Source: Sediminitomix flava (GTDB lineage: Bacteria; Bacteroidota; Bacteroidia; Cytophagales; Flammeovirgaceae). From it: DNA of 64,000 nt. The stretch covers positions 806,001 to 870,000 of the forward strand of contig NZ_QGDO01000001.1 in assembly GCF_003149185.1 (NCBI RefSeq), written 5' to 3'. Both the position numbers and the translations under genes were made by a program. Every line of letters begins with the position of its first letter. The stretch's first letter is position 1. Shown in pieces: positions 1-64,000 of this stretch. The notes beneath the pieces were generated by a model that saw nothing but the letters and a program-made list of their open reading frames with translations, was not told the origin of the DNA and did no database searches.

Positions 1-74
1 TCAGTTCTACTACTTCGTATTTGATCCCTTTCTAATTCTATGAGAGGTTTCATTCTTTTTTAACATTTACAGAT

Positions 75-3000
75 ATGATTGAGCAAATCAACAGACTAAA
101 ACTAATTCTTCTATCCATATTTGTATTCCAAGTATGTTTACCTTCAAGTGCACAATTTGTACCTATCGGTAATGGAAGTTATACAACACAATTTCCGGGT
201 GTAGATCAGGCTGGTCGAAATTCTTACCCTAGCGGAACACCATATTTAAGTGGAGAAGCAGCAAACAAAGCCGTTCCTACCAACGACTGGTTTTCCAATT
301 TTGTAAAGGAAGCTCACGGAGGACAGGCTTTTAATTATCCCTTATCATATTTATCGAAGGCAGAGGGTTTAGTAGTTAACTTAACAAAGCCTAGAGCGGG
401 AAGTCCAATAGAATATCGTGAACCAATGAGTGATGTAGAAGCGGTAAGAGTAGGCGTAAAAGACTTACAAGCCCCGAACTCTACGCTGTCAGACTTTGGC
501 GATTGGACAGTAACCTTTTCTTGGGAAAATGGAAACAATAGCTTCAATGCCCTATTAGGACATGGTATGCCCTTCTCCTATTTCACAAAAGGAGATAATG
601 ACCTAGCGCATATTTTAGTTGGTTTTCATGGTGAAGACTCATATGCTGATGGCAATAAAATCATTATTGAAAATGGTTACAATGGTGGAAACTTTATTGT
701 TTTCGCGCCCACAGGATCTACTTGGGAAGGTACTAATGGTGATTTCACCTCTGACCTTAACGGACAAAACTATTGGTCCATGGTATTGATTCCTGAAGGC
801 ATGTCTACCACCGAGGCTATTTCCCTTTTTGAGCCTTATGCTTTTGTTTTCCCTGCCTCATCAAAAGTGGATTGGTCATATGATCAAAATACGGGGATAG
901 TCACTACTGATTATACGATTACACCAGAAGTAAAAGAAGGGAATAACGATACTGTATTTTGGGGTATTCTACCACATCATTGGGGACATTTGACAGCCGA
1001 ATCAGCACAACCAACAGCTTATTCGTATGCTACTGTTCGTGGAGAATTGAAAATGATAGCATCTAACACTTTCTCAACAGAACTGAGGTTTAGTGGTATT
1101 TTACCTGCTATGCCAGATGTAGCAAAATACAGTGATAGTTATAACCCAGCAGAGTTATTTGATAAGATTGATGCGATGAAATCTGAAGGTTTGTCTACTT
1201 GGACAGACTCTTACAATGAAGGTCAGAGCATGAATCGTTTGGTACAGACAGCACGTATAGCCGATCAATTAGGGTTTACCGAAGCACGTGATGAATTACT
1301 TTCAACTGTCAGAGAACGTTTGGAAGACTGGCTTTCGGCAGAAGGAGGAGAAATCGCATTTTTATTCTATTACATAGATGAATGGAATGCTTTGATCGGA
1401 TACCCTGCAGGTCACCGCCAAGATTCCAATTTGAATGACCATCATTTCCATTGGGGCTATTTCATTCATTCGGCTGCCGTATTAGAACAATATTACCCAG
1501 GTTGGGCTGAAAAATGGGGCGATATGATCAACTTATTGGTAAAAGATGCCGCAAATCCGACAAGAGATGAGCAAATGTTTCCTTTCCTAAGAAATTTCAG
1601 TCCTTATGCAGGGCACAGTTGGGCAAACGGTATGGCATCAGAGCCTTTTGGAAATGATCAAGAGTCTACTTCTGAATCTATGCAATTCAATTCTTCTCTG
1701 ATCCATTGGGGTACCGTTACAGGCAATACGGAAATTCGTGATTTGGGTATTTATTTATACGTCACCGAACAATCGTCTGTCAATGAATATTGGTTTGACC
1801 AAAATGAACGTGTATTTCAACCAGAATACATCCATGAAATGGTTGCTAGAGTTTGGGGGGCAGGCTATGATAATGGAACTTGGTGGACAACAGATATCGC
1901 AGCATCTTACGGCATTCAGCTTTACCCTATTCATAGTGGTTCATTATACTTAGGTCACAATACAGATTATATCCAAAAAGTATGGAATGGAATGACTGCA
2001 AAAACAGAGATATTAGATAATGTACCAAACGATAACTTGTGGTATGATACGTATTGGAAATTTATCTCTTTCTTAGATGCCGAGTATGCTTTGGATTTGT
2101 ATAATAACTATACTGAAAGAAGCTTGAAATTTGGTATTTCGGATGCTCAAACCTACCATTGGTTACATACGATGGTCGCATTAGGACAAGTTGATCCAAG
2201 TATAACAGCAGATTATCCAATAACGGCCGTATTTAACAAAGATGGAGAAAAAACCTATACGGCTCACAATTATGGAAACGAACCGATAACTGTACATTTT
2301 TCTGATGGATATCAACTAGAAGTTCCTGCTTATGCTAGGGCGACTAGCAGAGATGCATCAAATACCATTAATATCACAGCAGATGAAATAGAAGTAGCTG
2401 TAGGAGGTTCAGTAACTTTAAACGCAACTGTTATTGGTGATGTAAACAGTGTCGAATTTTATCAAGATGGTCAATTGATTGGAACAGTAACAGAAGCACC
2501 GTATACCATTACTGTAGATCAGTTAACTGCAGGCTATTTGGCATTTCATGCAAAAGCAATCAATGAATCAACTATAAATATGTCTAACTTTATTCGTGTA
2601 TTAGTGGGTACACAACAGGCATATGGAGGTACTCCTGTTAATTTGCCAGGAACCATCGAAACAGGAAATTATGATACTTTTGAAGGCGCTAAAGGGCAAG
2701 GTATCACGTATGTCGATGTAACAACTTGGAATGAAGGCGGCTATCGACCAGAAGAAGCTGTAGATGCTTCAATCACAAATGGTGAGGGAGCTACAGTCGG
2801 TTGGATTGAAGCAGGTGAATGGTTAGAATATACAGTGAATATCCAACAACAAGGCGAGTATAAGGCAAATATCCGTTTTTCAAATGGTAATAATGCTCAA
2901 GAAGGACCATTCCATTTTAAGATAGATGGAGTAAAAATCAGTGATGATATCTACCTCAATTCAAGTGCTGATTGGGATAATTGGGCAACCAAAACCGTGG

Positions 3001-5105
3001 AAAATATCAACTTAAAATCGGGAGAGCATATCCTCCAAATCTATATGGATAATGGCGGTTTCAATCTTGGTAAAATCACTTTCGAACATATAGCTGGAAC
3101 AGAAACTCCTGAAGTATCAAGTCTTGAAGTCACACCTTCTTTAGCTAGTATTGACAATGGACAAACACTACAATTTACAGCACAAGGCTTTGATCAATTT
3201 GGGGATGAGATTACAGTTAATCCTGTTTGGTCTATAGACGGAGGTGGAAACATTGATGAAAATGGACTTTTTACAGCCACTACAACAGGGATTTTTACCG
3301 TTACTGCAAGTGAAGGAAACATTTCTGGGACAACGCAAATTAAGGTTTTAGGTGAATCTGAACTACGCGAATTAATCATCACTCCTACTAACCCAAATGT
3401 TGTCATAGGAACAACATTACAATTCACCGCAGACGGAAAAGATCAATTTGGGGAAAATATGGATGCCCCGATCACATGGAGCATTGATGGTGGTACAATT
3501 GATGAAAATGGTTTTTACCAAGCCAATACATTAGGCACATTTACTGTTACAGCTACAAGTGGAGATATTGAAAAAACAACTACCATTACGGTAAGCAGAG
3601 CCAATTTAGCTTTGAATAAACAAGTGATGGTCAGCAGTATCGAAAATGGCGGAACCGTAGGAAATAATGCCGTAGATGGAAGCTTATCAACAAGATGGTC
3701 AAGTGAATTTGAAGACCCTCAGTGGATTTATGTTGATCTAGGTAAAACTTATGACATTGATCAAGTTGTATTATACTGGGAAGGAGCTTACGGAAAAGCA
3801 TACGAAATTCAAATTTCTTCCGACGCAAACAATTGGACCAACGTTTTTACTGAAGAAAACAGCAATGGTGGAATGGATGAAATCAACTTTTCTGCTAGAG
3901 GGCAATATGTAAGAGTTTACGGAACAGCAAGAGGTACAATCTATGGTTATAGCTTATTTGAGCTTGAAGTATATGGAACCGAAATTCCTGCTGAACCTGA
4001 TACAGAATCTCCGTCAACACCAACAGGACTTTCAGCTAATAATATTTCGGGTACGAGTTTGACATTGAGTTGGGAGGCTTCTACAGACAATGTAGCAGTC
4101 ACCGAATATGAGATTTACCAAGACGGTCAATCAGTTGCGACAACAAATCAAACACGTATTTCAATCACAGGACTAACGCTAAATACTAGTTATACTTTTA
4201 CAGTCATAGCCAAAGATGCGTCAGGAAATCTTTCTTCAGAAAGTGAATCTTTAACCGTTACAACAAAAGAATCAGAAGATACTGAAGCTCCTTCAACTCC
4301 GACAAACCTTAGTGCTAGTGAAATTACTGAAACGAGTTTGACTTTAACTTGGGATGCTTCTACCGATAATATTGCGGTCACTGAATATGAAGTTCGTCAA
4401 GATGGAGTTGTCGTTATCACAACGGCTGAAACGAATATTACAATTACAGGATTAACTGCTAATACTAGCTACAATTTTACGGTAGTAGCTAAAGATGCCA
4501 CAGCTAATGCCTCTTCAGAAAGTGAATCTTTAACCGTCACGACAGAAGTTGCAAAAGACACACAAGCACCTTCAGCTCCAACAAATCTTCGTACTAGTGA
4601 AATTACAGAAACGAGTCTGACTTTAACTTGGGATGCTTCTACCGATAATATTGCGGTCACTGAATATGAAGTTCTTCAAGATGGAATAGCGGTTGGTACA
4701 ACAGCTGAAACGAGTATTTCAATCACAGGATTAACCGCAAATACTAACTACAATTTTACGGTAGTAGCCAAAGACCAAGCGGGAAATATCTCTGTTTCAA
4801 GTAGTGTATTAAGTGTAAAAACTTTGCGCCTTACTTCAAACGACAATGTTTTAAGTGACACCGAGTTTAAACTCTACCCTAATCCATCAGAAGGTAACAG
4901 TTTTATAATCCAAATGAATGCCTTAAGTACTACAACCAACATTGAAATTGTAGATATGAAAGGCCAAAAGGTAAGATTTAGCAAAAATCAACTCAATGAT
5001 CACCTGATCAAAATCACATTCTCTAAGCAATTAGTAAAAGGGGTATATATTGTACACGTCATAACTAATAATGAGATATACAACCAAAAATTAGTTGTCA
5101 ATTAA
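75..5105 (+). CDS. Secreted modular GH81 endo-beta-1,3-glucanase with T9SS sorting tail
   Basis: This 1676-residue exported enzyme is predicted to hydrolyse beta-1,3-glucans such as laminarin outside the cell. Residues 1-26 form a signal peptide. The GH81 catalytic region spans about 30-755, with the family's DHHFHWGYF motif (D455 is the likely acid) and the ESTSE motif (E530 and E534 are candidate bases). Next come an Ig-like domain (about 762-845), a CBM6-like glycan-binding domain (856-1006), two Big_2-like Ig domains (1015-1092 and 1096-1175), an F5/8 type C or CBM32-like domain (1176-1304) and three FN3 repeats (1311-1400, 1404-1494, 1498-1586). The end (1594-1676) is a type A T9SS sorting domain beginning FKLYPNPSEG. 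The family and the tail are clear from sequence; laminarin as substrate is inferred from the family. It stands alone on its strand and faces the esterase-like gene. Confidence 0.93.
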   Translation: MIEQINRLKLILLSIFVFQVCLPSSAQFVPIGNGSYTTQFPGVDQAGRNSYPSGTPYLSGEAANKAVPTNDWFSNFVKEAHGGQAFNYPLSYLSKAEGLVVNLTKPRAGSPIEYREPMSDVEAVRVGVKDLQAPNSTLSDFGDWTVTFSWENGNNSFNALLGHGMPFSYFTKGDNDLAHILVGFHGEDSYADGNKIIIENGYNGGNFIVFAPTGSTWEGTNGDFTSDLNGQNYWSMVLIPEGMSTTEAISLFEPYAFVFPASSKVDWSYDQNTGIVTTDYTITPEVKEGNNDTVFWGILPHHWGHLTAESAQPTAYSYATVRGELKMIASNTFSTELRFSGILPAMPDVAKYSDSYNPAELFDKIDAMKSEGLSTWTDSYNEGQSMNRLVQTARIADQLGFTEARDELLSTVRERLEDWLSAEGGEIAFLFYYIDEWNALIGYPAGHRQDSNLNDHHFHWGYFIHSAAVLEQYYPGWAEKWGDMINLLVKDAANPTRDEQMFPFLRNFSPYAGHSWANGMASEPFGNDQESTSESMQFNSSLIHWGTVTGNTEIRDLGIYLYVTEQSSVNEYWFDQNERVFQPEYIHEMVARVWGAGYDNGTWWTTDIAASYGIQLYPIHSGSLYLGHNTDYIQKVWNGMTAKTEILDNVPNDNLWYDTYWKFISFLDAEYALDLYNNYTERSLKFGISDAQTYHWLHTMVALGQVDPSITADYPITAVFNKDGEKTYTAHNYGNEPITVHFSDGYQLEVPAYARATSRDASNTINITADEIEVAVGGSVTLNATVIGDVNSVEFYQDGQLIGTVTEAPYTITVDQLTAGYLAFHAKAINESTINMSNFIRVLVGTQQAYGGTPVNLPGTIETGNYDTFEGAKGQGITYVDVTTWNEGGYRPEEAVDASITNGEGATVGWIEAGEWLEYTVNIQQQGEYKANIRFSNGNNAQEGPFHFKIDGVKISDDIYLNSSADWDNWATKTVENINLKSGEHILQIYMDNGGFNLGKITFEHIAGTETPEVSSLEVTPSLASIDNGQTLQFTAQGFDQFGDEITVNPVWSIDGGGNIDENGLFTATTTGIFTVTASEGNISGTTQIKVLGESELRELIITPTNPNVVIGTTLQFTADGKDQFGENMDAPITWSIDGGTIDENGFYQANTLGTFTVTATSGDIEKTTTITVSRANLALNKQVMVSSIENGGTVGNNAVDGSLSTRWSSEFEDPQWIYVDLGKTYDIDQVVLYWEGAYGKAYEIQISSDANNWTNVFTEENSNGGMDEINFSARGQYVRVYGTARGTIYGYSLFELEVYGTEIPAEPDTESPSTPTGLSANNISGTSLTLSWEASTDNVAVTEYEIYQDGQSVATTNQTRISITGLTLNTSYTFTVIAKDASGNLSSESESLTVTTKESEDTEAPSTPTNLSASEITETSLTLTWDASTDNIAVTEYEVRQDGVVVITTAETNITITGLTANTSYNFTVVAKDATANASSESESLTVTTEVAKDTQAPSAPTNLRTSEITETSLTLTWDASTDNIAVTEYEVLQDGIAVGTTAETSISITGLTANTNYNFTVVAKDQAGNISVSSSVLSVKTLRLTSNDNVLSDTEFKLYPNPSEGNSFIIQMNALSTTTNIEIVDMKGQKVRFSKNQLNDHLIKITFSKQLVKGVYIVHVITNNEIYNQKLVVN
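4032..4836 (+). repeat. Three tandem 279-bp FN3-coding repeats
   Basis: Within the GH81 gene three FN3 units repeat with an exact 279-bp (93-codon) period; the word acgagttt starts at 4053 and 4332, and the equivalent of the second unit (gaaattac) starts at 4320 and 4599. Units two and three are almost identical over about 80 bp, including the stretch encoding TEYEV, while unit one is more diverged. This suggests a recent duplication or gene conversion of the last two units. Confidence 0.85.
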
Positions 5106-5195
5106 AGGTCTATACCTTCAACATTAAGACAATTCAATATTAGGTTTTTGAGTGGTAACTGATACCTAAAATAGACTAGTGGCATAGTCAAAAAT

Positions 5196-5250
5196 TAAGG
5201 TGTGTCCTATAAAGTTTCAATCGATAACCCTAAAAACATAGGGCACCCTT
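5196..5250. repeat. Imperfect inverted repeat in convergent intergenic region
   Basis: The arms GTGTCCTAT (5202-5210) and ATAGGGCAC (5238-5246) pair with one G:T wobble, and flanking aagg/cctt extends the stem. The 27-base spacer has no T-tract after it, so it does not look like an ordinary terminator. It could be a stem-loop in the 3' end of the glucanase mRNA or the eroded ends of a small mobile element. Confidence 0.5.
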
Positions 5251-5280
5251 GATTTTTAAAATGAGAATAGTGTAAAAATA

Positions 5281-5318
5281 AAAGTCCTCCAAATATCATT
5301 TGAGAGGACTTTATTTTA
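5281..5318. terminator. Bidirectional intrinsic terminator
   Basis: The arms AAAGTCCTC (5281-5289) and GAGGACTTT (5304-5312) flank a 14-base loop, with an A-rich stretch before and a T-rich stretch after. It sits between the convergent glucanase and esterase-like genes and can serve both. Confidence 0.8.
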
Positions 5319-5322
5319 ATAT

Positions 5323-7779
5323 CTATTTTGAAGGCAAATGCTCCCAATCTTTTGGGTTGTATTCCTCTTGAGGATAAACCTTACGTTGATTGATTATCAC
5401 ACTATCTTTTTCTCCAACTTGAACATCTAAACCTATGATTTCATGAAAAATATGAATTGGTAAATGTTTATCGAAATTGGTTTGAAATAGTTTATGATCT
5501 AAAAAATAATGATTTCCTACTTTCTTATAAGTGGTTACTACTTTCTTATAAAAAACAATATCACTCAGCTCTTTACGATTTAACACATTTCCCCACATAC
5601 GGTAAGCCTTATCCACAAAGGCTAAATATTCTACACGCTCAATCCCAAAATCAGACGCATTTATCAAAATGCTACCTCGTAATTCTTTAACGCCTAATAA
5701 GTTTGTAGTTCGTATACTTTTAGCATCAGTCTTGAATAATATAAGATATTGTAACTCTCCATCTTCAGATTCTATGATTTCTTCTAGCTCAAAATCATAT
5801 TTTCGAAGATTAGCCTTATTCAAGAAATTTCTTTTCTGAGCATCAACAGCATCATAGAACATCCACGCCCATGAAAAATCACGAGAATCGTTTTCAAATG
5901 CTAAATTAGTAAAGTCACGCCCTTTTGGTACATCAGCTATTCGTGATTGTTTGACAGTTATAGACCTTTTTTTCCCTCCAGCATGAACTTTTGCTTTTTG
6001 ATAACCATTTAAATCATAATCATTAAAAAGAACTTCTCTTTGTTTAAAAGTAAGGCTATCAACCCATCCCCTAAATCGTATAATTTTACTTTGACTAAAA
6101 GGTGTCTGAATAAAGTTATTCGGAATATTCTTTATGACTTGCTTCATGATTGCCTTTGCTGTCAGTGGCTTATCCGTAACCGTAATTTCAGTTAATTCAC
6201 GAATACTTGGTTCTAGTTCAATTACAGGATTTTCTTTAAACTGCTTTACGCTCAACTCTAATGGCATATAACCGATAGAAGAAATTCGGATTGTTCTATT
6301 CTCACCTTTAGGTAGCTGTAACACATATTCTCCTTTGGTATTTGTAGAAGTTCCTAGCAAAGTATTTGGGATTCCAATATTGATATAAGGAATTCCTTCT
6401 TTTGAATTTTTATCTCTAATTTTCCCTTTTAGCTTAACTAAAGACTCATCTTCTCGATTAAAAATCACATAACGAGCCGTATCTGATTTCACCTCTACAC
6501 TTTCAACATTTGAAGCGGTTACTTTTTCACTTCCAGCATCTTTTGGCGTATCAACCGTAAGCTCAATTGAAGATACAGTTGCTCTGGTAAGCGTATCAAT
6601 CAGAATCAATCCATCTACTACATTTTCCCACTTCCCTTCAAAATTAGGGTCAAATAGACTTAAGGCATGAGAGTTAAAAGGTTTAAAGTCTTTGGCAGAT
6701 AGATATACAGCTTTCTTACCTTCTTTTGTAAACTTTGCTTCTAAGGAAGTAGGAGATGAAGCACATGTAGAATCTGTCGTAAAACCCGTAAATCCAATGG
6801 TGAAAATATTTTCTTCGCCTAAGCTTTCATTCAAATGATAGCCCATTGGTTTAAACGTTTTAAATTCTTCTTCATCTAAATCACCAACTTGATTTGCTAC
6901 ATGTGCTGTTGCACCCCATAAGATTACTTTTTTGTTAGGATATCTGTTGAGCCAAAATAAAGTATTTTCAGCCATCAAACGATCTCGAACATTATTATCT
7001 TCAGCTTGGAATGTTTCTGCTGTTTTATCTCCCGTTCTATTCTTGTAATAATCTTTTGCCATCAGACTCAGATTATCTAGAAGATGAATATAAAAGTCTT
7101 TTTCTGCCTTTGTAGCAACTGCGTTTTCTTGGATTCGATTCTTTATCTGAGTATTGATTTTCTGAAAATAGAGATGTGATACTAAATCATCAGGGAAATT
7201 GAATTCAGAGATCACTTCCACAAATTCAAGCCAATCATAAAATACATTTTCACTATCATCACCTATCAATCGGAGAATATCTTCTTCAAAATCTGTAATG
7301 TAATCATCTCCGATAGCCTGCGAATCGAAACCCAAAACTCCCAAAGAATCCTTATGTGAAGCTACATAGTTTATGAAGGGATGAAACTCCTTTCTAAGTG
7401 TCCATATTGGAAATATAGAATTGCCTAAATGCAGTTTGGCACTTTCGCCATTTTGTATTGCTTCATGCGCTTTCTTCAGATCATAAAAACCACTTTCAAA
7501 GAGGATAAGGTCAAAATCCATTTCTTCATGTAGAAATTGAACGACACGCGTTTTTGCTTCATACAATTCTCCAAAATCGTGTTGAGCCTCTCCCAAAGCT
7601 ACAACTCTAGTTTCTCCAATTTCTTTTTTCAAAAATTGGAGGTCTTGGTAATTGGCATCTGAAGGTGAAATAGACTTAATTTCGACTAATTCCTCAAACT
7701 GACTAGTGTTTTGTGCAGCAAGTGGAAGAATAGTAAAAAGAGAAAGTAGTAGACTAATTATTGTTTTATTGTCAGTCAT
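5323..7779 (-). CDS. Erythromycin-esterase-like protein fused to carboxypeptidase-regulatory-like domain
   Basis: The 818-residue protein begins with a signal peptide (1-22, ending LPLAAQ). Residues about 30-400 match the erythromycin esterase (Ere) superfamily: a beta strand leading into LGEAQHDFGELYEAK, then the LILFESGFYDL segment and a later ILWGATAHVAN segment carrying a candidate catalytic His. Residues about 448-530 form a CarboxypepD_reg-like beta-sandwich (GKIRDKNSKEGIPYINIGIP), followed by a roughly 290-residue region typical of Bacteroidota surface proteins that carry this domain. It would act in the periplasm or at the outer membrane. Macrolide resistance should not be assumed: many Ere-like proteins hydrolyse other esters and the true substrate is unknown. 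It is transcribed alone, away from the TPR gene by 216 bases. Confidence 0.75.
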   Translation of the reverse strand: MTDNKTIISLLLSLFTILPLAAQNTSQFEELVEIKSISPSDANYQDLQFLKKEIGETRVVALGEAQHDFGELYEAKTRVVQFLHEEMDFDLILFESGFYDLKKAHEAIQNGESAKLHLGNSIFPIWTLRKEFHPFINYVASHKDSLGVLGFDSQAIGDDYITDFEEDILRLIGDDSENVFYDWLEFVEVISEFNFPDDLVSHLYFQKINTQIKNRIQENAVATKAEKDFYIHLLDNLSLMAKDYYKNRTGDKTAETFQAEDNNVRDRLMAENTLFWLNRYPNKKVILWGATAHVANQVGDLDEEEFKTFKPMGYHLNESLGEENIFTIGFTGFTTDSTCASSPTSLEAKFTKEGKKAVYLSAKDFKPFNSHALSLFDPNFEGKWENVVDGLILIDTLTRATVSSIELTVDTPKDAGSEKVTASNVESVEVKSDTARYVIFNREDESLVKLKGKIRDKNSKEGIPYINIGIPNTLLGTSTNTKGEYVLQLPKGENRTIRISSIGYMPLELSVKQFKENPVIELEPSIRELTEITVTDKPLTAKAIMKQVIKNIPNNFIQTPFSQSKIIRFRGWVDSLTFKQREVLFNDYDLNGYQKAKVHAGGKKRSITVKQSRIADVPKGRDFTNLAFENDSRDFSWAWMFYDAVDAQKRNFLNKANLRKYDFELEEIIESEDGELQYLILFKTDAKSIRTTNLLGVKELRGSILINASDFGIERVEYLAFVDKAYRMWGNVLNRKELSDIVFYKKVVTTYKKVGNHYFLDHKLFQTNFDKHLPIHIFHEIIGLDVQVGEKDSVIINQRKVYPQEEYNPKDWEHLPSK

Positions 7780-7932
7780 TTAAGGGATGGTTTATTTTAA
7801 AAAGTAGTAACACTATAAACTTATAAAATAATTCAAAAACAAACCATTTATTTATACCTAAATATCCATATACTGTAATACAGATGAAGCTCCAAATAAT
7901 ACATTTCCCCCTTTTACAATCTTCAAAAAAAT

Positions 7933-7976
7933 AAACCACTTCAGCCATGATTATAGCCAAAGTGGTTTACAATTTT
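7933..7976. terminator. Intrinsic terminator downstream of the TPR gene
   Basis: The arms AAACCACTT (7933-7941) and AAGTGGTTT (7960-7968) form a stem. On the minus strand it is followed by a T-rich run (complement of 7924-7931), and on the plus strand by a T-tract at 7973-7980. It ends the TPR transcript on the minus strand. Confidence 0.8.
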
Positions 7977-7995
7977 TTTTTATGAGTACAGGTGA

Positions 7996-10230
7996 TTAAT
8001 TCTCTAAAGAACAGTAATCATCAGACTCTTTTTTTGCTTTTTCATGTCCCATATCTGCTGCAACTTTTAAGTCCATACATGCAGAATATTTATCATGATT
8101 TTTCTTATGCAGTAATGCTCTCTGATAATATATTTCTGGATCTTTTGCGTAGATTTTAATGGATGTCGTATAATCCTCAATTGCCTTTTCTAAATGTCCC
8201 AATCCAGCATGTAAGCCGGCTCTATTATCATAATAATAGGCATTTGTAGAGTTCATAGATATTGCTGAATCATATTGAACCAAAGCTTCATCGTATCGCT
8301 GTGTATTCTCCAAACTTATAGCAAACTGATTATGCATTTTGGCAGTCTTTTTAGGGTGATCGATATAAGCTCTAAAGTAGGTTACGGCATCTTCATACTT
8401 TTTCCCCATGAACAAGGCATCTGTGAAGTTTTGCTTCAGCACATAATCATCCTCATTCAATTCGATAGCAGATTTAAAGAATTCAGCAGCTTTGTCGTAT
8501 GCTTCTGTTCTGAAATATGCAATCCCTAGATAATTCACATAATCTAAACTAGTTGGTGCTAGCTCCACTGCTTGTTTTAAAGACGTAATAGCTTCTGAAT
8601 TCTTTTCTAAACTCAAGGCTACATAACCATGATTGTAATAATCTACAGGGATAGCATCTTCTCTTTTCACGATTTCTGAAAATACCTCATAAGCTTGTTG
8701 GGTACTGTCTTGTCTGAAATGAGACATGGCTAAGTAATAGTAATTATACCTTGTCACACTTGAATCTTCTAGTGATTTTTGAAGATCAGGAATGGCACTG
8801 CTATAATCCTTCAAATTGTACTTGACTTCTCCTAAAAGTCCGAAAACATCATTTCTTTTAGGATCAAGCTCCAAACACTGATTAAAATCTGAGATGGCTT
8901 TATACCAATTCCCTAACTTTTTGTGAGCAGTACCACGGTTCGAGTAATAAGTAGCATTTTTACTATTTAGGTTGATCGCCTTCGTAAATTCAGCTGCAGC
9001 TTCTTCAAATTTTCCTTCTCTATAAAAATCAATACCAAGTTCATTGAAGTAATCAGAATCCTTCTGCATACGCTCTATTCCATTTCCCTCAGCTAAAGCA
9101 ATAGTTTCTTCCGTTGGTGAGAAAATCGCATCATCAATCTCTTGATCTAAAGAAAATTCATCAATCAAAAAAGTCATCGTATTTGCAATTCTAACAACCT
9201 TTATCTCTTTCATCACAAATTGCCCTTTCTCATTTACCTCTCCAGTAGTGGTCGTGATATCATTCTCTTTTTCTACACGGTAAACTCGATAGTTCTCCTT
9301 ATTGATGTAATATGCTATTGCTTGCTTTTCTTTTGAGAGTACAAATCGGTAAAAAGAAACTCCGTCAAATTCACCTTCTGACAATCTCCTGATCTCAAAT
9401 CCATCCTCCAATAATTCATTGATATCAGAATTATCAAAATCTGCAATCATATTGTTGTCCTCACTCTCGTCTAATGGTTTTATCTCTGCAATCTTAGCCA
9501 TCCCATTATAATTCCATGAAACTGAATCATCTTTACCAAAGATCAGACTCATACCCATGATTTTCATTTCTATTCTCATCTTTGGTAGTTTCATGTAGCA
9601 CAGAAGATCCATCGTCATTCCCTCTACTTCAACCTTACCCTCAAATTTTAAAGGTTTCAGGTAAATACTATCTGCTTCACTTACTTTGTTAAACTGTGAT
9701 AGGATTTCATCGGCTTTGCTTAATTCGACTGGACTGAAAGTAAAACTACCGTACTTTTCGTTGGCACTCTTTACCAATTTTCCAAAAGTCTTTAACTCCT
9801 TATCTGATAAAAGCTTTTCATTACGAAAAGTGAAAGTTGCTTCTTCAGCTCCTTCATCATCTAAGGCTACGGCCTTAATTGTCCCTTCTTCAATACTTTT
9901 AATCAAGTAAAAATCAAGAGACATTACCTTACCAGATATGACTTCTATTTCTTTAATTTTCAAGGAATCATTTTCTACAATTCCTTCTACTTTTGTTTTG
10001 GTATTAAAATAATTAGGCCAATGGATTATACCATCAAAAGCACCTTTCTGAGACTTTAGTACCTCCATATGTGCTTGAAAAGTTGTACCTGAAGGAAATA
10101 CTAATTCTCCATACCAATTCCCCTTATCAAGCTTACTGTTTAGCAATTCTTTATTTGTTGTTTGCCCCAAAGCACTTAGTTGTACCAACGACATCAGAAG
10201 TGCTAAAGTAAGTGTAAAAAGCTGTTTCAT
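7996..10230 (-). CDS. Exported TPR-repeat protein
   Basis: A 744-residue protein with a signal peptide (1-23, ending SALGQ). Residues 25-385 form a beta-rich region, including a part about 165-385 that resembles the lipoprotein-localisation-like fold common in Bacteroidota (inference). From about residue 390 to 730 there are eight to nine tetratricopeptide repeats, with typical units such as GIDFYREGKFEEAAAEFTKA and RGTAHKKLGNWYKAISDF. TPR arrays bind proteins or peptides, so an assembly or scaffolding role in the periplasm or outer membrane is likely, but no partner can be named. The gene is monocistronic, with its own terminator. Confidence 0.8.
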   Translation of the reverse strand: MKQLFTLTLALLMSLVQLSALGQTTNKELLNSKLDKGNWYGELVFPSGTTFQAHMEVLKSQKGAFDGIIHWPNYFNTKTKVEGIVENDSLKIKEIEVISGKVMSLDFYLIKSIEEGTIKAVALDDEGAEEATFTFRNEKLLSDKELKTFGKLVKSANEKYGSFTFSPVELSKADEILSQFNKVSEADSIYLKPLKFEGKVEVEGMTMDLLCYMKLPKMRIEMKIMGMSLIFGKDDSVSWNYNGMAKIAEIKPLDESEDNNMIADFDNSDINELLEDGFEIRRLSEGEFDGVSFYRFVLSKEKQAIAYYINKENYRVYRVEKENDITTTTGEVNEKGQFVMKEIKVVRIANTMTFLIDEFSLDQEIDDAIFSPTEETIALAEGNGIERMQKDSDYFNELGIDFYREGKFEEAAAEFTKAINLNSKNATYYSNRGTAHKKLGNWYKAISDFNQCLELDPKRNDVFGLLGEVKYNLKDYSSAIPDLQKSLEDSSVTRYNYYYLAMSHFRQDSTQQAYEVFSEIVKREDAIPVDYYNHGYVALSLEKNSEAITSLKQAVELAPTSLDYVNYLGIAYFRTEAYDKAAEFFKSAIELNEDDYVLKQNFTDALFMGKKYEDAVTYFRAYIDHPKKTAKMHNQFAISLENTQRYDEALVQYDSAISMNSTNAYYYDNRAGLHAGLGHLEKAIEDYTTSIKIYAKDPEIYYQRALLHKKNHDKYSACMDLKVAADMGHEKAKKESDDYCSLEN

Positions 10231-10460
10231 CTTCCCTTTATGCTTTGCTTATAAAATGAAAAAAGTTGGACTTCTCCTCTTTAAAAAAATGGAAAAGTAT
10301 ATTTAAATCAATGTCATATTAAACAAGATTGATCTTATTCTTAGCTAAGAAACAAATTTAAGCCTATACTTAACCTTATCATCAAGATGATAAAAAAAAT
10401 TTCTAAACGATTGTAGATGAGATCAAGATCTTAAAATCCGATTAAGAGTTATATCTAGAA

Positions 10461-10499
10461 GAAAACCCCAATAAGACGGTCTTGCTCATTGGGGTTTTC
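10461..10499. terminator. Intrinsic terminator hairpin
   Basis: A perfect 12-bp stem, GAAAACCCCAAT (10461-10472) with ATTGGGGTTTTC (10488-10499), lies just downstream of the PH-like gene on the minus strand. The T residues lie inside the stem and no long external T-tract follows. Confidence 0.7.
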
Positions 10500-10522
10500 A
10501 GTAATTAGGAATCTGAAACTTA

Positions 10523-11134
10523 TTAGTTTAGAATGTACTTCTCAAATACTTCTGAGAAATCATCTACATGAAACTCATGATGTTTAGCAACTTTCCAGTC
10601 ATAAACATACTCATTCAAGCTTGCGAATTCAGACTTAGAAACATTACTACCAAATGCTCCTTTTAATGCATTAATTGAAACTGATAAACTTTCATCAGAC
10701 ATGTCTAACTTCTTCGCATTTTCATCTTGAATAGATGCAATCTTGATCAAGCTTTTGTATAGGTCTTTTAGCTTTTCAATTTGCTTTTTATCCACATCAA
10801 TACTGTATGACTCATCGCCAAGTCTAAATTTGATTTCAACATCAAGGTCGATGTTTCCTGCAGTCTCAAGCTTAACATCACTGAAAGTATGTGACTTATA
10901 AGTGATGCGCTTCAAGACTCTTTTTGAATTCATTGCAGAATCTCCATCTAAGTGAATAAGCGCTGTATTTGTAAAGCAATATTCATCTGATTTTGATTTG
11001 ATTAAGAAGAAGATTTTTTCTCCATCTTCATGCATTACATAATCATCAGAATCTACTTTGTCATAATCTGAAGGGTCAATGATTTTTCCGATGTCGCTAA
11101 GTCCCATCACATCAGAAGCCAATTTCTTAAACAT
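10523..11134 (-). CDS. PH-domain-like protein (YvbH-like)
   Basis: A 203-residue protein without signal peptide or membrane segment, so probably cytoplasmic. Residues about 20-125 look like a bacterial pleckstrin-homology-like fold of the YvbH type: alternating strands with FFLIKSKSDEYCFTNTALIHL and SKRVLKRITYKSHTF, followed by a helix containing KKQIEKLKDLYKSL. The C-terminal part (130-203) is helical and may mediate oligomerisation. The family assignment rests on pattern recognition only; the function of such proteins is not known. It lies between the TPR gene and the first SpoIIE-type sensor, all on the minus strand but separated by intergenic gaps of over 200 bases. Confidence 0.6.
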   Translation of the reverse strand: MFKKLASDVMGLSDIGKIIDPSDYDKVDSDDYVMHEDGEKIFFLIKSKSDEYCFTNTALIHLDGDSAMNSKRVLKRITYKSHTFSDVKLETAGNIDLDVEIKFRLGDESYSIDVDKKQIEKLKDLYKSLIKIASIQDENAKKLDMSDESLSVSINALKGAFGSNVSKSEFASLNEYVYDWKVAKHHEFHVDDFSEVFEKYILN

Positions 11135-11355
11135 GGTTTTAAGGTTTCGTTTTTATATTGAATAAATAGGATAAATATTATACAATATAGAAAGAATTCA
11201 GACTATATAAAGTAATCATTTAAGCTTATTCACATTCCACACTAAAGAATCATTTCCTTCTCTGAGGGTATATTTTGACTTTCAATCCTTACCTATAAAC
11301 AAGTCAAAACGACTTGTACTTCAACACTAAACTAGCTTCAGATTCATAAATTCAA

Positions 11356-14300
11356 CTATACTTTCATTCCAAAAATGGTGATATCATCACGCTGATTCGC
11401 ATCTTTTTGAAAACCATTAATCGTCTGATTTACTAATGCTTCCCCTTCAGAAAAATCTTTTAATGCTACACAATTCATAAACAGTTCTTCTAAACGCTTT
11501 GAACCAAATCGATTCTTTGTACCATCATTTTGGTCAATCAGTCCATCAGAACTCATAAATAAGACATCTCCTTTATTTAGTGTAAAGGTTTTGTTTGTGA
11601 AAATGCTTTGATTTCGCCTTTTCCAAATTCCACCAATGCGGATATTGTCTCCTTTTACCTTTTTAAGGTTATGTTCTGTATAATAATATAGCGTTGATTT
11701 AGAACCCGCATACACTACATTCATTCGGTCTTCCTCATATTCAAATCGGCAAAGAGCAACATCCATTCCATCTGAATTTGAGCCACTTTCTTGCTTTAAA
11801 ACTACCTTCAATCTGATTTTTAACTCTGCAAGAATTACAGCGGGATCATAAACACCTTTTTCCTTAATGATATGATTAAGTAAACTTGTACCGATCATAG
11901 ACATAAATGCACCAGGCACACCATGTCCTGTACAATCTGCTACAACCATAAAACTATATTGGTCTTTTTGGTATGCCCAATAAAAATCACCAGAAACAAG
12001 ATCTTTAGCTTTGTAAACCAAGAAATAAGCTTTTAACATATCGTCCATTACTCCTGTACTCGGAAGAAAGGCTTGTTGAATTGTCTCTGCGTAACGAATA
12101 CTTTGGGTAATTTGCTCATTTTTTTCAGCTAAGAAATCTCTCTGTAAAGCTAATTCTTCAGCTTGTTGTTGTACCTCTTCATTCTTCTGAACTAACTCGG
12201 CAGTACGCTCAACTACTTGTTCTTCTAATTTGTGCTTTTGTACAATTTCTTTATTCAGTCGATGGCGATACCAGCCATACCCACTACCTAAAAAGCTAAG
12301 AAGTACAATCGTTCTAAACCACCATGTCATCCAATAAGGAGGTGTTACAAACAATGTAATTTGTTTTCCTTCTTCATTCCACAAGCCATCGTTATTAGAG
12401 GCTCTGACAGTCAGTGTATATTCTCCTGGGTTTAGGTTTGTGAATGTTGCCGAGCGTGTTTCACTATCAAACCATTGATCAGAGAAGCCTTTCAATTGAT
12501 ATTCATATTTGTTCTTTTCGGGGATAGAGTAATTGAGTGCAAGAAAGTCAAATGAGATCACTGATTGTTCATAGTCAACTCTGATTGTATCTGTAAAAGT
12601 GATCTCTTGAGCTAAAATTTCAGTTTCATCACCAAACTTGATCGATTTATTGAAAATGGAAAAATCCATAAAGTATACTGGTGGTACTTTCTTATTTTCA
12701 ATCAGTTCGTCGGGATAAAATAGAATGACTCCATCTATTGTTCCGAATGCAAGCTGTCCATCTTCTCCCCTAGAACTTCCTTGATAAGTAAATTCATCAC
12801 TAGGTAAACCATCTGATTTGTCATACCTTTTCACCACTTCACCAATACTTGTATTATACTTATACAGCCCTTTTGAAGTACCAATCCAAATATTGCCTTG
12901 TCGATCGCCATTTAGAGACCTAATACTTACTGATTTTAACTCATCGTTTTCAACTTGTTCGAAAACTTCTTTCTCAATGTTGTAACGTAATAAGCCATTT
13001 GTATTTGTCCCTGCCCAAAGAATTCCATCATTATCTTTATAGAAATCGCAAAAATGAGTTTTGTACAATGGGTCTCTAACTGTTGCTTCAGGTATTTCTG
13101 GACCTGCAAAAGTTTTAATCACTTTCAAAGACTTCGCATCAATCACTTGAATACCATTTGACTGCATTCCTAGCCAAACTAAACCATTGTCATCCGTATA
13201 AAGACTACGAATTCCATCAAAAAGCAGCCCTTTATTATCCATTTTTAAGGTCTTGAACAACTTTGTGTCCTCATTAAATACGGATACTCCTTTTGCCAAA
13301 GAGGCTAACCAAATATTGCCATAAATATCTTCAGCTATACTCGCTACAGTTCGGTCACCTAAAGATGTATCATCCCCATCTATTGGCTGATAATTATCAA
13401 ACTTCCCATCTTCTTCATTCCATACATTAACTCCACCTCTATCAGTTCCTATCCACAGTCGACCTTTAGTATCTTTCAAAATAGCTCCAACTTGGTTTTG
13501 AGTAATAGAAATATCGGTATGATCTGTATAAGAATAAACTCCTCCTGTTTCTTGATTAATTATGGAAACACCTCCACCATAGGTTCCTGTGTATAGATTG
13601 TTACCTGATAGTAAAACAGCATCTACTTTTTTAGCATTAAGACTTTTATCAGTTTTCGTATACGTCTTAAACTTATATCTATGAGGGTCAAAAACACTAA
13701 CTCCTCCGCCATAAGTACCAACCCATAGTAAGTCATTGGAGTCAACATAAATACTAAATTGATTATTTGCACTCAAGCTCGAAGGGTCTGAAACATTGTT
13801 ATAGTACCTTTTAAACGTTTCTTTCTCTACATCAAAATAATTTACTCCACCTCCAAAAGTTGCTAACCAAAGACTCCCTAATCTATCTTCTGCTATTGCC
13901 AATACTTGATCTTGCCCTAAGGAATTGCTGTTTTTTTCATCATAAGTAAATGTCTTGAACTTTCCATCACCTAGGTACTTACAAAAACCACCTTCATTCG
14001 TTCCTATCCAAATTGTTCCTTTTTTGTCTTTATAAATACAATTTAGAGCATTTGTACTAAGGCTATAAGGATCATCTTTCTGATGTTTTATATATGAAAA
14101 GGATTTTGTATTGGGGTTATATACACTTACTCCGTTATTAAATGAAGCAAACCAAATGTTACCCTCTTCATCTTCAACTACACCTCGAATATCTGAAGAA
14201 TTAGTTCCTGTCCCTTCTTCTTTTGAGTCAAACCCGATCAGAGTTTCGGCTTCCTTATCAAAAAGGTGAATACCACCAAAGTAGGTTGTGACCCAAAAAT

Positions 14301-14733
14301 TACCATGACTATCCTCTAAAAAGCCACTGATATGCCTATCATCTAAAGCAAGACTATCTACTTTTCCATCAACTTCCCTGAATGATTCTGTGCTTGGATC
14401 ATATAAATTAATTCCTCTTCCAAATGTTCCTACCCAAAAGTCTCCATCCTTATCTGTGTAAAGACATGAAATATCATTTCCACTGATCGACCTCAAAGAA
14501 TCTTCAGCATCATGATAAAACGTTTTGATTGTATAACCATCAAATCTGTTTAAACCTTTCTCTGTACCAAACCACGTAAAGCCATACTTGTCTTGAGAAA
14601 TTGTATATACAGACATAGATGATAATCCATCCTCAGATGTAATGTGCTCAAACTTGACAGTCCCCTGCTGTCCATATGCATTTGAAGCAAGTAATAAAAG
14701 AGTCAACAACGAATGATAGAATAAAGCCTTCAT
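11356..14733 (-). CDS. Periplasmic beta-propeller sensor with cytoplasmic SpoIIE-type PP2C phosphatase
   Basis: A 1125-residue membrane signalling protein. A signal peptide (1-21) is followed by two-component-regulator propeller repeats (about 25-690; recurring units like DKYGFTWFGTEKGLNRFDG), a Y_Y_Y domain (about 700-790, with YEYQLKGFSDQW), one transmembrane helix (about 798-820), a coiled coil (about 825-885) and a SpoIIE/PP2C domain (about 889-1125). Metal-binding aspartates are visible in VVADCTGHGVPGAF and MSSDGLIDQND. This architecture senses a ligand, often a glycan, outside and dephosphorylates a regulator inside (family knowledge). The usual histidine kinase and AraC output of propeller hybrids is replaced by a phosphatase. 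It has a paralogue at 23404-26691; the GH65/MFS unit is upstream. The ligand is unknown. Confidence 0.9.
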   Translation of the reverse strand: MKALFYHSLLTLLLLASNAYGQQGTVKFEHITSEDGLSSMSVYTISQDKYGFTWFGTEKGLNRFDGYTIKTFYHDAEDSLRSISGNDISCLYTDKDGDFWVGTFGRGINLYDPSTESFREVDGKVDSLALDDRHISGFLEDSHGNFWVTTYFGGIHLFDKEAETLIGFDSKEEGTGTNSSDIRGVVEDEEGNIWFASFNNGVSVYNPNTKSFSYIKHQKDDPYSLSTNALNCIYKDKKGTIWIGTNEGGFCKYLGDGKFKTFTYDEKNSNSLGQDQVLAIAEDRLGSLWLATFGGGVNYFDVEKETFKRYYNNVSDPSSLSANNQFSIYVDSNDLLWVGTYGGGVSVFDPHRYKFKTYTKTDKSLNAKKVDAVLLSGNNLYTGTYGGGVSIINQETGGVYSYTDHTDISITQNQVGAILKDTKGRLWIGTDRGGVNVWNEEDGKFDNYQPIDGDDTSLGDRTVASIAEDIYGNIWLASLAKGVSVFNEDTKLFKTLKMDNKGLLFDGIRSLYTDDNGLVWLGMQSNGIQVIDAKSLKVIKTFAGPEIPEATVRDPLYKTHFCDFYKDNDGILWAGTNTNGLLRYNIEKEVFEQVENDELKSVSIRSLNGDRQGNIWIGTSKGLYKYNTSIGEVVKRYDKSDGLPSDEFTYQGSSRGEDGQLAFGTIDGVILFYPDELIENKKVPPVYFMDFSIFNKSIKFGDETEILAQEITFTDTIRVDYEQSVISFDFLALNYSIPEKNKYEYQLKGFSDQWFDSETRSATFTNLNPGEYTLTVRASNNDGLWNEEGKQITLFVTPPYWMTWWFRTIVLLSFLGSGYGWYRHRLNKEIVQKHKLEEQVVERTAELVQKNEEVQQQAEELALQRDFLAEKNEQITQSIRYAETIQQAFLPSTGVMDDMLKAYFLVYKAKDLVSGDFYWAYQKDQYSFMVVADCTGHGVPGAFMSMIGTSLLNHIIKEKGVYDPAVILAELKIRLKVVLKQESGSNSDGMDVALCRFEYEEDRMNVVYAGSKSTLYYYTEHNLKKVKGDNIRIGGIWKRRNQSIFTNKTFTLNKGDVLFMSSDGLIDQNDGTKNRFGSKRLEELFMNCVALKDFSEGEALVNQTINGFQKDANQRDDITIFGMKV

Positions 14734-15108
14734 GTTAGTGTAGTATAAAAAATAAGTCGTTTATCCATTTCATTGATTCGTACAAATGTGAATCATTTTA
14801 AGACAGAATAATTGATAAAAATGGACTTATTTTTACAATGAAAAAAATATAGATAATACCCTATAAAATTAAAATATTATCAAAATATACATATTAATTT
14901 ACATTTTATGCAACAAAGATTAAATGTAAATGCTATTTGAAAGAAGTCTAAAGAATAATGTTACTCTAGTTTAGTTTATCTGTTTTATACTATTTTAAGC
15001 TCAAAAAACTGTGGATATACATTTTTTAAAAGCACAAAAAAAGCCCCACAATTGCTTGTGAGGCTCCAAGACACTTGAAAAGTGCTTTATATTAATACAG
15101 GCTATGTA
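14734..15108. other. Intergenic region with sensor-gene upstream DNA and GH65 terminator
   Basis: The left part (14734-15030) is very AT-rich and should carry the promoter of the SpoIIE-type sensor, but I found no clear TAnnTTTG element in it. The right part holds the GH65 terminator at 15034-15065. No coding capacity was recognised. Confidence 0.6.
15034..15065 (-). terminator. Intrinsic terminator of the GH65 gene
   Basis: On the minus strand AGCCTCACAA (complement of 15056-15065) pairs with TTGTGGGGCT (complement of 15042-15051) with one mismatch and is followed by seven T residues (complement of 15035-15041). Confidence 0.8.
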
Positions 15109-17424
15109 TTACTTTTTCACAGGGATAACCAACTCTCCGTTACCTGCCAATTCTTGCTTAGCACCGTAAACAAGCATTTCAGCAGCAACATCAGTATTGT
15201 TCTTGATTGTTACGTTTTCGTGATCTACACGGATATCCATTGTAGCTCCTCTCCAAACAATCTTGAATGTATAAGCTTCCCACTCAGAAGGAATTTGAGG
15301 CTCAAGGCTCAATTGCTCATCAATCACACGCTTACCACCGAATCCTTCGATTACTGACATCCAAGTACCCGCCATTGAAGTTGTGTGACATCCGTCTTGT
15401 GAATCCTCGTTGTAGTTATCAAGGTCAAGACGAGAAGTTCTTAGGTAGAACTCATAAGCACGCTCCATATCACCGATTCTTGCAGCGATGATAGAGTGAA
15501 CACATGGAGACAATGACGACTCATGTACTGTTCTTGGCTCATAGAAGTCGTAGTTACGCTTCAATGTAGGAACGTCGAACTCATGCTCGAAGAAGTACAA
15601 TCCTTGAAGAACATCAGCTTGCTTGATGAAGTTAGAACGCAAGATTCTATCCCATGACCAGTTGTGTACCAATGGAAGGTGTTTAGGATCTAGGTCTTTC
15701 ACCAAGATTTGCTCTTTATCTAGGAAGTTATCTGCTTGCAAGAAGATGTCTCTCTTCTCATCGTATGGATAGTACATGTTGTCTACGATGTCTTTCCACT
15801 TAGCAGTTTCTTCAGCTTCGTTGAAGTTGTTTTTCGCTACCAACTCAGCATAACGATCAGCGTGATTTGCTTTTACGTAATCTACTGCCTCTTGTGCGTA
15901 ACGCATAGACCAAGATGCGATGTAGTTCGTGTACCAGTTGTTATCAACGTTGTTATCAAACTCGTTTGGTCCAGTTACACCGTGCATTACGTATTGGTTC
16001 TTGTGCTCTGAGAAGTGAACACGTTGTGCCCAGAATCTAGCTACACCCAATAGTACATCAAAACCGTACTCAGCAAGGTAAGCATAGTCTTGTGTATGTC
16101 TGATGTAGTTATAGATAGCATAAGACATAGAACCGTTACGGTGAATCTCTTCGAAAGTGATCTCCCACTCATTGTGACATTCTTCACCGTTGATTGTTAC
16201 CATTGGGTAAAGTGCTGCACCGTTGTCGAATCCTAATTTACCAGCATTCTCGATTGCTCTTTCCAAGTGGTTGTGACGGTATACAAGTAGGTTACGAGCT
16301 ACTTTAGGGTCTGCTGTACACAAGTAGAATGGCACACAGTATGCCTCAGTATCCCAGTAAGTTACCCCACCGTATTTTTCACCAGTAAATCCTTTAGGAC
16401 CGATGTTCAAACGAGCATCCTCACCAGTGTAAGTTTGGTTCAATTGGAAGATGTTGAAACGGATACCTTGTTGAGCAGCAACATCGCCCTCAATTTTGAT
16501 ATCTGAAAGCTCCCATTTGCTAGCCCAAGCCTCAGCTTGCTCAGCCAACATTGCATCGAAACCTTTAGCTTTAATTTTAGCCAATTCAGCTTTTGCTGCA
16601 TCAACTAGTGCTGCTTTATCATGGTTCAAAGATGATACAACAGCTGCATATTTTGTGAATACTACTTCTTCACCTTCTTTAGCTGAAACCTCTACAGTTT
16701 GAGAAACAAATTTCTCTGCTTCTGCCAATGTTGGGTTTAATGCTTGCTCCGCTCCTGCTACAGTGATTGCATAATCCATTGCAGTAGTTACTTGGAACAA
16801 AGTCTTACGTACTTCAGCAGTTACATAAGCGAAACCTGTTTCGTTACCTTTTGCTGCTTCAGTCCAGAATTTTTCGTCGTAGTTTGAGTCTTCGTTTACT
16901 ACGTCAGCGTCTACTGTAGGAGTAAATTTGATGTTTCCGCTGAAGTTCAATGGAGTGATTGCATATTTGATCACACCAGCTTCATCATCTACGATAGAAC
17001 AGAAACGAGTTGCTTCAACTTTAACTTCTTTACCTGATGCTAAACGAGCCGTAAACGTTCTGTAAAGGAAACCATCCTTCATGTTTAACACTCTCTTGAA
17101 GTCAATTACTTCAGCAGTGTTCAAGTCAAGCTCTTCACCTTCAATTTCTACATTGATACCGATCCAACTTGGTGCATTCAATACCTTCGCGAAATACTCA
17201 GGGTATCCATTTTTCCACCATCCTACTCTAGTTTTGTCTGGGTAGTAAACACCTGCAATGTAAGTACCTTGCATGCTGTCTCCAGAGTACTTCTCTTCGA
17301 AGTTACCTCTCTGTCCCATACGACCATTACCCAATGAGAACAAGCTTTCAGAAATACGATTGTTTTCTACATGGAATCCTTCTTCGATGATATTCCAGTT
17401 GTCGTGCTTGATGTAGTTTTTCAT
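15109..17424 (-). CDS. GH65 disaccharide phosphorylase (maltose phosphorylase-like)
   Basis: A 771-residue cytoplasmic enzyme without signal peptide. It is predicted to split an alpha-glucoside disaccharide with inorganic phosphate into beta-glucose 1-phosphate plus glucose. The catalytic acid is E488 in TGPNEFDNNVDNNWYTN, the same motif and nearly the same position as E487 of Lactobacillus brevis maltose phosphorylase. The phosphate-site motif HESSLSPCVHS begins near residue 634, and the length matches the family. Substrate (maltose, kojibiose, nigerose or trehalose) cannot be fixed from sequence; the neighbouring MFS permease favours maltose. Codons are strongly biased compared with neighbours, suggesting high expression. 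No beta-phosphoglucomutase, the usual partner, lies nearby. Confidence 0.9.
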   Translation of the reverse strand: MKNYIKHDNWNIIEEGFHVENNRISESLFSLGNGRMGQRGNFEEKYSGDSMQGTYIAGVYYPDKTRVGWWKNGYPEYFAKVLNAPSWIGINVEIEGEELDLNTAEVIDFKRVLNMKDGFLYRTFTARLASGKEVKVEATRFCSIVDDEAGVIKYAITPLNFSGNIKFTPTVDADVVNEDSNYDEKFWTEAAKGNETGFAYVTAEVRKTLFQVTTAMDYAITVAGAEQALNPTLAEAEKFVSQTVEVSAKEGEEVVFTKYAAVVSSLNHDKAALVDAAKAELAKIKAKGFDAMLAEQAEAWASKWELSDIKIEGDVAAQQGIRFNIFQLNQTYTGEDARLNIGPKGFTGEKYGGVTYWDTEAYCVPFYLCTADPKVARNLLVYRHNHLERAIENAGKLGFDNGAALYPMVTINGEECHNEWEITFEEIHRNGSMSYAIYNYIRHTQDYAYLAEYGFDVLLGVARFWAQRVHFSEHKNQYVMHGVTGPNEFDNNVDNNWYTNYIASWSMRYAQEAVDYVKANHADRYAELVAKNNFNEAEETAKWKDIVDNMYYPYDEKRDIFLQADNFLDKEQILVKDLDPKHLPLVHNWSWDRILRSNFIKQADVLQGLYFFEHEFDVPTLKRNYDFYEPRTVHESSLSPCVHSIIAARIGDMERAYEFYLRTSRLDLDNYNEDSQDGCHTTSMAGTWMSVIEGFGGKRVIDEQLSLEPQIPSEWEAYTFKIVWRGATMDIRVDHENVTIKNNTDVAAEMLVYGAKQELAGNGELVIPVKK

Positions 17425-17593
17425 TTTCAGTAAACTTTATTTTTACCCTTTCTCAATAAATCCTTCAACTATGAACATAACGTGCCAACCTAATCTCACC
17501 CAGAGGTCAGAAAAGAAGGGTCTTTATATTCAACCAACAAATGAAAAGGGAATTCAATTTTGATTTTGTAAATAGGACAATTTTTAAGCTAGC

Positions 17594-17633
17594 CTTGTAA
17601 GGAGGCATTCCTAAGGATATAACTCCTTACAAG
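17594..17633 (-). other. Perfect hairpin between MFS and GH65 genes
   Basis: CTTGTAAGGAG (17594-17604) and CTCCTTACAAG (17623-17633) are perfect 11-base arms around an 18-base loop. It lies 27 bases after the permease stop and about 170 bases before the GH65 start. No T-tract follows on the minus strand, so it is more likely an mRNA processing or stabilising hairpin, or a weak attenuator, than a full terminator. Confidence 0.6.
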
Positions 17634-17659
17634 TAAGCTCAATATATAATACAGGTTGC

Positions 17660-19015
17660 TTAAGCTTTCTTTTTATCTTTTACGATGAAGACTAAAGCTG
17701 AGGCGATAAACATACACACACCTGCTGTAACAAGCATAAAGATTGCTTGTTTATCGAATAGACCGATTAGGAATCTACCTACTACACCACTCAACAACTG
17801 AGGGATTACTACAGTAAGGTTGAAGATACCCATGTACGCACCCATAGCTCCTGATGGAAGGTTCTCAGACAAGATCGCATAAGGCATAGCCAAGATAGCT
17901 GCCCAAGCAATACCGATACCTAACATTGATGCCATAAGCATGTTTTGATCTGTGATAAAATACATAGATACGTATCCGATACCTCCTGCAAATAGTGCAA
18001 TAGCGTAAGTGAATTTTCTTCCGTATTTGTTGGCAATTTTATCCATCACCAGAGAGAACAATGCAGCAAATACACCGTAACCCGCAAACAAAATACCTAC
18101 CCAGTTTGCCGCTTCGTTATAAGCAGCTGAAGAAGTATCATCTACAGAAGTACCCCAAACGTGTTGTGCAACTGCTGAAGTTGAGAATACCCACATCATA
18201 AATAGGGCAAACCATGAGAAGAACTGTACTGCAGCCAATTGCCACATTACTGTAGGCATTTCTTTTAAAAGCTCTAAGAACCCTTTCTTTTCTTCTTTTG
18301 CTACTTCTGCCTCGTCAACACCATTGTACATGGCATATTCTTTTGGCGGATATTCTTTCGTAGAGAATACTGTCCAAAGTACTGTAACTAGCAATGTAGT
18401 ACCACCAATGTAGAATGACCAGATTACAGAGTCGGGAACTTGACCTTCTGGCGCTGTATTTTGGATACCAATACCTGTAAGAATAAATGGTAAAGCAGAA
18501 CCTACTACAGCTCCTACGTTGATCAAAAACGTCTGAACAGAATACCCTTTGTTAATTTGCTCTTCTGGAAGCATGTCTGCAACAAGAGCACGGAAAGGTT
18601 GGAAAGTTACGTTGAAAGAACCATCCATTAGTGCCAACATAAGTGCACCAAACCAGATAGCAGGGATATAAGCAGTGAATGCTGAAGCATTTGGCATTAA
18701 GAACATACCAATAGTAGCAGCAATAGCACCACCAAAGATAAATGGACCTCTACGTCCGAAATGTTTATTCCAAGTACGATCACTCATTGCACCTACTACA
18801 GGTTGAACAACAAGACCAATCGCTGGTGCAATCATCCAGAAGATCGGGAGATCATGTGGATCGGCACCTAGAGTGGATAAAATACGTGAAACGTTAGCGT
18901 TTTGTAGTGCGAAACCAAATTGAACACCTAAGAACCCGAAACTCAAGTTCCAGATTTGCCAAAAAGACAACTTAGGCTTGGTTGCTTTCATTGTAGTTTG
19001 TTTCTCCATTTTCAT
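17660..19015 (-). CDS. MFS sugar transporter (SLC45/GPH-like, probable maltose permease)
   Basis: A 451-residue integral inner-membrane protein with about 12 hydrophobic helices. The N-terminal block (FWQIWNLSFGFLGVQFGFAL, then GLVVQPVVGAMSDRTWNKHF and GRRGPFIFGGAI) is typical of the SLC45-like sucrose/maltose symporters found beside maltose phosphorylases in Bacteroidota. It would bring an alpha-glucoside into the cytoplasm with a proton for the downstream GH65 phosphorylase. The two genes lie in the same direction with a 235-base gap containing a strong hairpin, so they are probably co-transcribed with different mRNA stability. ATG at 19015 is followed closely by another ATG (codon 3); either is possible. 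Substrate specificity is inferred from context. Confidence 0.87.
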   Translation of the reverse strand: MKMEKQTTMKATKPKLSFWQIWNLSFGFLGVQFGFALQNANVSRILSTLGADPHDLPIFWMIAPAIGLVVQPVVGAMSDRTWNKHFGRRGPFIFGGAIAATIGMFLMPNASAFTAYIPAIWFGALMLALMDGSFNVTFQPFRALVADMLPEEQINKGYSVQTFLINVGAVVGSALPFILTGIGIQNTAPEGQVPDSVIWSFYIGGTTLLVTVLWTVFSTKEYPPKEYAMYNGVDEAEVAKEEKKGFLELLKEMPTVMWQLAAVQFFSWFALFMMWVFSTSAVAQHVWGTSVDDTSSAAYNEAANWVGILFAGYGVFAALFSLVMDKIANKYGRKFTYAIALFAGGIGYVSMYFITDQNMLMASMLGIGIAWAAILAMPYAILSENLPSGAMGAYMGIFNLTVVIPQLLSGVVGRFLIGLFDKQAIFMLVTAGVCMFIASALVFIVKDKKKA

Positions 19016-19080
19016 TTTACTTTTAATACATGTAAGCCTGTATATGTATTGTGTAATTTATACACTCTCTTTGTTATTCA

Positions 19081-19088
19081 CAAATATA
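19081..19088 (-). promoter_or_regulatory. -7 promoter element of the MFS/GH65 unit
   Basis: The minus strand reads TATATTTG here, a perfect Bacteroidota -7 element (TAnnTTTG), 65 bases before the permease ATG. No TTG is present at the expected -33 position, where two dyads lie instead, suggesting dependence on a regulator. Confidence 0.6.
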
Positions 19089-19096
19089 GAAACCCG

Positions 19097-19124
19097 CTCA
19101 TTATTATGAGAAAAAAGTTTTTTC
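19097..19124. promoter_or_regulatory. Two abutting dyads, candidate operator for the MFS/GH65 unit
   Basis: CTCAT-tatt-ATGAG (19097-19110) is directly followed by and shares its last G with GAAAAAA-g-TTTTTTC (19110-19124). Both lie just upstream of the -7 element, over the -20 to -45 region. Further out, TTGCGAAA (19133-19140) and TTTCGCAA (19172-19179) form a third, widely spaced pair. The regulator is not encoded in this window. Confidence 0.5.
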
Positions 19125-19192
19125 GGGCTCGGTTGCGAAACAAAAAATTCACACTTGTTAAAACAAAATTATTTCGCAATCGGTTGATGTTA

Positions 19193-19241
19193 GTCAAAAA
19201 AAGAAATCCTTTGTGAGTATATGAGTTCTCACAAAGGATTT
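19193..19241 (-). terminator. Intrinsic terminator of the THUMP methyltransferase gene
   Basis: A perfect 14-bp stem, AAATCCTTTGTGAG (19204-19217) with CTCACAAAGGATTT (19228-19241), is followed on the minus strand by ctttttttg. It separates the methyltransferase transcript from the MFS promoter region; the 19016-19382 gap holds only this, the dyads and the -7 element. Confidence 0.85.
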
Positions 19242-19382
19242 ACTTTAACATTTTTGTCTTCAAATGGCAAAAGCATAAAATTTCTTAAATTTTTATACAC
19301 CACTGAAAACCTCAATAAAATCAAGTTCCAAATGGACACTTTTATTGCGAGACAAGCATAGAAAACAATGCCTAAAATCAGC

Positions 19383-20561
19383 TTATTCTTCTGACTCTGC
19401 TTTCTCTTTTCGGCTTCCTTCGTAGAGTTCGTATTTTACATACTTACACTCCAATCCACCGTTTAGAAGGTCTACTTTTTTGCTCGTTTTCAAACCAACA
19501 CTCTTCAAACCTTCTGTACTTGCAGACAAAATCCAAGCATCATAGCCTGTAAAATCTTGCTTCATTTTGTCGCCAAGCTCTTTATATAACAATTCGATAT
19601 CTTCAATATCACCACCAATACGCTCACCATAAGGAGGGTTACAAATCAAAACACCTTCTCCTTTTGGCACTTGACGGTCTTGGAATGCAATCTGACGAAT
19701 ACTGATGTAATCATCCATTCCTGCTCTTTCAATATTCCCTGCAGTTACATCAATTGCATCTGGATCGATATCTGAACCTAAAATCTTACAATTAATGTCT
19801 TTTTGTGCTCTTTTAGCTTCACGAATTAGCTTTCTCCACAAACGACGGTCAGCATCTTTCCAACCTAAGAACCCATATTCCGATCTAAAAAGACCTGGTG
19901 CTGTGTTTGTAGCAATCAAAGCCGCTTCCACCAAAATAGTACCCGAACCACACATAGGATCTACAAAGTTGCGCTCGCCTTTCCAACCCGACATATAGAT
20001 CATAGCTGCAGCTAAACTTTCATTCAAAGGTGCTGCTTTCTGTTCTGTTTTATATCCTCTTCTGAATAATGGTGTTCCAGAGCTATCTAAAGAAAGAATA
20101 CATTTATCATCCGAAATACGAATGTGTATACTTACATTTGGTCTCTCAACATCCACAGAAGGTCTCTTCCCTCCAGTTCTTTCTCTGAAATGATCTGCAA
20201 TGGCGTCTTTTACTTTCAAAGCCACATACTGAGAGTGAGTGAAGATTGGTGAACTAACACTACTGTCTATCGCGAAAGTGCTGTACAGATCTAGGTATTT
20301 TGTCCAATCAATTTTCTTTGCATTCTCATAAAGCTCGTCTTCGTCTTTGGCTACAAAACGCTCAAGTGGCACCAACACTCTGATTGCGGTACGCAACCAA
20401 AGATTGGCTTTGTACATTGTTTCTTTATTTCCCTCAAAAGTCACCGCCCTTTTCTTGACCTCGATGTTTTCAGCACCGATGCCTTCCAATTCTTGGGCTA
20501 AAATTTCTTCCAAACCTTGAAAGGTTTGTGCAGTCATTTCAAACAATTGCTCTTGTTCCAT
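19383..20561 (-). CDS. THUMP-domain class I SAM RNA methyltransferase (RlmL N-domain/YpsC-like)
   Basis: A 392-residue cytoplasmic enzyme predicted to methylate guanine N2 in 23S rRNA. A THUMP RNA-binding region (about 45-155) precedes the Rossmann methyltransferase domain with DPMCGSGTILVEAALIAT and the catalytic NPPYGERIGG motif. The size matches the single-module YpsC/RlmL-N proteins rather than the double RlmKL of E. coli. An in-frame ATG five codons upstream (20576) is possible, but the -7 element at 20587-20594 would then leave a leader of only about five bases, and homologues begin near MEQEQLFEMTAQTFQGLE, so I prefer 20561. Likely monocistronic with a strong terminator. Confidence 0.88.
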   Translation of the reverse strand: MEQEQLFEMTAQTFQGLEEILAQELEGIGAENIEVKKRAVTFEGNKETMYKANLWLRTAIRVLVPLERFVAKDEDELYENAKKIDWTKYLDLYSTFAIDSSVSSPIFTHSQYVALKVKDAIADHFRERTGGKRPSVDVERPNVSIHIRISDDKCILSLDSSGTPLFRRGYKTEQKAAPLNESLAAAMIYMSGWKGERNFVDPMCGSGTILVEAALIATNTAPGLFRSEYGFLGWKDADRRLWRKLIREAKRAQKDINCKILGSDIDPDAIDVTAGNIERAGMDDYISIRQIAFQDRQVPKGEGVLICNPPYGERIGGDIEDIELLYKELGDKMKQDFTGYDAWILSASTEGLKSVGLKTSKKVDLLNGGLECKYVKYELYEGSRKEKAESEE

Positions 20562-20586
20562 TAGTCTGTTTTTCAAAATTGCAGTG

Positions 20587-20594
20587 CAAAGGTA
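20587..20594 (-). promoter_or_regulatory. -7 promoter element of the THUMP methyltransferase
   Basis: The minus strand reads TACCTTTG, matching TAnnTTTG. It gives a leader of about 20 bases to the ATG at 20561. No clear -33 TTG was found. Confidence 0.5.
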
Positions 20595-20722
20595 ATCGGA
20601 TTCCTTGACTCTTGATTCTTTATATCGAAAAGTTTTCTTAATTCTACGTTTCTTTAAGTTTAAATTTCTATTGAAATTGCAGCAGAATTAATTAGGACTC
20701 TACTCCATAGAAGAATCTTTAG

Positions 20723-21355
20723 ATGAAAAAAGTTTACATTTTTATAGATGTTGAAAGCGCAAATCAACTTTTGGCGGAAGGATTTATTGATGAGAATTGG
20801 CATTTGGTCTTCTTCATGCGAAACGACCCTAGGAGTAATCCTGAAGTGAAAAAATGTAAATCGCAGTTAGGACAACAGTGTAAAATCTTCCAAGAACCAA
20901 GAATGGATCGTGATTTTTTGGAAGACAATCTCAAGCTCAGAATAGGTCAATACCATCAGAAAGCAAATGCAACAGCCAAGTTTGTGATCATTTCGCAAGA
21001 GCAAGTTTTCGACAATACAATTAAGATTATAAAAAAGGACGGAAGACATTGTATTCGTCTCTCAGACTTGAACTATAATAATATTGTCAACGCGCTTCAG
21101 TTAGAACCCTCTCATAAAGAAAGTACTTTAAATGAAAGTATTTTTAGCTCAGAGGCACTGAAAGTAATTCGAAACCTTCGTACAGTTTCTTCTAAAAGAA
21201 GACCAACAAAATTAGATAGCTTTAAAAATTACCTTTCCAACTTCTTTCTAGGCTTAGATTATAAAGAAGAAATGGCGGCTATCATTTTGGAAGAATTGAT
21301 CCAGAAGGAAGTTGTAATTGTTAAGGCAGAAAGAGTGAAATACAGATTATTTTAG
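20723..21355 (+). CDS. NYN/PIN-like nuclease-fold protein with C-terminal winged-helix-like region
   Basis: A 210-residue soluble protein. The start (KKVYIFIDVESANQLL) fits the first acidic motif of NYN/PIN-like domains (IDxEN type), DRDFLEDN fits the middle acidic site and FVIISQEQVFDNTIKIIKKDG resembles the strand-helix that usually carries SGDxDF; here the motif is SQEQVFD, so the third site is altered. Residues about 160-210 (FFLGLDYKEEMAAIILEELI, then KEVVIVKAERVKYRLF) look like a winged-helix module. NYN plus winged helix is the layout of RNA-binding or RNA-cleaving proteins such as LabA/OST-HTH types. Activity is uncertain. It is 67 bases upstream of the T9SS plug gene in the same direction. 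Confidence 0.5.
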   Translation: MKKVYIFIDVESANQLLAEGFIDENWHLVFFMRNDPRSNPEVKKCKSQLGQQCKIFQEPRMDRDFLEDNLKLRIGQYHQKANATAKFVIISQEQVFDNTIKIIKKDGRHCIRLSDLNYNNIVNALQLEPSHKESTLNESIFSSEALKVIRNLRTVSSKRRPTKLDSFKNYLSNFFLGLDYKEEMAAIILEELIQKEVVIVKAERVKYRLF

Positions 21356-21422
21356 TTAAAATGACTTTTGGTTAGACTAATAGACATAATCTGCTTCAAT
21401 TTTTTCAATTAAAAACAGACAA

Positions 21423-22697
21423 ATGAGAGCTTTTCTTCCACTACTACTAATTGTATTTGCTTTTTCTGATGCATGGGCACAATTCAATTATAAAGACGAG
21501 GTTTATGATGATGAAATTGCGACGGTTCTTTTCTACAGTACCATCCACAATCAGAATGGTCAGACCTTAAGCCCTCCAATTTTACCACTGAATAGTTCGG
21601 GTAAACTGATATTAGAATTTGATCAGTTTGGGGATGATGCTCCATATTATAAAGCAAAGATTATTCATTGTGACCATGAATGGAATCCTTCAAGACTTAA
21701 CCCAATTGAGTTTATTCAAGGTTTTCAAGATCAAAACATCAATGATTTTGAGTTTTCATTGGGGACTAAAGTTCCTTATGTCAACTTCAAACTTGAGCTT
21801 CCAAAAGTGAAAATTTCTGGAAATTACATTATTAAAGTGTACCCAAGAGGAGATGAGAGAAATGTAGTTCTTACCAGAAGATTTGTAGTTTATGAGTCAA
21901 TTACCCAAGTCGGAATTCAAGCCCGACAAACTGTTGGTGGTCAATTAAGTCAGGAGTTACAAGAAGTAAACGTAACAGTTAGTTACAATGAAGCTGATCT
22001 CAATATTCTCCCAAATAATGTATGGATTACCATCCGTCAGAATATGAGATGGGATAATGCGAGATACTCTATCATGCCTCGTTTCAATAAGGTTTTTGAT
22101 AAACTGCTTGATTTCACTTTTTCAGATTACCGAAATGCATTTGACGGTGGAAATGAATTCAGAGGCTTTACAACCAATACAGAAAATGCGAGAGGTGGGC
22201 TCAGAGTTGGAAACTTTGAAATCAATCGTGACTTCAATAAAATGTTTTTGTACCCTGACCTTCAGAGAGGAAACTTAACCTACAATCAATCTCAACAAGA
22301 TATAAACGGACAATTTTTTGTAACAGTAGCCAACCGAGACCCTCGAACACAAGCAGATTATACTGAAGTGATTTTCACCTTAAAAGCCGATCGTCCTTTG
22401 GATGGAGAACTGTACATTCAAGGTGCTTTTTCTGATTGGGACTTGAAAGAAGATTATAAAATGCATCACGTATCGGATAAAAACGCCTATTTAGGCAGTG
22501 CATTTTTGAAGCAAGGTGTCTACAACTACCAGTATGTTCTCAAAAAAGCTGATGGTAGCTATTCTAGTGAACCGATAGAAAACTCATTCAGAATCACAGA
22601 AAATGCATATGATGTTTTTGTGTATTACAGAGATATGGGAGGCAGATATGACCGCGTAATAGGTTATAAAATGGTCAACTCAAGAGGTAAATTCTAA
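21423..22697 (+). CDS. Type IX secretion system plug protein (DUF5103 family)
   Basis: A 424-residue exported protein with a signal peptide (1-19, cleaved near DAWAQ). It matches DUF5103, now known as the plug protein that blocks the periplasmic or lateral opening of the SprA translocon of the T9SS. Characteristic segments are YDDEIATVLFYSTIHNQNGQ near the N-terminus, CDHEWNPSRLNPIEFIQGFQ, and a C-terminal immunoglobulin-like domain with GELYIQGAFSDWDLKEDYKM. Length agrees with the family. It fits the presence of the T9SS-sorted glucanase in this window, although the core T9SS genes lie elsewhere. A terminator follows at 22752-22791. Confidence 0.88.
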   Translation: MRAFLPLLLIVFAFSDAWAQFNYKDEVYDDEIATVLFYSTIHNQNGQTLSPPILPLNSSGKLILEFDQFGDDAPYYKAKIIHCDHEWNPSRLNPIEFIQGFQDQNINDFEFSLGTKVPYVNFKLELPKVKISGNYIIKVYPRGDERNVVLTRRFVVYESITQVGIQARQTVGGQLSQELQEVNVTVSYNEADLNILPNNVWITIRQNMRWDNARYSIMPRFNKVFDKLLDFTFSDYRNAFDGGNEFRGFTTNTENARGGLRVGNFEINRDFNKMFLYPDLQRGNLTYNQSQQDINGQFFVTVANRDPRTQADYTEVIFTLKADRPLDGELYIQGAFSDWDLKEDYKMHHVSDKNAYLGSAFLKQGVYNYQYVLKKADGSYSSEPIENSFRITENAYDVFVYYRDMGGRYDRVIGYKMVNSRGKF

Positions 22698-22751
22698 TAT
22701 CATTAGATTCTACTTTTTACAATTGTATAGAAGCTTTAAGAATTGATGATG

Positions 22752-22791
22752 ATACCCAAGTCTTATTCATGGAAAGACTTGGGTATTTTTG
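22752..22791 (+). terminator. Intrinsic terminator of the T9SS plug gene
   Basis: Arms ATACCCAAGTCTT (22752-22764) and AAGACTTGGGTAT (22774-22786) pair perfectly around a 9-base loop and run into TTTTT. Confidence 0.9.
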
Positions 22792-22825
22792 TGATTAATT
22801 TTATCATAACCTAGTGTCATTATCC

Positions 22826-23326
22826 ATGAATTACTATCTAATTTTAAGCTTTATCATTATCCTCTGTTCCTTGGGGATGTCAGGATTTTCACAATCTTAC
22901 CAAAGTCATGGTTTTCAAGTGGACTATTCTGGTCAAATGGAAAAAGTACAAGATAACTTTGACGTAGAAGGAAATCATTTCACTGTTTTTCAAGATGTAC
23001 AAAAAGGTATCAATCAAAATGAAACGGATATTTACCGCCTTGATATTATCAAATTTCAAGAAACGGTAACTGATACAGATACCTACTTCAATTCCCTCTA
23101 TGACATTTACAGTGAGACAGGAGATGCTAAACACACTACTTTTAAAGGTAGAAAAGCGGTGATGGCAGATGAAAAGTTTCAGCTTGAAGGAAAAGACATA
23201 AAGCAGCGAAGAGTAACGGTTTTCTTTGACAATACTAGCTACACACTATTTTATTTAGGAACCCCGAACGAGCTTTACGAGAGTAAATACAATGATTTTG
23301 TAGATGACTTCAAGTTTATCCGATAA
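22826..23326 (+). CDS. Exported small protein of unknown function
   Basis: A 166-residue protein starting at the ATG at 22826 (a GTG four codons upstream is in frame but less likely). It has a strong signal peptide (about 1-23, LILSFIIILCSLGMSGFSQ). The mature part begins SHGFQVDYSG, a strand often seen at the start of PsbP/DUF1795-like folds, followed by alternating beta strands and one helix (TYFNSLYDIYSET), ending NDFVDDFKFIR. This resembles a small periplasmic PsbP/Mog1-like domain, but I do not recognise the family with certainty. It stands alone and shares a bidirectional terminator with the convergent SpoIIE-type gene. Confidence 0.65.
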   Translation: MNYYLILSFIIILCSLGMSGFSQSYQSHGFQVDYSGQMEKVQDNFDVEGNHFTVFQDVQKGINQNETDIYRLDIIKFQETVTDTDTYFNSLYDIYSETGDAKHTTFKGRKAVMADEKFQLEGKDIKQRRVTVFFDNTSYTLFYLGTPNELYESKYNDFVDDFKFIR

Positions 23327-23339
23327 ATGAACTCGCAAA

Positions 23340-23387
23340 AAAGCCCATAAAATCACCAATCAACGGTATTTTATGGGCTTTGTTTTT
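23340..23387. terminator. Bidirectional intrinsic terminator
   Basis: AAAGCCCATAAAAT (23340-23353) and ATTTTATGGGCTTT (23368-23381) are perfect 14-base arms with A residues before and T residues after. It serves both the small exported protein and the convergent SpoIIE-type gene. Confidence 0.9.
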
Positions 23388-23403
23388 CTATCACAAAATT
23401 GCT

Positions 23404-26400
23404 TTAAGAAACTTCGATACCTACTACGGTTATATCATCTCTCTGATGAAAATCTCCTTGATGTTGAACAAGTTTATCTTTGATAGACTGTTTTTGAACA
23501 TCTAAAGGTTGAGAAGCATCGAGCCATGACATAAATAATGGTGTCCCTATTTTTTTACGATCTTCATTCGACTGATCTATAATTCCATCAGAACTTAAGA
23601 AAATACGATCTCCTTTTTTAAGGAAAGCTGTTTTCAACTCGAACGGTCTTACTTTTCGGTAATGTCCACCAATCGCCTTGTTCGTTGGGCTAACTCTATA
23701 AATTTCGGAATCACCTTCCTTGATAAAGATTGGCATCTTGGCTCCTGCATAATACAACTCCCATGATGCTTCATTTTTAATGATTTTACAGAAACTCACA
23801 TCCATTCCATCTTTCACAGATTTTTCTGCATCATGCTTAAGGTCTTCTTTAACGGACTTATCTAAGAGTTCTAATACTTTATCTGGAGCATGTATTTTCT
23901 TGACGTTGACAATTCGATTGAGCAACGAATACCCAACCATACTCATAATTGCACCAGGTACTCCATGACCTGTACAGTCTATTACAGCAATACAGAATGT
24001 TTTTTCATCAATTTCTGATAGCCAAAAGAAATCGCCCGATACAATATCTTTAGGTTTATAAATTGTGAAATATGAACCTAAAACATCTTCCATTTTCTGT
24101 TTAGAAGGCAGTATTGTCTTTTGAATTTTCTTTGCATACTTAATACTATCAACTACTTGATTATTCTTCAGATTCAGTTCATCCAAAGCCATTTCCAATT
24201 CCATTGACTTTGCACTCAGCTTATCCCTTTGTTCTTTTAAGACTTCTGCCTGCCCTTCTATCTCTTCTTTTTGTTGTAAAATCTCACTTGTTTTCAACAA
24301 TACTTTTTCCTCAAGTACCTGATTTTTATGCTCAAGCCTAGCCATTCGCCATTTCATGGTTAAAACACCTATGACCAGTAAAGACAGAATCACTAAAAAC
24401 TTAAACCAAGTTGTTTGCCAATAAGGAGTTCTGATCTCAATGTTTAAAACTTTAGGCTCTGAGTTACTCACCCCATCGTTATTGAATGCCTTCAATTTAA
24501 ACTGATACTGACCAGGACTTAGATTTGTGTACTTGGCAACGTTAAACTCAGAAACATTTGTCCAAGTTTCTTCATAAGGCTCTAAGATATAAGCGTATCG
24601 ATTTTGCTTTCTATCCACAAAACTCATGGATGAAAAACGTATCTGAATATCGTTTTGTGTATGTGCTAGCGATAAACTATCAAGTGTTGAAGCCTTGTAA
24701 TTATCGTAAACCAACAGACTTTTTTCACCATCGCTGATCTTCCCAGCTTCCACTGATGTAAAAATAGGTTGAGGCTGATAAGGATTCTCTTGAATAGAAT
24801 TAGGTTTAAAATGAATTACGCCATTTACGCCACCCAAATAGATTTCACCACTTTGACTTCGTTTAAATGCTCCTTGATTGAATTCTGAAAAAAGAAGTCC
24901 ATTCTTTTCAGTAAAAAATTTCAAGTGTTTTTTGCCTGCTTTCGCTTCCAGAAAACCGATTCCTCGGTTTGTTGAATACCACAATCTTTGATCTGTATCT
25001 TCAACTAATCCGTAAATCACATCATCAAGAAACCCATTTTGGATATTAAATACTTCTACTTCCGATTGTTGATTAATTTTGATCAGACCTTGACCGTGAG
25101 TTCCTACCCAAAGGTTTTTGTCACTATCCTCATGAATGACGGTCACTTCTATTACAGCATCAGTTGAATCTGTTGTTAAATGAAATGCTTCAAAAGTTTT
25201 GTTTTTAGGATTAAACTTCGCCATTCCATTTCCATAAGTACCGATCAAAATGTCACCGTCAGTGGTTTCAAAAACTACATTTATATCATTACTCGGTAAT
25301 CCATTCTCTTTGCTGTATGTATGTACTAATTCTATATCTGAGTTGTAAACGTATAATTTATCAGAAGTTCCGACCCAGATATGCTTAGATTGATCTTGAA
25401 TGATTGACCAAATATTCCCTTTAGGAAGCACTGAACTTAATGAGTCAATGATAGTATAACCTCCATCTTTGGTCGCTAAGATTTGTAATCCAGCAGTAGT
25501 ACCTACCCAAAGTCTTCCTTTATGATCTTTTCTAAGTGATCGAACTCTATTGGAAGCTAATCCATCTTCCTCTGTAACGTAATTCGTTCTTCTATTTTCC
25601 GAAACGATATTTACACCTCCGCCATCAGTACCAATCCATAATCTTTTATAGATATCTTCTTCAATAGCACGAACGATTGGGGTATTTAACTTGTCATCCT
25701 TGTTATTAAAATGTCTAAATCTTTCCGAAATCTGGGAAAATGAGATCATGCCACTTCCTCTCGACCCCAACCATATTTCACCACTTTTATCTTGAAAAAT
25801 CTTGGTCAATGAAAGGTGATTCAGTCCTTCTACTTTTGATAATTTTCTAAACTTATTATCAATACTGTAGAAGCCATTTGTTGTCGTAATCCAATAATTA
25901 TTTTCTCCTTTTAAAATATCTCTAGCAAGCGTTAGCTCTGGTAATTTGATAACCTTCTTCAATTTCTTTGATTCAAGGTCGTAACCTAAAATCTTCTGCT
26001 CTGAGTCAAATAAAACAAAAGCCTTTTGATCAATATGACAGATTCGTTTGATGAAGTCTTCATTATTTTCATCTAGAATATCGAATTGATCTACCAAAGA
26101 AAATTCATCATTAAAAATGAAAATTGAGTGATTATTACTCAACCAAATTTCTTCCCGATTTGGAATAAAAGTCACACTAGAAATGAAGTCACCTTTTAAA
26201 TATTGAGTGAAATCAACATCGAGCCATTTCAGTTTTTTCAAATCAAAAATGAAAAGCCCATTGGCACTTCCTACCCAAATACGTGAATTTGAATCTCCGA
26301 AAATTTGGTTTACATGAGTATCAGAATTTGGCAGTCTTTGATAAGCTACTTCACCAGTAGTTGTATTGAGCAAGCTAATCGCTCCTTGGTAAAGACCACA

Positions 26401-26691
26401 AACCAATTGATGAGTCTCTAAATCATAGTAAAGACTTGTATAATCTTTGATCTGTTCATTCTTATCATTGGATAAAGAAATCTCTGTAATTTGATGACCA
26501 TCATACCGATTTAGTCCATCTCTAGTAGCAAACCAAAGGTATCCGAACTCATCTTGTGTTATACTTTCGATATTATTATTCGACAAGCCCTCTCGAACCC
26601 CTAATTGGTTAAAGTTGATTTTCTGCCCATACCCTCCAACGGAGACCAACATTAGAAAGGTAAAAACAGTGTAGTAAAATTGTGACTTCAT
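23404..26691 (-). CDS. Second periplasmic beta-propeller sensor with SpoIIE-type PP2C phosphatase
   Basis: A 1095-residue paralogue of the protein at 11356-14733 with the same order: signal peptide (1-22), propeller repeats (about 25-650; for example DEFGYLWFATRDGLNRYDG), Y_Y_Y domain (about 680-750), transmembrane helix (about 757-780), coiled coil (about 785-850) and SpoIIE/PP2C domain (853-1094). Phosphatase metal ligands are visible in VIDCTGHGVPGAIMSMVG and SSDGIIDQSNED. The periplasmic part is diverged from the paralogue, so a different ligand is likely, whereas the phosphatase domains are close, so the cytoplasmic target may be related. Monocistronic; a SiaB-like kinase gene lies about 1.1 kb upstream on the other strand. 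Confidence 0.9.
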   Translation of the reverse strand: MKSQFYYTVFTFLMLVSVGGYGQKINFNQLGVREGLSNNNIESITQDEFGYLWFATRDGLNRYDGHQITEISLSNDKNEQIKDYTSLYYDLETHQLVCGLYQGAISLLNTTTGEVAYQRLPNSDTHVNQIFGDSNSRIWVGSANGLFIFDLKKLKWLDVDFTQYLKGDFISSVTFIPNREEIWLSNNHSIFIFNDEFSLVDQFDILDENNEDFIKRICHIDQKAFVLFDSEQKILGYDLESKKLKKVIKLPELTLARDILKGENNYWITTTNGFYSIDNKFRKLSKVEGLNHLSLTKIFQDKSGEIWLGSRGSGMISFSQISERFRHFNNKDDKLNTPIVRAIEEDIYKRLWIGTDGGGVNIVSENRRTNYVTEEDGLASNRVRSLRKDHKGRLWVGTTAGLQILATKDGGYTIIDSLSSVLPKGNIWSIIQDQSKHIWVGTSDKLYVYNSDIELVHTYSKENGLPSNDINVVFETTDGDILIGTYGNGMAKFNPKNKTFEAFHLTTDSTDAVIEVTVIHEDSDKNLWVGTHGQGLIKINQQSEVEVFNIQNGFLDDVIYGLVEDTDQRLWYSTNRGIGFLEAKAGKKHLKFFTEKNGLLFSEFNQGAFKRSQSGEIYLGGVNGVIHFKPNSIQENPYQPQPIFTSVEAGKISDGEKSLLVYDNYKASTLDSLSLAHTQNDIQIRFSSMSFVDRKQNRYAYILEPYEETWTNVSEFNVAKYTNLSPGQYQFKLKAFNNDGVSNSEPKVLNIEIRTPYWQTTWFKFLVILSLLVIGVLTMKWRMARLEHKNQVLEEKVLLKTSEILQQKEEIEGQAEVLKEQRDKLSAKSMELEMALDELNLKNNQVVDSIKYAKKIQKTILPSKQKMEDVLGSYFTIYKPKDIVSGDFFWLSEIDEKTFCIAVIDCTGHGVPGAIMSMVGYSLLNRIVNVKKIHAPDKVLELLDKSVKEDLKHDAEKSVKDGMDVSFCKIIKNEASWELYYAGAKMPIFIKEGDSEIYRVSPTNKAIGGHYRKVRPFELKTAFLKKGDRIFLSSDGIIDQSNEDRKKIGTPLFMSWLDASQPLDVQKQSIKDKLVQHQGDFHQRDDITVVGIEVS

Positions 26692-27000
26692 GATAGAGAA
26701 AATAAAAAATTGGAAGCTCTAAAAACTTCCTATAAAGTAAGTATAGTATTGGCTACCAAACTGGTGCCTTTTCAGGTATTAAACACACTATCGTAATATA
26801 TAGATACGATTTGCATTAAGTTAATAATATCTAATACAAATTGATACTTTTAGTTACCTTATTTCACTTTTCTAAGAATACCACCCGTTATTTCAGCTTA
26901 TAAAAAGCTACAATCCGTCAAAAAAATATTCTGATTAAACATAGATAACTTGCCTAAATCAAGAATGAAAATCAAAAAAATCTAGTGATCAGTTAAAACC
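26692..27000. other. Intergenic region without recognised features
   Basis: This AT-rich stretch lies between the SpoIIE-type gene start and the TRIC gene stop. It should hold the sensor gene's promoter, but I saw no exact TAnnTTTG element, no strong hairpin and no coding potential. Confidence 0.5.
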
Positions 27001-27648
27001 TTAATTATCCGAAGACTTCTTCCCTGAATGTTCATTTTTTTCAAGACCTTCATTACTCAATTGCGGGAGTGCAAGGTGATATCTTACTGCTAAAAACCTT
27101 ATAGACATTATAAAAAGTACCGAGATATAAGTGAGATAAGGGTTTTCTATTCCGTAATGACGCATACTTGCGTATAACAACCCACCTAATAGACAAGGTG
27201 TTGCATAAATTTCTTTCTTAAAAATAAGCGGTGACTCACCACACAAGGTATCTCGAATAATACCACCCAAAACTGCCGAGAAAATCCCTAGAATAACTGC
27301 CGCACCAAAAAAAACATCATAAGAAAGCGCTTTTTCAAGACCAATGATGGTAAAAACACCAATTCCTACTGTATCAAAAAAGAATAAAGTTTTTCGTAAT
27401 CTAAATACCCATTTCTGAAATAAGATTGTAAAAATTACGGCTAAAGTAATCACCCACAAATAATTATAATCTACTGTCCAAACAATAGGGTGAGCATCCA
27501 ACAGAAGATCACGGACTGTCCCGCCTCCTATGGCCGTTACAGCAGCTAAAAATAAGGCTCCAAAAATATCCATCTTACGGTCTGCGGCGGCTAAAGTGCC
27601 ACTGACTGCAAAAGCAAAAGTTCCGACGATATCTAAATAATAAATCAA
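27001..27648 (-). CDS. TRIC-family (YadS/UPF0126) cation channel
   Basis: A 215-residue inner-membrane protein with about seven hydrophobic helices in two pseudo-repeats. The first repeat carries GTFAFAVSGTLAAADRKMDI and GGGTVRDLLL, the second IFSAVLGGIIRDTLCGESPL, both hallmark glycine-rich kinks of the bacterial TRIC/UPF0126 family. Such proteins form trimeric monovalent cation channels (family knowledge); some are linked to glycine transport. The C-terminal 20 residues are charged. The gene is divergent from the SiaB-like kinase. Confidence 0.88.
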   Translation of the reverse strand: MIYYLDIVGTFAFAVSGTLAAADRKMDIFGALFLAAVTAIGGGTVRDLLLDAHPIVWTVDYNYLWVITLAVIFTILFQKWVFRLRKTLFFFDTVGIGVFTIIGLEKALSYDVFFGAAVILGIFSAVLGGIIRDTLCGESPLIFKKEIYATPCLLGGLLYASMRHYGIENPYLTYISVLFIMSIRFLAVRYHLALPQLSNEGLEKNEHSGKKSSDN

Positions 27649-27811
27649 TTTTATTTACGTTTTCTTTGTGTCAATCTCTACAACTACTCACTTTTGGCAC
27701 GAGCTTGGCGAAGGTCTACAAAAAGACTTTCTTAAATTGTGACTTACACCATCAATTTAGAGTTTTTCACAATACAATAGGGCATTTACCTTTTAAGTAC
27801 GGGATAACATT

Positions 27812-28396
27812 ATGCAATTAGACATTAGATTCTTAAAAACGGCTCTTCTCCTTCATGACGAAATGAGCGAGAACGGTATTTCCATCATCTACATGGGAGC
27901 ACTTAACCAAGACTTCACTAAAATGTTCTTGGCCATGACCGAGGACAAGATGGATCGTAAGAATGAAAAAATGAAGGTAAAAAAGAGAGTTTATCACATG
28001 CTTGTGGAAACTCTTCAAAATATTACAAGACATTCGGCTGAAATGTCTGACAATCCAAAAGCAGGAAACGGGCTATTTTTTATCGGACAAGACGAAAAAG
28101 CATACTACGTAATTACTTCAAACAAAATTGAGAACGAAGAAAGAAAATCTCTTTGTGCCAATATTGACGAAGTTAATAATGCGTCAGAGGAAGAATTAAA
28201 AGAAATGTATAAGACGCAAATCAAATCTGGTGATTTGAACGCTACAGGTGGAGCAGGTCTTGGACTTATTGACTTGAGAAGAAAAACTAAAGAGCCTTTA
28301 CAATATCAATTTGTAAGATTGAATCAAGAGCATTCATTATTCCTTCTTAAAGTATCTGTTGCGGTTTCTGAAGAAGAAGTAGAAGCTGCTGTTTAG
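27812..28396 (+). CDS. SiaB-type protein kinase (DUF6272 family)
   Basis: A 194-residue soluble protein of the SiaB/DUF6272 family, related to anti-sigma-factor kinases of the GHKL fold. The N-box region reads LVETLQNITRHSAE and the G-box TGGAGLGLIDLRRKT. In Pseudomonas, SiaB phosphorylates SiaC and the SpoIIE-type phosphatase SiaA reverses this. By analogy this protein may oppose one of the two SpoIIE-type phosphatases in this window, but no SiaC (DUF1987) gene is present here. It converges with recO and the two reading frames overlap by four bases (28393-28396). A near -7 element (TACCTTTT) lies about 20 bases upstream. Confidence 0.8.
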   Translation: MQLDIRFLKTALLLHDEMSENGISIIYMGALNQDFTKMFLAMTEDKMDRKNEKMKVKKRVYHMLVETLQNITRHSAEMSDNPKAGNGLFFIGQDEKAYYVITSNKIENEERKSLCANIDEVNNASEEELKEMYKTQIKSGDLNATGGAGLGLIDLRRKTKEPLQYQFVRLNQEHSLFLLKVSVAVSEEEVEAAV

Positions 28397-29073
28397 TGAA
28401 AGATACTCCTCAAGATATCTAAAGATTTTACTTCCCCAAAAGATGGATAATGCCATTGATAAAACTTCAAAAGGATTTCCATCATCTGGTCTCTTTGAGA
28501 ACTAGACAATTGAATAGCTGTATTTGATCCATTTTCTAGTAATTGGTCAAATGCAGCTATTATTTTTGGCTCATCTGCCCTCACCTCCGAAAGCTGCCTA
28601 ACCAAATTCTCTCCAGAACCAATATCCAATCCTAAATAAGGCAAGCAAGCTAACAATAAGTATAAATGGAAATAGCTAAAGTTTTCTTTTGCTTGGTCGA
28701 AAGCTGTTAGTTCTGCCCACAAAAACTGGAACAAGGTCGGATAAGACTCTGCCTCTCCTTTTAAGATTTTAAAAAGTACCTCAGATAAGAAAAATGCTAT
28801 TGTATTTTTTCGGATATCAAGACCAATTGAGTAGTAAGGCTGAGCAATTGAAACTTCTCCCATTCGCTGCATTTCTCGGTGAGGTTGCTCATAAGCGACA
28901 AACTCTACCAAGGTTAAGGGTTGAAACATTGCCACTTTTGCAGATTTCTTCTGACGTGCGCCTTTCACCATATAGGTTCTAAACCCCAAAGCTTCCGTAA
29001 AAACTCTCACAATGAGCGATGTATCTCCATACTTTAAACTATTGATCACAATCCCACGCGTCTTGACCTGCAT
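28393..29073 (-). CDS. recO: DNA repair protein RecO
   Basis: A 226-residue cytoplasmic protein of the RecFOR pathway, which helps load RecA onto SSB-coated gaps. The N-terminal OB-fold region reads TRGIVINSLKYGDTSLIVRV, then TLVEFVAYEQPHREMQRMGE, followed by a helical C-terminal domain (about 85-226). The length is typical for Bacteroidota RecO. No zinc-binding cysteine cluster is visible, as in several other lineages. It overlaps the stop of the SiaB-like gene by four bases, tail to tail. Confidence 0.9.
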   Translation of the reverse strand: MQVKTRGIVINSLKYGDTSLIVRVFTEALGFRTYMVKGARQKKSAKVAMFQPLTLVEFVAYEQPHREMQRMGEVSIAQPYYSIGLDIRKNTIAFFLSEVLFKILKGEAESYPTLFQFLWAELTAFDQAKENFSYFHLYLLLACLPYLGLDIGSGENLVRQLSEVRADEPKIIAAFDQLLENGSNTAIQLSSSQRDQMMEILLKFYQWHYPSFGEVKSLDILRSIFH

Positions 29074-29313
29074 AATTGACTTTCTAAGCTCTAAAACAAT
29101 TTGGTTTGAAGATGTAAAAATCTATGTTTTTGAGACTAGAAACAAATCCACATGACTCCCTCAAGCATTTTAATAAAACAGATCACAAGTAATTAGACCC
29201 TATCATCTGAATATGATCTAGTACAATTTGAATAAAAAAACACTGTTCAAGGAACATAATGGGCTGAAGCTATCAGATTCAAGTAGATTAGAAATCCTCA
29301 GAGTTGTACTAAA

Positions 29314-30447
29314 ATGATTTACCCAATTAGAAACTTTCTGTTCATTCTACTATTTCTTCCTCCCGTGGCTTTTGGGCAAGAAACCGACTCCCTTGAGGAA
29401 AACTCTATTTCAAAACTAGCTACAACTATTCTAGACTTTGTAACCTTAGAAACAAAAACCTTTACAATTTCACTTTTTCCAACTTTAGACTTCAATCAAA
29501 GAGCTGGATTATCACTTGGAGTGCTTACTCCAATAGTCTTGAAAGAAGAAAAAAAAGATATAAGGAATAAATACTATCGGCCAACAACCATCATTCCTGC
29601 GTTTTCTTACTCTACAAAAAATCAGCTTCTTTTTGATTATGATATGCTTCTATTTACCAACAACGGTTGGTTAATAGTGAATCGGATGCAAATATTTGAT
29701 TTTCCAGATACATTCTTTGGAATTGGAGAACCACAATCTGAAACTACACAATATGATCATTTCAATTTCACTAGCCTCGGAGAAGTTCTATTCCCTATCA
29801 AAGATGTATTCTTTTTAGGGTTATTCTACGACTTTACTTACAACCGAAATAGCAATATTGATGGGCAGACTCTAAATGAAAGCATAACAGGCTTTGACAA
29901 AGGAACTACATTAGGTTTAGGAGTAGAATTTCGCTGGGATCAGAGAGATAATATCCTTTACCCTACTGAAGGTCATTTTTGGAAAGCAAATGCGAGATAC
30001 TACTTCTTTGACTTTAATTATTGGGCTGCAACAGTAGACTTGAGGTCATTTTTTAAAATTCGGAATGATAAAAACATTATTGGTGTACAATTTCTATGGG
30101 ATATCAGAACAGATGGTGTTCCGTACTACAAATTAGCGGTGCTAGGGGGCAGTAAAAGGTTAAGAAGTATCGGAAATTCTAATAAATACATTAACAATCA
30201 AATCTATTTCTTGCAAGGAGAATACAGACGAAAACTGTTTCATCGGTTTGCAGCCGTTGCTTTTACTGGCTTTGGGAATCATTTATCGGGTTTTGAAGGC
30301 AAAGCTTTCAATGATATCCAGTACACCTATGGGCTAGGGTTACGCATTCAATTGCTCCAAGATGATCCTCTAAATTTTAGAATTGATTTTGGGCTTGGAA
30401 ATAATTCTGAGTCTGCATTTTTCTTTACAGTAAGAGAAGCATTCTAA
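29314..30447 (+). CDS. BamA/TamA-family (Omp85-like) outer-membrane beta-barrel protein
   Basis: A 377-residue protein with a signal peptide (1-21, ending VAFGQ). The mature part is almost entirely amphipathic strands and ends in FFFTVREAF, a C-terminal aromatic beta signal. GLGVEFRWDQRDNILYPTEG matches the surface-antigen/Omp85 barrel motif (a D-R-D near a YPTxG turn), and GGSKRLRSIG resembles the conserved loop that folds back into such barrels. No POTRA domains are present, so this is a barrel-only member, like many Bacteroidota relatives. It may be a small outer-membrane channel or assembly-related protein; its function is unknown. Confidence 0.78.
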   Translation: MIYPIRNFLFILLFLPPVAFGQETDSLEENSISKLATTILDFVTLETKTFTISLFPTLDFNQRAGLSLGVLTPIVLKEEKKDIRNKYYRPTTIIPAFSYSTKNQLLFDYDMLLFTNNGWLIVNRMQIFDFPDTFFGIGEPQSETTQYDHFNFTSLGEVLFPIKDVFFLGLFYDFTYNRNSNIDGQTLNESITGFDKGTTLGLGVEFRWDQRDNILYPTEGHFWKANARYYFFDFNYWAATVDLRSFFKIRNDKNIIGVQFLWDIRTDGVPYYKLAVLGGSKRLRSIGNSNKYINNQIYFLQGEYRRKLFHRFAAVAFTGFGNHLSGFEGKAFNDIQYTYGLGLRIQLLQDDPLNFRIDFGLGNNSESAFFFTVREAF

Positions 30448-30519
30448 TTTTCTTCAAAAATATCAGTCTTAATAAGCTTAATTAATTATTAATCTTCTCT
30501 ATCAGACGAAAAGATCACA

Positions 30520-30527
30520 TACTTTTG
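30520..30527 (+). promoter_or_regulatory. -7 promoter element of the MBL-fold hydrolase gene
   Basis: TACTTTTG matches TAnnTTTG and would give a leader of about 125 bases. The leader contains AATTCAG and CTGAATT (30534-30570 region) able to form a stem. Confidence 0.45.
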
Positions 30528-30658
30528 TATGTTAATTCAGTAGAGTCAAAACACGCATGAGTCTGAATTATTAACGACTCAGTGGATAGAATTACCCTTT
30601 TCCTTAACAAACAAAGGAAAGAGTGCGTATTAATGATGAATTCAATATTTTTTGAAAG

Positions 30659-31810
30659 GTGAGTAAAATTAAAAAAGTAATAAAAATGACAGGATATATT
30701 ATCCTTACCATAATAGCTGTTTTTGCTGCATATGTAGTATTCTATTTATACACAAGTCCTGAATTTGGACGTTCTGCTACTAAAACGCAAAAATTAGCCT
30801 ATGAGCAAACAGGTCTTTACAAAGATGGACAATTCCAAAACCTCATTCCTACAGAAATGAAAATGGATGTTATGGGCTTGGTTAAAGAATATTCAAACAA
30901 GTCAAAGTTTGCAACACCGAAAGAACCTGTTCCATTTGAAAAGTTAGATTCAGCAAAAATAGCTGTTGCACCAGACTCCCTAACGACGCTTACTTGGTTT
31001 GGGCACTCTGCGTTCTTACTTCAGATGGATGGTAAAAATATTTTGCTAGACCCAATGTTGGGTGATACTCCTTCACCACACCCTCTAATTGGCTCTAAGC
31101 GATATAATAAAAATCTACCTTTAGAAGTAGATAAGTTACCACAAATCGATGCTGTAATCTATTCTCATGATCATTATGATCACTTGGATTATGGCACAGT
31201 AAATAAAATAAAAGATAAAGTTAAGACTTTTATCGTTCCTCTAGGACTTGGAAATCACCTTAGAGAATGGGGTGTAAAAGATAGCCAAATTCAAGAATTG
31301 AAATGGTGGGATGAAACAAAGTTAGGGGATATCAAACTTACTTGTACTCCATCAAGACACTTCTCAGGAAGAGGATTGACAGACAGAAATACAACTTTGT
31401 GGTCTTCTTGGGTTATTGATGGACAAAAAGATAAAATCTACTTTAGCGGTGACAGTGGTTATGGACCTCACTTCAAGGAAATTGGTGAAAAATTCGGTCC
31501 TTTTGACCTTACATTGATGGAATGCGGTCAATACAACCCTCAATGGGAAGCAATTCACATGATGCCAGAACAAACTGCTCAAGCAGCTAAAGATGTAAAA
31601 GCTGAACGTTTATGGCCAATTCACTGGGGTGCATTTACTTTGGCACTGCACGATTGGAGAGATCCAATCCAGAGAGTTGAAAAAAAGGCTGCCGAGTTAG
31701 AAATTCCGATGACAACTCCTCGAATTGGAGAACAAGTCATTGTTGGGGAAAGTTATCCTCAAGAACGTTGGTGGGAACAATCTTTAGATAAACCACTAGC
31801 TACAAAATAA
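30659..31810 (+). CDS. Membrane-anchored MBL-fold metallohydrolase (UlaG/NAPE-PLD-like)
   Basis: A 383-residue protein with an N-terminal signal anchor (about 8-30) and a metallo-beta-lactamase domain. The metal site is visible as YSHDHYDHLDYG (about 167-178), with later ligands in TPSRHFSGRG, FSGDSGYGPHF and IHWGAFTLALHD. The entry segment TWFGHSAFLLQMDGKNILLDP is characteristic of the UlaG/NAPE-PLD-like branch, so it may hydrolyse a lactone or phosphodiester; the substrate is unknown. The start is GTG at 30659, preferred because it supplies the lysine-rich n-region (KIKKVIK); ATG at 30686 is the alternative. A strong terminator follows. Confidence 0.82.
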   Translation: MSKIKKVIKMTGYIILTIIAVFAAYVVFYLYTSPEFGRSATKTQKLAYEQTGLYKDGQFQNLIPTEMKMDVMGLVKEYSNKSKFATPKEPVPFEKLDSAKIAVAPDSLTTLTWFGHSAFLLQMDGKNILLDPMLGDTPSPHPLIGSKRYNKNLPLEVDKLPQIDAVIYSHDHYDHLDYGTVNKIKDKVKTFIVPLGLGNHLREWGVKDSQIQELKWWDETKLGDIKLTCTPSRHFSGRGLTDRNTTLWSSWVIDGQKDKIYFSGDSGYGPHFKEIGEKFGPFDLTLMECGQYNPQWEAIHMMPEQTAQAAKDVKAERLWPIHWGAFTLALHDWRDPIQRVEKKAAELEIPMTTPRIGEQVIVGESYPQERWWEQSLDKPLATK

Positions 31811-31883
31811 GCAAACCAACACTTGTCGATATATAATGAAAAAGTTTTGAATTAGATGAGAATCTGAGAAAACTCTTAAAAAC

Positions 31884-31916
31884 AAAAACGACATAGGATA
31901 TTCCTATGTCGTTTTT
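31884..31916. terminator. Bidirectional intrinsic terminator
   Basis: AAAAACGACATAGGA (31884-31898) and TCCTATGTCGTTTTT (31902-31916) form a tight perfect stem with a 3-base loop. It lies between the convergent MBL hydrolase and cystathionine beta-synthase-like genes. Confidence 0.9.
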
Positions 31917-31930
31917 TATTTCTACGAAAA

Positions 31931-33304
31931 TCAGACTACAACTTCAGATAATAAATCATTTCTAGTAATAATAAATACCCCTTGTCGATCATCTCTTACT
32001 AAAAGAGCTTTATTCTGATTATTCAGCATAGAAGCCATTGTATCTATTGTAGTATTTATGCTTATAAATGGAAATGGTGGAGCCATTATATCTCCTACAA
32101 GTCTATTTTCTAAAGAATCCGATTCTAATAATTGATTTAGTAATAAAGTATCAGAAACACTCCCTACAAAACTTTCTTCTTCTACAACTGGTATTTGAGA
32201 AATACCATTTTCTTTCATCAATTTAATGGCATCACTCACCAAAGATTTCGGTTCTACAATCACTAGATTATCTTGATCTTTTTTCTTAATCAAATCACTA
32301 GCTGTCGCAAAATCTCGTTCCTCCATAAAACCATGATCTTTCATCCAATTATCATTGTAGATCTTATTCAGATAACGTGTCCCATGATCTGGTAGAATAA
32401 TCACAACATGATCATCTTTTCCTAAATTATTCCGTTCAGCATAATCAATAGCACCTGCAACTGCTGCTCCACATGACCAACCTATAAAAAGTCCTTCTTC
32501 TCTCGCTAATCTTCTTGAATAGATTGCAGCATCTTTATCTGTAACTTTTACAAAATGGTCGATCAATTCAAAATTTACATTTTCTGGTAATATATCCTCC
32601 CCAATACCTTCAAGCATATAAGGGTAAATTTCATTTTCATCAAATTCACCTGTTTCCTTGTACTTCTTAAAAACAGAACCATAAGAGTCCACTCCTACAG
32701 TTGTTATAGAGGGGTTCTTTTCCTTTAAAAATTTTGAAGTTCCACACATAGTCCCTCCTGTACCCACTCCTGCTACAAAATGGGTTATCCCTCCTTCCGT
32801 TTGCTCCCAAATTTCAGGACCTGTGGTCAAATAATGAGCTTCAGCATTTGAACTATTATCATATTGATTGGGATAGAATGAATTCGGAATTTCTTCATTT
32901 AACTTTCTTGCAACAGAATAATATGATTTCGGGTCAGACGGGTGTACATTGGTAGGACACACAATCACTTCAGCCCCTACAGCCCTCAGAATATCAATCT
33001 TCTCACGAGACTGTTTATCTGAAACTGTAAAAATACATTTATAGCCCTTAGAAATAGCCACTAAAGCTAAACCCATCCCTGTATTACCTGAAGTCGCCTC
33101 TATTATTGTACCTCCCTTCTTCAAAAGTCCCTTACTTTCAGCATCTTCCACCATTTTTAGAGCCATTCTGTCTTTTATACTATTTCCGGGGTTAAAGTAT
33201 TCAGCTTTTACATAAAAATTAGCTGATAAATGCTTTGGGATACTATTCAATCGGATAAGGGGGGTGTTTCCAATTGTCTCTATAATATTATTACAATATT
33301 TCAT
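31931..33304 (-). CDS. Cystathionine beta-synthase-like PLP enzyme with CBS pair
   Basis: A 457-residue cytoplasmic enzyme. The PLP fold-type II domain (1-330) has IGNTPLIRLN, the Schiff-base lysine K44 in NPGNSIKDRMA, the phosphate-binding loops ATSGNTGMGLAL and GVGTGGTMCG and the LPDHGTRYLNKIYND end typical of CBS rather than plain cysteine synthase. Two CBS domains follow (about 350-457, including ISQIPVVEEESFVGSVSD). It likely condenses serine (or acetylserine) with homocysteine or sulfide. No N-terminal heme-binding extension is present. A cysteine synthase role cannot be ruled out. It is divergent from the DksA-like gene. Confidence 0.87.
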   Translation of the reverse strand: MKYCNNIIETIGNTPLIRLNSIPKHLSANFYVKAEYFNPGNSIKDRMALKMVEDAESKGLLKKGGTIIEATSGNTGMGLALVAISKGYKCIFTVSDKQSREKIDILRAVGAEVIVCPTNVHPSDPKSYYSVARKLNEEIPNSFYPNQYDNSSNAEAHYLTTGPEIWEQTEGGITHFVAGVGTGGTMCGTSKFLKEKNPSITTVGVDSYGSVFKKYKETGEFDENEIYPYMLEGIGEDILPENVNFELIDHFVKVTDKDAAIYSRRLAREEGLFIGWSCGAAVAGAIDYAERNNLGKDDHVVIILPDHGTRYLNKIYNDNWMKDHGFMEERDFATASDLIKKKDQDNLVIVEPKSLVSDAIKLMKENGISQIPVVEEESFVGSVSDTLLLNQLLESDSLENRLVGDIMAPPFPFISINTTIDTMASMLNNQNKALLVRDDRQGVFIITRNDLLSEVVV

Positions 33305-33517
33305 GTTCGTAGAAGGTTAAATGAAATGGGTTTGGGTATATGATATCTTCGAATTTTTGGTTAAATAAAATACTCATATTCATCCAATATAACTAATCAA
33401 GGATGCGTAATTTCAAAAAAAAATCATATTTTAAGTAACCAGTAAATCAATATCATACGTATTAGAAAAGTACAAGTATATAGTGAATGATTTATATTAA
33501 TTTTCTAGAATAAAATA

Positions 33518-33525
33518 TATCTTTG
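33518..33525 (+). promoter_or_regulatory. -7 promoter element of the DksA-like gene
   Basis: TATCTTTG matches TAnnTTTG. Transcription would start near 33531, giving a leader of about 138 bases that includes the terminator-like hairpin. Confidence 0.5.
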
Positions 33526-33561
33526 TGCAACACTACTTTTCGCTGAGACTAATTTAGAAAC

Positions 33562-33604
33562 AAAAAGTCCTATTATCGATTTAATAGGAAGAACGACTTT
33601 TTTT
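33562..33604 (+). terminator. Terminator-like hairpin in the DksA-like gene leader
   Basis: AAAAAGTC (33562-33569) pairs with GACTTTTT (33595-33602), and inside it CCTATTA (33569-33575) pairs with TAATAGG (33582-33588). A T-tract ends at 33604. It would either end a small RNA of about 75 bases or attenuate the downstream gene. Confidence 0.55.
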
Positions 33605-33668
33605 AACCGTGTAAATAGTTTGTCAGGATTTTGTAATACTTGCTTTCTAACACCTAACTTTTGAAGCT

Positions 33669-34046
33669 ATGGCAACAGAACAACTCCGATATTCACCAAG
33701 TGAATTAAAAGAATTTGAGGAATTGCTAGAGAAGAAAATTAATTCCTCAAAGAGTGAATTAGAACATTTAAAAAACTCGATTCTAAAATCTCAAAGTGGC
33801 CATGATGGCAACCACAATGGAGCAAAAACCCTTGAAGATGGTGCCGCAGCCTTTGAGAAAGAACAATTGAATCAATTAGCTGCTCGTACGAGGAAGTATA
33901 TTGAGCAATTGGAAAGAGCAATGGTTAGAATCAAAAATGGTACTTATGGTATCTGTGTAGATACTGGAAAACTTATTTCTAAGGATAGATTGAGAGCTGT
34001 ACCTCATACCTTGCACTCAATTGAAGCTAAGATGAACAAGGCCTAG
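33669..34046 (+). CDS. TraR/DksA-family protein lacking the zinc-finger cysteines
   Basis: A 125-residue soluble protein. It has the DksA coiled-coil (about 10-85, ending LEDGAAAFEKEQLNQLAART) and the C-terminal globular motif RIKNGTYGICVDTGKLISKD followed by RLRAVPHTLHSIEAKMN. DksA/TraR proteins bind the RNA polymerase secondary channel and modulate rRNA and stress promoters with ppGpp. Only one cysteine is left of the usual four-cysteine site, as in many Bacteroidota homologues (family knowledge). The hairpin-containing leader upstream suggests attenuation. A terminator follows at 34122-34152. Confidence 0.82.
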   Translation: MATEQLRYSPSELKEFEELLEKKINSSKSELEHLKNSILKSQSGHDGNHNGAKTLEDGAAAFEKEQLNQLAARTRKYIEQLERAMVRIKNGTYGICVDTGKLISKDRLRAVPHTLHSIEAKMNKA

Positions 34047-34121
34047 ACCTATTAGAATTAGCCAAATAAATATTAAGCTTCTTCTAAAGTTCAATTAAAC
34101 AAAAAATTATATTTTCTTTGT

Positions 34122-34152
34122 AGGTAGATCAAAAATTGGTCTGCCTTTTTTT
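34122..34152 (+). terminator. Intrinsic terminator of the DksA-like gene
   Basis: AGGTAGATC (34122-34130) pairs with GGTCTGCCT (34138-34146) through some G:T wobbles and runs into a T-tract. Confidence 0.75.
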
Positions 34153-34205
34153 ATGCATTTCTCACTCACAATTGATATCTTTTTCTATCTATAACAATAG
34201 AATCT

Positions 34206-34772
34206 ATGGAAAAAATAGAATTAGAAATAGAAGCACTTATCTTCTGTGCTAAAACACCAATTTCAGTAGATCAATTACTTAAGTGTTTAATTGAGGTTCA
34301 TGGTCCTGCTATTGTAGAAGATGATATCAAAAATACCATTGAAAAGTTAATCAAGACCTACAAAAAAAGACAATCTTCATTTGAATTGTGCAAAGTTGGT
34401 GGAGGGTATCAATTCCTCACAAAAAGTGAGTTTCAAGAGACCGTCGCTGTTCATCTCAAACAAGAATCTAAGAAACGTCTTTCAAGATCAGCGATAGAAA
34501 CACTCGCAATTGTAGCTTATAAACAACCTGTTACTAAAACCGAAATTGAGCTTATTAGAGGTGTGAGTTGTGATTATTCAGTTAGAAAATTACTCGACAA
34601 AGAATTAATCGAGATAGTCGGAAAATCAGATGCAATCGGAAGACCTATGCTTTATGGTACCACGCCCACGTTTCTGGAGTATTTTGGCATCAATGATTTA
34701 TCCGAACTTCCTTCTCCAAAAGAGTTTTCTGAGGAAGAGAAAAATAAAATAGGCAAAGAAATTGATAGTTAA
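34206..34772 (+). CDS. scpB: Segregation and condensation protein ScpB
   Basis: A 188-residue cytoplasmic protein with two winged-helix domains. Typical ScpB segments are IEALIFCAKTPISVDQLLKC at the start, SFELCKVGGGYQFLTKSEFQ and SRSAIETLAIVAYKQPVTKT followed by EIELIRGVSCDYSVRKLLDK, and GRPMLYGTTPTFLEYFGI near the end. It partners with ScpA and SMC in chromosome compaction and segregation; neither partner is in this window. The ankyrin gene follows after 34 bases and may be co-transcribed. Confidence 0.93.
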   Translation: MEKIELEIEALIFCAKTPISVDQLLKCLIEVHGPAIVEDDIKNTIEKLIKTYKKRQSSFELCKVGGGYQFLTKSEFQETVAVHLKQESKKRLSRSAIETLAIVAYKQPVTKTEIELIRGVSCDYSVRKLLDKELIEIVGKSDAIGRPMLYGTTPTFLEYFGINDLSELPSPKEFSEEEKNKIGKEIDS

Positions 34773-34806
34773 TCATGTGCCTTCTTGATATTAAATTATT
34801 TGATAC

Positions 34807-36216
34807 ATGAAATACTCTCTCGTTTACCTATTATTTCTATCTCTACTACCATTACAAATACTTGCTCAAGATAACTTATCCTTTGAGCAAGAAGAATTCC
34901 TTTACGCTTGCTCCAATGGCAACTTAGATGTATTCGAAAAATCGCTTCAAGACAAAGTCGAGATCAACACTATTGATGACAATGGGAATAATGGTTTACA
35001 CCTTGCGATATTCTACAAACATTTAGAAATAGGTGAAACACTAGTACAAAAGCATATTTCTTTAGAGCAACGAAACTCACTTGAGTTAAGTCCTTTAGAT
35101 TTATGTTTAATTCAGGCTGATGATATCATAGCACAACAAAGTAGTGTGAAATATGATAAAATCATCACTCTAATTTTCGAATATCTTTATGAACTGCCTA
35201 GCCAAGATTACCTCAATAGCCTTTTGATTAATCCTAAATCTCAACAGCATTGTGAAGTTTTAAGGCTAAAGGAGATAGAAAAAAGAGCTTTCTATGAAGA
35301 TTTGATTAGTAAAAAGAAAACAAAGCAGATACAGAAGCTCATAAAAGAGAAGACATTCTCAAAAAACACTTACTTTCTTGATTTTGCAATTGCTGAAGGC
35401 CTAAGTCCAAAAACAGTTAATCTAATGATAAATTATGTTTTTGAAGACAAAGGAAATGAATACATCCTCAATCCTTATGCAGCGCCTCCTACTTATTTAA
35501 AATACCTTGTAAATAGTAGTAATTCTTTAATAGAATTAGAGGAAGGTTTAGTAAACGCTATCAATCTATATTATGCATATGGAAATTCTATTGACAATCA
35601 ATGGAAAGCTCTAGAGCTTATAAATAGCTACAGCAATAGAATTATCGAACTTGCAAAACCGACTCCATCTTCAAAAATTAACCTCGTCACAAATGAAAAT
35701 GCAGACCTCTTCTCCCCTTATCTCGAAAAGATAAATATACGCCTGAGTACAAAGCTTGATAAGAAGAAGATTTTAACAAATGCAGAAAAAATAAATATCA
35801 CCCCTTACATAGAAACCTTCAAGCCGATTCATCATGATGAAAAAAACTGGGATGAATTGATTCAAACAGCAGTAATTCAAGGAAATTTGACTTTACTGGA
35901 TTCGTGTATTCAGAATGGAGCTCCAATTATGCTTAACAATGGCGAACAAGAGACTTCGTTACTGCACATTGCTGCACAATATGGTAAGTCTAATGTCTTA
36001 AAATACTTTATTGATAGAAAAATAAGCCCAGACATTTTAGATAGCAATATGAATACGCCTCTTCTACTAGGAATACAAAATATGCATTTACCAACGGTAG
36101 AATACCTCATACAAGAAGGTGCTGATATTGAGCATAAAAATAGCGAAGGAGAAAGTCCTCTATCAACTTTAGAAAAACTTGAAGCGGACGAATACATTCT
36201 AAGAATAGTCAAATAA
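34807..36216 (+). CDS. Exported ankyrin-repeat protein
   Basis: A 469-residue protein with a signal peptide (1-20, LLFLSLLPLQILAQ). Ankyrin-like repeats occur at the N-terminus (about 28-100, with TIDDNGNNGLHLAIFYKHLE) and at the C-terminus (about 350-465, with ETSLLHIAAQYGKSNVLKYF and MNTPLLLGIQNMHLPTVEYL). The middle (105-345) is helical, low in recognisable motifs and possibly consists of degenerate repeats. Ankyrin domains bind proteins; a periplasmic role is inferred from the signal peptide. It follows scpB closely and converges with the DUF58 gene after only seven bases, with no terminator between. Confidence 0.75.
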   Translation: MKYSLVYLLFLSLLPLQILAQDNLSFEQEEFLYACSNGNLDVFEKSLQDKVEINTIDDNGNNGLHLAIFYKHLEIGETLVQKHISLEQRNSLELSPLDLCLIQADDIIAQQSSVKYDKIITLIFEYLYELPSQDYLNSLLINPKSQQHCEVLRLKEIEKRAFYEDLISKKKTKQIQKLIKEKTFSKNTYFLDFAIAEGLSPKTVNLMINYVFEDKGNEYILNPYAAPPTYLKYLVNSSNSLIELEEGLVNAINLYYAYGNSIDNQWKALELINSYSNRIIELAKPTPSSKINLVTNENADLFSPYLEKINIRLSTKLDKKKILTNAEKINITPYIETFKPIHHDEKNWDELIQTAVIQGNLTLLDSCIQNGAPIMLNNGEQETSLLHIAAQYGKSNVLKYFIDRKISPDILDSNMNTPLLLGIQNMHLPTVEYLIQEGADIEHKNSEGESPLSTLEKLEADEYILRIVK

Positions 36217-36223
36217 GCTGAGT

Positions 36224-37129
36224 CTAGCTCATTTTTCTTCTTTTTATAAGATAAGGAAGAAGTACTTGATCAATATTTTGGCGACAGTCAACCTCAATCA
36301 TATCAATCTTGTACTGCCCACATTTCATTTTGATATCGTGATATCGTTGTTGAATTTCTTGCTTGTAAAAGTCTTTTACTTGAGATGGAGAAGCTTTGAC
36401 TTCTTGCCCTGATTCAACATCAATAAAAATGGTAGGTCTTTCTTTGAAGTTAAAGTTTATTTCTGTTTCTGCATCAAAAACATGAAATAATAGTACCTCA
36501 TGATTATTATGCTTTAAATGCTGCAATGCACTAAATAATTCATCCTTATTTGAAGAATTATCCATCATATCAGAAAAGATAATAACCATAGAACGTTTAT
36601 GGATCTTTTCTGCTACTTGATGAATAACTTCCGCTACAGAGGTTTTTTTCTGATTTGGAACATTCTCCATCAGATGCTGTAAGTACAGAAATAAATTATG
36701 GATATGCTTTACTGTCGACCTTGCTTGGGTAAAATAATCTATCTCATCTGAGAACGTACATAACCCCACAGCATCTCGTTGCTTTTGCAACATATAAGCC
36801 ATAGCTGCTGCGCAAACTGTGCTAAAACGAATCTTTGCATAGTCTTTTTCTGGATAATACATAGATGAAGAATTATCCAACAAAACCATAGCTCTCAAGT
36901 TTGTTTCCTCTTCAAACCTTTTGGTATAAAGTCTGTCTGTACGTGCAAAAACTTTCCAATCGATGTACTTTGTACTTTCGCCAACGTTATACAAACTATG
37001 CTCTGCAAATTCAACAGAAAATCCATGATAGGGAGACTTATGTAAACCTGTAATAAATCCTTCGACTAACTGTTTAGCTAGCAACTCAATATTTCCGTAT
37101 TCTTTGATTTGATTAAGGTCAATACTCAT
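36224..37129 (-). CDS. DUF58 / von Willebrand A-like protein
   Basis: A 301-residue soluble protein of the DUF58 family. The family block YIDWKVFARTDRLYTKRFEE is present, followed by a MIDAS-like metal motif DNSSSMYYP (DxSxS) and a vWA fold with MVIIFSDMMDN. DUF58 proteins usually work with a MoxR AAA ATPase and membrane vWA proteins (BatA/B). No MoxR gene is adjacent here, so its partner must be elsewhere. Length is typical for Bacteroidota members. Confidence 0.85.
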   Translation of the reverse strand: MSIDLNQIKEYGNIELLAKQLVEGFITGLHKSPYHGFSVEFAEHSLYNVGESTKYIDWKVFARTDRLYTKRFEEETNLRAMVLLDNSSSMYYPEKDYAKIRFSTVCAAAMAYMLQKQRDAVGLCTFSDEIDYFTQARSTVKHIHNLFLYLQHLMENVPNQKKTSVAEVIHQVAEKIHKRSMVIIFSDMMDNSSNKDELFSALQHLKHNNHEVLLFHVFDAETEINFNFKERPTIFIDVESGQEVKASPSQVKDFYKQEIQQRYHDIKMKCGQYKIDMIEVDCRQNIDQVLLPYLIKRRKMS

Positions 37130-37236
37130 AAGTCAATGCTTTTTCTATGAATTTAATCCAAATATTCGTCTCCTAAAAATTTCCTTTCTATACTAAAGGA
37201 TTATCTTAGAATATACATAAACTGATTATTCTAAAA

Positions 37237-37995
37237 CTATAGATGCTTACATAAAAAAGCTCCCTTGTATCCTTTCTTTTCTGCTTTAGGAATATTTACC
37301 CGAGCTTTATCTCTAGATGTCCAAGCACCATAAACTATTCTATAAAAAGGCTTTCCATTCTTGCTTGATACTTGAATGTAAACCTCATCCAATTTTTTCT
37401 GAGCAGTTTTGGCAGCTTTAAGGGCATTTTTTAATTCACTGTGTGCTGCAAGTTGAATACCAAAACCCTTCACATTTCTTTGAGTCCCCCAAATACTATA
37501 AGTCCCAGTTGAAGAAAAATCTTCTTTACTACCTCTATTGGTATTTTTAACTTTAGTCTTTTGATTATTACCTGACTTTTTACCGACACTTGCTTCTGCC
37601 ACTTCTGGAGAGTCTTGCATAGAAAGAATCGTAAATTCTATTTTGGCCACTCCATCTTGAATCATTCCAATATTCTTTGCTGCTGCATAAGATAAATCTA
37701 TGATTCGATTACCCACAAACGGACCACGATCATTGATTCTAACTTTAACCCATTTTCCATTAGTTAAATTCACGACTTTCAGTACTGTATTAAATGGCAA
37801 TTCTTTATGAGCTGCAGTCATTGCATACATATTGAATTTTTCACCATTTGCTGTAGTTCTACCATGAAACTTCTTTGCATAGTATGAAGCTTCTCCAGTC
37901 ACCTTATCTCCAACTTTAAATTGAGCAAATGATGGAAAACACAAACAACAAAAAATCAAGCAAATGATGGACTCGTATAGTTTATTATGTGGCAT
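37237..37995 (-). CDS. RlpA-family septal ring lytic transglycosylase with SPOR domain
   Basis: A 252-residue exported protein with a signal peptide (about 1-24, [13 protein letters not shown]). The double-psi beta-barrel RlpA domain (about 30-130) shows [20 protein letters not shown] and [21 protein letters not shown] basic linker leads to a C-terminal SPOR domain (about 175-252, [20 protein letters not shown]) that binds denuded septal peptidoglycan. It probably acts on peptidoglycan during cell separation. The upstream region has a terminator-like hairpin in its presumed leader. Confidence 0.85.
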
Positions 37996-38304
37996 TTGAT
38001 TTTAATTAGATAAAGTATGTAAAAAAGTAACCTAAGATTCGTAAAAATTTAATCCAAGAAATAAATTGTACTTTAAAAGGAAAAAAAAGGCATATCAAAA
38101 CTTTTTAATGCCAATATATCACTAATTTATCCTTTAATACAATAAAAATAGGGTATACTACATTAATATGGAAACTCACTTCGAAGTTCTGATCTATTGA
38201 TATTTTAATGGTTTGTAGTAGAAGTGTTTTTTTGATAACATATTTTTTTATAAATTAAAAATTGTTATTACTTTACTTGTGTTGAATCAATAGATTTTAG
38301 GAAA
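37996..38304. other. Divergent intergenic region of rlpA-like and PUR-alpha-like genes
   Basis: The 309-base, AT-rich gap contains a minus-strand terminator-like hairpin at 38081-38112. No exact TAnnTTTG element is seen for either gene and no other coding region is recognised. Confidence 0.5.
38081..38112 (-). terminator. Terminator-like hairpin in the RlpA gene leader
   Basis: On the minus strand GGCAT and ATGCC (complements of 38108-38112 and 38089-38093) form a short stem followed by eight T residues. It lies about 85 bases before the rlpA-like ATG; the stem is short, so the call is tentative. Confidence 0.35.
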
Positions 38305-38619
38305 GTGGAAGAGAACAATAAAGGAAAAGAAGAGATCTTCTCAAAAAGAGTGAGGGCAGGTAAAAGAACATATTTTTTTGACGTGAAAGCTACACGATCA
38401 AATGATTATTACCTGACGATCACAGAAAGTAAAAAGCGTTACAAAGAGGACGGTTTCTACTACGAAAAGCACAAAATTTTCTTGTACAAAGAAGATTTTA
38501 ACAAGTTCATTGCTGCACTTACTGAAAGTGTAGACCATGTTAAGGAGGAGTTGATGCCTGACTACGACTTTGCTCAAATCGATTCAAACGAAATTGACGA
38601 CGAGCTGAGCTGGGATTGA
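38305..38619 (+). CDS. PUR-alpha-like DNA/RNA-binding protein (DUF3276)
   Basis: A 104-residue protein of the DUF3276 family, which has the PUR-alpha fold and binds single-stranded nucleic acid. Key stretches are EEIFSKRVRAGKRTYFFDVK, RSNDYYLTITESKKRY and FYYEKHKIFLYKEDFNKFIA; the tail is acidic (DSNEIDDELSWD). The start must be GTG at 38305, because no in-frame ATG precedes the conserved region. Highly conserved in Bacteroidota; the cellular role is unclear, with gene regulation suspected. A terminator follows. Confidence 0.87.
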   Translation: MEENNKGKEEIFSKRVRAGKRTYFFDVKATRSNDYYLTITESKKRYKEDGFYYEKHKIFLYKEDFNKFIAALTESVDHVKEELMPDYDFAQIDSNEIDDELSWD

Positions 38620-38638
38620 AACCAAGAAAAAAGGTGAT

Positions 38639-38673
38639 TGCTCTTGCGTAATCTAATAGGCAAGAGCATTTTA
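38639..38673. terminator. Intrinsic terminator of the PUR-alpha-like gene
   Basis: TGCTCTTGC (38639-38647) and GCAAGAGCA (38660-38668) pair perfectly and run into TTTT. On the minus strand the stem is followed by a T-rich stretch (complement of about 38626-38632), so it may also serve the convergent NFACT gene. Confidence 0.8.
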
Positions 38674-38709
38674 TCTATATAGTCATTTAAAGACTAATTT
38701 ATCTGACTG

Positions 38710-40251
38710 TTAAAATGGTGATGGTTCTATCATCACCACTTTTTCTTTATCAACTACCACTTGCCCAGGTGCAAATCCTTTGGGCTTACGTACAAATTTT
38801 TTGGGCGTGTAAATGACGGGACAAAGCGTATCTGTTTTGCGTTGCGAATAATAAGCTGCCAAAGATGCTGCTTTCTCGATCACATGATTAGGGAATGTTT
38901 TACCAGGAATTTGTTTCACCACTACGTGTGAACCTCCTACATCCCTAGCATGCAACCATAAGTCATTCTTACGAGCAAAACGCTGTGTAAGAATATCATT
39001 GTTTGCCGCATTTTTTCCCACGAGAATCTCATACCCTTCAAATTCAAATCTTTTATAAGGAAGAGGCATTTCTTTCTCTTGAATATTTTGCAACTTTTGA
39101 GCCTTTAAATACTTTTTGAATTCTTTTACTGATTCAAAGGCTTCAATTCGCTCAATATGCCTTTCAATTCCCTCTACTTCTTCTTCCTTCTTAACGACAT
39201 TATCGAAAAGGATATTCTCCTCTATTTTCTGATTTTTAGACTTTCTGTAATAGTTTTCTGCATTCTTCTGAGGAGTTAATGTATCATTTAGCTTAATACT
39301 TATTTCTTCATCTCTATAAAAATCAAAAAGCTTCACCTTTTTACTTCTCGCAGGTATCTGATGAAGATTAGCCATAATAATATCAGCAATTTGATCATGT
39401 CTAGCATTCTGATGCAATTCATCATACTTTGCTTGATTCTTTTTGATATAACTCCTAGCTCTTTTCAGTTTAGCTTGTAAAACCTTTAAAACTGGCTGTC
39501 GTTCTCTTTCAATAAAGTACTTTCTAGAAAAATGGAAGTAAAATTCGTTGGCTACTTCTAAAGCACTTTTACTCTCAAATTGAATATCTCCCGTTTTAAA
39601 AAGTAACAGTTGATCAATATTTTGCCAGTTGGAGATATAGAAATTCCCATCTTCAAATTCTTGAATCAGATTTTGTAGTGCAGTCCATTGTTCAGAGATA
39701 CTTTTTGATTCAAAACCATTTTCTTTCAAATAGTTCAAACCTTCTCGCCCTAAAGTCGGATATGTTTTTTTAATTCCTCCTTCTTCGAAAGCTTCAAAAC
39801 TCTGATCTAATGATCTATTCAGATTCATAAGATCTAGATTCCAATCATCTTCGTGCCTATTTTGGAATAAGGAGATGATCTCATTGTCTTTCGACAACAA
39901 CAAGTTTGAACGATTACCAAACATCTTAAAAAAGAGCTTATGCTCCTCCTCAAAATCAATACTAAAAATTCGTTCGTTTTTATACTCAGTAACTCCTACA
40001 ATGGATTTACCCACTAGCTCTTTGAAAAGATCAATATTATTTTTCTTAGATCTATTAAATGATTTTGGGAAAGTCAATAGGTTTAAGTTTGGAACTAAAG
40101 ACGCTCTAATCCAAAACTCCTGATGTCCTTTGCAAAGCCCAATGATCAGTTCGTCTTTATTCTGACTAAAGCATTCTACTAGCTCCATTCCTAAGACAAC
40201 CTCCTTAACCTCTTTTGCAAGACACTTTAGGAAATAATAATTATTAAACAT
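38710..40251 (-). CDS. NFACT-family ribosome quality control protein (RqcH-like)
   Basis: A 513-residue cytoplasmic protein. The N-terminal NFACT-N/FbpA region (about 1-210) is followed by a coiled-coil arm (about 240-390, rich in KLKRARSYIKKNQAKYDELH) and the C-terminal NFACT-R domain (about 395-510) with GKNAANNDILTQRFARKNDL and WLHARDVGGSHVVVK. RqcH/Rqc2 proteins bind stalled 60S/50S-tRNA complexes and add C-terminal alanine tails (family knowledge). The protein is somewhat shorter than Bacillus RqcH. It has a good -7 element at 40311-40318. An adhesin role (older FbpA name) is less likely. Confidence 0.85.
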   Translation of the reverse strand: MFNNYYFLKCLAKEVKEVVLGMELVECFSQNKDELIIGLCKGHQEFWIRASLVPNLNLLTFPKSFNRSKKNNIDLFKELVGKSIVGVTEYKNERIFSIDFEEEHKLFFKMFGNRSNLLLSKDNEIISLFQNRHEDDWNLDLMNLNRSLDQSFEAFEEGGIKKTYPTLGREGLNYLKENGFESKSISEQWTALQNLIQEFEDGNFYISNWQNIDQLLLFKTGDIQFESKSALEVANEFYFHFSRKYFIERERQPVLKVLQAKLKRARSYIKKNQAKYDELHQNARHDQIADIIMANLHQIPARSKKVKLFDFYRDEEISIKLNDTLTPQKNAENYYRKSKNQKIEENILFDNVVKKEEEVEGIERHIERIEAFESVKEFKKYLKAQKLQNIQEKEMPLPYKRFEFEGYEILVGKNAANNDILTQRFARKNDLWLHARDVGGSHVVVKQIPGKTFPNHVIEKAASLAAYYSQRKTDTLCPVIYTPKKFVRKPKGFAPGQVVVDKEKVVMIEPSPF

Positions 40252-40310
40252 ATATATCGTATTATCTTCTTTCTATATTGAAACACATTTTCTACAAGAA
40301 AATGATTTCA

Positions 40311-40318
40311 CAAAGATA
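40311..40318 (-). promoter_or_regulatory. -7 promoter element of the NFACT gene
   Basis: The minus strand reads TATCTTTG (TAnnTTTG), about 60 bases before the ATG. The region where -33 would lie is covered by one arm of the inverted repeat at 40329-40408. Confidence 0.55.
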
Positions 40319-40328
40319 GACGAAACTA

Positions 40329-40408
40329 AACGAGTTTCAGATTCTTGATGATGCTAACTTCTAATGTAGACAGTTAAAAGTCAATTTCATCAAAATTTGA
40401 AACTCGTT
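40329..40408. repeat. Long near-perfect inverted repeat between threonine aldolase and NFACT genes
   Basis: The 23-base arm at 40329-40351 (begins AACGAGTTTCAGATT) is complementary to the 22-base arm at 40387-40408 (ends TGAAACTCGTT) with one mismatch and one inserted base, around a 35-base spacer. It lies downstream of the aldolase stop and directly upstream of the NFACT -7 element, and could be a terminator, a structured RNA or an operator. Confidence 0.75.
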
Positions 40409-40426
40409 ATTTATTGACAAATGCTT

Positions 40427-41449
40427 CTAATTGGCATAATGCTGATGAATCAGCTCTAGGAAACCTTGTATATCTTCAGTTGTTGTATCGAATGAACACA
40501 TCAAACGAGCAAGATTTCTAGATTCATCAAAAATATAGAATGGATATTTCTCTTGTAAAACAGGAATTAAATCTGTTGGTAATTCAGCAAAAATACCATT
40601 TACATCTACTGAATGAGTAATTTTTATCTGATCAAACTCCTTTAAACCTTCAGCCAAATGCTGAGCCATTTTATTAGCATGAGTTGCATTTTTTTTCCAA
40701 AGATCATTTGTAAGATAAGCATCAAATTGAGCACTTATATATCTCATCTTTGAGAGCAATTGCATACTTTGCTTTCTAATGAAAGGATAATAGTCTGCTA
40801 GTTCTTTATTTTGAAAAACCACAGATTCACCCATCATCATACCATTTTTTGTCCCTCCAAAAGAAATGATATCTACTCCTTTAAGCATTTCATGAACTGG
40901 AGTATCTAGAGCAACAACTGCGTTTGCTATTCTAGCTCCATCTACATGCAATATCAATTCATTTTCTTTACAGAAGGCTGAAAGGCTCTGAATCTCTTCT
41001 GTTGAATATAAAACACCAAACTCTGTAGGTTGAGTGATTGAAACCACTTTCGGCTGAACCCTGTGTTGGACACCTTTGATAGAAAGAAGCGGTTTAATTT
41101 GCTCTGGTGTAATTTTTCCATCTTCAGTTTTGATATATGTTAGTTTGCCTCCCAAATGATGTTCTGGAGCACCACATTCATCCGTATTTATATGTGCAAC
41201 ATCTGCACAAACAACAGTTTCATGTGAACGACAGAAAGTTTTTAATGCAGTAACATTCGCTCCTGTACCATTCATTACAAAAAAGACCCTTGGGTCTGTC
41301 TTGAAGAGCGCTTTGATTTTATCTTTGGCAAGTTGCGTCAATTCATCATTTCCATACGCGGGAGCATGTCCTACATTAGCCATCACCATAGCCTCCATCA
41401 CTTCTGGAGAAACTCCTGCATAATTGTCGCTTGCAAAACTTTTCATCAC
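40427..41449 (-). CDS. ltaE: Low-specificity L-threonine aldolase
   Basis: A 340-residue PLP-dependent enzyme of fold type I that splits L-threonine or allo-threonine into glycine and acetaldehyde. The N-terminus SFASDNYAGVSPEVMEAM, the substrate loop NVGHAPAYGNDELTQ and the Schiff-base lysine near residue 199 in SFGGTKNGMMMGE match the beta-eliminating lyase/threonine aldolase family. Length is right for the family. The start may be either of two adjacent ATGs. It has its own -7 element and is separated from the downstream NFACT gene by a long inverted repeat. Confidence 0.87.
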   Translation of the reverse strand: MMKSFASDNYAGVSPEVMEAMVMANVGHAPAYGNDELTQLAKDKIKALFKTDPRVFFVMNGTGANVTALKTFCRSHETVVCADVAHINTDECGAPEHHLGGKLTYIKTEDGKITPEQIKPLLSIKGVQHRVQPKVVSITQPTEFGVLYSTEEIQSLSAFCKENELILHVDGARIANAVVALDTPVHEMLKGVDIISFGGTKNGMMMGESVVFQNKELADYYPFIRKQSMQLLSKMRYISAQFDAYLTNDLWKKNATHANKMAQHLAEGLKEFDQIKITHSVDVNGIFAELPTDLIPVLQEKYPFYIFDESRNLARLMCSFDTTTEDIQGFLELIHQHYAN

Positions 41450-41492
41450 TTTAAAAATAAGCTGTTTATCAAAAGTTAATATTTATAGAATA

Positions 41493-41500
41493 CAAAAATA
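41493..41500 (-). promoter_or_regulatory. -7 promoter element of the threonine aldolase gene
   Basis: The minus strand reads TATTTTTG (TAnnTTTG), 44 bases before the ATG. No matching -33 element is at the usual distance. Confidence 0.45.
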
Positions 41501-41730
41501 CCACAGACAAATGGAAGAAATATCCAAATGAGCTTAATAAATTTATATTCCTCGTTTCTTAAACATCTCTCCCGAATATTACGACAAGATCACCACTAAA
41601 CTTTAGCTAAACATTAGGGTTACTGATTGTTCACTTTATAAGCGTTCATGCAACAAATAACATAACATTATGGTAGACCCTACTTAAAACCATGCTCATA
41701 CATTTGGTTATTGTAACTAAAGTTCAGCAT

Positions 41731-43470
41731 ATGGAAATTATCAGAACACAGGATGTAGCGGAAGGAATAGGTTTTCCAACACCACTAGCACGTTTAACAA
41801 TGAACATGCTAAAGCTTGATCAATTCAACAAGCTTTATTCACAATTACATGAGTATCATGGTATAGAACTTCTTGAAAAAGCCTTAGATGAATTAAACAT
41901 TTCTCTAAGTATTGATGAAGAAGAATTAAAATTCATACCCAAAGACGGTGCCTTCATCACAATTTCAAATCATCCTTTCGGCTTACTAGACGGTGTATTA
42001 CTTTTAGTACTAATCTCTAAAATTCGCCCCGACTTTAAAGTGACAGCCAATTATCTGTTGAGCAAAATGGATCCATTCAAAGAGTCATTTATTTCAGTAA
42101 ATCCTTTTGGTACTGGAAAAAAAATGAAAGGTAGTCGAATTGTGATGGACAGACTAAGTAAAGGGCATCCTGTAGGTATATTCCCTGCTGGCGAAGTTTC
42201 TACATATTACAAAGAATTCAAACAGATTACAGATAAAGCCTGGAGCAAGAGTGCTATTCGAATGATCAAGAATTCGAACGTTCCTGTTATTCCAATATAT
42301 TTTGAAGGTAACAATAGTTTATCCTTCCATCTTCTAGGGCAAATTCACCCTGTTTTAAGAACAGCTAGAATCCCATCAGAATTTTTAAAGAAGAAGAATT
42401 CAAAAATTAGAGTACGAATAGGCTCTCCAATCAGCCCTAAAGAGCAAGATACAATTGAAAACATCAATGACTTTGGGAGATACTTAAGAGCTCGTACCTA
42501 TATCTTAGGAACTGCTCTTTCAAAGAATAGGGCAGCAAAAGTGCGTGATACCTTCCAACAGCTTAAAAAGAAACCTCAACCAATTATTGCTCCAGTAGAT
42601 CATTATCTTTTGGAAGATGAGATTGAAGAAATAAGAGACACTTATAGAATTCATGAACATCAAGACACTGAAATCTACATAGCCCCTTATCACAAAATCC
42701 CTCACCTTCTCACAGAAATTGGTCGACTTCGAGAAGAGTCCTTCAGAGCTGTAGGAGAAGGAACTAATAAGAGTATGGATTTGGATGAATTTGACCGTTA
42801 TTACCAACACCTTTTCTTATGGAATAAAACCGACAAAAAGATCATGGGTGCTTACCGAATTGGTCTTGGAGATAAAATAATGACCAAATACGGTGTAGAT
42901 GGCTTTTATTTGAGCACTTTATTTCATCTTGACCCTCCAATGAAAGAGACTTTAGAGAAATCATTGGAACTAGGACGTTCTTTTGTGGCAAAGGACTACC
43001 AACGAAAACCTCTCTCTTTATTCCTACTTTGGAAAGGCATTCTGCTTTACTTACAGCACAACCCTCAGTACAAACATTTAATTGGCCCTGTAAGTATTAG
43101 TAATAATTACTCTCAAGTTTCTAAAAGCTTCCTGATCTCATTCATCAGAAAACATTACTTTGACCCAATCATTTCACAATGGGTACGACCTAGAAAAGCA
43201 TTTGCTGTAAATTTCAAAAAAACAGACTCAGATATACTTACAGCTTACGTTCATAATCTAAATTCTTTAGATAAATTGATAGAGAATACAGAACCGCAAC
43301 GTTACCGAGTTCCGATTCTACTAAAGCAATACCTGAAACAAAATGCTAGAATTGCAGGATTCAATATCGATCCGAATTTTAATAATTCTTTAGATGGGCT
43401 TCTGTTCTTGAATGTGAATGAAATTCCTGAAAAGACAATCCAAAACGTGAAAAAAGAAGTTTCAAAGTAA
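41731..43470 (+). CDS. OlsF-like bifunctional acyltransferase (aminolipid synthesis)
   Basis: A 579-residue membrane-associated protein. The N-terminal half has a PlsC-like lysophospholipid acyltransferase domain with ITISNHPFGLLDG (NHx4D type) and GIFPAGEVS in place of the FPEGT block. The C-terminal half (about 290-560) is an OlsB/hemolysin-type GNAT N-acyltransferase with EIGRLREESFRAVGEGTNKS and MGAYRIGLGD. The same fusion is known as OlsF in Serratia and Flavobacterium, where it makes ornithine lipid by itself; glycine lipid is the alternative product. ATG at 41731 is preferred; an ATG at 41692 adds 13 unconserved residues. Convergent with psd across a strong terminator. Confidence 0.83.
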   Translation: MEIIRTQDVAEGIGFPTPLARLTMNMLKLDQFNKLYSQLHEYHGIELLEKALDELNISLSIDEEELKFIPKDGAFITISNHPFGLLDGVLLLVLISKIRPDFKVTANYLLSKMDPFKESFISVNPFGTGKKMKGSRIVMDRLSKGHPVGIFPAGEVSTYYKEFKQITDKAWSKSAIRMIKNSNVPVIPIYFEGNNSLSFHLLGQIHPVLRTARIPSEFLKKKNSKIRVRIGSPISPKEQDTIENINDFGRYLRARTYILGTALSKNRAAKVRDTFQQLKKKPQPIIAPVDHYLLEDEIEEIRDTYRIHEHQDTEIYIAPYHKIPHLLTEIGRLREESFRAVGEGTNKSMDLDEFDRYYQHLFLWNKTDKKIMGAYRIGLGDKIMTKYGVDGFYLSTLFHLDPPMKETLEKSLELGRSFVAKDYQRKPLSLFLLWKGILLYLQHNPQYKHLIGPVSISNNYSQVSKSFLISFIRKHYFDPIISQWVRPRKAFAVNFKKTDSDILTAYVHNLNSLDKLIENTEPQRYRVPILLKQYLKQNARIAGFNIDPNFNNSLDGLLFLNVNEIPEKTIQNVKKEVSK

Positions 43471-43498
43471 GAATCTCTAAAAGATAATTTCCCATAAA

Positions 43499-43541
43499 AA
43501 AAGACCTCATTCTAGAGTTTAGAATGAGGTCTTTTCCTTTA
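43499..43541. terminator. Bidirectional intrinsic terminator
   Basis: AAAAGACCTCATTCT (43499-43513) and AGAATGAGGTCTTTT (43521-43535) are perfect 15-base arms with a 7-base loop, between the convergent acyltransferase and psd genes. Confidence 0.92.
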
Positions 43542-43556
43542 TATTATTCTTAATCT

Positions 43557-44438
43557 TTAGCTCAAACAAGCGATTTTCTCACCCATTTTCACTGTTGTTT
43601 CATATCCGTTTGAAGTGTTCGCAACCAAATCTTGATCGAACATTATTTTTCCTTTTTCAAAGAACAACACAAGTGTAGAACCTCCAAAAGTGAAATAACC
43701 TTTCTCATCTCCTTTTTCTACTTCAGAATTAGCTGCATAAGTCTGAATAATACTTCCTACCAATGTTGCACCTACTTCACTAATTAAAATATCTCCAGCT
43801 TCAGCCGTTTTTAAGATGCTATATGTTCTTTTATTCTGACAGAAAATTTCGAGTGATTTATCAAGTGCCAAAGGCGAAACAGAAAAGTAGTCTCCTTTGA
43901 TCAAGTGCGTCTCACTTACTTGTCCACTAGCAGGAAAGTGGAAACGGTGATAATCAGCTGGAGCCAATCGAATAATTGCCATGCTACCATTCTGATACTT
44001 CTGAACCAACTCTTGATTATTAAGAAAAGTATCGACACCGAAAGAACTTCCTTTTACAAAGAACTCTTTAACATTCTCCATATTTGGGAAAACCAAAATT
44101 TTTCCGTCTGCAGGAGATACAATTCCATCACTGATTTTACGCGTATTAGGTTTTAATTTTCTGTAGAAAAAATCATTGAAAGAAGTGTATTCTTTAGGTT
44201 CAAATTCGGCAAGATCAATTCCGTGTTTCTCAACAAAGCCCTTAATATATTTCTTAGAGAAAGATGTATTCATTACCCTTCCGACAAGAGCTGATACAAA
44301 CTTTCGCTTTAACAAGAAACTAAGTGTAAGTTTACCTAAGGGTTTCTGATATAAAAAAGCAATAGTTTTAGCTCCAGGGATTAACTCGGTAATTTCAATC
44401 CCTTCTTCTCTTTCTATATATGTAACAGAAGACTCCAT
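43557..44438 (-). CDS. psd: Phosphatidylserine decarboxylase proenzyme
   Basis: A 293-residue membrane-associated enzyme that makes phosphatidylethanolamine. The self-cleavage site is the GGST motif at about 251-254 (YFTFGGSTLVLFFEKGK), where the serine becomes the pyruvoyl group. Upstream conserved blocks are EYTSFNDFFYRKLKPNTRKI, VSPADGKILVF and IIRLAPADYHRFHFPASGQV. The length is like E. coli Psd. It has a good promoter (-33 TTTG 22 bases from TATATTTG). With the convergent OlsF-like gene it forms a small membrane-lipid neighbourhood. Confidence 0.92.
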   Translation of the reverse strand: MESSVTYIEREEGIEITELIPGAKTIAFLYQKPLGKLTLSFLLKRKFVSALVGRVMNTSFSKKYIKGFVEKHGIDLAEFEPKEYTSFNDFFYRKLKPNTRKISDGIVSPADGKILVFPNMENVKEFFVKGSSFGVDTFLNNQELVQKYQNGSMAIIRLAPADYHRFHFPASGQVSETHLIKGDYFSVSPLALDKSLEIFCQNKRTYSILKTAEAGDILISEVGATLVGSIIQTYAANSEVEKGDEKGYFTFGGSTLVLFFEKGKIMFDQDLVANTSNGYETTVKMGEKIACLS

Positions 44439-44487
44439 TTTTATATTTTCTATATTCGACTATTGACCTATTTTAAAAAGCTAACTG

Positions 44488-44521
44488 CAAATATAGCCTT
44501 TTTAATTGAAAACTTCTCAAA
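44488..44521 (-). promoter_or_regulatory. Promoter of psd (-33 and -7)
   Basis: On the minus strand TTTG (complement of 44518-44521) is 22 bases before TATATTTG (complement of 44488-44495), the best match in the window to the Bacteroidota consensus TTG-N17-23-TAnnTTTG. The leader is about 45 bases. Confidence 0.65.
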
Positions 44522-44642
44522 GCCTTCATTCCCAAACGTCAAATCAATATTCTAAGGCCTGATAATCAATTACTATAACATTATAACAATGTATCTTAAC
44601 GATTGTATGGTCTTTTTGTGAAAATATATGTTTTTTAAAGAC

Positions 44643-45644
44643 TTAAGACATTAGCAAAAAGTCTTCTTCTTCACTAAATCCTCTACTTAAAAGAAACTTT
44701 CGAACCTCTTCTCCCATCCCTCTATTTGAGACATAAGAAAGAATAAAGCCCTTGAAGTTCTCTTTTTGTAAATCTTTATAGAAAAGACATTCTGAACCTA
44801 ATTTGTCTTTTTTTATGTCAATATAGCCTTCTATTTCAATCCCATGACTTAGTAAAAACTCGGCTCTTTGTCTCGAACGTTTTCCAGCACCCCATATCCA
44901 AACTTTAGGATAAAAATCTGAATTCCATTTTAGCCAATCCGCTAAATATTTGGTTTTTAATTTATAGAAAGCATCAACTTCATAGCGTTCGTCCGTACGC
45001 GTAAGTCTTCCTTTTGAATCTTTCCAAACCAATACATCATCCTCAACCTTTCCAAATACGACTCCATTTGAAAGCCATCTCAAAATCAAATCATAATCTT
45101 CAGGAAAATCGCCATCTCTATAACTTCCATATTGCTCAAAAACAGTTCTTCGAGCCATCAAACTAGGGTTAATGACAGGCAATTCTACGAATCGATTTCG
45201 CCAGATATCATCATGGTTTTGTAATTGATTTGCCCAGTTTACAAAATGCTCAAAACCATCAGAGTTGATTTCTGTGCCTTCATAAATAACCTTACCTGTT
45301 ACAGCATCAATTGAGCTATTTTTATCTAATAATTTTATTTGGGAAGATAAACGTGAAGGTAATGCTTCATCGTCAGCATCCATACGAGCGATATACTCTC
45401 CCTTGGCAACTGACAATCCCTTATTAAAAGCAAATACAACCCCTTGTTGATGTTCATCTAGGAGTTGTATTTGTTTTGACTGGTTTGCCAATTCTTCAGC
45501 GAGTTCTCGGCTCTGATCTGTTGAGTTATTGTTAACTAAGATTAGCTCTAAATCACAAGAAACAGACTGATTTAATATACTTTTCACTGCTTTTTCCAAA
45601 GTCTTTTCAGCATTGAAAAAAGGAATGATAATAGAAACTTTCAA
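44643..45644 (-). CDS. Family 2 glycosyltransferase with extra C-terminal Rossmann-like domain
   Basis: A 333-residue cytoplasmic or membrane-peripheral protein. The GT2 domain (1-220) starts VSIIPFFNAEKTLEKAVKSI and carries the metal-binding ARMDADDEALPSRL motif. Residues about 240-333 form an added domain beginning VWIWGAGKRSRQRAEFLLSH and GIEIEGYIDI, whose GAG near a beta strand resembles a dinucleotide or nucleotide-sugar-binding turn. The sugar donor and acceptor are unknown. It starts 11 bases after the TetR gene, so the two are co-transcribed from the TetR promoter. Confidence 0.82.
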   Translation of the reverse strand: MKVSIIIPFFNAEKTLEKAVKSILNQSVSCDLELILVNNNSTDQSRELAEELANQSKQIQLLDEHQQGVVFAFNKGLSVAKGEYIARMDADDEALPSRLSSQIKLLDKNSSIDAVTGKVIYEGTEINSDGFEHFVNWANQLQNHDDIWRNRFVELPVINPSLMARRTVFEQYGSYRDGDFPEDYDLILRWLSNGVVFGKVEDDVLVWKDSKGRLTRTDERYEVDAFYKLKTKYLADWLKWNSDFYPKVWIWGAGKRSRQRAEFLLSHGIEIEGYIDIKKDKLGSECLFYKDLQKENFKGFILSYVSNRGMGEEVRKFLLSRGFSEEEDFLLMS

Positions 45645-45655
45645 ACTAAAATTGA

Positions 45656-46237
45656 TTATTTAAGTGCTTTGATACACAGTTTAGCGGCTCTTTTTGCATC
45701 TTTTTCACTCAATGGTTCTGATGAAAAAATACCTTTTACACGTAAAGATGCTAATTCAATTGGAATAGCTGGAAAAACTGCAACAAATTCTTCAGTAGTA
45801 ATATCTTCGCTTACACATCCTTTTGCTTTCCCTACTTCACATAGTTTTTCTAAAGATTCAGGAATACTTCTTAGAAAATCTTCCGACATTAAGAAAGTAT
45901 AATCATTCATGAGCATATTCAGAAACTTTGCTCTTGAAGGAGCTTCGTTTGCTAGACGGAATATATTCATAATAATTGCGAATAGCACATCCTCGAAGTC
46001 ATCATTATTTTCGGACTGCTCAAGGATATTTGATTTAAAATCCTTAATATAGGAGATGTATAAGTCTTGAACCAGCGCTTGTTTACTTGGGTAATGACGA
46101 TAAAGATAGCCGTCTGCTACACCCGCCTTTTTAGCTATTGCTGAGACAGATGCGCCTCCGTATCCTTTATCTACTACCATTTCGATAGTAGCTTCTTTTA
46201 TCCTTTCGATTTTCGATTCATCAATGCTTTTCGCCAT
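45656..46237 (-). CDS. TetR-family transcriptional repressor
   Basis: A 193-residue DNA-binding protein. The N-terminal helix-turn-helix (about 10-55) is classic TetR: IKEATIEMVVDKGYGGASVS, then AIAKKAGVADGYLYRHYPSK. The C-terminal ligand domain (60-193) is helical and shows no recognisable ligand motif. A palindrome 14 bases upstream of its ATG (46251-46266) is probably its own operator, so it likely represses itself and the downstream glycosyltransferase. Confidence 0.9.
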   Translation of the reverse strand: MAKSIDESKIERIKEATIEMVVDKGYGGASVSAIAKKAGVADGYLYRHYPSKQALVQDLYISYIKDFKSNILEQSENNDDFEDVLFAIIMNIFRLANEAPSRAKFLNMLMNDYTFLMSEDFLRSIPESLEKLCEVGKAKGCVSEDITTEEFVAVFPAIPIELASLRVKGIFSSEPLSEKDAKRAAKLCIKALK

Positions 46238-46250
46238 ATCCTATTTATTA

Positions 46251-46275
46251 GTGAATGTTCATTCACTGACAATAT
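46251..46275 (-). promoter_or_regulatory. TetR autoregulatory operator overlapping promoter
   Basis: GTGAATG-tt-CATTCAC (46251-46266) is a perfect 7-base palindrome of the usual TetR kind. Next to it the minus strand reads TATATTG (46269-46275), one T short of the -7 consensus, so a bound repressor would sit on the transcription start. Confidence 0.7.
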
Positions 46276-46290
46276 ACCTTCATGAATTCA

Positions 46291-46332
46291 AAAAAAAAAG
46301 TTCGCTTTCCAAATAAATGGAAAACGAACTTT
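46291..46332 (-). terminator. Intrinsic terminator of enolase
   Basis: AAAGTTCGCTTTCCA (46297-46311) pairs with TGGAAAACGAACTTT (46318-46332) with one mismatch, and the minus strand then has about nine T residues. Confidence 0.88.
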
Positions 46333-46354
46333 CTATGTTTATTATTCAAACAGA

Positions 46355-47668
<1,314 letters not shown>

Positions 47669-47706
47669 TTAATATAGTTAATGAATGATGTGTTCGAGAA
47701 CGAGTC

Positions 47707-47714
47707 CAAAGATA
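47707..47714 (-). promoter_or_regulatory. -7 promoter element of enolase
   Basis: The minus strand reads TATCTTTG (TAnnTTTG), 48 bases before the ATG. A TTTTTTGAC sequence lies 15 bases further upstream, slightly closer than the usual -33 distance. Confidence 0.6.
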
Positions 47715-47878
47715 AAAGAAAGCCCTAGTCAAAAAATATGACTTAAATCAGTAAGACTTAGAGAGATTTTATTGCTTTCCTACATGACATCGTTCATAAC
47801 ACACTACTATTATTTTGATTTTACTCATAATCAAATTAATAACCCTTTCTGAGCCTGTTTAAATCCCGATTGGCTTTT

Positions 47879-49078
47879 TTAAATCTTTATGATTCCTTCA
47901 GAAATTTTTGTGTAAACTTTCTGAAAATTCAATATTCCCTTTGTGTGAAGTCTGATTTTTTCGCCTTTCGTTTCTAAAAAGCCTTCATTTTCCAAATATT
48001 TTAGAGGTGTAGGATCAACGCTAAATCCAGTATTTTCAAAAAATAATGAAAGATCAAGTTGCATACTTTCCAGAATACCTTTCAATCGTTCTTGTGCTAG
48101 CTTCAAATCATCTGTCACTTCTTTAACCATCATAGATGGAAAAAGACCTTCATTTACTTTTTCTCTAAAAGAGGCTAAATCGGGAGCATTGAAGCAGCGA
48201 AAATTTCCAATCTTTCCCCCTGCCCCACTTCCTAGAGGAATCATATCTCTATTTCCATAAGGAGTTCGAGTATATCTACATTCTTTTCCGTCTTTAGCGT
48301 AATTCTTGGTATTCCAATGTACATACCCTCCTTTCACGGCAGTTTCCATGGCTATGAGTTGCATCTCTTCTACCAACTTTTCTTCGGGTAGATTAACTTT
48401 CCCACTTTCGACCCTTTTCTTCAAAGGTGTATCTCCTAAAAGCTGTAACCTATATGATGACAAATTATCAACCCCAAAATCGATGGCAATTTCAATTTGT
48501 TCTTTTACATGATCTAATGTCTGGTTGGGTAATCCGTACATCAAATCTGTATTCAGAGTAAATCCTTCTTCTTGTATTTGATAAATGAGTTTTTTAATCT
48601 GATGAAAATCGGCTGGTCTCCCCAAAAGATTTCTGGTCTCTTTATCAAAAGCTTGAATACCCAAACTTATTCTATTCACTCCATACTTCTTTAGGAGCTT
48701 TAATTTTTCAAGATCAAGATGTCTAACGGTACTTTCAACTGTAAATTCATAGTCTGAAGAAAAACTTAGATACTTCGTCAAGTTTGCTAATATTGCTTCT
48801 AGCTGATGATTCTCTAAAACTGTTGGCGTACCTCCTCCAAAAAAGAAAACGTCAAAAGGTGCTTCTTGAAAGTAAGGAAGATGAAAATGATTTTGCATTT
48901 GCTTGACCACTAGCTCTGCATAATCAGATTGCTTGGCTGTAGTATATTTATAGAAAGGACAATAATTACATCTAGAAGCACAAAATGGGGTATGAAAATA
49001 CAATACTCGTTCTGCTTTTCTCGGACTGTTTTCAAACACATTTTCTAAAGAAACTGTGTCAACTTTAGTAGTCATCAT
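47879..49078 (-). CDS. HutW/ChuW-like radical SAM heme-utilisation enzyme
   Basis: A 399-residue radical SAM protein of the HemN/HemW superfamily. The cluster-binding cysteines are C33, C37 and C40 in FHTPFCASRCNYCPFYKY, and FFFGGGTPTVLE is the SAM-binding glycine motif. The YCPF form and the position at the end of a heme uptake locus point to HutW/ChuW, which opens the heme ring without oxygen (anaerobilin synthase) rather than the housekeeping chaperone HemW. This choice is inference; a HemW-like role or coproporphyrinogen dehydrogenase remains possible. A terminator lies between it and hmuY, so it may be expressed by read-through or from its own weak promoter. Confidence 0.72.
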   Translation of the reverse strand: MMTTKVDTVSLENVFENSPRKAERVLYFHTPFCASRCNYCPFYKYTTAKQSDYAELVVKQMQNHFHLPYFQEAPFDVFFFGGGTPTVLENHQLEAILANLTKYLSFSSDYEFTVESTVRHLDLEKLKLLKKYGVNRISLGIQAFDKETRNLLGRPADFHQIKKLIYQIQEEGFTLNTDLMYGLPNQTLDHVKEQIEIAIDFGVDNLSSYRLQLLGDTPLKKRVESGKVNLPEEKLVEEMQLIAMETAVKGGYVHWNTKNYAKDGKECRYTRTPYGNRDMIPLGSGAGGKIGNFRCFNAPDLASFREKVNEGLFPSMMVKEVTDDLKLAQERLKGILESMQLDLSLFFENTGFSVDPTPLKYLENEGFLETKGEKIRLHTKGILNFQKVYTKISEGIIKI

Positions 49079-49152
49079 AATCTAATGATTTTAGTCACTA
49101 TCGTTTATAAACAAAGAGAAGAAGAGAGCAAAGCCCCCTTCTTCAAGACACA

Positions 49153-49217
49153 TATAAAAAAGACAAAGATGAAGTAGACAAAAGCGCCATGCCTACTCTG
49201 ACAGGTTTTCATCTTTG
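49153..49217 (-). terminator. Probable terminator after hmuY
   Basis: On the minus strand CAAAGATGAA (complement of 49208-49217) pairs with TTCATCTTTG (complement of 49164-49173) and is followed by tctttttta. The loop is 34 bases, so termination may be partial, allowing read-through into the radical SAM gene. Confidence 0.55.
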
Positions 49218-49247
49218 ATTGTTCTACCTATTATTCATCGTTTAAAT

Positions 49248-50267
49248 CTACTGTAGTTCAGTATACTCAAACTGTTGATACCCACGCTCGCCTTCAGTAT
49301 TCAACATCGCTGTGATTCTCATTTTCACCACATTTCCATCTAAATCTTCAATCAAGTAAAATTGGTTTGGAGTAATCGTATAGGTGTACGTTGAGAAATC
49401 AAATACTCTCCAAGATGATCCAATTGTAGTTCTTGATGAAGAGAATTCTGGATTCAAAGTTTCTAAATCAACTTCTGTAAATGATGCGAAATCAACACTT
49501 GTTTCTAATTCATCAATCAAAGCAACTTTTACTCCTTGATTTTGGATGATGTAGTCCTTGTACGCTACTGCTACTCCTTCCTGACGAGCTGTTGTCTGAG
49601 TAAATGCAATATCCCAATCGCCTTTCGCAGGTTCTACTGACACTGCACCACTTTCAAATGACACATAAGAGAAATTATACATCGCATCTTTTTCTACTGT
49701 ATACATTTCTTGTGTATCAAAAGCATCTGTACTTGCAGTAATTACTTTATAGCCACCATTTTCTTGAAGCACTTGTACCAAAGCCCACGAAGTAGCTGAT
49801 GAATTTTGTTTGATCACAAAAATTTCATTGTCACTTGCAGTTGAGCTAATCGCAGGGATTGCAGTATCTGTTATAAACTCACTTGGATTATCTACATGAC
49901 CTTCCATTGTTTGGTAACCACCAGGAAGCATCGCTACTGCTGCCTCAATTGCTTCTGAAGTTAATTCTGACCAATCGTTTATCCCTGTAGTTGCTGCTTC
50001 AGCTCCAGCCGCGTAATTGATTTTAGCAACAAACTCACTTCCGTTAGATAAAGCTAAATCCCAAGAGTTATTTGCCACTCTTGTCGTCACAGAATCATTC
50101 AAGTTTATATATACCTGATGATCTTGAGCATCGCCACCCATATCTACATTTATAACTGCTCCAATCGGTTCTTCTACTTTAAATGTATCGTCTTCTGAAC
50201 ATGAAGAAAATGCTGTTGCTAAAAATGCTAGTCCGATAAAAGTTGATTGTAATCTCATGATTCTCAT
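49248..50267 (-). CDS. HmuY-family heme-binding lipoprotein with tandem HmuY-like units
   Basis: A 339-residue outer-membrane lipoprotein. The signal peptide ends in ATAFSSCSED, with the lipobox cysteine around residue 22. Two HmuY-like halves are visible: about 45-190 (with NNSWDLALSNGSEFVAKINY) and about 195-339 (with GDWDIAFTQTTARQEGVAVA and ITPNQFYLIEDLDGNVVKMR). The second half fits HmuY best. HmuY captures heme, also from host hemoproteins, and passes it to the TonB receptor. The known protein is about 216 residues, so this one is longer by an apparent duplication. The receptor gene ends 48 bases upstream; the two form a pair. Confidence 0.8.
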   Translation of the reverse strand: MRIMRLQSTFIGLAFLATAFSSCSEDDTFKVEEPIGAVINVDMGGDAQDHQVYINLNDSVTTRVANNSWDLALSNGSEFVAKINYAAGAEAATTGINDWSELTSEAIEAAVAMLPGGYQTMEGHVDNPSEFITDTAIPAISSTASDNEIFVIKQNSSATSWALVQVLQENGGYKVITASTDAFDTQEMYTVEKDAMYNFSYVSFESGAVSVEPAKGDWDIAFTQTTARQEGVAVAYKDYIIQNQGVKVALIDELETSVDFASFTEVDLETLNPEFSSSRTTIGSSWRVFDFSTYTYTITPNQFYLIEDLDGNVVKMRITAMLNTEGERGYQQFEYTELQ

Positions 50268-50315
50268 TTTATATTTGTTTTCTTGTATTTAGTATGAAGT
50301 TTTATCTATGCTTAT

Positions 50316-52556
50316 TTAATTTCTGAAGCTTGTGCTTAAGGCGTATGATAGCCTTAAAAAATATGACCTACCATAACTCACCTGACGGCTCCCTCCGCCA
50401 GAATGTGTACCACCTCCTCCACTTGCTCCAATTGTGGTCACATCTAGTAAGTTTTTGATACCACCCGTCAGTGAAAAACCTTTTGGCAATGCTTTTACTA
50501 AAGTCAGATCAACCCATTGATAAGGCTCTGTTTCTCCCATAAAAACATTTCCATCTTGATCTGAATAAGGGTCAAAACTTGCTCCTGTATATTTGAAAAA
50601 TAGAGAAGATCTTAAGCCAATTCTTTTGAAATTGTAACTAAGATTTGTGTTAAAGTCTGGAGTGTAGCTAAAGACATTAGATTGACTTTCATCCAATTGA
50701 TTTGTCACACCCATCAGGCCAAATCCTACCGTTAATCCAAACTTTTCACCAAAGAATGAGGCATTGGAATTGAAGCCAGTAGACTTCTGACTTAGTAAAT
50801 TAATGTTGTAGAAGTTACCACTACCATCAGCCGCCGCCGCAGTCGTGATCATATTCTCTAAATCCGTATAGTAGCTTGAAAGCTCTAGTTTTAGGTTATT
50901 CTTTTCTGAAATTTGATGCACATAGGTTAACCCTAACTGTACCGTATTGGATGTTTCTGGAATAAGGTCAGGATTGCCAAAAATATTATGGTTATCATCT
51001 ACAAAATTGTAGTAAAGGTCTTTCAGCTCAGGTGCTCTAAATCCTTTTCCATATCCAGCTCTCAAATTAAGATCTTCAGTAAGTTTATATTTTACATTCA
51101 ACTGCGGAATAAGCGGTGCATCAAAAAGAGAATTATTGATATATCTGATACCCGGCATAACTTTTAAGTTGTTGAACTTAAATTCTGTAACTGCATAAAC
51201 TCCTAAGTCAGAGATGCTACGTTCTCCATCAATTTTATCACCTGCTCCAGCTTCATGTACAAATTCATATCCCGCAGTTAAGGATAAGAGATCTCCTGAT
51301 TTTCTGAATTCAGTTTTGTGATTAAATGACTTAATCCAATCTTTTGTATACTCTTGAGCTAAAAACTCTTTAATACCAGAAATACCATTAACAGAGTAGG
51401 TTTTCTTTTCTCTTTCGAAATCTGTAAAAGCAAAAAATGTATGAAGACGAGTATCTTTATTGAATCTATATTCTGCCTGTAGATATTGCATTAATCTACT
51501 TGTTTCGTACTCGTCATCAATTGCATAAGCTTCTTGACCTACACCCTGTGGTTCACCCAAATCTCTAATGACTTCAGCCATATTATCTAGGCGATAAAAA
51601 ATATCCCATCGTTGAGAATTGTAACGAAGCAATCCGCCTGTTTGCAGTTGCTTTTTGGGTAACCATTCATGTCCTCTTTTTTCTAGAGCATCAGCTTTCC
51701 AACCATAAAATTGGTTATAAGCTAGGTCGGTCACCAAAGTAATTCTATCGGTTATTTGTGCACCTGCTCGAACAATTTGAGCTCTTTTCCCTTGATCTAA
51801 TCCATACTCAGAACCTACTGATTCTTCTTGCAATACCACATTTAGATTTAGATCATTGCTCAAAGATTTTTTGGTAATAATATTGATAACTCCAGCCAAT
51901 GCATCTGCCCCAAAACTCACTGCCATAGGCCCTTCAATAATCTCGATACGCTCAATGTTATTGACATTAACTTGCCCGAAGTCAACAGCGTTCTCAACTC
52001 CTACACCACCAGCCATCGGTACTCCATCCATCAATACTTTTACATATTTTGCTGACAAGCCCTGCATCGTAATATTGGAAGAACCAGTTGCCCCGTCTTG
52101 TTCAAAGCGAATATTGGTCATATTCTGAAGAACTGATTCTACACTTAAGGCTCCCATCTGCTGAATCTGAGAAGCTGAAACCGTTCTAATTTTATAAGTT
52201 GCATTACGAATAGATTGTGCCTCTGATAGACCTGTTACAACCACTTCGTCTAAACGAAAATCTTTGGGTTTTAGACGTATCGTTTTAGTCTCGTCAGATG
52301 GTATTGTTATTTGCTGTGCTTCATAATTAACATGATGTACAACAATGCTATATGCTTTAGCTATTTGGGGTAATTTTATTTTCCCTTTACGATCTGTGAA
52401 TAGACAGAATTCCTCTTTTGACCCTACAGCTTTCCCAGCTACAACAACTCCAACGATACGTTCTTCTGTATTGGCATCAATACATGTTACTTCTTGCGCC
52501 ATCAGAGTCGAAGTAATAATGAACAGTAAAGCTATGATGTTAAAAAGTACTTTCAT
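50316..52556 (-). CDS. TonB-dependent heme receptor (HmuR-like)
   Basis: A 746-residue outer-membrane receptor. A signal peptide (1-20) is followed by a CarboxypepD_reg-like domain (about 22-95), a plug (about 105-225, with NIRFEQDGATGSSNITMQGL) and a 22-strand barrel. The heme-receptor signature is clear: FRAP at 506-509, a histidine at 523 and NPDL at 528-531, as in HmuR/HemR, where these bind heme. It is the first gene of the receptor-hmuY unit. A copy of the 25-base shared motif (52593-52617) lies 37 bases upstream of the start and should control it. Confidence 0.9.
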   Translation of the reverse strand: MKVLFNIIALLFIITSTLMAQEVTCIDANTEERIVGVVVAGKAVGSKEEFCLFTDRKGKIKLPQIAKAYSIVVHHVNYEAQQITIPSDETKTIRLKPKDFRLDEVVVTGLSEAQSIRNATYKIRTVSASQIQQMGALSVESVLQNMTNIRFEQDGATGSSNITMQGLSAKYVKVLMDGVPMAGGVGVENAVDFGQVNVNNIERIEIIEGPMAVSFGADALAGVINIITKKSLSNDLNLNVVLQEESVGSEYGLDQGKRAQIVRAGAQITDRITLVTDLAYNQFYGWKADALEKRGHEWLPKKQLQTGGLLRYNSQRWDIFYRLDNMAEVIRDLGEPQGVGQEAYAIDDEYETSRLMQYLQAEYRFNKDTRLHTFFAFTDFEREKKTYSVNGISGIKEFLAQEYTKDWIKSFNHKTEFRKSGDLLSLTAGYEFVHEAGAGDKIDGERSISDLGVYAVTEFKFNNLKVMPGIRYINNSLFDAPLIPQLNVKYKLTEDLNLRAGYGKGFRAPELKDLYYNFVDDNHNIFGNPDLIPETSNTVQLGLTYVHQISEKNNLKLELSSYYTDLENMITTAAAADGSGNFYNINLLSQKSTGFNSNASFFGEKFGLTVGFGLMGVTNQLDESQSNVFSYTPDFNTNLSYNFKRIGLRSSLFFKYTGASFDPYSDQDGNVFMGETEPYQWVDLTLVKALPKGFSLTGGIKNLLDVTTIGASGGGGTHSGGGSRQVSYGRSYFLRLSYALSTSFRN

Positions 52557-52592
52557 GACTATTTATAGAGGTCTTAGTTTATTTATTTATTA

Positions 52593-52617
52593 TTAGACTT
52601 ATTCTAAATAATAAGTC
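52593..52617. promoter_or_regulatory. Shared 25-base motif, copy A (before the heme receptor)
   Basis: The 25-base site starts TTAGACTTATT and ends AAGTC; GACTTATT and AATAAGTC form a perfect 8-base dyad, and TTAGA-cttat-TCTAA a second, inner one. It is nearly identical to copies B and C before hmuT. It lies between the terminator of the hmuTUVS unit and the receptor start, and is a candidate site for an iron- or heme-responsive repressor. Confidence 0.7.
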
Positions 52618-52618
52618 A

Positions 52619-52652
52619 AATAAAAAGCACAGGCTTGGGGTACCTGTACTTT
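52619..52652 (-). terminator. Intrinsic terminator of the hmuTUVS unit
   Basis: On the minus strand AAAGTACAGG (complement of 52643-52652) pairs with CCTGTGCTTT (complement of 52624-52633) with one wobble, followed by ttatttg. It ends the transporter transcript before the receptor promoter. Confidence 0.75.
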
Positions 52653-52664
52653 TAGGGTATACAA

Positions 52665-53723
52665 TTAGATACGCTCGAAATTATCTACTAGCGTTCTCCA
52701 ATTCTCATCTTCTGCTTGACCAGGTTTACGTAAACCGAAGAACTGAACAATCAACTTATTGTCATGATCAAATACTTCGATTGAAGTTACATGTCCATCT
52801 TCTGTTGGTTTCTTTACAACCCAAGCCGTATTGATATGTTCTTCGTTCAAATGCATGTTGAACTTAGGGTCCATGATATTTAACCAGTTACCCATAACCA
52901 ATACACGTTTCACTACATCTTGATGAATCTGAATGTTACCACGGCTACTTGCAAAAATCATGATTGGAAGCTCAGTTTCTGCTGCTTGCTCCAATAAATC
53001 TTTCAAGTTTACAGGGTCTATTTTGTATGTAAATTCACCTTTTACCAATTCGCAAGCATCGTATCTGTCAGCTTTATATTTACGGATCATTCCAAAGAAT
53101 TGGTGTGTGTCTTTCAACTCTCTCCAAGATTGTGTAAACTCTTCTTTGTCAATATCATGGATTGGCGTAGTTGACATGGGTTTGTAAGCTTCATAAGCCT
53201 GTACATCAGACTGATCTTCTGAGGTAAAATCAGCTACAAGCTTATCAAATGCCGCAATATCAGTATTTTCCTTCTTGTAAATTTTAATGACTGAATCCCC
53301 TTCTTTGTCATAGATATGAATACTCTCAGAGAATCCTTTTTTACTCTCTTGCTTCACAAAGAAACCTACAGCCCAATATTGCAAGAACATTCTTGTTTCA
53401 ATAGGACCAATAGAAAGTCCAGTACTACCATCAGGCATTACGTTCGTTTTTCCAAAATCACCTTTATGCTCAAGTACACAAGCTTCATTTCGTGTAATAC
53501 TCAATACCTCCTTCAATTCTGGTAAACGTTTTACAAAGTCAGCCCAATCCCCCGACAAACGAGTTACTTCACCATTTCCAATTTTTGATGCTAAAAGCTC
53601 AGCCTCAGAAACTCCAAGTTTTGTGGCAATATCACGAGGAAATATTCGCTTTCCTTCCGTATCAAAATTAGTCCAAGCTTCCAAAAGCTCTTTACCCTGT
53701 AGTCTTTGTGTACTAGTTGTCAT
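52665..53723 (-). CDS. HemS/ChuS-like hemin-degrading or heme-carrier protein
   Basis: A 352-residue cytoplasmic protein of the HemS/ChuS/ShuS family, the usual length (about 345) with two structurally repeated halves. N-terminal LQGKELLEAWTNFDTEGKRI and SITRNEACVLEHKGDFGKTN match the first half, and VLVMGNWLNIMDPKFNMHLN the second. These proteins receive heme from the importer and either degrade or store it. This is not the CobN-like HmuS of Porphyromonas/Bacteroides hmu loci, so the name hmuS is avoided. An in-frame ATG at 53816 overlaps hmuV and lacks conservation; ATG at 53723, 41 bases after hmuV, is preferred. Confidence 0.87.
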   Translation of the reverse strand: MTTSTQRLQGKELLEAWTNFDTEGKRIFPRDIATKLGVSEAELLASKIGNGEVTRLSGDWADFVKRLPELKEVLSITRNEACVLEHKGDFGKTNVMPDGSTGLSIGPIETRMFLQYWAVGFFVKQESKKGFSESIHIYDKEGDSVIKIYKKENTDIAAFDKLVADFTSEDQSDVQAYEAYKPMSTTPIHDIDKEEFTQSWRELKDTHQFFGMIRKYKADRYDACELVKGEFTYKIDPVNLKDLLEQAAETELPIMIFASSRGNIQIHQDVVKRVLVMGNWLNIMDPKFNMHLNEEHINTAWVVKKPTEDGHVTSIEVFDHDNKLIVQFFGLRKPGQAEDENWRTLVDNFERI

Positions 53724-53764
53724 ATCTATATATGTATCGTTTTTAATTCTATTATTATAATTTG

Positions 53765-54562
53765 CTAAGCTGTCCATTGTCTTGCATGAGCTGAATCTGC
53801 CACCACAAAAGGACAATCAGTATCCGCACATTTCAGCATTCGTACAGGATGAGAAAACGTTTTCTCAATCACCCATGCCTTAAACACTTTTTCAACTTCT
53901 CCTTGAGCTACTTCTTTTCCATTTTTTATAAAAAGCATTCGGTCTGAGAATTGAGCAGCCACATTGAGGTCATGAACAATAGCTAATACGCCAATATGAT
54001 CTCCGCATAGTTTTTTCACTAATTCAAACACTTGTTGTTGTTGAATGATGTCCATGTTGGAAGTAGGCTCATCCAGAAAAAGGTATTTGGGAGCATCATC
54101 TTCATCCCAAAGTTGGGTTAAAGCTCTAGCCAATTGTACACGCTGTTGTTCACCGCCCGAAAGACTACTAAATACTCTATCTTTAAACTGATAGGTATTT
54201 GTTTTATCCATCATTTCTGCGGCTAATTCCTTATCTCTTTTTACGCCTGTTGAATAAGGAAGTCGTCCCATCATTACCACCTCGTCTACGGTGTAAGGAA
54301 AACTCAACTGAAAATTTTGAGAAAGAACAGCCCGCTTTTTTGCTAAATCAGTTACCTTAAAGTCATTGATTCCTTTCTGATCAAAAGAAATTTGCCCTTC
54401 AGATAATGGTGTATCTCCTGTAAGAATCTTCAACAAAGTGGATTTACCCGCACCATTGGCTCCCAACACAGATAATAACTCTCCTGGCTTGACCTCTAGA
54501 TTTAAATCGGATAGAATCTGATTTCCTCTGATCTGATGATGAATATGTTTTGCTGACAGCAT
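53765..54562 (-). CDS. hmuV: Hemin ABC transporter ATP-binding protein HmuV
   Basis: A 265-residue cytoplasmic ATPase. Walker A reads GANGAGKSTLLKIL, the signature LSGGEQQRVQLARAL and Walker B YLFLDEPTSNMD, followed by the H-loop in AIVHDLNVAAQFSD. The sequence and context match HmuV, which drives heme import with HmuU and HmuT. It begins one base after the hmuU stop, so the genes are translationally coupled. The C-terminus (CADTDCPFVVADSAHARQ) is a short extension seen in heme-specific members. Confidence 0.92.
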   Translation of the reverse strand: MLSAKHIHHQIRGNQILSDLNLEVKPGELLSVLGANGAGKSTLLKILTGDTPLSEGQISFDQKGINDFKVTDLAKKRAVLSQNFQLSFPYTVDEVVMMGRLPYSTGVKRDKELAAEMMDKTNTYQFKDRVFSSLSGGEQQRVQLARALTQLWDEDDAPKYLFLDEPTSNMDIIQQQQVFELVKKLCGDHIGVLAIVHDLNVAAQFSDRMLFIKNGKEVAQGEVEKVFKAWVIEKTFSHPVRMLKCADTDCPFVVADSAHARQWTA

Positions 54563-54563
54563 A

Positions 54564-55646
54564 TTAAGCGATATTTTTTGCTTTCCTTAAAAGATAAATA
54601 AAGAATGGAGCACCTAGCAATGAGGTAACAATACCTATTGGTAATTCTGAAGGGCTTACGATGACTCTCGAAACCGTGTCTGATAAAATCAACAGCGCTG
54701 CTCCTCCGAGCATTGAACCTGTAAGTACGGTTTTATGAGAAGCTCCAAAGATTGTTCTTACCATATGAGGTACTACCAAACCGATAAATCCTATAATTCC
54801 AGAAAGTGCGACTGCTGCCCCGACAGAAAGAGCTACCAAACACACCACAATTAGCTTCACTCTTTCTACATCAACTCCCAAGTACCTCGCTTCAGATTCT
54901 CCGAGTGCCATTGCATCTAAATCTTTAGCATATTTCAGTATATAAAGACTTGAAACAAACATAATTGGCCCTGCTAAGTAAAAATCTGACCATCTAGCTC
55001 CAGACAAATCACCCATACTCCAAAATGTAAAACTTCGAAGTTGTGTGTCATCAGCACTATAAACTACCAAACCAATGATTGCACCGATCAAAGCATTGAT
55101 TGCAACCCCTGCCAAAATGAGGATAGAAACCTGCGTACCATTGTTCATTTTAGCTAATCGGTAAACTGCAAAAGTCACTAGCATACCGCCCAAAAAGGCT
55201 CCGAATGGTAGCATATAAGTACCTAGCTTATCTATAAATTCAAATGGTAAATACAGTTTGAAAACCATAATAAGGATTGCAAAAAGTGCTGCGCCACTTG
55301 ACACCCCAACCAAACCTGGTTCAACCAAAGGATTTCGGAAAAGACCTTGCATTGAAGCTCCAGAAACAGCCAAGCTCATTCCAACTAATCCACCAAGTAG
55401 TACTCTTGGCATTCGAAGATTAAAAAGAACGATAGCTTGTCTATCCTCAAAGTTTCCTTCAATTATACCAGCCGAAATTTTCTCTAATAGAATAGCTACA
55501 ACTTCTGAAATGGAAATTTCTACTGCTCCAATCGTAAGTGAAATACAAACTGAAATCACCAATAGCCCCCCGAGTCCTACAACTACATTGATATTCTTGA
55601 GGGCATCAGAACACTTGCTTAAAAAACTGCTCTTCTGCTTACTCAT
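54564..55646 (-). CDS. hmuU: Hemin ABC transporter permease HmuU
   Basis: A 360-residue inner-membrane permease of the FecCD/BtuC family with about nine to ten helices. Typical segments are LFNLRMPRVLLGGLVGMSLA, SGASMQGLFRNPLVEPGLVG and IIGFIGLVVPHMVRTIFGAS near the end. It forms the heme channel of the HmuTUV importer. It lies three bases after hmuT and one base before hmuV. Confidence 0.92.
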   Translation of the reverse strand: MSKQKSSFLSKCSDALKNINVVVGLGGLLVISVCISLTIGAVEISISEVVAILLEKISAGIIEGNFEDRQAIVLFNLRMPRVLLGGLVGMSLAVSGASMQGLFRNPLVEPGLVGVSSGAALFAILIMVFKLYLPFEFIDKLGTYMLPFGAFLGGMLVTFAVYRLAKMNNGTQVSILILAGVAINALIGAIIGLVVYSADDTQLRSFTFWSMGDLSGARWSDFYLAGPIMFVSSLYILKYAKDLDAMALGESEARYLGVDVERVKLIVVCLVALSVGAAVALSGIIGFIGLVVPHMVRTIFGASHKTVLTGSMLGGAALLILSDTVSRVIVSPSELPIGIVTSLLGAPFFIYLLRKAKNIA

Positions 55647-55649
55647 CTT

Positions 55650-56528
55650 TTATTGTATTGTTTGAAGTTTTGTCGCTAACTCTTGGATTGCTTCGCCAAT
55701 TCTTGGACCGAAACCTGAAACAAAAGCACCATCCATCGCTATGATTTGTTTTTTCTTCCCAGCCGTAGTCTCTGCCACACCAGGGATAGTGAGCACACCT
55801 TCCATTCCTCCTAGACTTTCCAAACCAGACTCAAAGAACATTAGATAATCAGGATTTGCAGCAATCAATGCTTCAGGAGTCAATTTCTTATATCCGACTA
55901 CATCAGTCACTGCCAACTCAGCTCCTGCAAGTGCTAAAATCTCTTCTGCAAAAGTTTCTTTCCCTAGAATATGCATTGCTCCTCGTCCTCTTGCATAGAC
56001 CATCAATACTTTAGGTTTTTGAGCTTTTTCATTTGAAGCTAGAACAGGCGTACTAGTTTTCACTTTTTCAATCAACTGAGCTCCCTTTTCTTCTACTTTT
56101 AGTTCTTGGGCTACTTGTCCGATCAATTCATACAATTGATTGACTGATTTCTCTTTTGAATAGGTAATTATATTGATTCCAGCTTCTTGCAATTGAGCAA
56201 TTACTTCTGCTTTCATTCCTTCTTCTGCCACCCAAACCTGATCTGGATTATGGGCTAAAATGCCTTCAGCGCTAATTTTTGAGACATGTCCAATTACAGC
56301 AGACTTCAATACTTCTTCTGGATATGTACTTGTAATATCTCTAGCAACTATCTGATTTGCAAACCCTAGCGCAGCAATTACTTCAGTCACTTGACCTCCA
56401 ATACTTACGATACGAACATTTTGTTCACCGTCAACCTGCTCATTAGTTTTTTCTGAAGTTTTAGCCGAACAAGACACTACTAGTATTGCGATTAGGCTAA
56501 CTAATATTGAAAAAATGGTCTTTTGCAT
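55650..56528 (-). CDS. hmuT: Hemin-binding periplasmic lipoprotein HmuT
   Basis: A 292-residue substrate-binding protein of the BtuF/HmuT class. The signal peptide ends in a lipobox, IAILVVSCSAK. The TroA-like fold shows VSIGGQVTEVIAALGFANQI near the start, VWVAEEGMKAEVIAQLQEAG in the middle and AFVSGFGPRIGEAIQELATK at the end. It delivers heme to HmuU. First gene of the hmuTUV-hemS unit; two copies of a shared 25-base motif precede it. Confidence 0.9.
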   Translation of the reverse strand: MQKTIFSILVSLIAILVVSCSAKTSEKTNEQVDGEQNVRIVSIGGQVTEVIAALGFANQIVARDITSTYPEEVLKSAVIGHVSKISAEGILAHNPDQVWVAEEGMKAEVIAQLQEAGINIITYSKEKSVNQLYELIGQVAQELKVEEKGAQLIEKVKTSTPVLASNEKAQKPKVLMVYARGRGAMHILGKETFAEEILALAGAELAVTDVVGYKKLTPEALIAANPDYLMFFESGLESLGGMEGVLTIPGVAETTAGKKKQIIAMDGAFVSGFGPRIGEAIQELATKLQTIQ

Positions 56529-56554
56529 ATCTATAACTGTTTACTTCTTCTTAT

Positions 56555-56579
56555 TTGGACTTATTTTAAATAACTAAGG
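56555..56579. promoter_or_regulatory. Shared 25-base motif, copy B (before hmuT)
   Basis: The site starts TTGGACTTATT and ends TAAGG, matching copy A at most of its positions. It is 27 bases upstream of the hmuT ATG. Confidence 0.65.
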
Positions 56580-56595
56580 CAAATATTATATTTAT

Positions 56596-56620
56596 TTAGA
56601 CCTATTACAAATAATAAACC
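56596..56620. promoter_or_regulatory. Shared 25-base motif, copy C (before hmuT)
   Basis: The site starts TTAGACCTATT and ends AAACC. It begins 41 bases after copy B begins, close to four helical turns, so two bound dimers could act on the same DNA face. Confidence 0.65.
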
Positions 56621-56747
56621 AAGTTTGTTAATAAAAAAGAATTAAACACATAAGTAAAAACCACTTTTAACCCTGATAATCAATAGGTAAAACAAACTGT
56701 TAAAAAATACTCGTCAGAAAATGAGAGAGAACTGAAAGTGTATAAAT

Positions 56748-56777
56748 GAAAAAAGGCAAGCCACTTGGCTTGCCTTC
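56748..56777 (-). terminator. Intrinsic terminator of the RluA-type gene
   Basis: AAGGCAAGCCA (56754-56764) and TGGCTTGCCTT (56767-56777) form a tight stem; the minus strand then has TTTTTC. Confidence 0.88.
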
Positions 56778-56799
56778 ATATATCTATTTAGAATAAATC

Positions 56800-57930
56800 T
56801 TAGTCGTATTGTACGTAATTCTCCCAACGCTCCATTACTTGATGGATATCTTCTGGCAACTCTGAATCAAATTGCATGTATTTACCAGTAGTTGGATGAA
56901 TAAAACCTAAAGTCTTGGCGTGTAAGCCTTGCCTTGGAAGTAAAGCCAATTGATTATCAATAAATTGCTTATACTTCGAAGTTTTAACTCCTTTCAGTAC
57001 TTTATTTCCACCATACATTACATCTCCGAAAAGTGTATGTCCTATGGATTTCATGTGTACACGAATCTGATGTGTACGTCCTGTTTCCAATTGACACTGT
57101 ATCAAAGAAACATAACGCATTCTCTTCAGAACTCTGTAATGTGTCACTGCATACTTCCCAACTTCACCTTCAGGATAAACCATACTTTGTCTACGATCTG
57201 TATAGCTCCTTCCGATATATCCTTCAATTGTACCATGATCTTCTTCAGGTTCTCCCCAAACAAGTGCATAATACATTCTGTCAATCGTATGATAATAGAA
57301 CTGTCTTGACAAGTGATACATTGCATGATCGGTCTTAGCAATTACTAGAAGTCCTGATGTATCTTTATCAATTCGGTGTACAATTCCTGGTTTGTCTTCA
57401 CCATTACATGCTGTCGGAAGATCTTTGAAATGGTAAGCCAAAGCATTCACTAGAGTATTTTCCCAGTTATTATGCCCTGGGTGTACTACCATACCAGGTT
57501 CTTTATTGATGACCAAAAGTTGATCATCTTCATATATAATATTTAAAGGAATGTCTTGAGGAATGACATCTGTTGGAGCTTCTTTTTCTGGTAAATAAAT
57601 TACAATCTCATCTCCTGGTCTGATCTTGTAATTTGGCTTTACGATTTGCTCATTTACTAAAACTTCACCTCTAGTGATCCCTTTCTGAACTTTATTTCTA
57701 GTAATATTCGGTAAACGGTTCATCAAAAACTTGTCTATACGTAGCAGTTCTTGATTTTCTGTTACCGTCAATTTTAGGATTTCTAAATCTTCCTCTATTG
57801 AATGATCAAAATTAGGCTCTTGCTGTACACTCTTTTCTTTCTGATTCACCTTGAATTGTTGTGTATGATCCGTATCTGTTTTTAGTTTTCCAGCAAACTG
57901 CCCATTATCGTAATTCTCGTCCATTTCCAT
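56800..57930 (-). CDS. RluA-family 23S rRNA pseudouridine synthase (RluD-like)
   Basis: A 376-residue cytoplasmic RNA-modifying enzyme. A variable N-terminal extension (1-50) precedes an S4 RNA-binding domain (about 58-115, with LLRIDKFLMNRLPNITRNKV) and the pseudouridine synthase domain (about 120-350). The catalytic aspartate is D188 in GIVHRIDKDTSGLLV. QCQLETGRTHQIRVHM is the conserved later motif. RluD-type modification of the large-subunit helix 69 is the likely role, but RluC-type cannot be excluded. It has a -7 element at 57998-58005. Confidence 0.9.
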   Translation of the reverse strand: MEMDENYDNGQFAGKLKTDTDHTQQFKVNQKEKSVQQEPNFDHSIEEDLEILKLTVTENQELLRIDKFLMNRLPNITRNKVQKGITRGEVLVNEQIVKPNYKIRPGDEIVIYLPEKEAPTDVIPQDIPLNIIYEDDQLLVINKEPGMVVHPGHNNWENTLVNALAYHFKDLPTACNGEDKPGIVHRIDKDTSGLLVIAKTDHAMYHLSRQFYYHTIDRMYYALVWGEPEEDHGTIEGYIGRSYTDRRQSMVYPEGEVGKYAVTHYRVLKRMRYVSLIQCQLETGRTHQIRVHMKSIGHTLFGDVMYGGNKVLKGVKTSKYKQFIDNQLALLPRQGLHAKTLGFIHPTTGKYMQFDSELPEDIHQVMERWENYVQYD

Positions 57931-57997
57931 AACAACTAAATTTCAATTGAGAGCGAAAACAGCCTAAAAGTACTCGCAATGTGGAAAAACCAACTTC

Positions 57998-58005
57998 CAA
58001 AGTTA
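57998..58005 (-). promoter_or_regulatory. -7 promoter element of the RluA-type gene
   Basis: The minus strand reads TAACTTTG (TAnnTTTG), giving a leader of about 60 bases. No -33 TTG at the usual distance. Confidence 0.45.
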
Positions 58006-58202
58006 GTATTTTCTCAAGAAATAATCCTAATTAAAGATCGTATTTCCAAGACACTTCTCGGTCTAAACGCTGCATCAAAAAACTGAGACCTCTATAAAAT
58101 AGTTTCCCTATTTAATTAACAGATTCTAAATGATAACTAAGAATAAATATTAAGAATTATAGATACAACCTCCAAAGCCCTCAATCTTCAAGGGTTTTAA
58201 AA

Positions 58203-58236
58203 ACAAAAAACACAAAGCCTTTTCCAGACTTTGTGT
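58203..58236 (-). terminator. Intrinsic terminator after the microprotein gene
   Basis: ACACAAAG (58210-58217) and CTTTGTGT (58229-58236) form a stem, followed on the minus strand by tttttgttttt (complement of about 58199-58209). It supports a real transcript ending here. Confidence 0.75.
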
Positions 58237-58272
58237 GAGTTATAAAGTGAAAATACCTTATAAAAAATTCTT

Positions 58273-58392
58273 TTACTTTTTCTCTGATTTGATATCTACT
58301 GTTTCAACCCCAGAAAGAAGTTCTTTTAGCGCTTCTACTTTCTCATCAGTATCCACATTGATTTCAATCGAAAATGATTTTTTCTTATCCAT
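58273..58392 (-). CDS. 39-residue charged microprotein
   Basis: A short reading frame of 39 codons starts at the ATG at 58390-58392 (minus) and stops at TAA. The product begins MDKKKSFSIEINV, continues DTDEKVEALKELLSG and ends in a lysine-rich tail (SEKK). It looks like one beta strand, an amphipathic helix and another strand, highly charged, with no signal peptide or membrane segment. A terminator lies 37 bases after the stop, and the histidine kinase gene ends about 100 bases upstream, so both may share a transcript. Function unknown; conservation was not tested. Confidence 0.5.
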   Translation of the reverse strand: MDKKKSFSIEINVDTDEKVEALKELLSGVETVDIKSEKK

Positions 58393-58491
58393 AGTACAAT
58401 AATTGAATGACCCTTTCACATATTATAATGCATAAAATGGCATTTCTATTGTAACATTTGAAGATAAATCCCTGAAAATAGTGATTATTAA

Positions 58492-59841
58492 CTATGCGTT
58501 TACAATTTGGTCATCTGAAATAGGCTTGGGCAATTTAGGCATTTCAATCCTAAATTTACTCCCATGATTAATAATTGAATCTACAGAAATATTAAAACCG
58601 TGCTTGTGAATGATTTTCTTCGTGATAAAAAGTCCCAATCCGTTTCCTTGAATGGTTTTTGATTGATCTTCACTTCTGTAAAATGGCTCAAAAATATTTT
58701 GCAATTCCTCTTCAGCTATTCCAACACCAAAATCTTGAATCTGAGCAACTAATTTTGATTCATCAAATTCGAGGGAAATAATTGGTGAAGCCGCACCCTT
58801 AGAATACTTTAAGCTATTTGATATTAGATTTGTAAATACAATCCCTAATTGCTTGGGGTCAGCAACGATACAAAAAGGGTCTCCCGAAACTTTCAAAGTG
58901 ACGTCACGTTTTTCTGGGTCTACATCTTTAATTTCATCAGCCAAAGATTCAATTAAACCTAAAATACAGGTTTCTTCTAATTCCAACTCCAAATCATCTG
59001 CTTGATGGTATTTCATCACATCTTGAATCAATTCATTTGCTCGGTCTATAGCCCTTTCTATTCTAAAAATTGATTTTTCAAAAAGCTCATCCCTACGCTC
59101 CATGTCTGAATTCCAAGTCATTTTTACCATTTCAAGATTTCCCTTGATAATAGTAAGTGGCGTTTTATACTGATGAGAGGATATACCTAAGATTAAGTCT
59201 TTGACATTTGCTAGATTCTGCTGTTTTTCAATACTTTTTTCAAGTTGTTGATTCTGCTTTTCTACCTCTCTACGCTTTTCTTCAAAGTCTCTTTTTGACA
59301 ATCGTAATACCGAATACGAACCCCAAAAAGCAAACCATGTCACAAACAAAGTATCTAAATATGCGATTTCAGAAGTGAGAAATGGATAGCTCAAATCAAA
59401 GAAATAATCGAGAGTATGTAAGCCTAAATAATTGATGAGCGCGGTAGTATAAATATACTTATGACTCTTCGTTGGTGTAACCATATAAATTAATGCGAGC
59501 CCCACCATAAACATCATTGTAGAACCCAGACCTCTCCATCCATCACTAAAGAAGTACCCTATATTTAAACCCAAAAGAAGTAAAGCTCCCCATACAAAAG
59601 CTGCATTCTTTACAAATCGGTTTGTACGCGTAAAAAAATATAAAGTAGCAAAACCTACAAAACTCAGTATACAAGTGATGAGAAAAATTAGATGTTGAAA
59701 AATGTAAGGACTTGTTACTAAAAATGTCAAATAGCCAATACAAGCTAAAAAGCTCCCCATATTCAGCATTCGATGCTCAAACGAGAACGTTCCGGGGTCT
59801 CCTTCTATTTTTAGAATGATGTTTTTGAGCTTTTTACTCAT
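58492..59841 (-). CDS. Membrane sensor histidine kinase
   Basis: A 449-residue protein with about six N-terminal membrane helices (28-185), a short coiled coil and a kinase core. The phosphoacceptor is H223 in SSHQYKTPLTIIKG, an HQYKTPL variant of the usual HELRTPL H-box. The ATPase domain has NLISNSLKYSK (N-box), DFGVGIAEEELQ (G1) and GNGLGLFITKKII (G2). There is no periplasmic sensor or receiver domain, so the membrane part itself probably senses. No response regulator gene lies next to it. It begins 29 bases after the upstream outer-membrane protein gene, so the two form an operon. Confidence 0.9.
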   Translation of the reverse strand: MSKKLKNIILKIEGDPGTFSFEHRMLNMGSFLACIGYLTFLVTSPYIFQHLIFLITCILSFVGFATLYFFTRTNRFVKNAAFVWGALLLLGLNIGYFFSDGWRGLGSTMMFMVGLALIYMVTPTKSHKYIYTTALINYLGLHTLDYFFDLSYPFLTSEIAYLDTLFVTWFAFWGSYSVLRLSKRDFEEKRREVEKQNQQLEKSIEKQQNLANVKDLILGISSHQYKTPLTIIKGNLEMVKMTWNSDMERRDELFEKSIFRIERAIDRANELIQDVMKYHQADDLELELEETCILGLIESLADEIKDVDPEKRDVTLKVSGDPFCIVADPKQLGIVFTNLISNSLKYSKGAASPIISLEFDESKLVAQIQDFGVGIAEEELQNIFEPFYRSEDQSKTIQGNGLGLFITKKIIHKHGFNISVDSIINHGSKFRIEMPKLPKPISDDQIVNA

Positions 59842-59870
59842 ACAAAACTTAATTGTAACCTATTTTTTAT

Positions 59871-60617
59871 TTAGAATAAAATCCCGATTTGAATAACATA
59901 CCTCAAACCTAAAGTCCAAGTAGAAAAAGTACCACGGGCAGAAATACCTTCATCCAATAATTCTTCTAATCCCGGAAATTTATCTTCAATGGCATCTTGT
60001 AATTCATCATAAAATTCACCTTGATCACCACTAAAATCACTGTCCAACTTAAGTGTCGCATTATATAATCCTAAACTCGGACCAAACATGATTAAGTCAA
60101 GCGTAAATCGTCTGAAGAATACAAACTGATACCCTAGTTCAAAACCAATATTCAATACATTGAACTTTGAAACTATAGGAATAATATCTGTTGACTGATT
60201 CATTGCATCAATCCTACTAATTGAATTTTCCAATTCAAAAGTATATAAAAGTGCATAGGGTCCGATATATAAACCATCGGGAGGTAAACCTCTATTCCTT
60301 TTTTTGAAATACCTTCTGTAGTCTAGTGCAAAATCAAATCCTCGATTTCTGTTTTCACCAGATATCAGAAAGTCGCCAACTCTTATATCTACTAATGACG
60401 GAAATTCTAATACACCAAAATTCATAGAAAGGGACTGATGCTTACCTAGAACACGTTCGTAGCCAAAAACCAAATTATTGGCTCCAAATAGTATTCGCGG
60501 GGTTATATTCCACCTAATGACATTCTTCCTATTTTTAGTGATTGTGCTGTCATATTCAACTTGGGCAAGCGTAAAAGAGGGCAATAGTAAGCAAACAAAA
60601 ATGAGGATGCATCTCAT
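59871..60617 (-). CDS. Outer-membrane beta-barrel protein (DUF3575-like)
   Basis: A 248-residue exported protein with a signal peptide (1-18, LLLPSFTLAQ). The first strands, NVIRWNITPRILFGANNLVF followed by GYERVLGKHQSLSMNFG, match the DUF3575-like outer-membrane barrels of Bacteroidota. Later strands include DGLYIGPYALLYTF and a C-terminal TWTLGLRYVIQIGILF ending in F. An acidic loop (about 200-225) is unusual. It lies upstream of, and in an operon with, the histidine kinase, suggesting a shared envelope role (inference). Confidence 0.7.
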   Translation of the reverse strand: MRCILIFVCLLLPSFTLAQVEYDSTITKNRKNVIRWNITPRILFGANNLVFGYERVLGKHQSLSMNFGVLEFPSLVDIRVGDFLISGENRNRGFDFALDYRRYFKKRNRGLPPDGLYIGPYALLYTFELENSISRIDAMNQSTDIIPIVSKFNVLNIGFELGYQFVFFRRFTLDLIMFGPSLGLYNATLKLDSDFSGDQGEFYDELQDAIEDKFPGLEELLDEGISARGTFSTWTLGLRYVIQIGILF

Positions 60618-60805
60618 AAATGAAAATAGGTAAACTGAAGCTGTAATCTGATTTTAGAAGTCAAAATGCATTCTTCCTTACTTGAGAAGTAGCTACTTTT
60701 TGCATTCTACGACCTAATTCTGAGATGAATTAAAAAATGGTTTTAGAATTCTTCTCTTTTTCATTTATAAATCAACTTTTCATCAACATCATCCATACTT
60801 CATAA

Positions 60806-60841
60806 AAAAGGAGATGAACCTCTGTTGATCCATCTCCTTTT
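60806..60841 (-). terminator. Intrinsic terminator of the PAP2-barrel gene
   Basis: AAAAGGAGATG (60806-60816) and CATCTCCTTTT (60831-60841) are perfect 11-base arms, immediately downstream of the PAP2-barrel stop on the minus strand. Confidence 0.8.
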
Positions 60842-60873
60842 CATACAGCTATCTTCTTTCTTTCAATCCCAAA

Positions 60874-62232
60874 TTAGAACAACTTAGAGATGTTAATTCC
60901 AAAATCTAAACTATTAAGATTATAGCTTTGAGAAGGTGTTGGAGCTTCTCCTATTTTATCGATTAGTTTTACGCCTTTGGTACTTCCTCGGTAAGAAGCC
61001 CTAAAACCTACACTCCAAGTTTTTACAAACTGATAATCTAAGCCTGTTCCTAATTGGTAAGCTACAGATGAAGAATTGGTATGTCCAAAAAGCGTATTAC
61101 TATCTTCAGTGCTGCTATCTGTGTTTCCTTCTGAAGTTCTAAGTTGTCCTCCATTTATTTTAGCATAACCAATTCCTGCATTAGCTACGAAATTCAATTT
61201 ATCAGCAATCTTATTTCTATAAATAGGACCGATAGTCGCGTGAATACTACTCATTCCTTTCTCTTGAACATCACTCGGTAAAGATGTTTGAGAAAACTGA
61301 TCTTTCACTTCATACATTCCCATCATCACATCCAAGCCTACACCAAAGTTTTCACCAATGTAATACCCCGACTCAATTCCGAAACCAAATCCTGTACTTT
61401 TATAGTAATCACTTATTTCTCCCAAAGGAACAGTCATTGCTGTTTTAAAGCCAAAATAGCCTTCTGCTTCATCAGAAGGTACATAAGCACTCAGATATGC
61501 TTCGGGATTCTGTTTCCCTTTTTCTTTGAAAGCTAAACCTGTTAGCCAATACCCAAGTTCTACTGACCCAATTCCAACACCTGCCCCTGCTACTACATCA
61601 CCTACCCAATGGGCATTATTTAAGATACGAGTAACACCAGTTGTAGCAGCTAAGGTGTAACCTAAAACACTGTAAAGAGGATGAACTTCTCCGTATTCTT
61701 TATGAATTGCGTGTGCTCCTACAAATGCAAAAGTTGTATGAGCCGAAGGAAATGAATGATCTCCACCACTTGGTCTTGTATGATTAAAACCTCGTTTCAT
61801 TTGATAAGCAACAACATCTGCAATAAGTCTCGATGCTCCTACTGCAATTGCTGTTCTATAAAACTTATGCTTTCCTTTTACACCTACTGCTTCCAAACCA
61901 ACGGGTACTAAGTATAGATAACCCGCAAGATAATCATCATAATTATGTTTGAAATCGGGAGCAAAGTAATCTCGCTTCTCCTTTACATACTGATTTATAT
62001 TACTTGCTTGAGAAATGGCATACCCTCCCAAAATGAGTGAAGCAGGTATTACGGTCGGTTTTACCCAAGCCTTTTGTTTTTTTGTGACGGATTCTTTCTC
62101 TGAGATATTGAAGTTAAGGTGACTTTGTGTGTAATTTTTTTCTTTTTTCTTTTTCTCTTCTTCCAATACTTGGGCACAAGCATACTTGGAATTCATACAG
62201 ATACATAAGAATACGAGTAAGATAAATGGCAT
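60874..62232 (-). CDS. PAP2-family phosphatase fused to outer-membrane beta-barrel
   Basis: A 452-residue exported protein with a signal peptide (about 1-20). The PAP2 domain (about 60-235) has all three catalytic motifs: KRGFNHTRPSG (KX6RP type, about 140-150), SFPSAHTTFAF (PSGH type, about 161-171) and TRILNNAHWVGDVVAG (SRX5HX3D type). From about 245 to 452 there is an outer-membrane-type barrel ending INISKLF. PAP2 enzymes remove phosphate from lipids or isoprenoid phosphates. This fusion would place the phosphatase at the outer membrane. The barrel boundary is judged by eye. Confidence 0.82.
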   Translation of the reverse strand: MPFILLVFLCICMNSKYACAQVLEEEKKKKEKNYTQSHLNFNISEKESVTKKQKAWVKPTVIPASLILGGYAISQASNINQYVKEKRDYFAPDFKHNYDDYLAGYLYLVPVGLEAVGVKGKHKFYRTAIAVGASRLIADVVAYQMKRGFNHTRPSGGDHSFPSAHTTFAFVGAHAIHKEYGEVHPLYSVLGYTLAATTGVTRILNNAHWVGDVVAGAGVGIGSVELGYWLTGLAFKEKGKQNPEAYLSAYVPSDEAEGYFGFKTAMTVPLGEISDYYKSTGFGFGIESGYYIGENFGVGLDVMMGMYEVKDQFSQTSLPSDVQEKGMSSIHATIGPIYRNKIADKLNFVANAGIGYAKINGGQLRTSEGNTDSSTEDSNTLFGHTNSSSVAYQLGTGLDYQFVKTWSVGFRASYRGSTKGVKLIDKIGEAPTPSQSYNLNSLDFGINISKLF

Positions 62233-62563
62233 ACATTGGTAGTTATGATGAATTAGACTTCAAAAAGTAAAAACCGTTTGAATGACAGTTCTTTATCATA
62301 AGTTATTATCCATTAAAATCTATTCATTAATTAGAGCTTATTTGGAACTAAAAACAATCAGTTTCAAATACTCTCGAACAGAATGTTATAAGATTATAGA
62401 CTCAGACTTCCTCAGTCTTAATTCAAATTGATAGTTAATTAAAAAATCCCCTACACCTTTCGATTTATTGATAGAAGACGAAATACCAATAGAAAAAATA
62501 GTTCCAAAATCATTCGTACACACTGACTATTAACAATTTAAACTAGAAAGCTAATATTTTCCA
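62233..62563. other. Intergenic region without recognised features
   Basis: An AT-rich 331-base stretch between the PAP2-barrel start and the porin stop. It must hold the PAP2-barrel promoter and the porin's 3' end, but I saw no exact TAnnTTTG element and no strong hairpin. Confidence 0.5.
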
Positions 62564-63952
62564 TTAGAATTTGTAGGCAGCAGAAAGCGAAACGAAGAAT
62601 GATGATTTCCCATTTCCTGTTTCAGTAACATAATCGCCTGGCTCTAAGTATGACATAAAGCTTAAGAAGGTTAAATGAGGATTTGGGACATAAAAGATAT
62701 CTAGCGCATATTGCGTTCCTATACTTTTTGCATCTGACTCAAATTCTGGAAAAGGACGTACTTGTTGAACTCCAGGCGAATAATTTCCATCTTCAATACT
62801 TTGTCTACTCAGAAAATATACACTAGCATTCATCATCATACCTTTTACGGGCTGTAAACCTACGATAGGACGAATATTTGTGATATTACTCGGGCCTAGT
62901 GGGGCTGCAAAGCCGAACAAAGGTTTTGGGTAGAGTGGGTCAAAAGTATTCAATTCATTGTCTGAATTATTCTGATCGCCTGTAATATAACTTCCAGCTA
63001 GTCCAATACTAGGTTTTAGAAATACTTTATCAAATACATAAGCCAGTTCTGCTGAAAAGTTAAAAGCATTAATTTTCAAATCATTGAATTTGCCAAATTG
63101 GTACATACTTTCGGCTTCAAGTCTGAACGTTGGTGAATAATGCCAAGCTCTAGTGCCTACAGTATGCCTTGTTTGTTCGCCATTTACCCAATTAAAGCTT
63201 CTCCGTTCTGATTTGAAACCAAAGTAGTAAAGATCTAATTTGATATCCTTCTGTTTTCGAGCATTAAGGTAGCTTCCCCATAAGTATTCCTCGATTCTGG
63301 TATTATCGAAAACTTCTGGGTTGATGATGACGGGTGTGCCTCCAAAAAGATGAAGATCAAATTTTTTATTATTGTAAATGAAACTTGCCGCATCAAAAGC
63401 CAATCGGTTATTTGGGCCTTCTCTAGAGGAGATTAATAAGCCATTTCCAAAATCAAACTCTTGTCTTCCTAAACGTACAAATGTGCTGTGAGAACTGTCT
63501 TTTACATCAAAGTGAAACTCCCCGAAAAGTTGATGAAGACCGAGACCATCTACTACAATTTCAGAAATAGGTTCATTAGGAGAGCCAAACTCATTTGTAT
63601 TATTTAGTTGAGAAAAAACTCTGAATCTTTCTCCAAACCAAGCATCTGCATGAAGCATGATTCGGTGTTGGATAACCCCGTTTTTATCTTCGATAAATTC
63701 TGGTGGTAAATCTCCAAAATTAGAGTTTACTCGCAACTCATACCATTCTCGTATTTCTCCACCAAAAGAGAGTGTTATATTTTTCCCGATAGGAATAAAT
63801 TTCAATTTATCAGTTCCTTTTGCCTGTATCGAATCCGATTTTAGATCACTGAAATCGTCTTGGTATCTAAGATTTTTGATAGGACCAAATTGAGCTTGTA
63901 CAATTCCTTGAATATCGAGGAAAAGTAAAAGTGCTAATAGTAGTTTTTTCAT
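62564..63952 (-). CDS. Alginate-export-like outer-membrane porin
   Basis: A 462-residue exported protein with a signal peptide (1-20, LLFLDIQGIVQAQ). It matches the alginate_exp/AlgE-like porin family: GGEIREWYELRVNSNFGD, RIMLHADAWFGERFRVFSQL and VRLGRQEFDFGNGLLISSRE followed by RLAFDAASFIYNN are family-typical, and the protein ends SLSAAYKF with a terminal F. The family makes 16-18-strand anion-selective barrels; many Bacteroidota members do not export alginate, so the substrate is unknown. No alginate genes are nearby. The promoter lies beyond or within the last 48 bases of the window. Confidence 0.85.
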   Translation of the reverse strand: MKKLLLALLLFLDIQGIVQAQFGPIKNLRYQDDFSDLKSDSIQAKGTDKLKFIPIGKNITLSFGGEIREWYELRVNSNFGDLPPEFIEDKNGVIQHRIMLHADAWFGERFRVFSQLNNTNEFGSPNEPISEIVVDGLGLHQLFGEFHFDVKDSSHSTFVRLGRQEFDFGNGLLISSREGPNNRLAFDAASFIYNNKKFDLHLFGGTPVIINPEVFDNTRIEEYLWGSYLNARKQKDIKLDLYYFGFKSERRSFNWVNGEQTRHTVGTRAWHYSPTFRLEAESMYQFGKFNDLKINAFNFSAELAYVFDKVFLKPSIGLAGSYITGDQNNSDNELNTFDPLYPKPLFGFAAPLGPSNITNIRPIVGLQPVKGMMMNASVYFLSRQSIEDGNYSPGVQQVRPFPEFESDAKSIGTQYALDIFYVPNPHLTFLSFMSYLEPGDYVTETGNGKSSFFVSLSAAYKF

Positions 63953-64000
63953 GGTTTAGCTAAGTAAGATTGTTAGTGATTAGTTAGTTTTTGCAAGTTT

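Follow-up and report, generated by a model that had tools for sequence, protein, structure and literature searches.

We identified in the genome of Sediminitomix flava a heme locus in which surface capture of the HmuY type, an ABC heme importer, a HemS/ChuS family protein, and a radical SAM protein of the HutW/HmuW side (termed rSAM) are encoded together. Its seven ORFs, all on the minus strand, occupy positions 47879-56528 of the window, i.e. the whole 64-kb stretch of DNA that was analyzed. They were confirmed from the ORF list, and the curated models agree with the gene set and with the combination of capture, HemS, and HutW-side enzyme proposed in a first-pass annotation (Table 1). We interpret the locus as one for heme import under iron starvation, in which HemS is the acceptor and the deep-branching rSAM is an anaerobic ring opener, and we give this reading a probability of roughly 0.6. 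ChuW, HutW, and HmuW destroy the heme ring anaerobically, and HemS proteins are cytoplasmic. In the proposed route, surface heme would be taken by HmuY and passed to the TonB receptor, the substrate-binding lipoprotein (SBP) and the ABC permease/ATPase would carry it into the cytoplasm, HemS would accept it there and possibly degrade it, and rSAM, as a deep member of the ChuW/HutW/HmuW side, would open the ring without oxygen and free Fe2+. We infer that heme is the substrate of rSAM, that ring opening is its reaction, that it is used without oxygen, that HemS hands heme over to it, and that the locus is controlled by iron.

Table 1 Features of the S. flava heme locus (positions in the window).
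Feature	Position	Strand	Evidence
HutW/HmuW-side radical SAM protein (rSAM)	47879..49078	-	TIGR04107, trees, AU test, AlphaFold model
Terminator-like hairpin in the HmuY/rSAM intergenic region	49118..49144	-	12 pairs
HmuY-family lipoprotein, about twice the Pfam domain length	49248..50267	-	PF14064 55.7 bits (cut-off 27), two stretches
HmuR-like TonB-dependent heme receptor	50316..52556	-	PF00593, PF07715
Weaker operator-like site, upstream of receptor gene	52589..52611	-	three mismatches
Terminator-like hairpin in the HemS/receptor intergenic region	52623..52653	-	hairpin scan
HemS/ChuS family protein	52665..53723	-	PF05171 215 bits (two stretches), PF06228 165 bits
HmuV/HemV heme ABC ATPase	53765..54562	-	NF010068 (heme ABC ATPase) 299 bits, above NCBIfam cut-off of 261
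HmuU/HemU-like FecCD permease	54564..55646	-	PF01032 329 bits
HmuT/HemT-like heme substrate-binding lipoprotein (SBP)	55650..56528	-	PF01497 86 bits
Operator-like palindrome, copy 2	56551..56573	-	zero mismatches to TTATTTNNAATNNRTCYAAATWA (partly built in)
Operator-like palindrome, copy 1, upstream of SBP gene	56592..56614	-	zero mismatches to TTATTTNNAATNNRTCYAAATWA (partly built in)

The ABC genes had been named HmuTUV. The genes are indeed present, but the name misleads: these three proteins are of the type known as HmuTUV/HemTUV in Yersinia, whereas the "HmuTUV" of Bacteroidota are different, non-ABC proteins according to the excerpt available of PMC13227078. In NCBIfam the SBP matched, among others, IsdE and BtuF, all under the cut-off. 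The lipoprotein belongs to the HmuY family, as its PF14064 score exceeds the cut-off and an HmuR-like receptor adjoins it; its matches in the PDB were only weak, and ligand residues are variable in this family (PMC9331221, in the part consulted). The receptor matched TIGR01785 and TIGR01786 under their cut-offs, and its translation contains both the FRAP and the NPDL strings reported in the first pass. No HutX, ChuX, ChuY, or HmuF-like gene was found among the listed neighbors of the locus, and the window gave no match to Rfam (gathering threshold) and none in a tRNA scan.

The ORF listed for HemS has its start inside the coding region of the ATPase; a likelier start is the Met at 53723, which leaves 41 bp between the two genes. 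The protein aligns over its full length to HemS/ChuS structures and carries the HemS/ChuX domains, which places it in this family, and its PDB matches are hemin-degrading factors at 254 bits (4mf9, E 1.9e-74). It retains R100 and H193 of ChuS as R142 and H238 (listed-ORF numbering), which we take to be functional residues, the histidine being the presumed heme ligand. In our tree HemS falls in a Bacteroidota clade separate from ChuS, so that the earlier label of a "proteobacterial-type HemS" is not supported; the tree does not give the direction of HemS movement between phyla. The suggestion that the locus serves heme use both with and without oxygen took HemS to represent the oxygen-dependent branch. 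Because the Yersinia HemS/HmuS proteins, according to a 2026 paper, degrade heme also anaerobically, with NADH (PMC13227078 as excerpted, citing Keith et al. 2024), that suggestion is unsupported.

The best NCBIfam family for rSAM is TIGR04107 (ChuW/HutW), at 251 bits, i.e. below the cut-off of 400. This cut-off is not decisive, because HmuW of Fusobacterium vincentii obtains only 211-213 bits; as Bacteroidota HemW sequences score 225-238 bits and an HmuW only 213, we did not accept the TIGR04107 score alone as a judge. The protein possesses the CX3CX2C cluster motif, is 26% identical to E. coli ChuW, and gave an AlphaFold model with a pLDDT of 91. It could instead be a HemW-like heme chaperone or a paralogue of the coproporphyrinogen oxidase HemN, inserting or making heme with no part in its degradation: the HemW model gives 203 bits, just under the cut-off of 205, the closest solved fold is HemN (1olt, TM 0.82), and the diagnostic columns are mixed, with 4 of 17 looser columns HutW-like and 3 HemW-like. 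At these same columns, seven sequences of the HmuW clade show 4-8 HutW-like and 2-3 HemW-like residues, and E. coli ChuW shows 17 and 0. At the three columns that are at least 95% uniform in each family and differ between them, rSAM has the HutW residue every time (R149, Y269, and G287). It lies outside HemW in both trees (support 99/96 in the smaller and 100/99 in the larger), and placement inside the HemW clade is rejected by the AU test (p = 0.0039), in agreement with the first-pass view of a HutW/ChuW-like enzyme distinct from HemW. rSAM lacks the HN..YW string that all 21 aligned HemW sequences share, and it has no match to the HemN_C domain, which the genome's own HemW has. Moreover, separate genes encode HemW (308 bits), HemN (453 bits), and ferrochelatase, and rSAM is therefore dispensable for those jobs. 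We consider a chaperone or oxidase role improbable. Within the HutW side, the position of this long-branched protein is unstable: in the larger tree it is basal to the ChuW/HutW/HmuW sequences, the remainder being united at 98/84, and in the smaller tree it stands beside HmuW with weak support (88/29), both placements carrying a long-branch warning.

A different doubt concerns the link of rSAM to heme. The protein could be a class C radical methyltransferase acting on another substrate, a chance neighbor of the heme genes with its own expression. Its gene is separated from the HmuY gene by 169 bp that include a hairpin; the stretch 49100-49160 has a fold z-score of -5.0, and the hairpin scan returned 6 terminator-like sites against 4.4 expected in shuffles. 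The second of its two sequence matches in the PDB is the radical SAM methyltransferase NocN (84 bits). Within the family and order samples the gene is confined to the Sediminitomix genome: no comparable match was found in the 389 other genomes of the order sample, which include all 17 available relatives from its family, nor was a close orthologue found in these samples or in the contig search, where the single rSAM protein as a query recovered no relative. Nevertheless, the rSAM gene shares the strand of the heme operon and stands last in it, a place that HmuW nearly has in Fusobacterium, the trees (from which NocN was left out) place it with HutW/HmuW, and the best of 40 listed plasmid matches, by top single-piece score, is a Rahnella gene annotated as ChuW/HutW (177 bits). 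Such a methyltransferase is thus rather unlikely, and we retain the ring opener as the preferred assignment. As for recent transfer of the gene, base composition shows no sign of it (34.8% GC compared to 35.5% for the window).

A second contig search used an alignment query, and the best 80 of 542 matches were kept. HutW-side genes are often located in heme loci: among these 80, of which at least 3 are HemW, 26 flanks contain an HmuU-type permease of at least 150 bits. The sole Bacteroidota match among them, from a Prolixibacteraceae MAG, had no recognized heme genes in the surrounding 10 kb. In 60 HemS neighborhoods, HmuY, receptor, and HemS occur together in 15, of which 14 also contain ABC genes, and no ORF has HutW as its best match in any of the 60. 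The rare part of the locus is the rSAM gene.

The same genome holds a second heme system. On another contig (C3), a classical six-gene hmu operon encodes a protein of 1575 amino acids that scores 1339 bits against the de-chelatase structure 9d26 (ChlH at most 399, CobN at most 348), with receptor, HmuY, and ExbB-like genes as neighbors. Being nearer to HmuS than to CobN or ChlH and lying within an hmu operon, it is by sequence an HmuS. The earlier statement that HmuS is absent and replaced thus stands for the locus, whose ORFs include no CobN-like gene, but fails for the genome. That HemS and HutW stand in for HmuS in this organism, as had been read from its absence at the locus, is hardly credible given this operon. 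Of the four HemS-bearing members of the family (G439, G456, G471, and G482), moreover, the two that were searched, G456 and G482, likewise carry pieces of HmuS (66-75% identity). Replacement may hold elsewhere, since an HmuS-like search (E 1e-50) found no match in 14 of 15 other genomes with HmuY and HemS, the remaining one (G573) having only a CobN-like protein at 33% identity. The first pass had also named, as a point that would tell against its reading, a CobN-like HmuS elsewhere acting with the locus. This holds by half: such a gene exists, but there was no sign of joint action, and no operator site was found ahead of the receptor gene of the C3 operon.

Parts of this arrangement are known from other systems. 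The enterobacterial chu/hmu loci of Yersinia and E. coli likewise unite HemS, SBP, permease, ATPase, TonB receptor, and a ChuW/HutW-side radical SAM enzyme (HemS, HutW, and ABC genes together around six Yersinia matches and one E. coli match among the best 80 of 542), whereas the Sediminitomix locus has HmuY, a HemS of the Bacteroidota clade, an rSAM distant from ChuW, and neither ChuX nor ChuY nearby. In Fusobacterium nucleatum hmuTRUVWF, where HmuW makes anaerobilin, with absorbance reported to rise at 445 and 795 nm while the heme band declines, the radical SAM gene also comes late in a heme operon of T-R-U-V order, but the flavodoxin HmuF adjoins HmuW there (PMC10404700, in the portion consulted). 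HmuW of F. vincentii likewise scores low on TIGR04107. It lies in a T-R-U-V-W-flavodoxin run resembling that operon as excerpted, without HemS or HmuY matches in the stretch read. Bacteroidota HmuY-HmuR-HemS loci (e.g. L089, L095, L101, L102, and L105) share HmuY, receptor, and HemS but not the HutW match, and p74 of Leptospira biflexa shares HmuY, ABC genes, and HemS. The hmuYRSTUV operons of Bacteroides and Porphyromonas (excerpts of PMC12583661 and PMC13227078) share HmuY and HmuR and have their counterpart at C3; the present locus has ABC import, HemS, and rSAM instead of HmuS, which was shown to remove iron from heme in one gut member of the Bacteroidota (PMC12583661, 2025, as excerpted). 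An HmuY-like protein and receptor without HmuS is already in print for hfpRY of Flavobacterium psychrophilum, for which only these two genes are reported, HemS and a radical SAM enzyme being absent from the text available (PMC9331221). As HmuY, receptor, and HemS recur elsewhere, the unusual addition is the rSAM gene.

A genome with HmuS, HemS, and a HutW-side rSAM offers a direct test of why de-chelation, which saves the porphyrin, coexists with ring opening, in which it is lost, and the deep branching of rSAM makes it a study point near the HutW/HemW split for the origin of ring opening. More tentatively, and with considerable doubt, rSAM may represent a third tetrapyrrole-opening lineage, sister to all ChuW/HutW and HmuW, present beside HemS, HmuS, and a HutZ-like protein adjoining an operator of the same kind as that of the locus, so that a cell would hold four families for heme-iron release, switched by oxygen and iron supply.

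The operator-like sites provide an entry to the control of heme uptake in the order; a limited literature search on their regulator found no paper. The pattern TTATTTNNAATNNRTCYAAATWA was derived in part from the locus's own site. A palindromic site of this type is common ahead of heme genes in the order: 34 of the 87 promoter regions, from 31 of the 46 loci, carry it with at most 2 mismatches, compared to a mean of 0.03 in mononucleotide-shuffled sequences.

The locus on the minus strand of the window (47879-56528) comprises seven ORFs, in the order heme substrate-binding protein, permease, ATPase, HemS, TonB receptor, HmuY, and radical SAM protein, with intergenic gaps of 3, 1, 41, 108, 48, and 169 bp when the HemS start is set at 53723. 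The families assigned to these genes by the first-pass annotation agree with curated models. Its label HmuTUV is right in that an ABC trio is present, but the names are apt in the Yersinia sense only, as hmuTUV of Bacteroidota denotes different proteins according to the accessible text of PMC13227078.

The radical SAM protein had been assigned to the HutW rather than the HemW type, and phylogeny bore this out. In trees of 57 and 79 proteins it fell on the ChuW/HutW/HmuW side of the HemW split (support 99/96 and 100/99, respectively), with a long-branch warning from the tree program that also covers this protein, and its constrained placement in the HemW clade was rejected (p 0.0039). Its position within the HutW/HmuW side is unstable, as it joined HmuW at 88/29 in the smaller tree and formed the first branch in the larger one, the remainder being joined at 98/84. 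Among NCBIfam models, TIGR04107 (ChuW/HutW) scored best at 251 bits (cut-off 400), followed by HemW at 203 (cut-off 205). The TIGR04107 cut-off is not decisive, because HmuW of Fusobacterium vincentii scores just 213 bits; this gene closes a T-R-U-V-W run, after which comes a short ORF taken by eye for the flavodoxin HmuF, and the run resembles the operon of F. nucleatum, whose HmuW was demonstrated to make anaerobilin (PMC10404700, available portion). The HemW encoded in the same genome scored 308 on the HemW model and 208 on the HutW model and carries a HemN_C domain, and the HemN scored 453 on its own model. The window protein is HutW-like in all three columns in which both families are at least 95% uniform; in 17 looser diagnostic columns it is HutW-like in four and HemW-like in three, near the low end of the seven HmuW-clade rows. 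It also carries GxGAGG, found in 42 of 54 HutW/HmuW rows and 0 of 21 HemW rows. The predicted structure (pLDDT 91) had E. coli HemN as its top PDB match (TM 0.82). A Xenorhabdus IncC plasmid carries, adjoining speF, a gene labelled hutW (L193:4875-6284); in the 57-protein tree it grouped on long branches with a Cytobacillus radical SAM protein, and the label may be wrong.

At the score level of the window protein, this radical SAM protein occurs in no other genome of the samples searched, a rarity that refers to these samples and the best 80 loci of a named-genome scan, in which the genus was represented by this genome only. Among 18 genomes of the family, only the own genome gave a match at E 1e-42, the other 17 being also within the order sample. 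The best match from another genome in that sample (390 genomes) reached 148 bits and proved to be a HemW in both trees. In the phylum sample (395 genomes), 19 others matched TIGR04107 at E 1e-66 or better, and all 19 fell in the HemW clade of the 57-protein tree. Among the best 80 loci of the named-genome scan, one was from Bacteroidota, a Prolixibacteraceae MAG (L245:3251-4531) encoding a HutW-side protein (TIGR04107 285 bits) with no nearby heme gene recognised. An Opitutales MAG (L218:895-9170) carries a HutW-side radical SAM gene together with ABC heme genes, a HemS-like ORF of weak score (70 bits), and a receptor-like ORF identified by eye.

The reported absence of HmuS holds for the window locus but not for the genome (6.6 Mb in 39 contigs, of which C1 contains the window), because contig C3 holds an HmuS-type gene in a hmu operon. 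It was the single gene found by a CobN-family search (two matched stretches in one open frame), and its product scored 1339 bits to the solved HmuS de-chelatase 9d26, against at most 399 for ChlH and 348 for CobN. The operon encodes a TonB receptor, HmuY (PF14064, 81 bits), the 1575-aa CobN-type protein, a 231-aa protein, a MotA/ExbB-like protein, and a 109-aa ORF. Its layout is like that of the six-gene operon in the accessible text of PMC12583661, except that the receptor and HmuY genes are exchanged, the 231-aa and 109-aa products being equated with HmuT and HmuV by position alone. A CobN-like HmuS acting with the locus from elsewhere in the genome had been named as a possible refutation; the gene was found, an outcome that concerns its presence and not such action. 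A gene for an AraC-type regulator lies in the same region (L036:3248-3841).

The description of HemS as proteobacterial-type was not sustained. In a quickly built tree of 70 proteins, from which the direction of any transfer is not readable, the window HemS belongs to a starred clade made up of 19 rows from Bacteroidota, L078 being nearest to it (49% identity). E. coli ChuS and Yersinia HemS lie outside this clade and group with each other among the other rows. R100 and H193 of ChuS, which we take to be residues of importance, are conserved as R142 and H238.

With the own genome counted, HemS (PF05171) is present in 30 of the 295 class genomes searched and in 60 of the 291 searched from the order. 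We compared 60 HemS neighbourhoods by phmmer with the window proteins, counting HmuY ORFs at 70 bits or more; the order supplied 40 of them and the remainder of the class 20, and some were shortened by contig ends. Fifteen contained an HmuY ORF and an HmuR-like ORF, and 14 of these also had ABC genes (exception L121); L092 and L103 gave nothing beyond weak matches to HmuY. One HmuY ORF from each of eight of the 15 loci was checked against Pfam and all eight passed, the weaker of two being used for L078. In L078 an HmuY (9222-10520) between HemS and receptor has a C-terminal match to a T9SS sorting domain (PF18962, 27.2 bits, cut-off 27). None of the 60 neighbourhoods had an ORF with HutW as top match. 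A search of the 15 genomes at E 1e-50 yielded no HmuS; one of them (G573) has a CobN-like protein (33%). Within the family, HmuS or pieces of it occur in the own genome and in two HemS-bearing relatives (G456 and G482); of two members searched that lack HemS, G477 gave none and G323 only a 31% CobN-like match. An HmuY-like protein with receptor and without HmuS has already been published for Flavobacterium psychrophilum (PMC9331221, accessible part). On Leptospira biflexa plasmid p74 (L291:1-5041), the annotation groups HmuY with ABC genes and a hemin-degrading factor (HemS).

A 23-bp palindrome was derived from the window and two relatives (L068 and L070). With these and the C3 operon excluded, it occurred at up to 2 mismatches in 34 of 87 other promoter regions (up to 300 bp, stretches between divergent genes counted from each side) before binding-protein or receptor genes, in 31 of 46 loci; mononucleotide shuffles averaged 0.03 and never exceeded 1. 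The palindrome precedes heme genes across the order, at many loci among L071-L109, and in the own genome it also stands before several genes related to iron. The own genome had 33 matches on both strands at up to 2 mismatches, versus 9 for the reversed control. Neighbours at nine such loci include two TonB receptors and PepSY, DUF4856, imelysin-type, and HutZ-like proteins, the last a possible partner in heme breakdown; further neighbours (respiratory-chain genes, a membrane protein, and others) were named by eye or left unnamed. This distribution is consistent with an iron regulon. Upstream of the receptor gene in the C3 operon, no site was found at up to 4 mismatches. The window locus may form two transcripts, because a hairpin and the weaker third site precede its receptor gene; a second hairpin precedes the radical SAM gene.

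Coordinates of operator-like sites and associated features.
Feature	Location	Remark
23-bp palindrome, first copy	window 56592-56614	operator-like pattern
23-bp palindrome, second copy	window 56551-56573	operator-like pattern
Third, weaker palindrome	window 52589-52611	before receptor gene
HutZ-like protein	L302:968-1477, contig C3	TIGR04110 122 bits (cut-off 225); just 3' of operator-like site
Classical six-gene hmu operon	L036:5614-15423, contig C3	

Ferrochelatase and HemN genes are present; therefore, the cell may make its own heme, and iron supply is the most likely function of the locus. The radical SAM protein would let the heme pathway run without oxygen, and HemS itself is reported active anaerobically (PMC13227078, available portion). 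No published description of a HutW-type gene in an HmuY locus was found in the literature searched, which was largely outside subscription journals. In the accessible text of an Elizabethkingia genome paper, hmuY lies within an iron gene cluster, and a separate hemin cluster holds a hemin-degrading protein, ABC genes, and "SAM-dependent methyltransferases" of unspecified kind (PMC5602931). On Providencia rettgeri plasmid pNR1418-2, a hut locus (L159:849-9134; receptor, binding protein, HutW, HutX, anaerobilin reductase, permease, and ATPase) adjoins an ISCR1 transposase.
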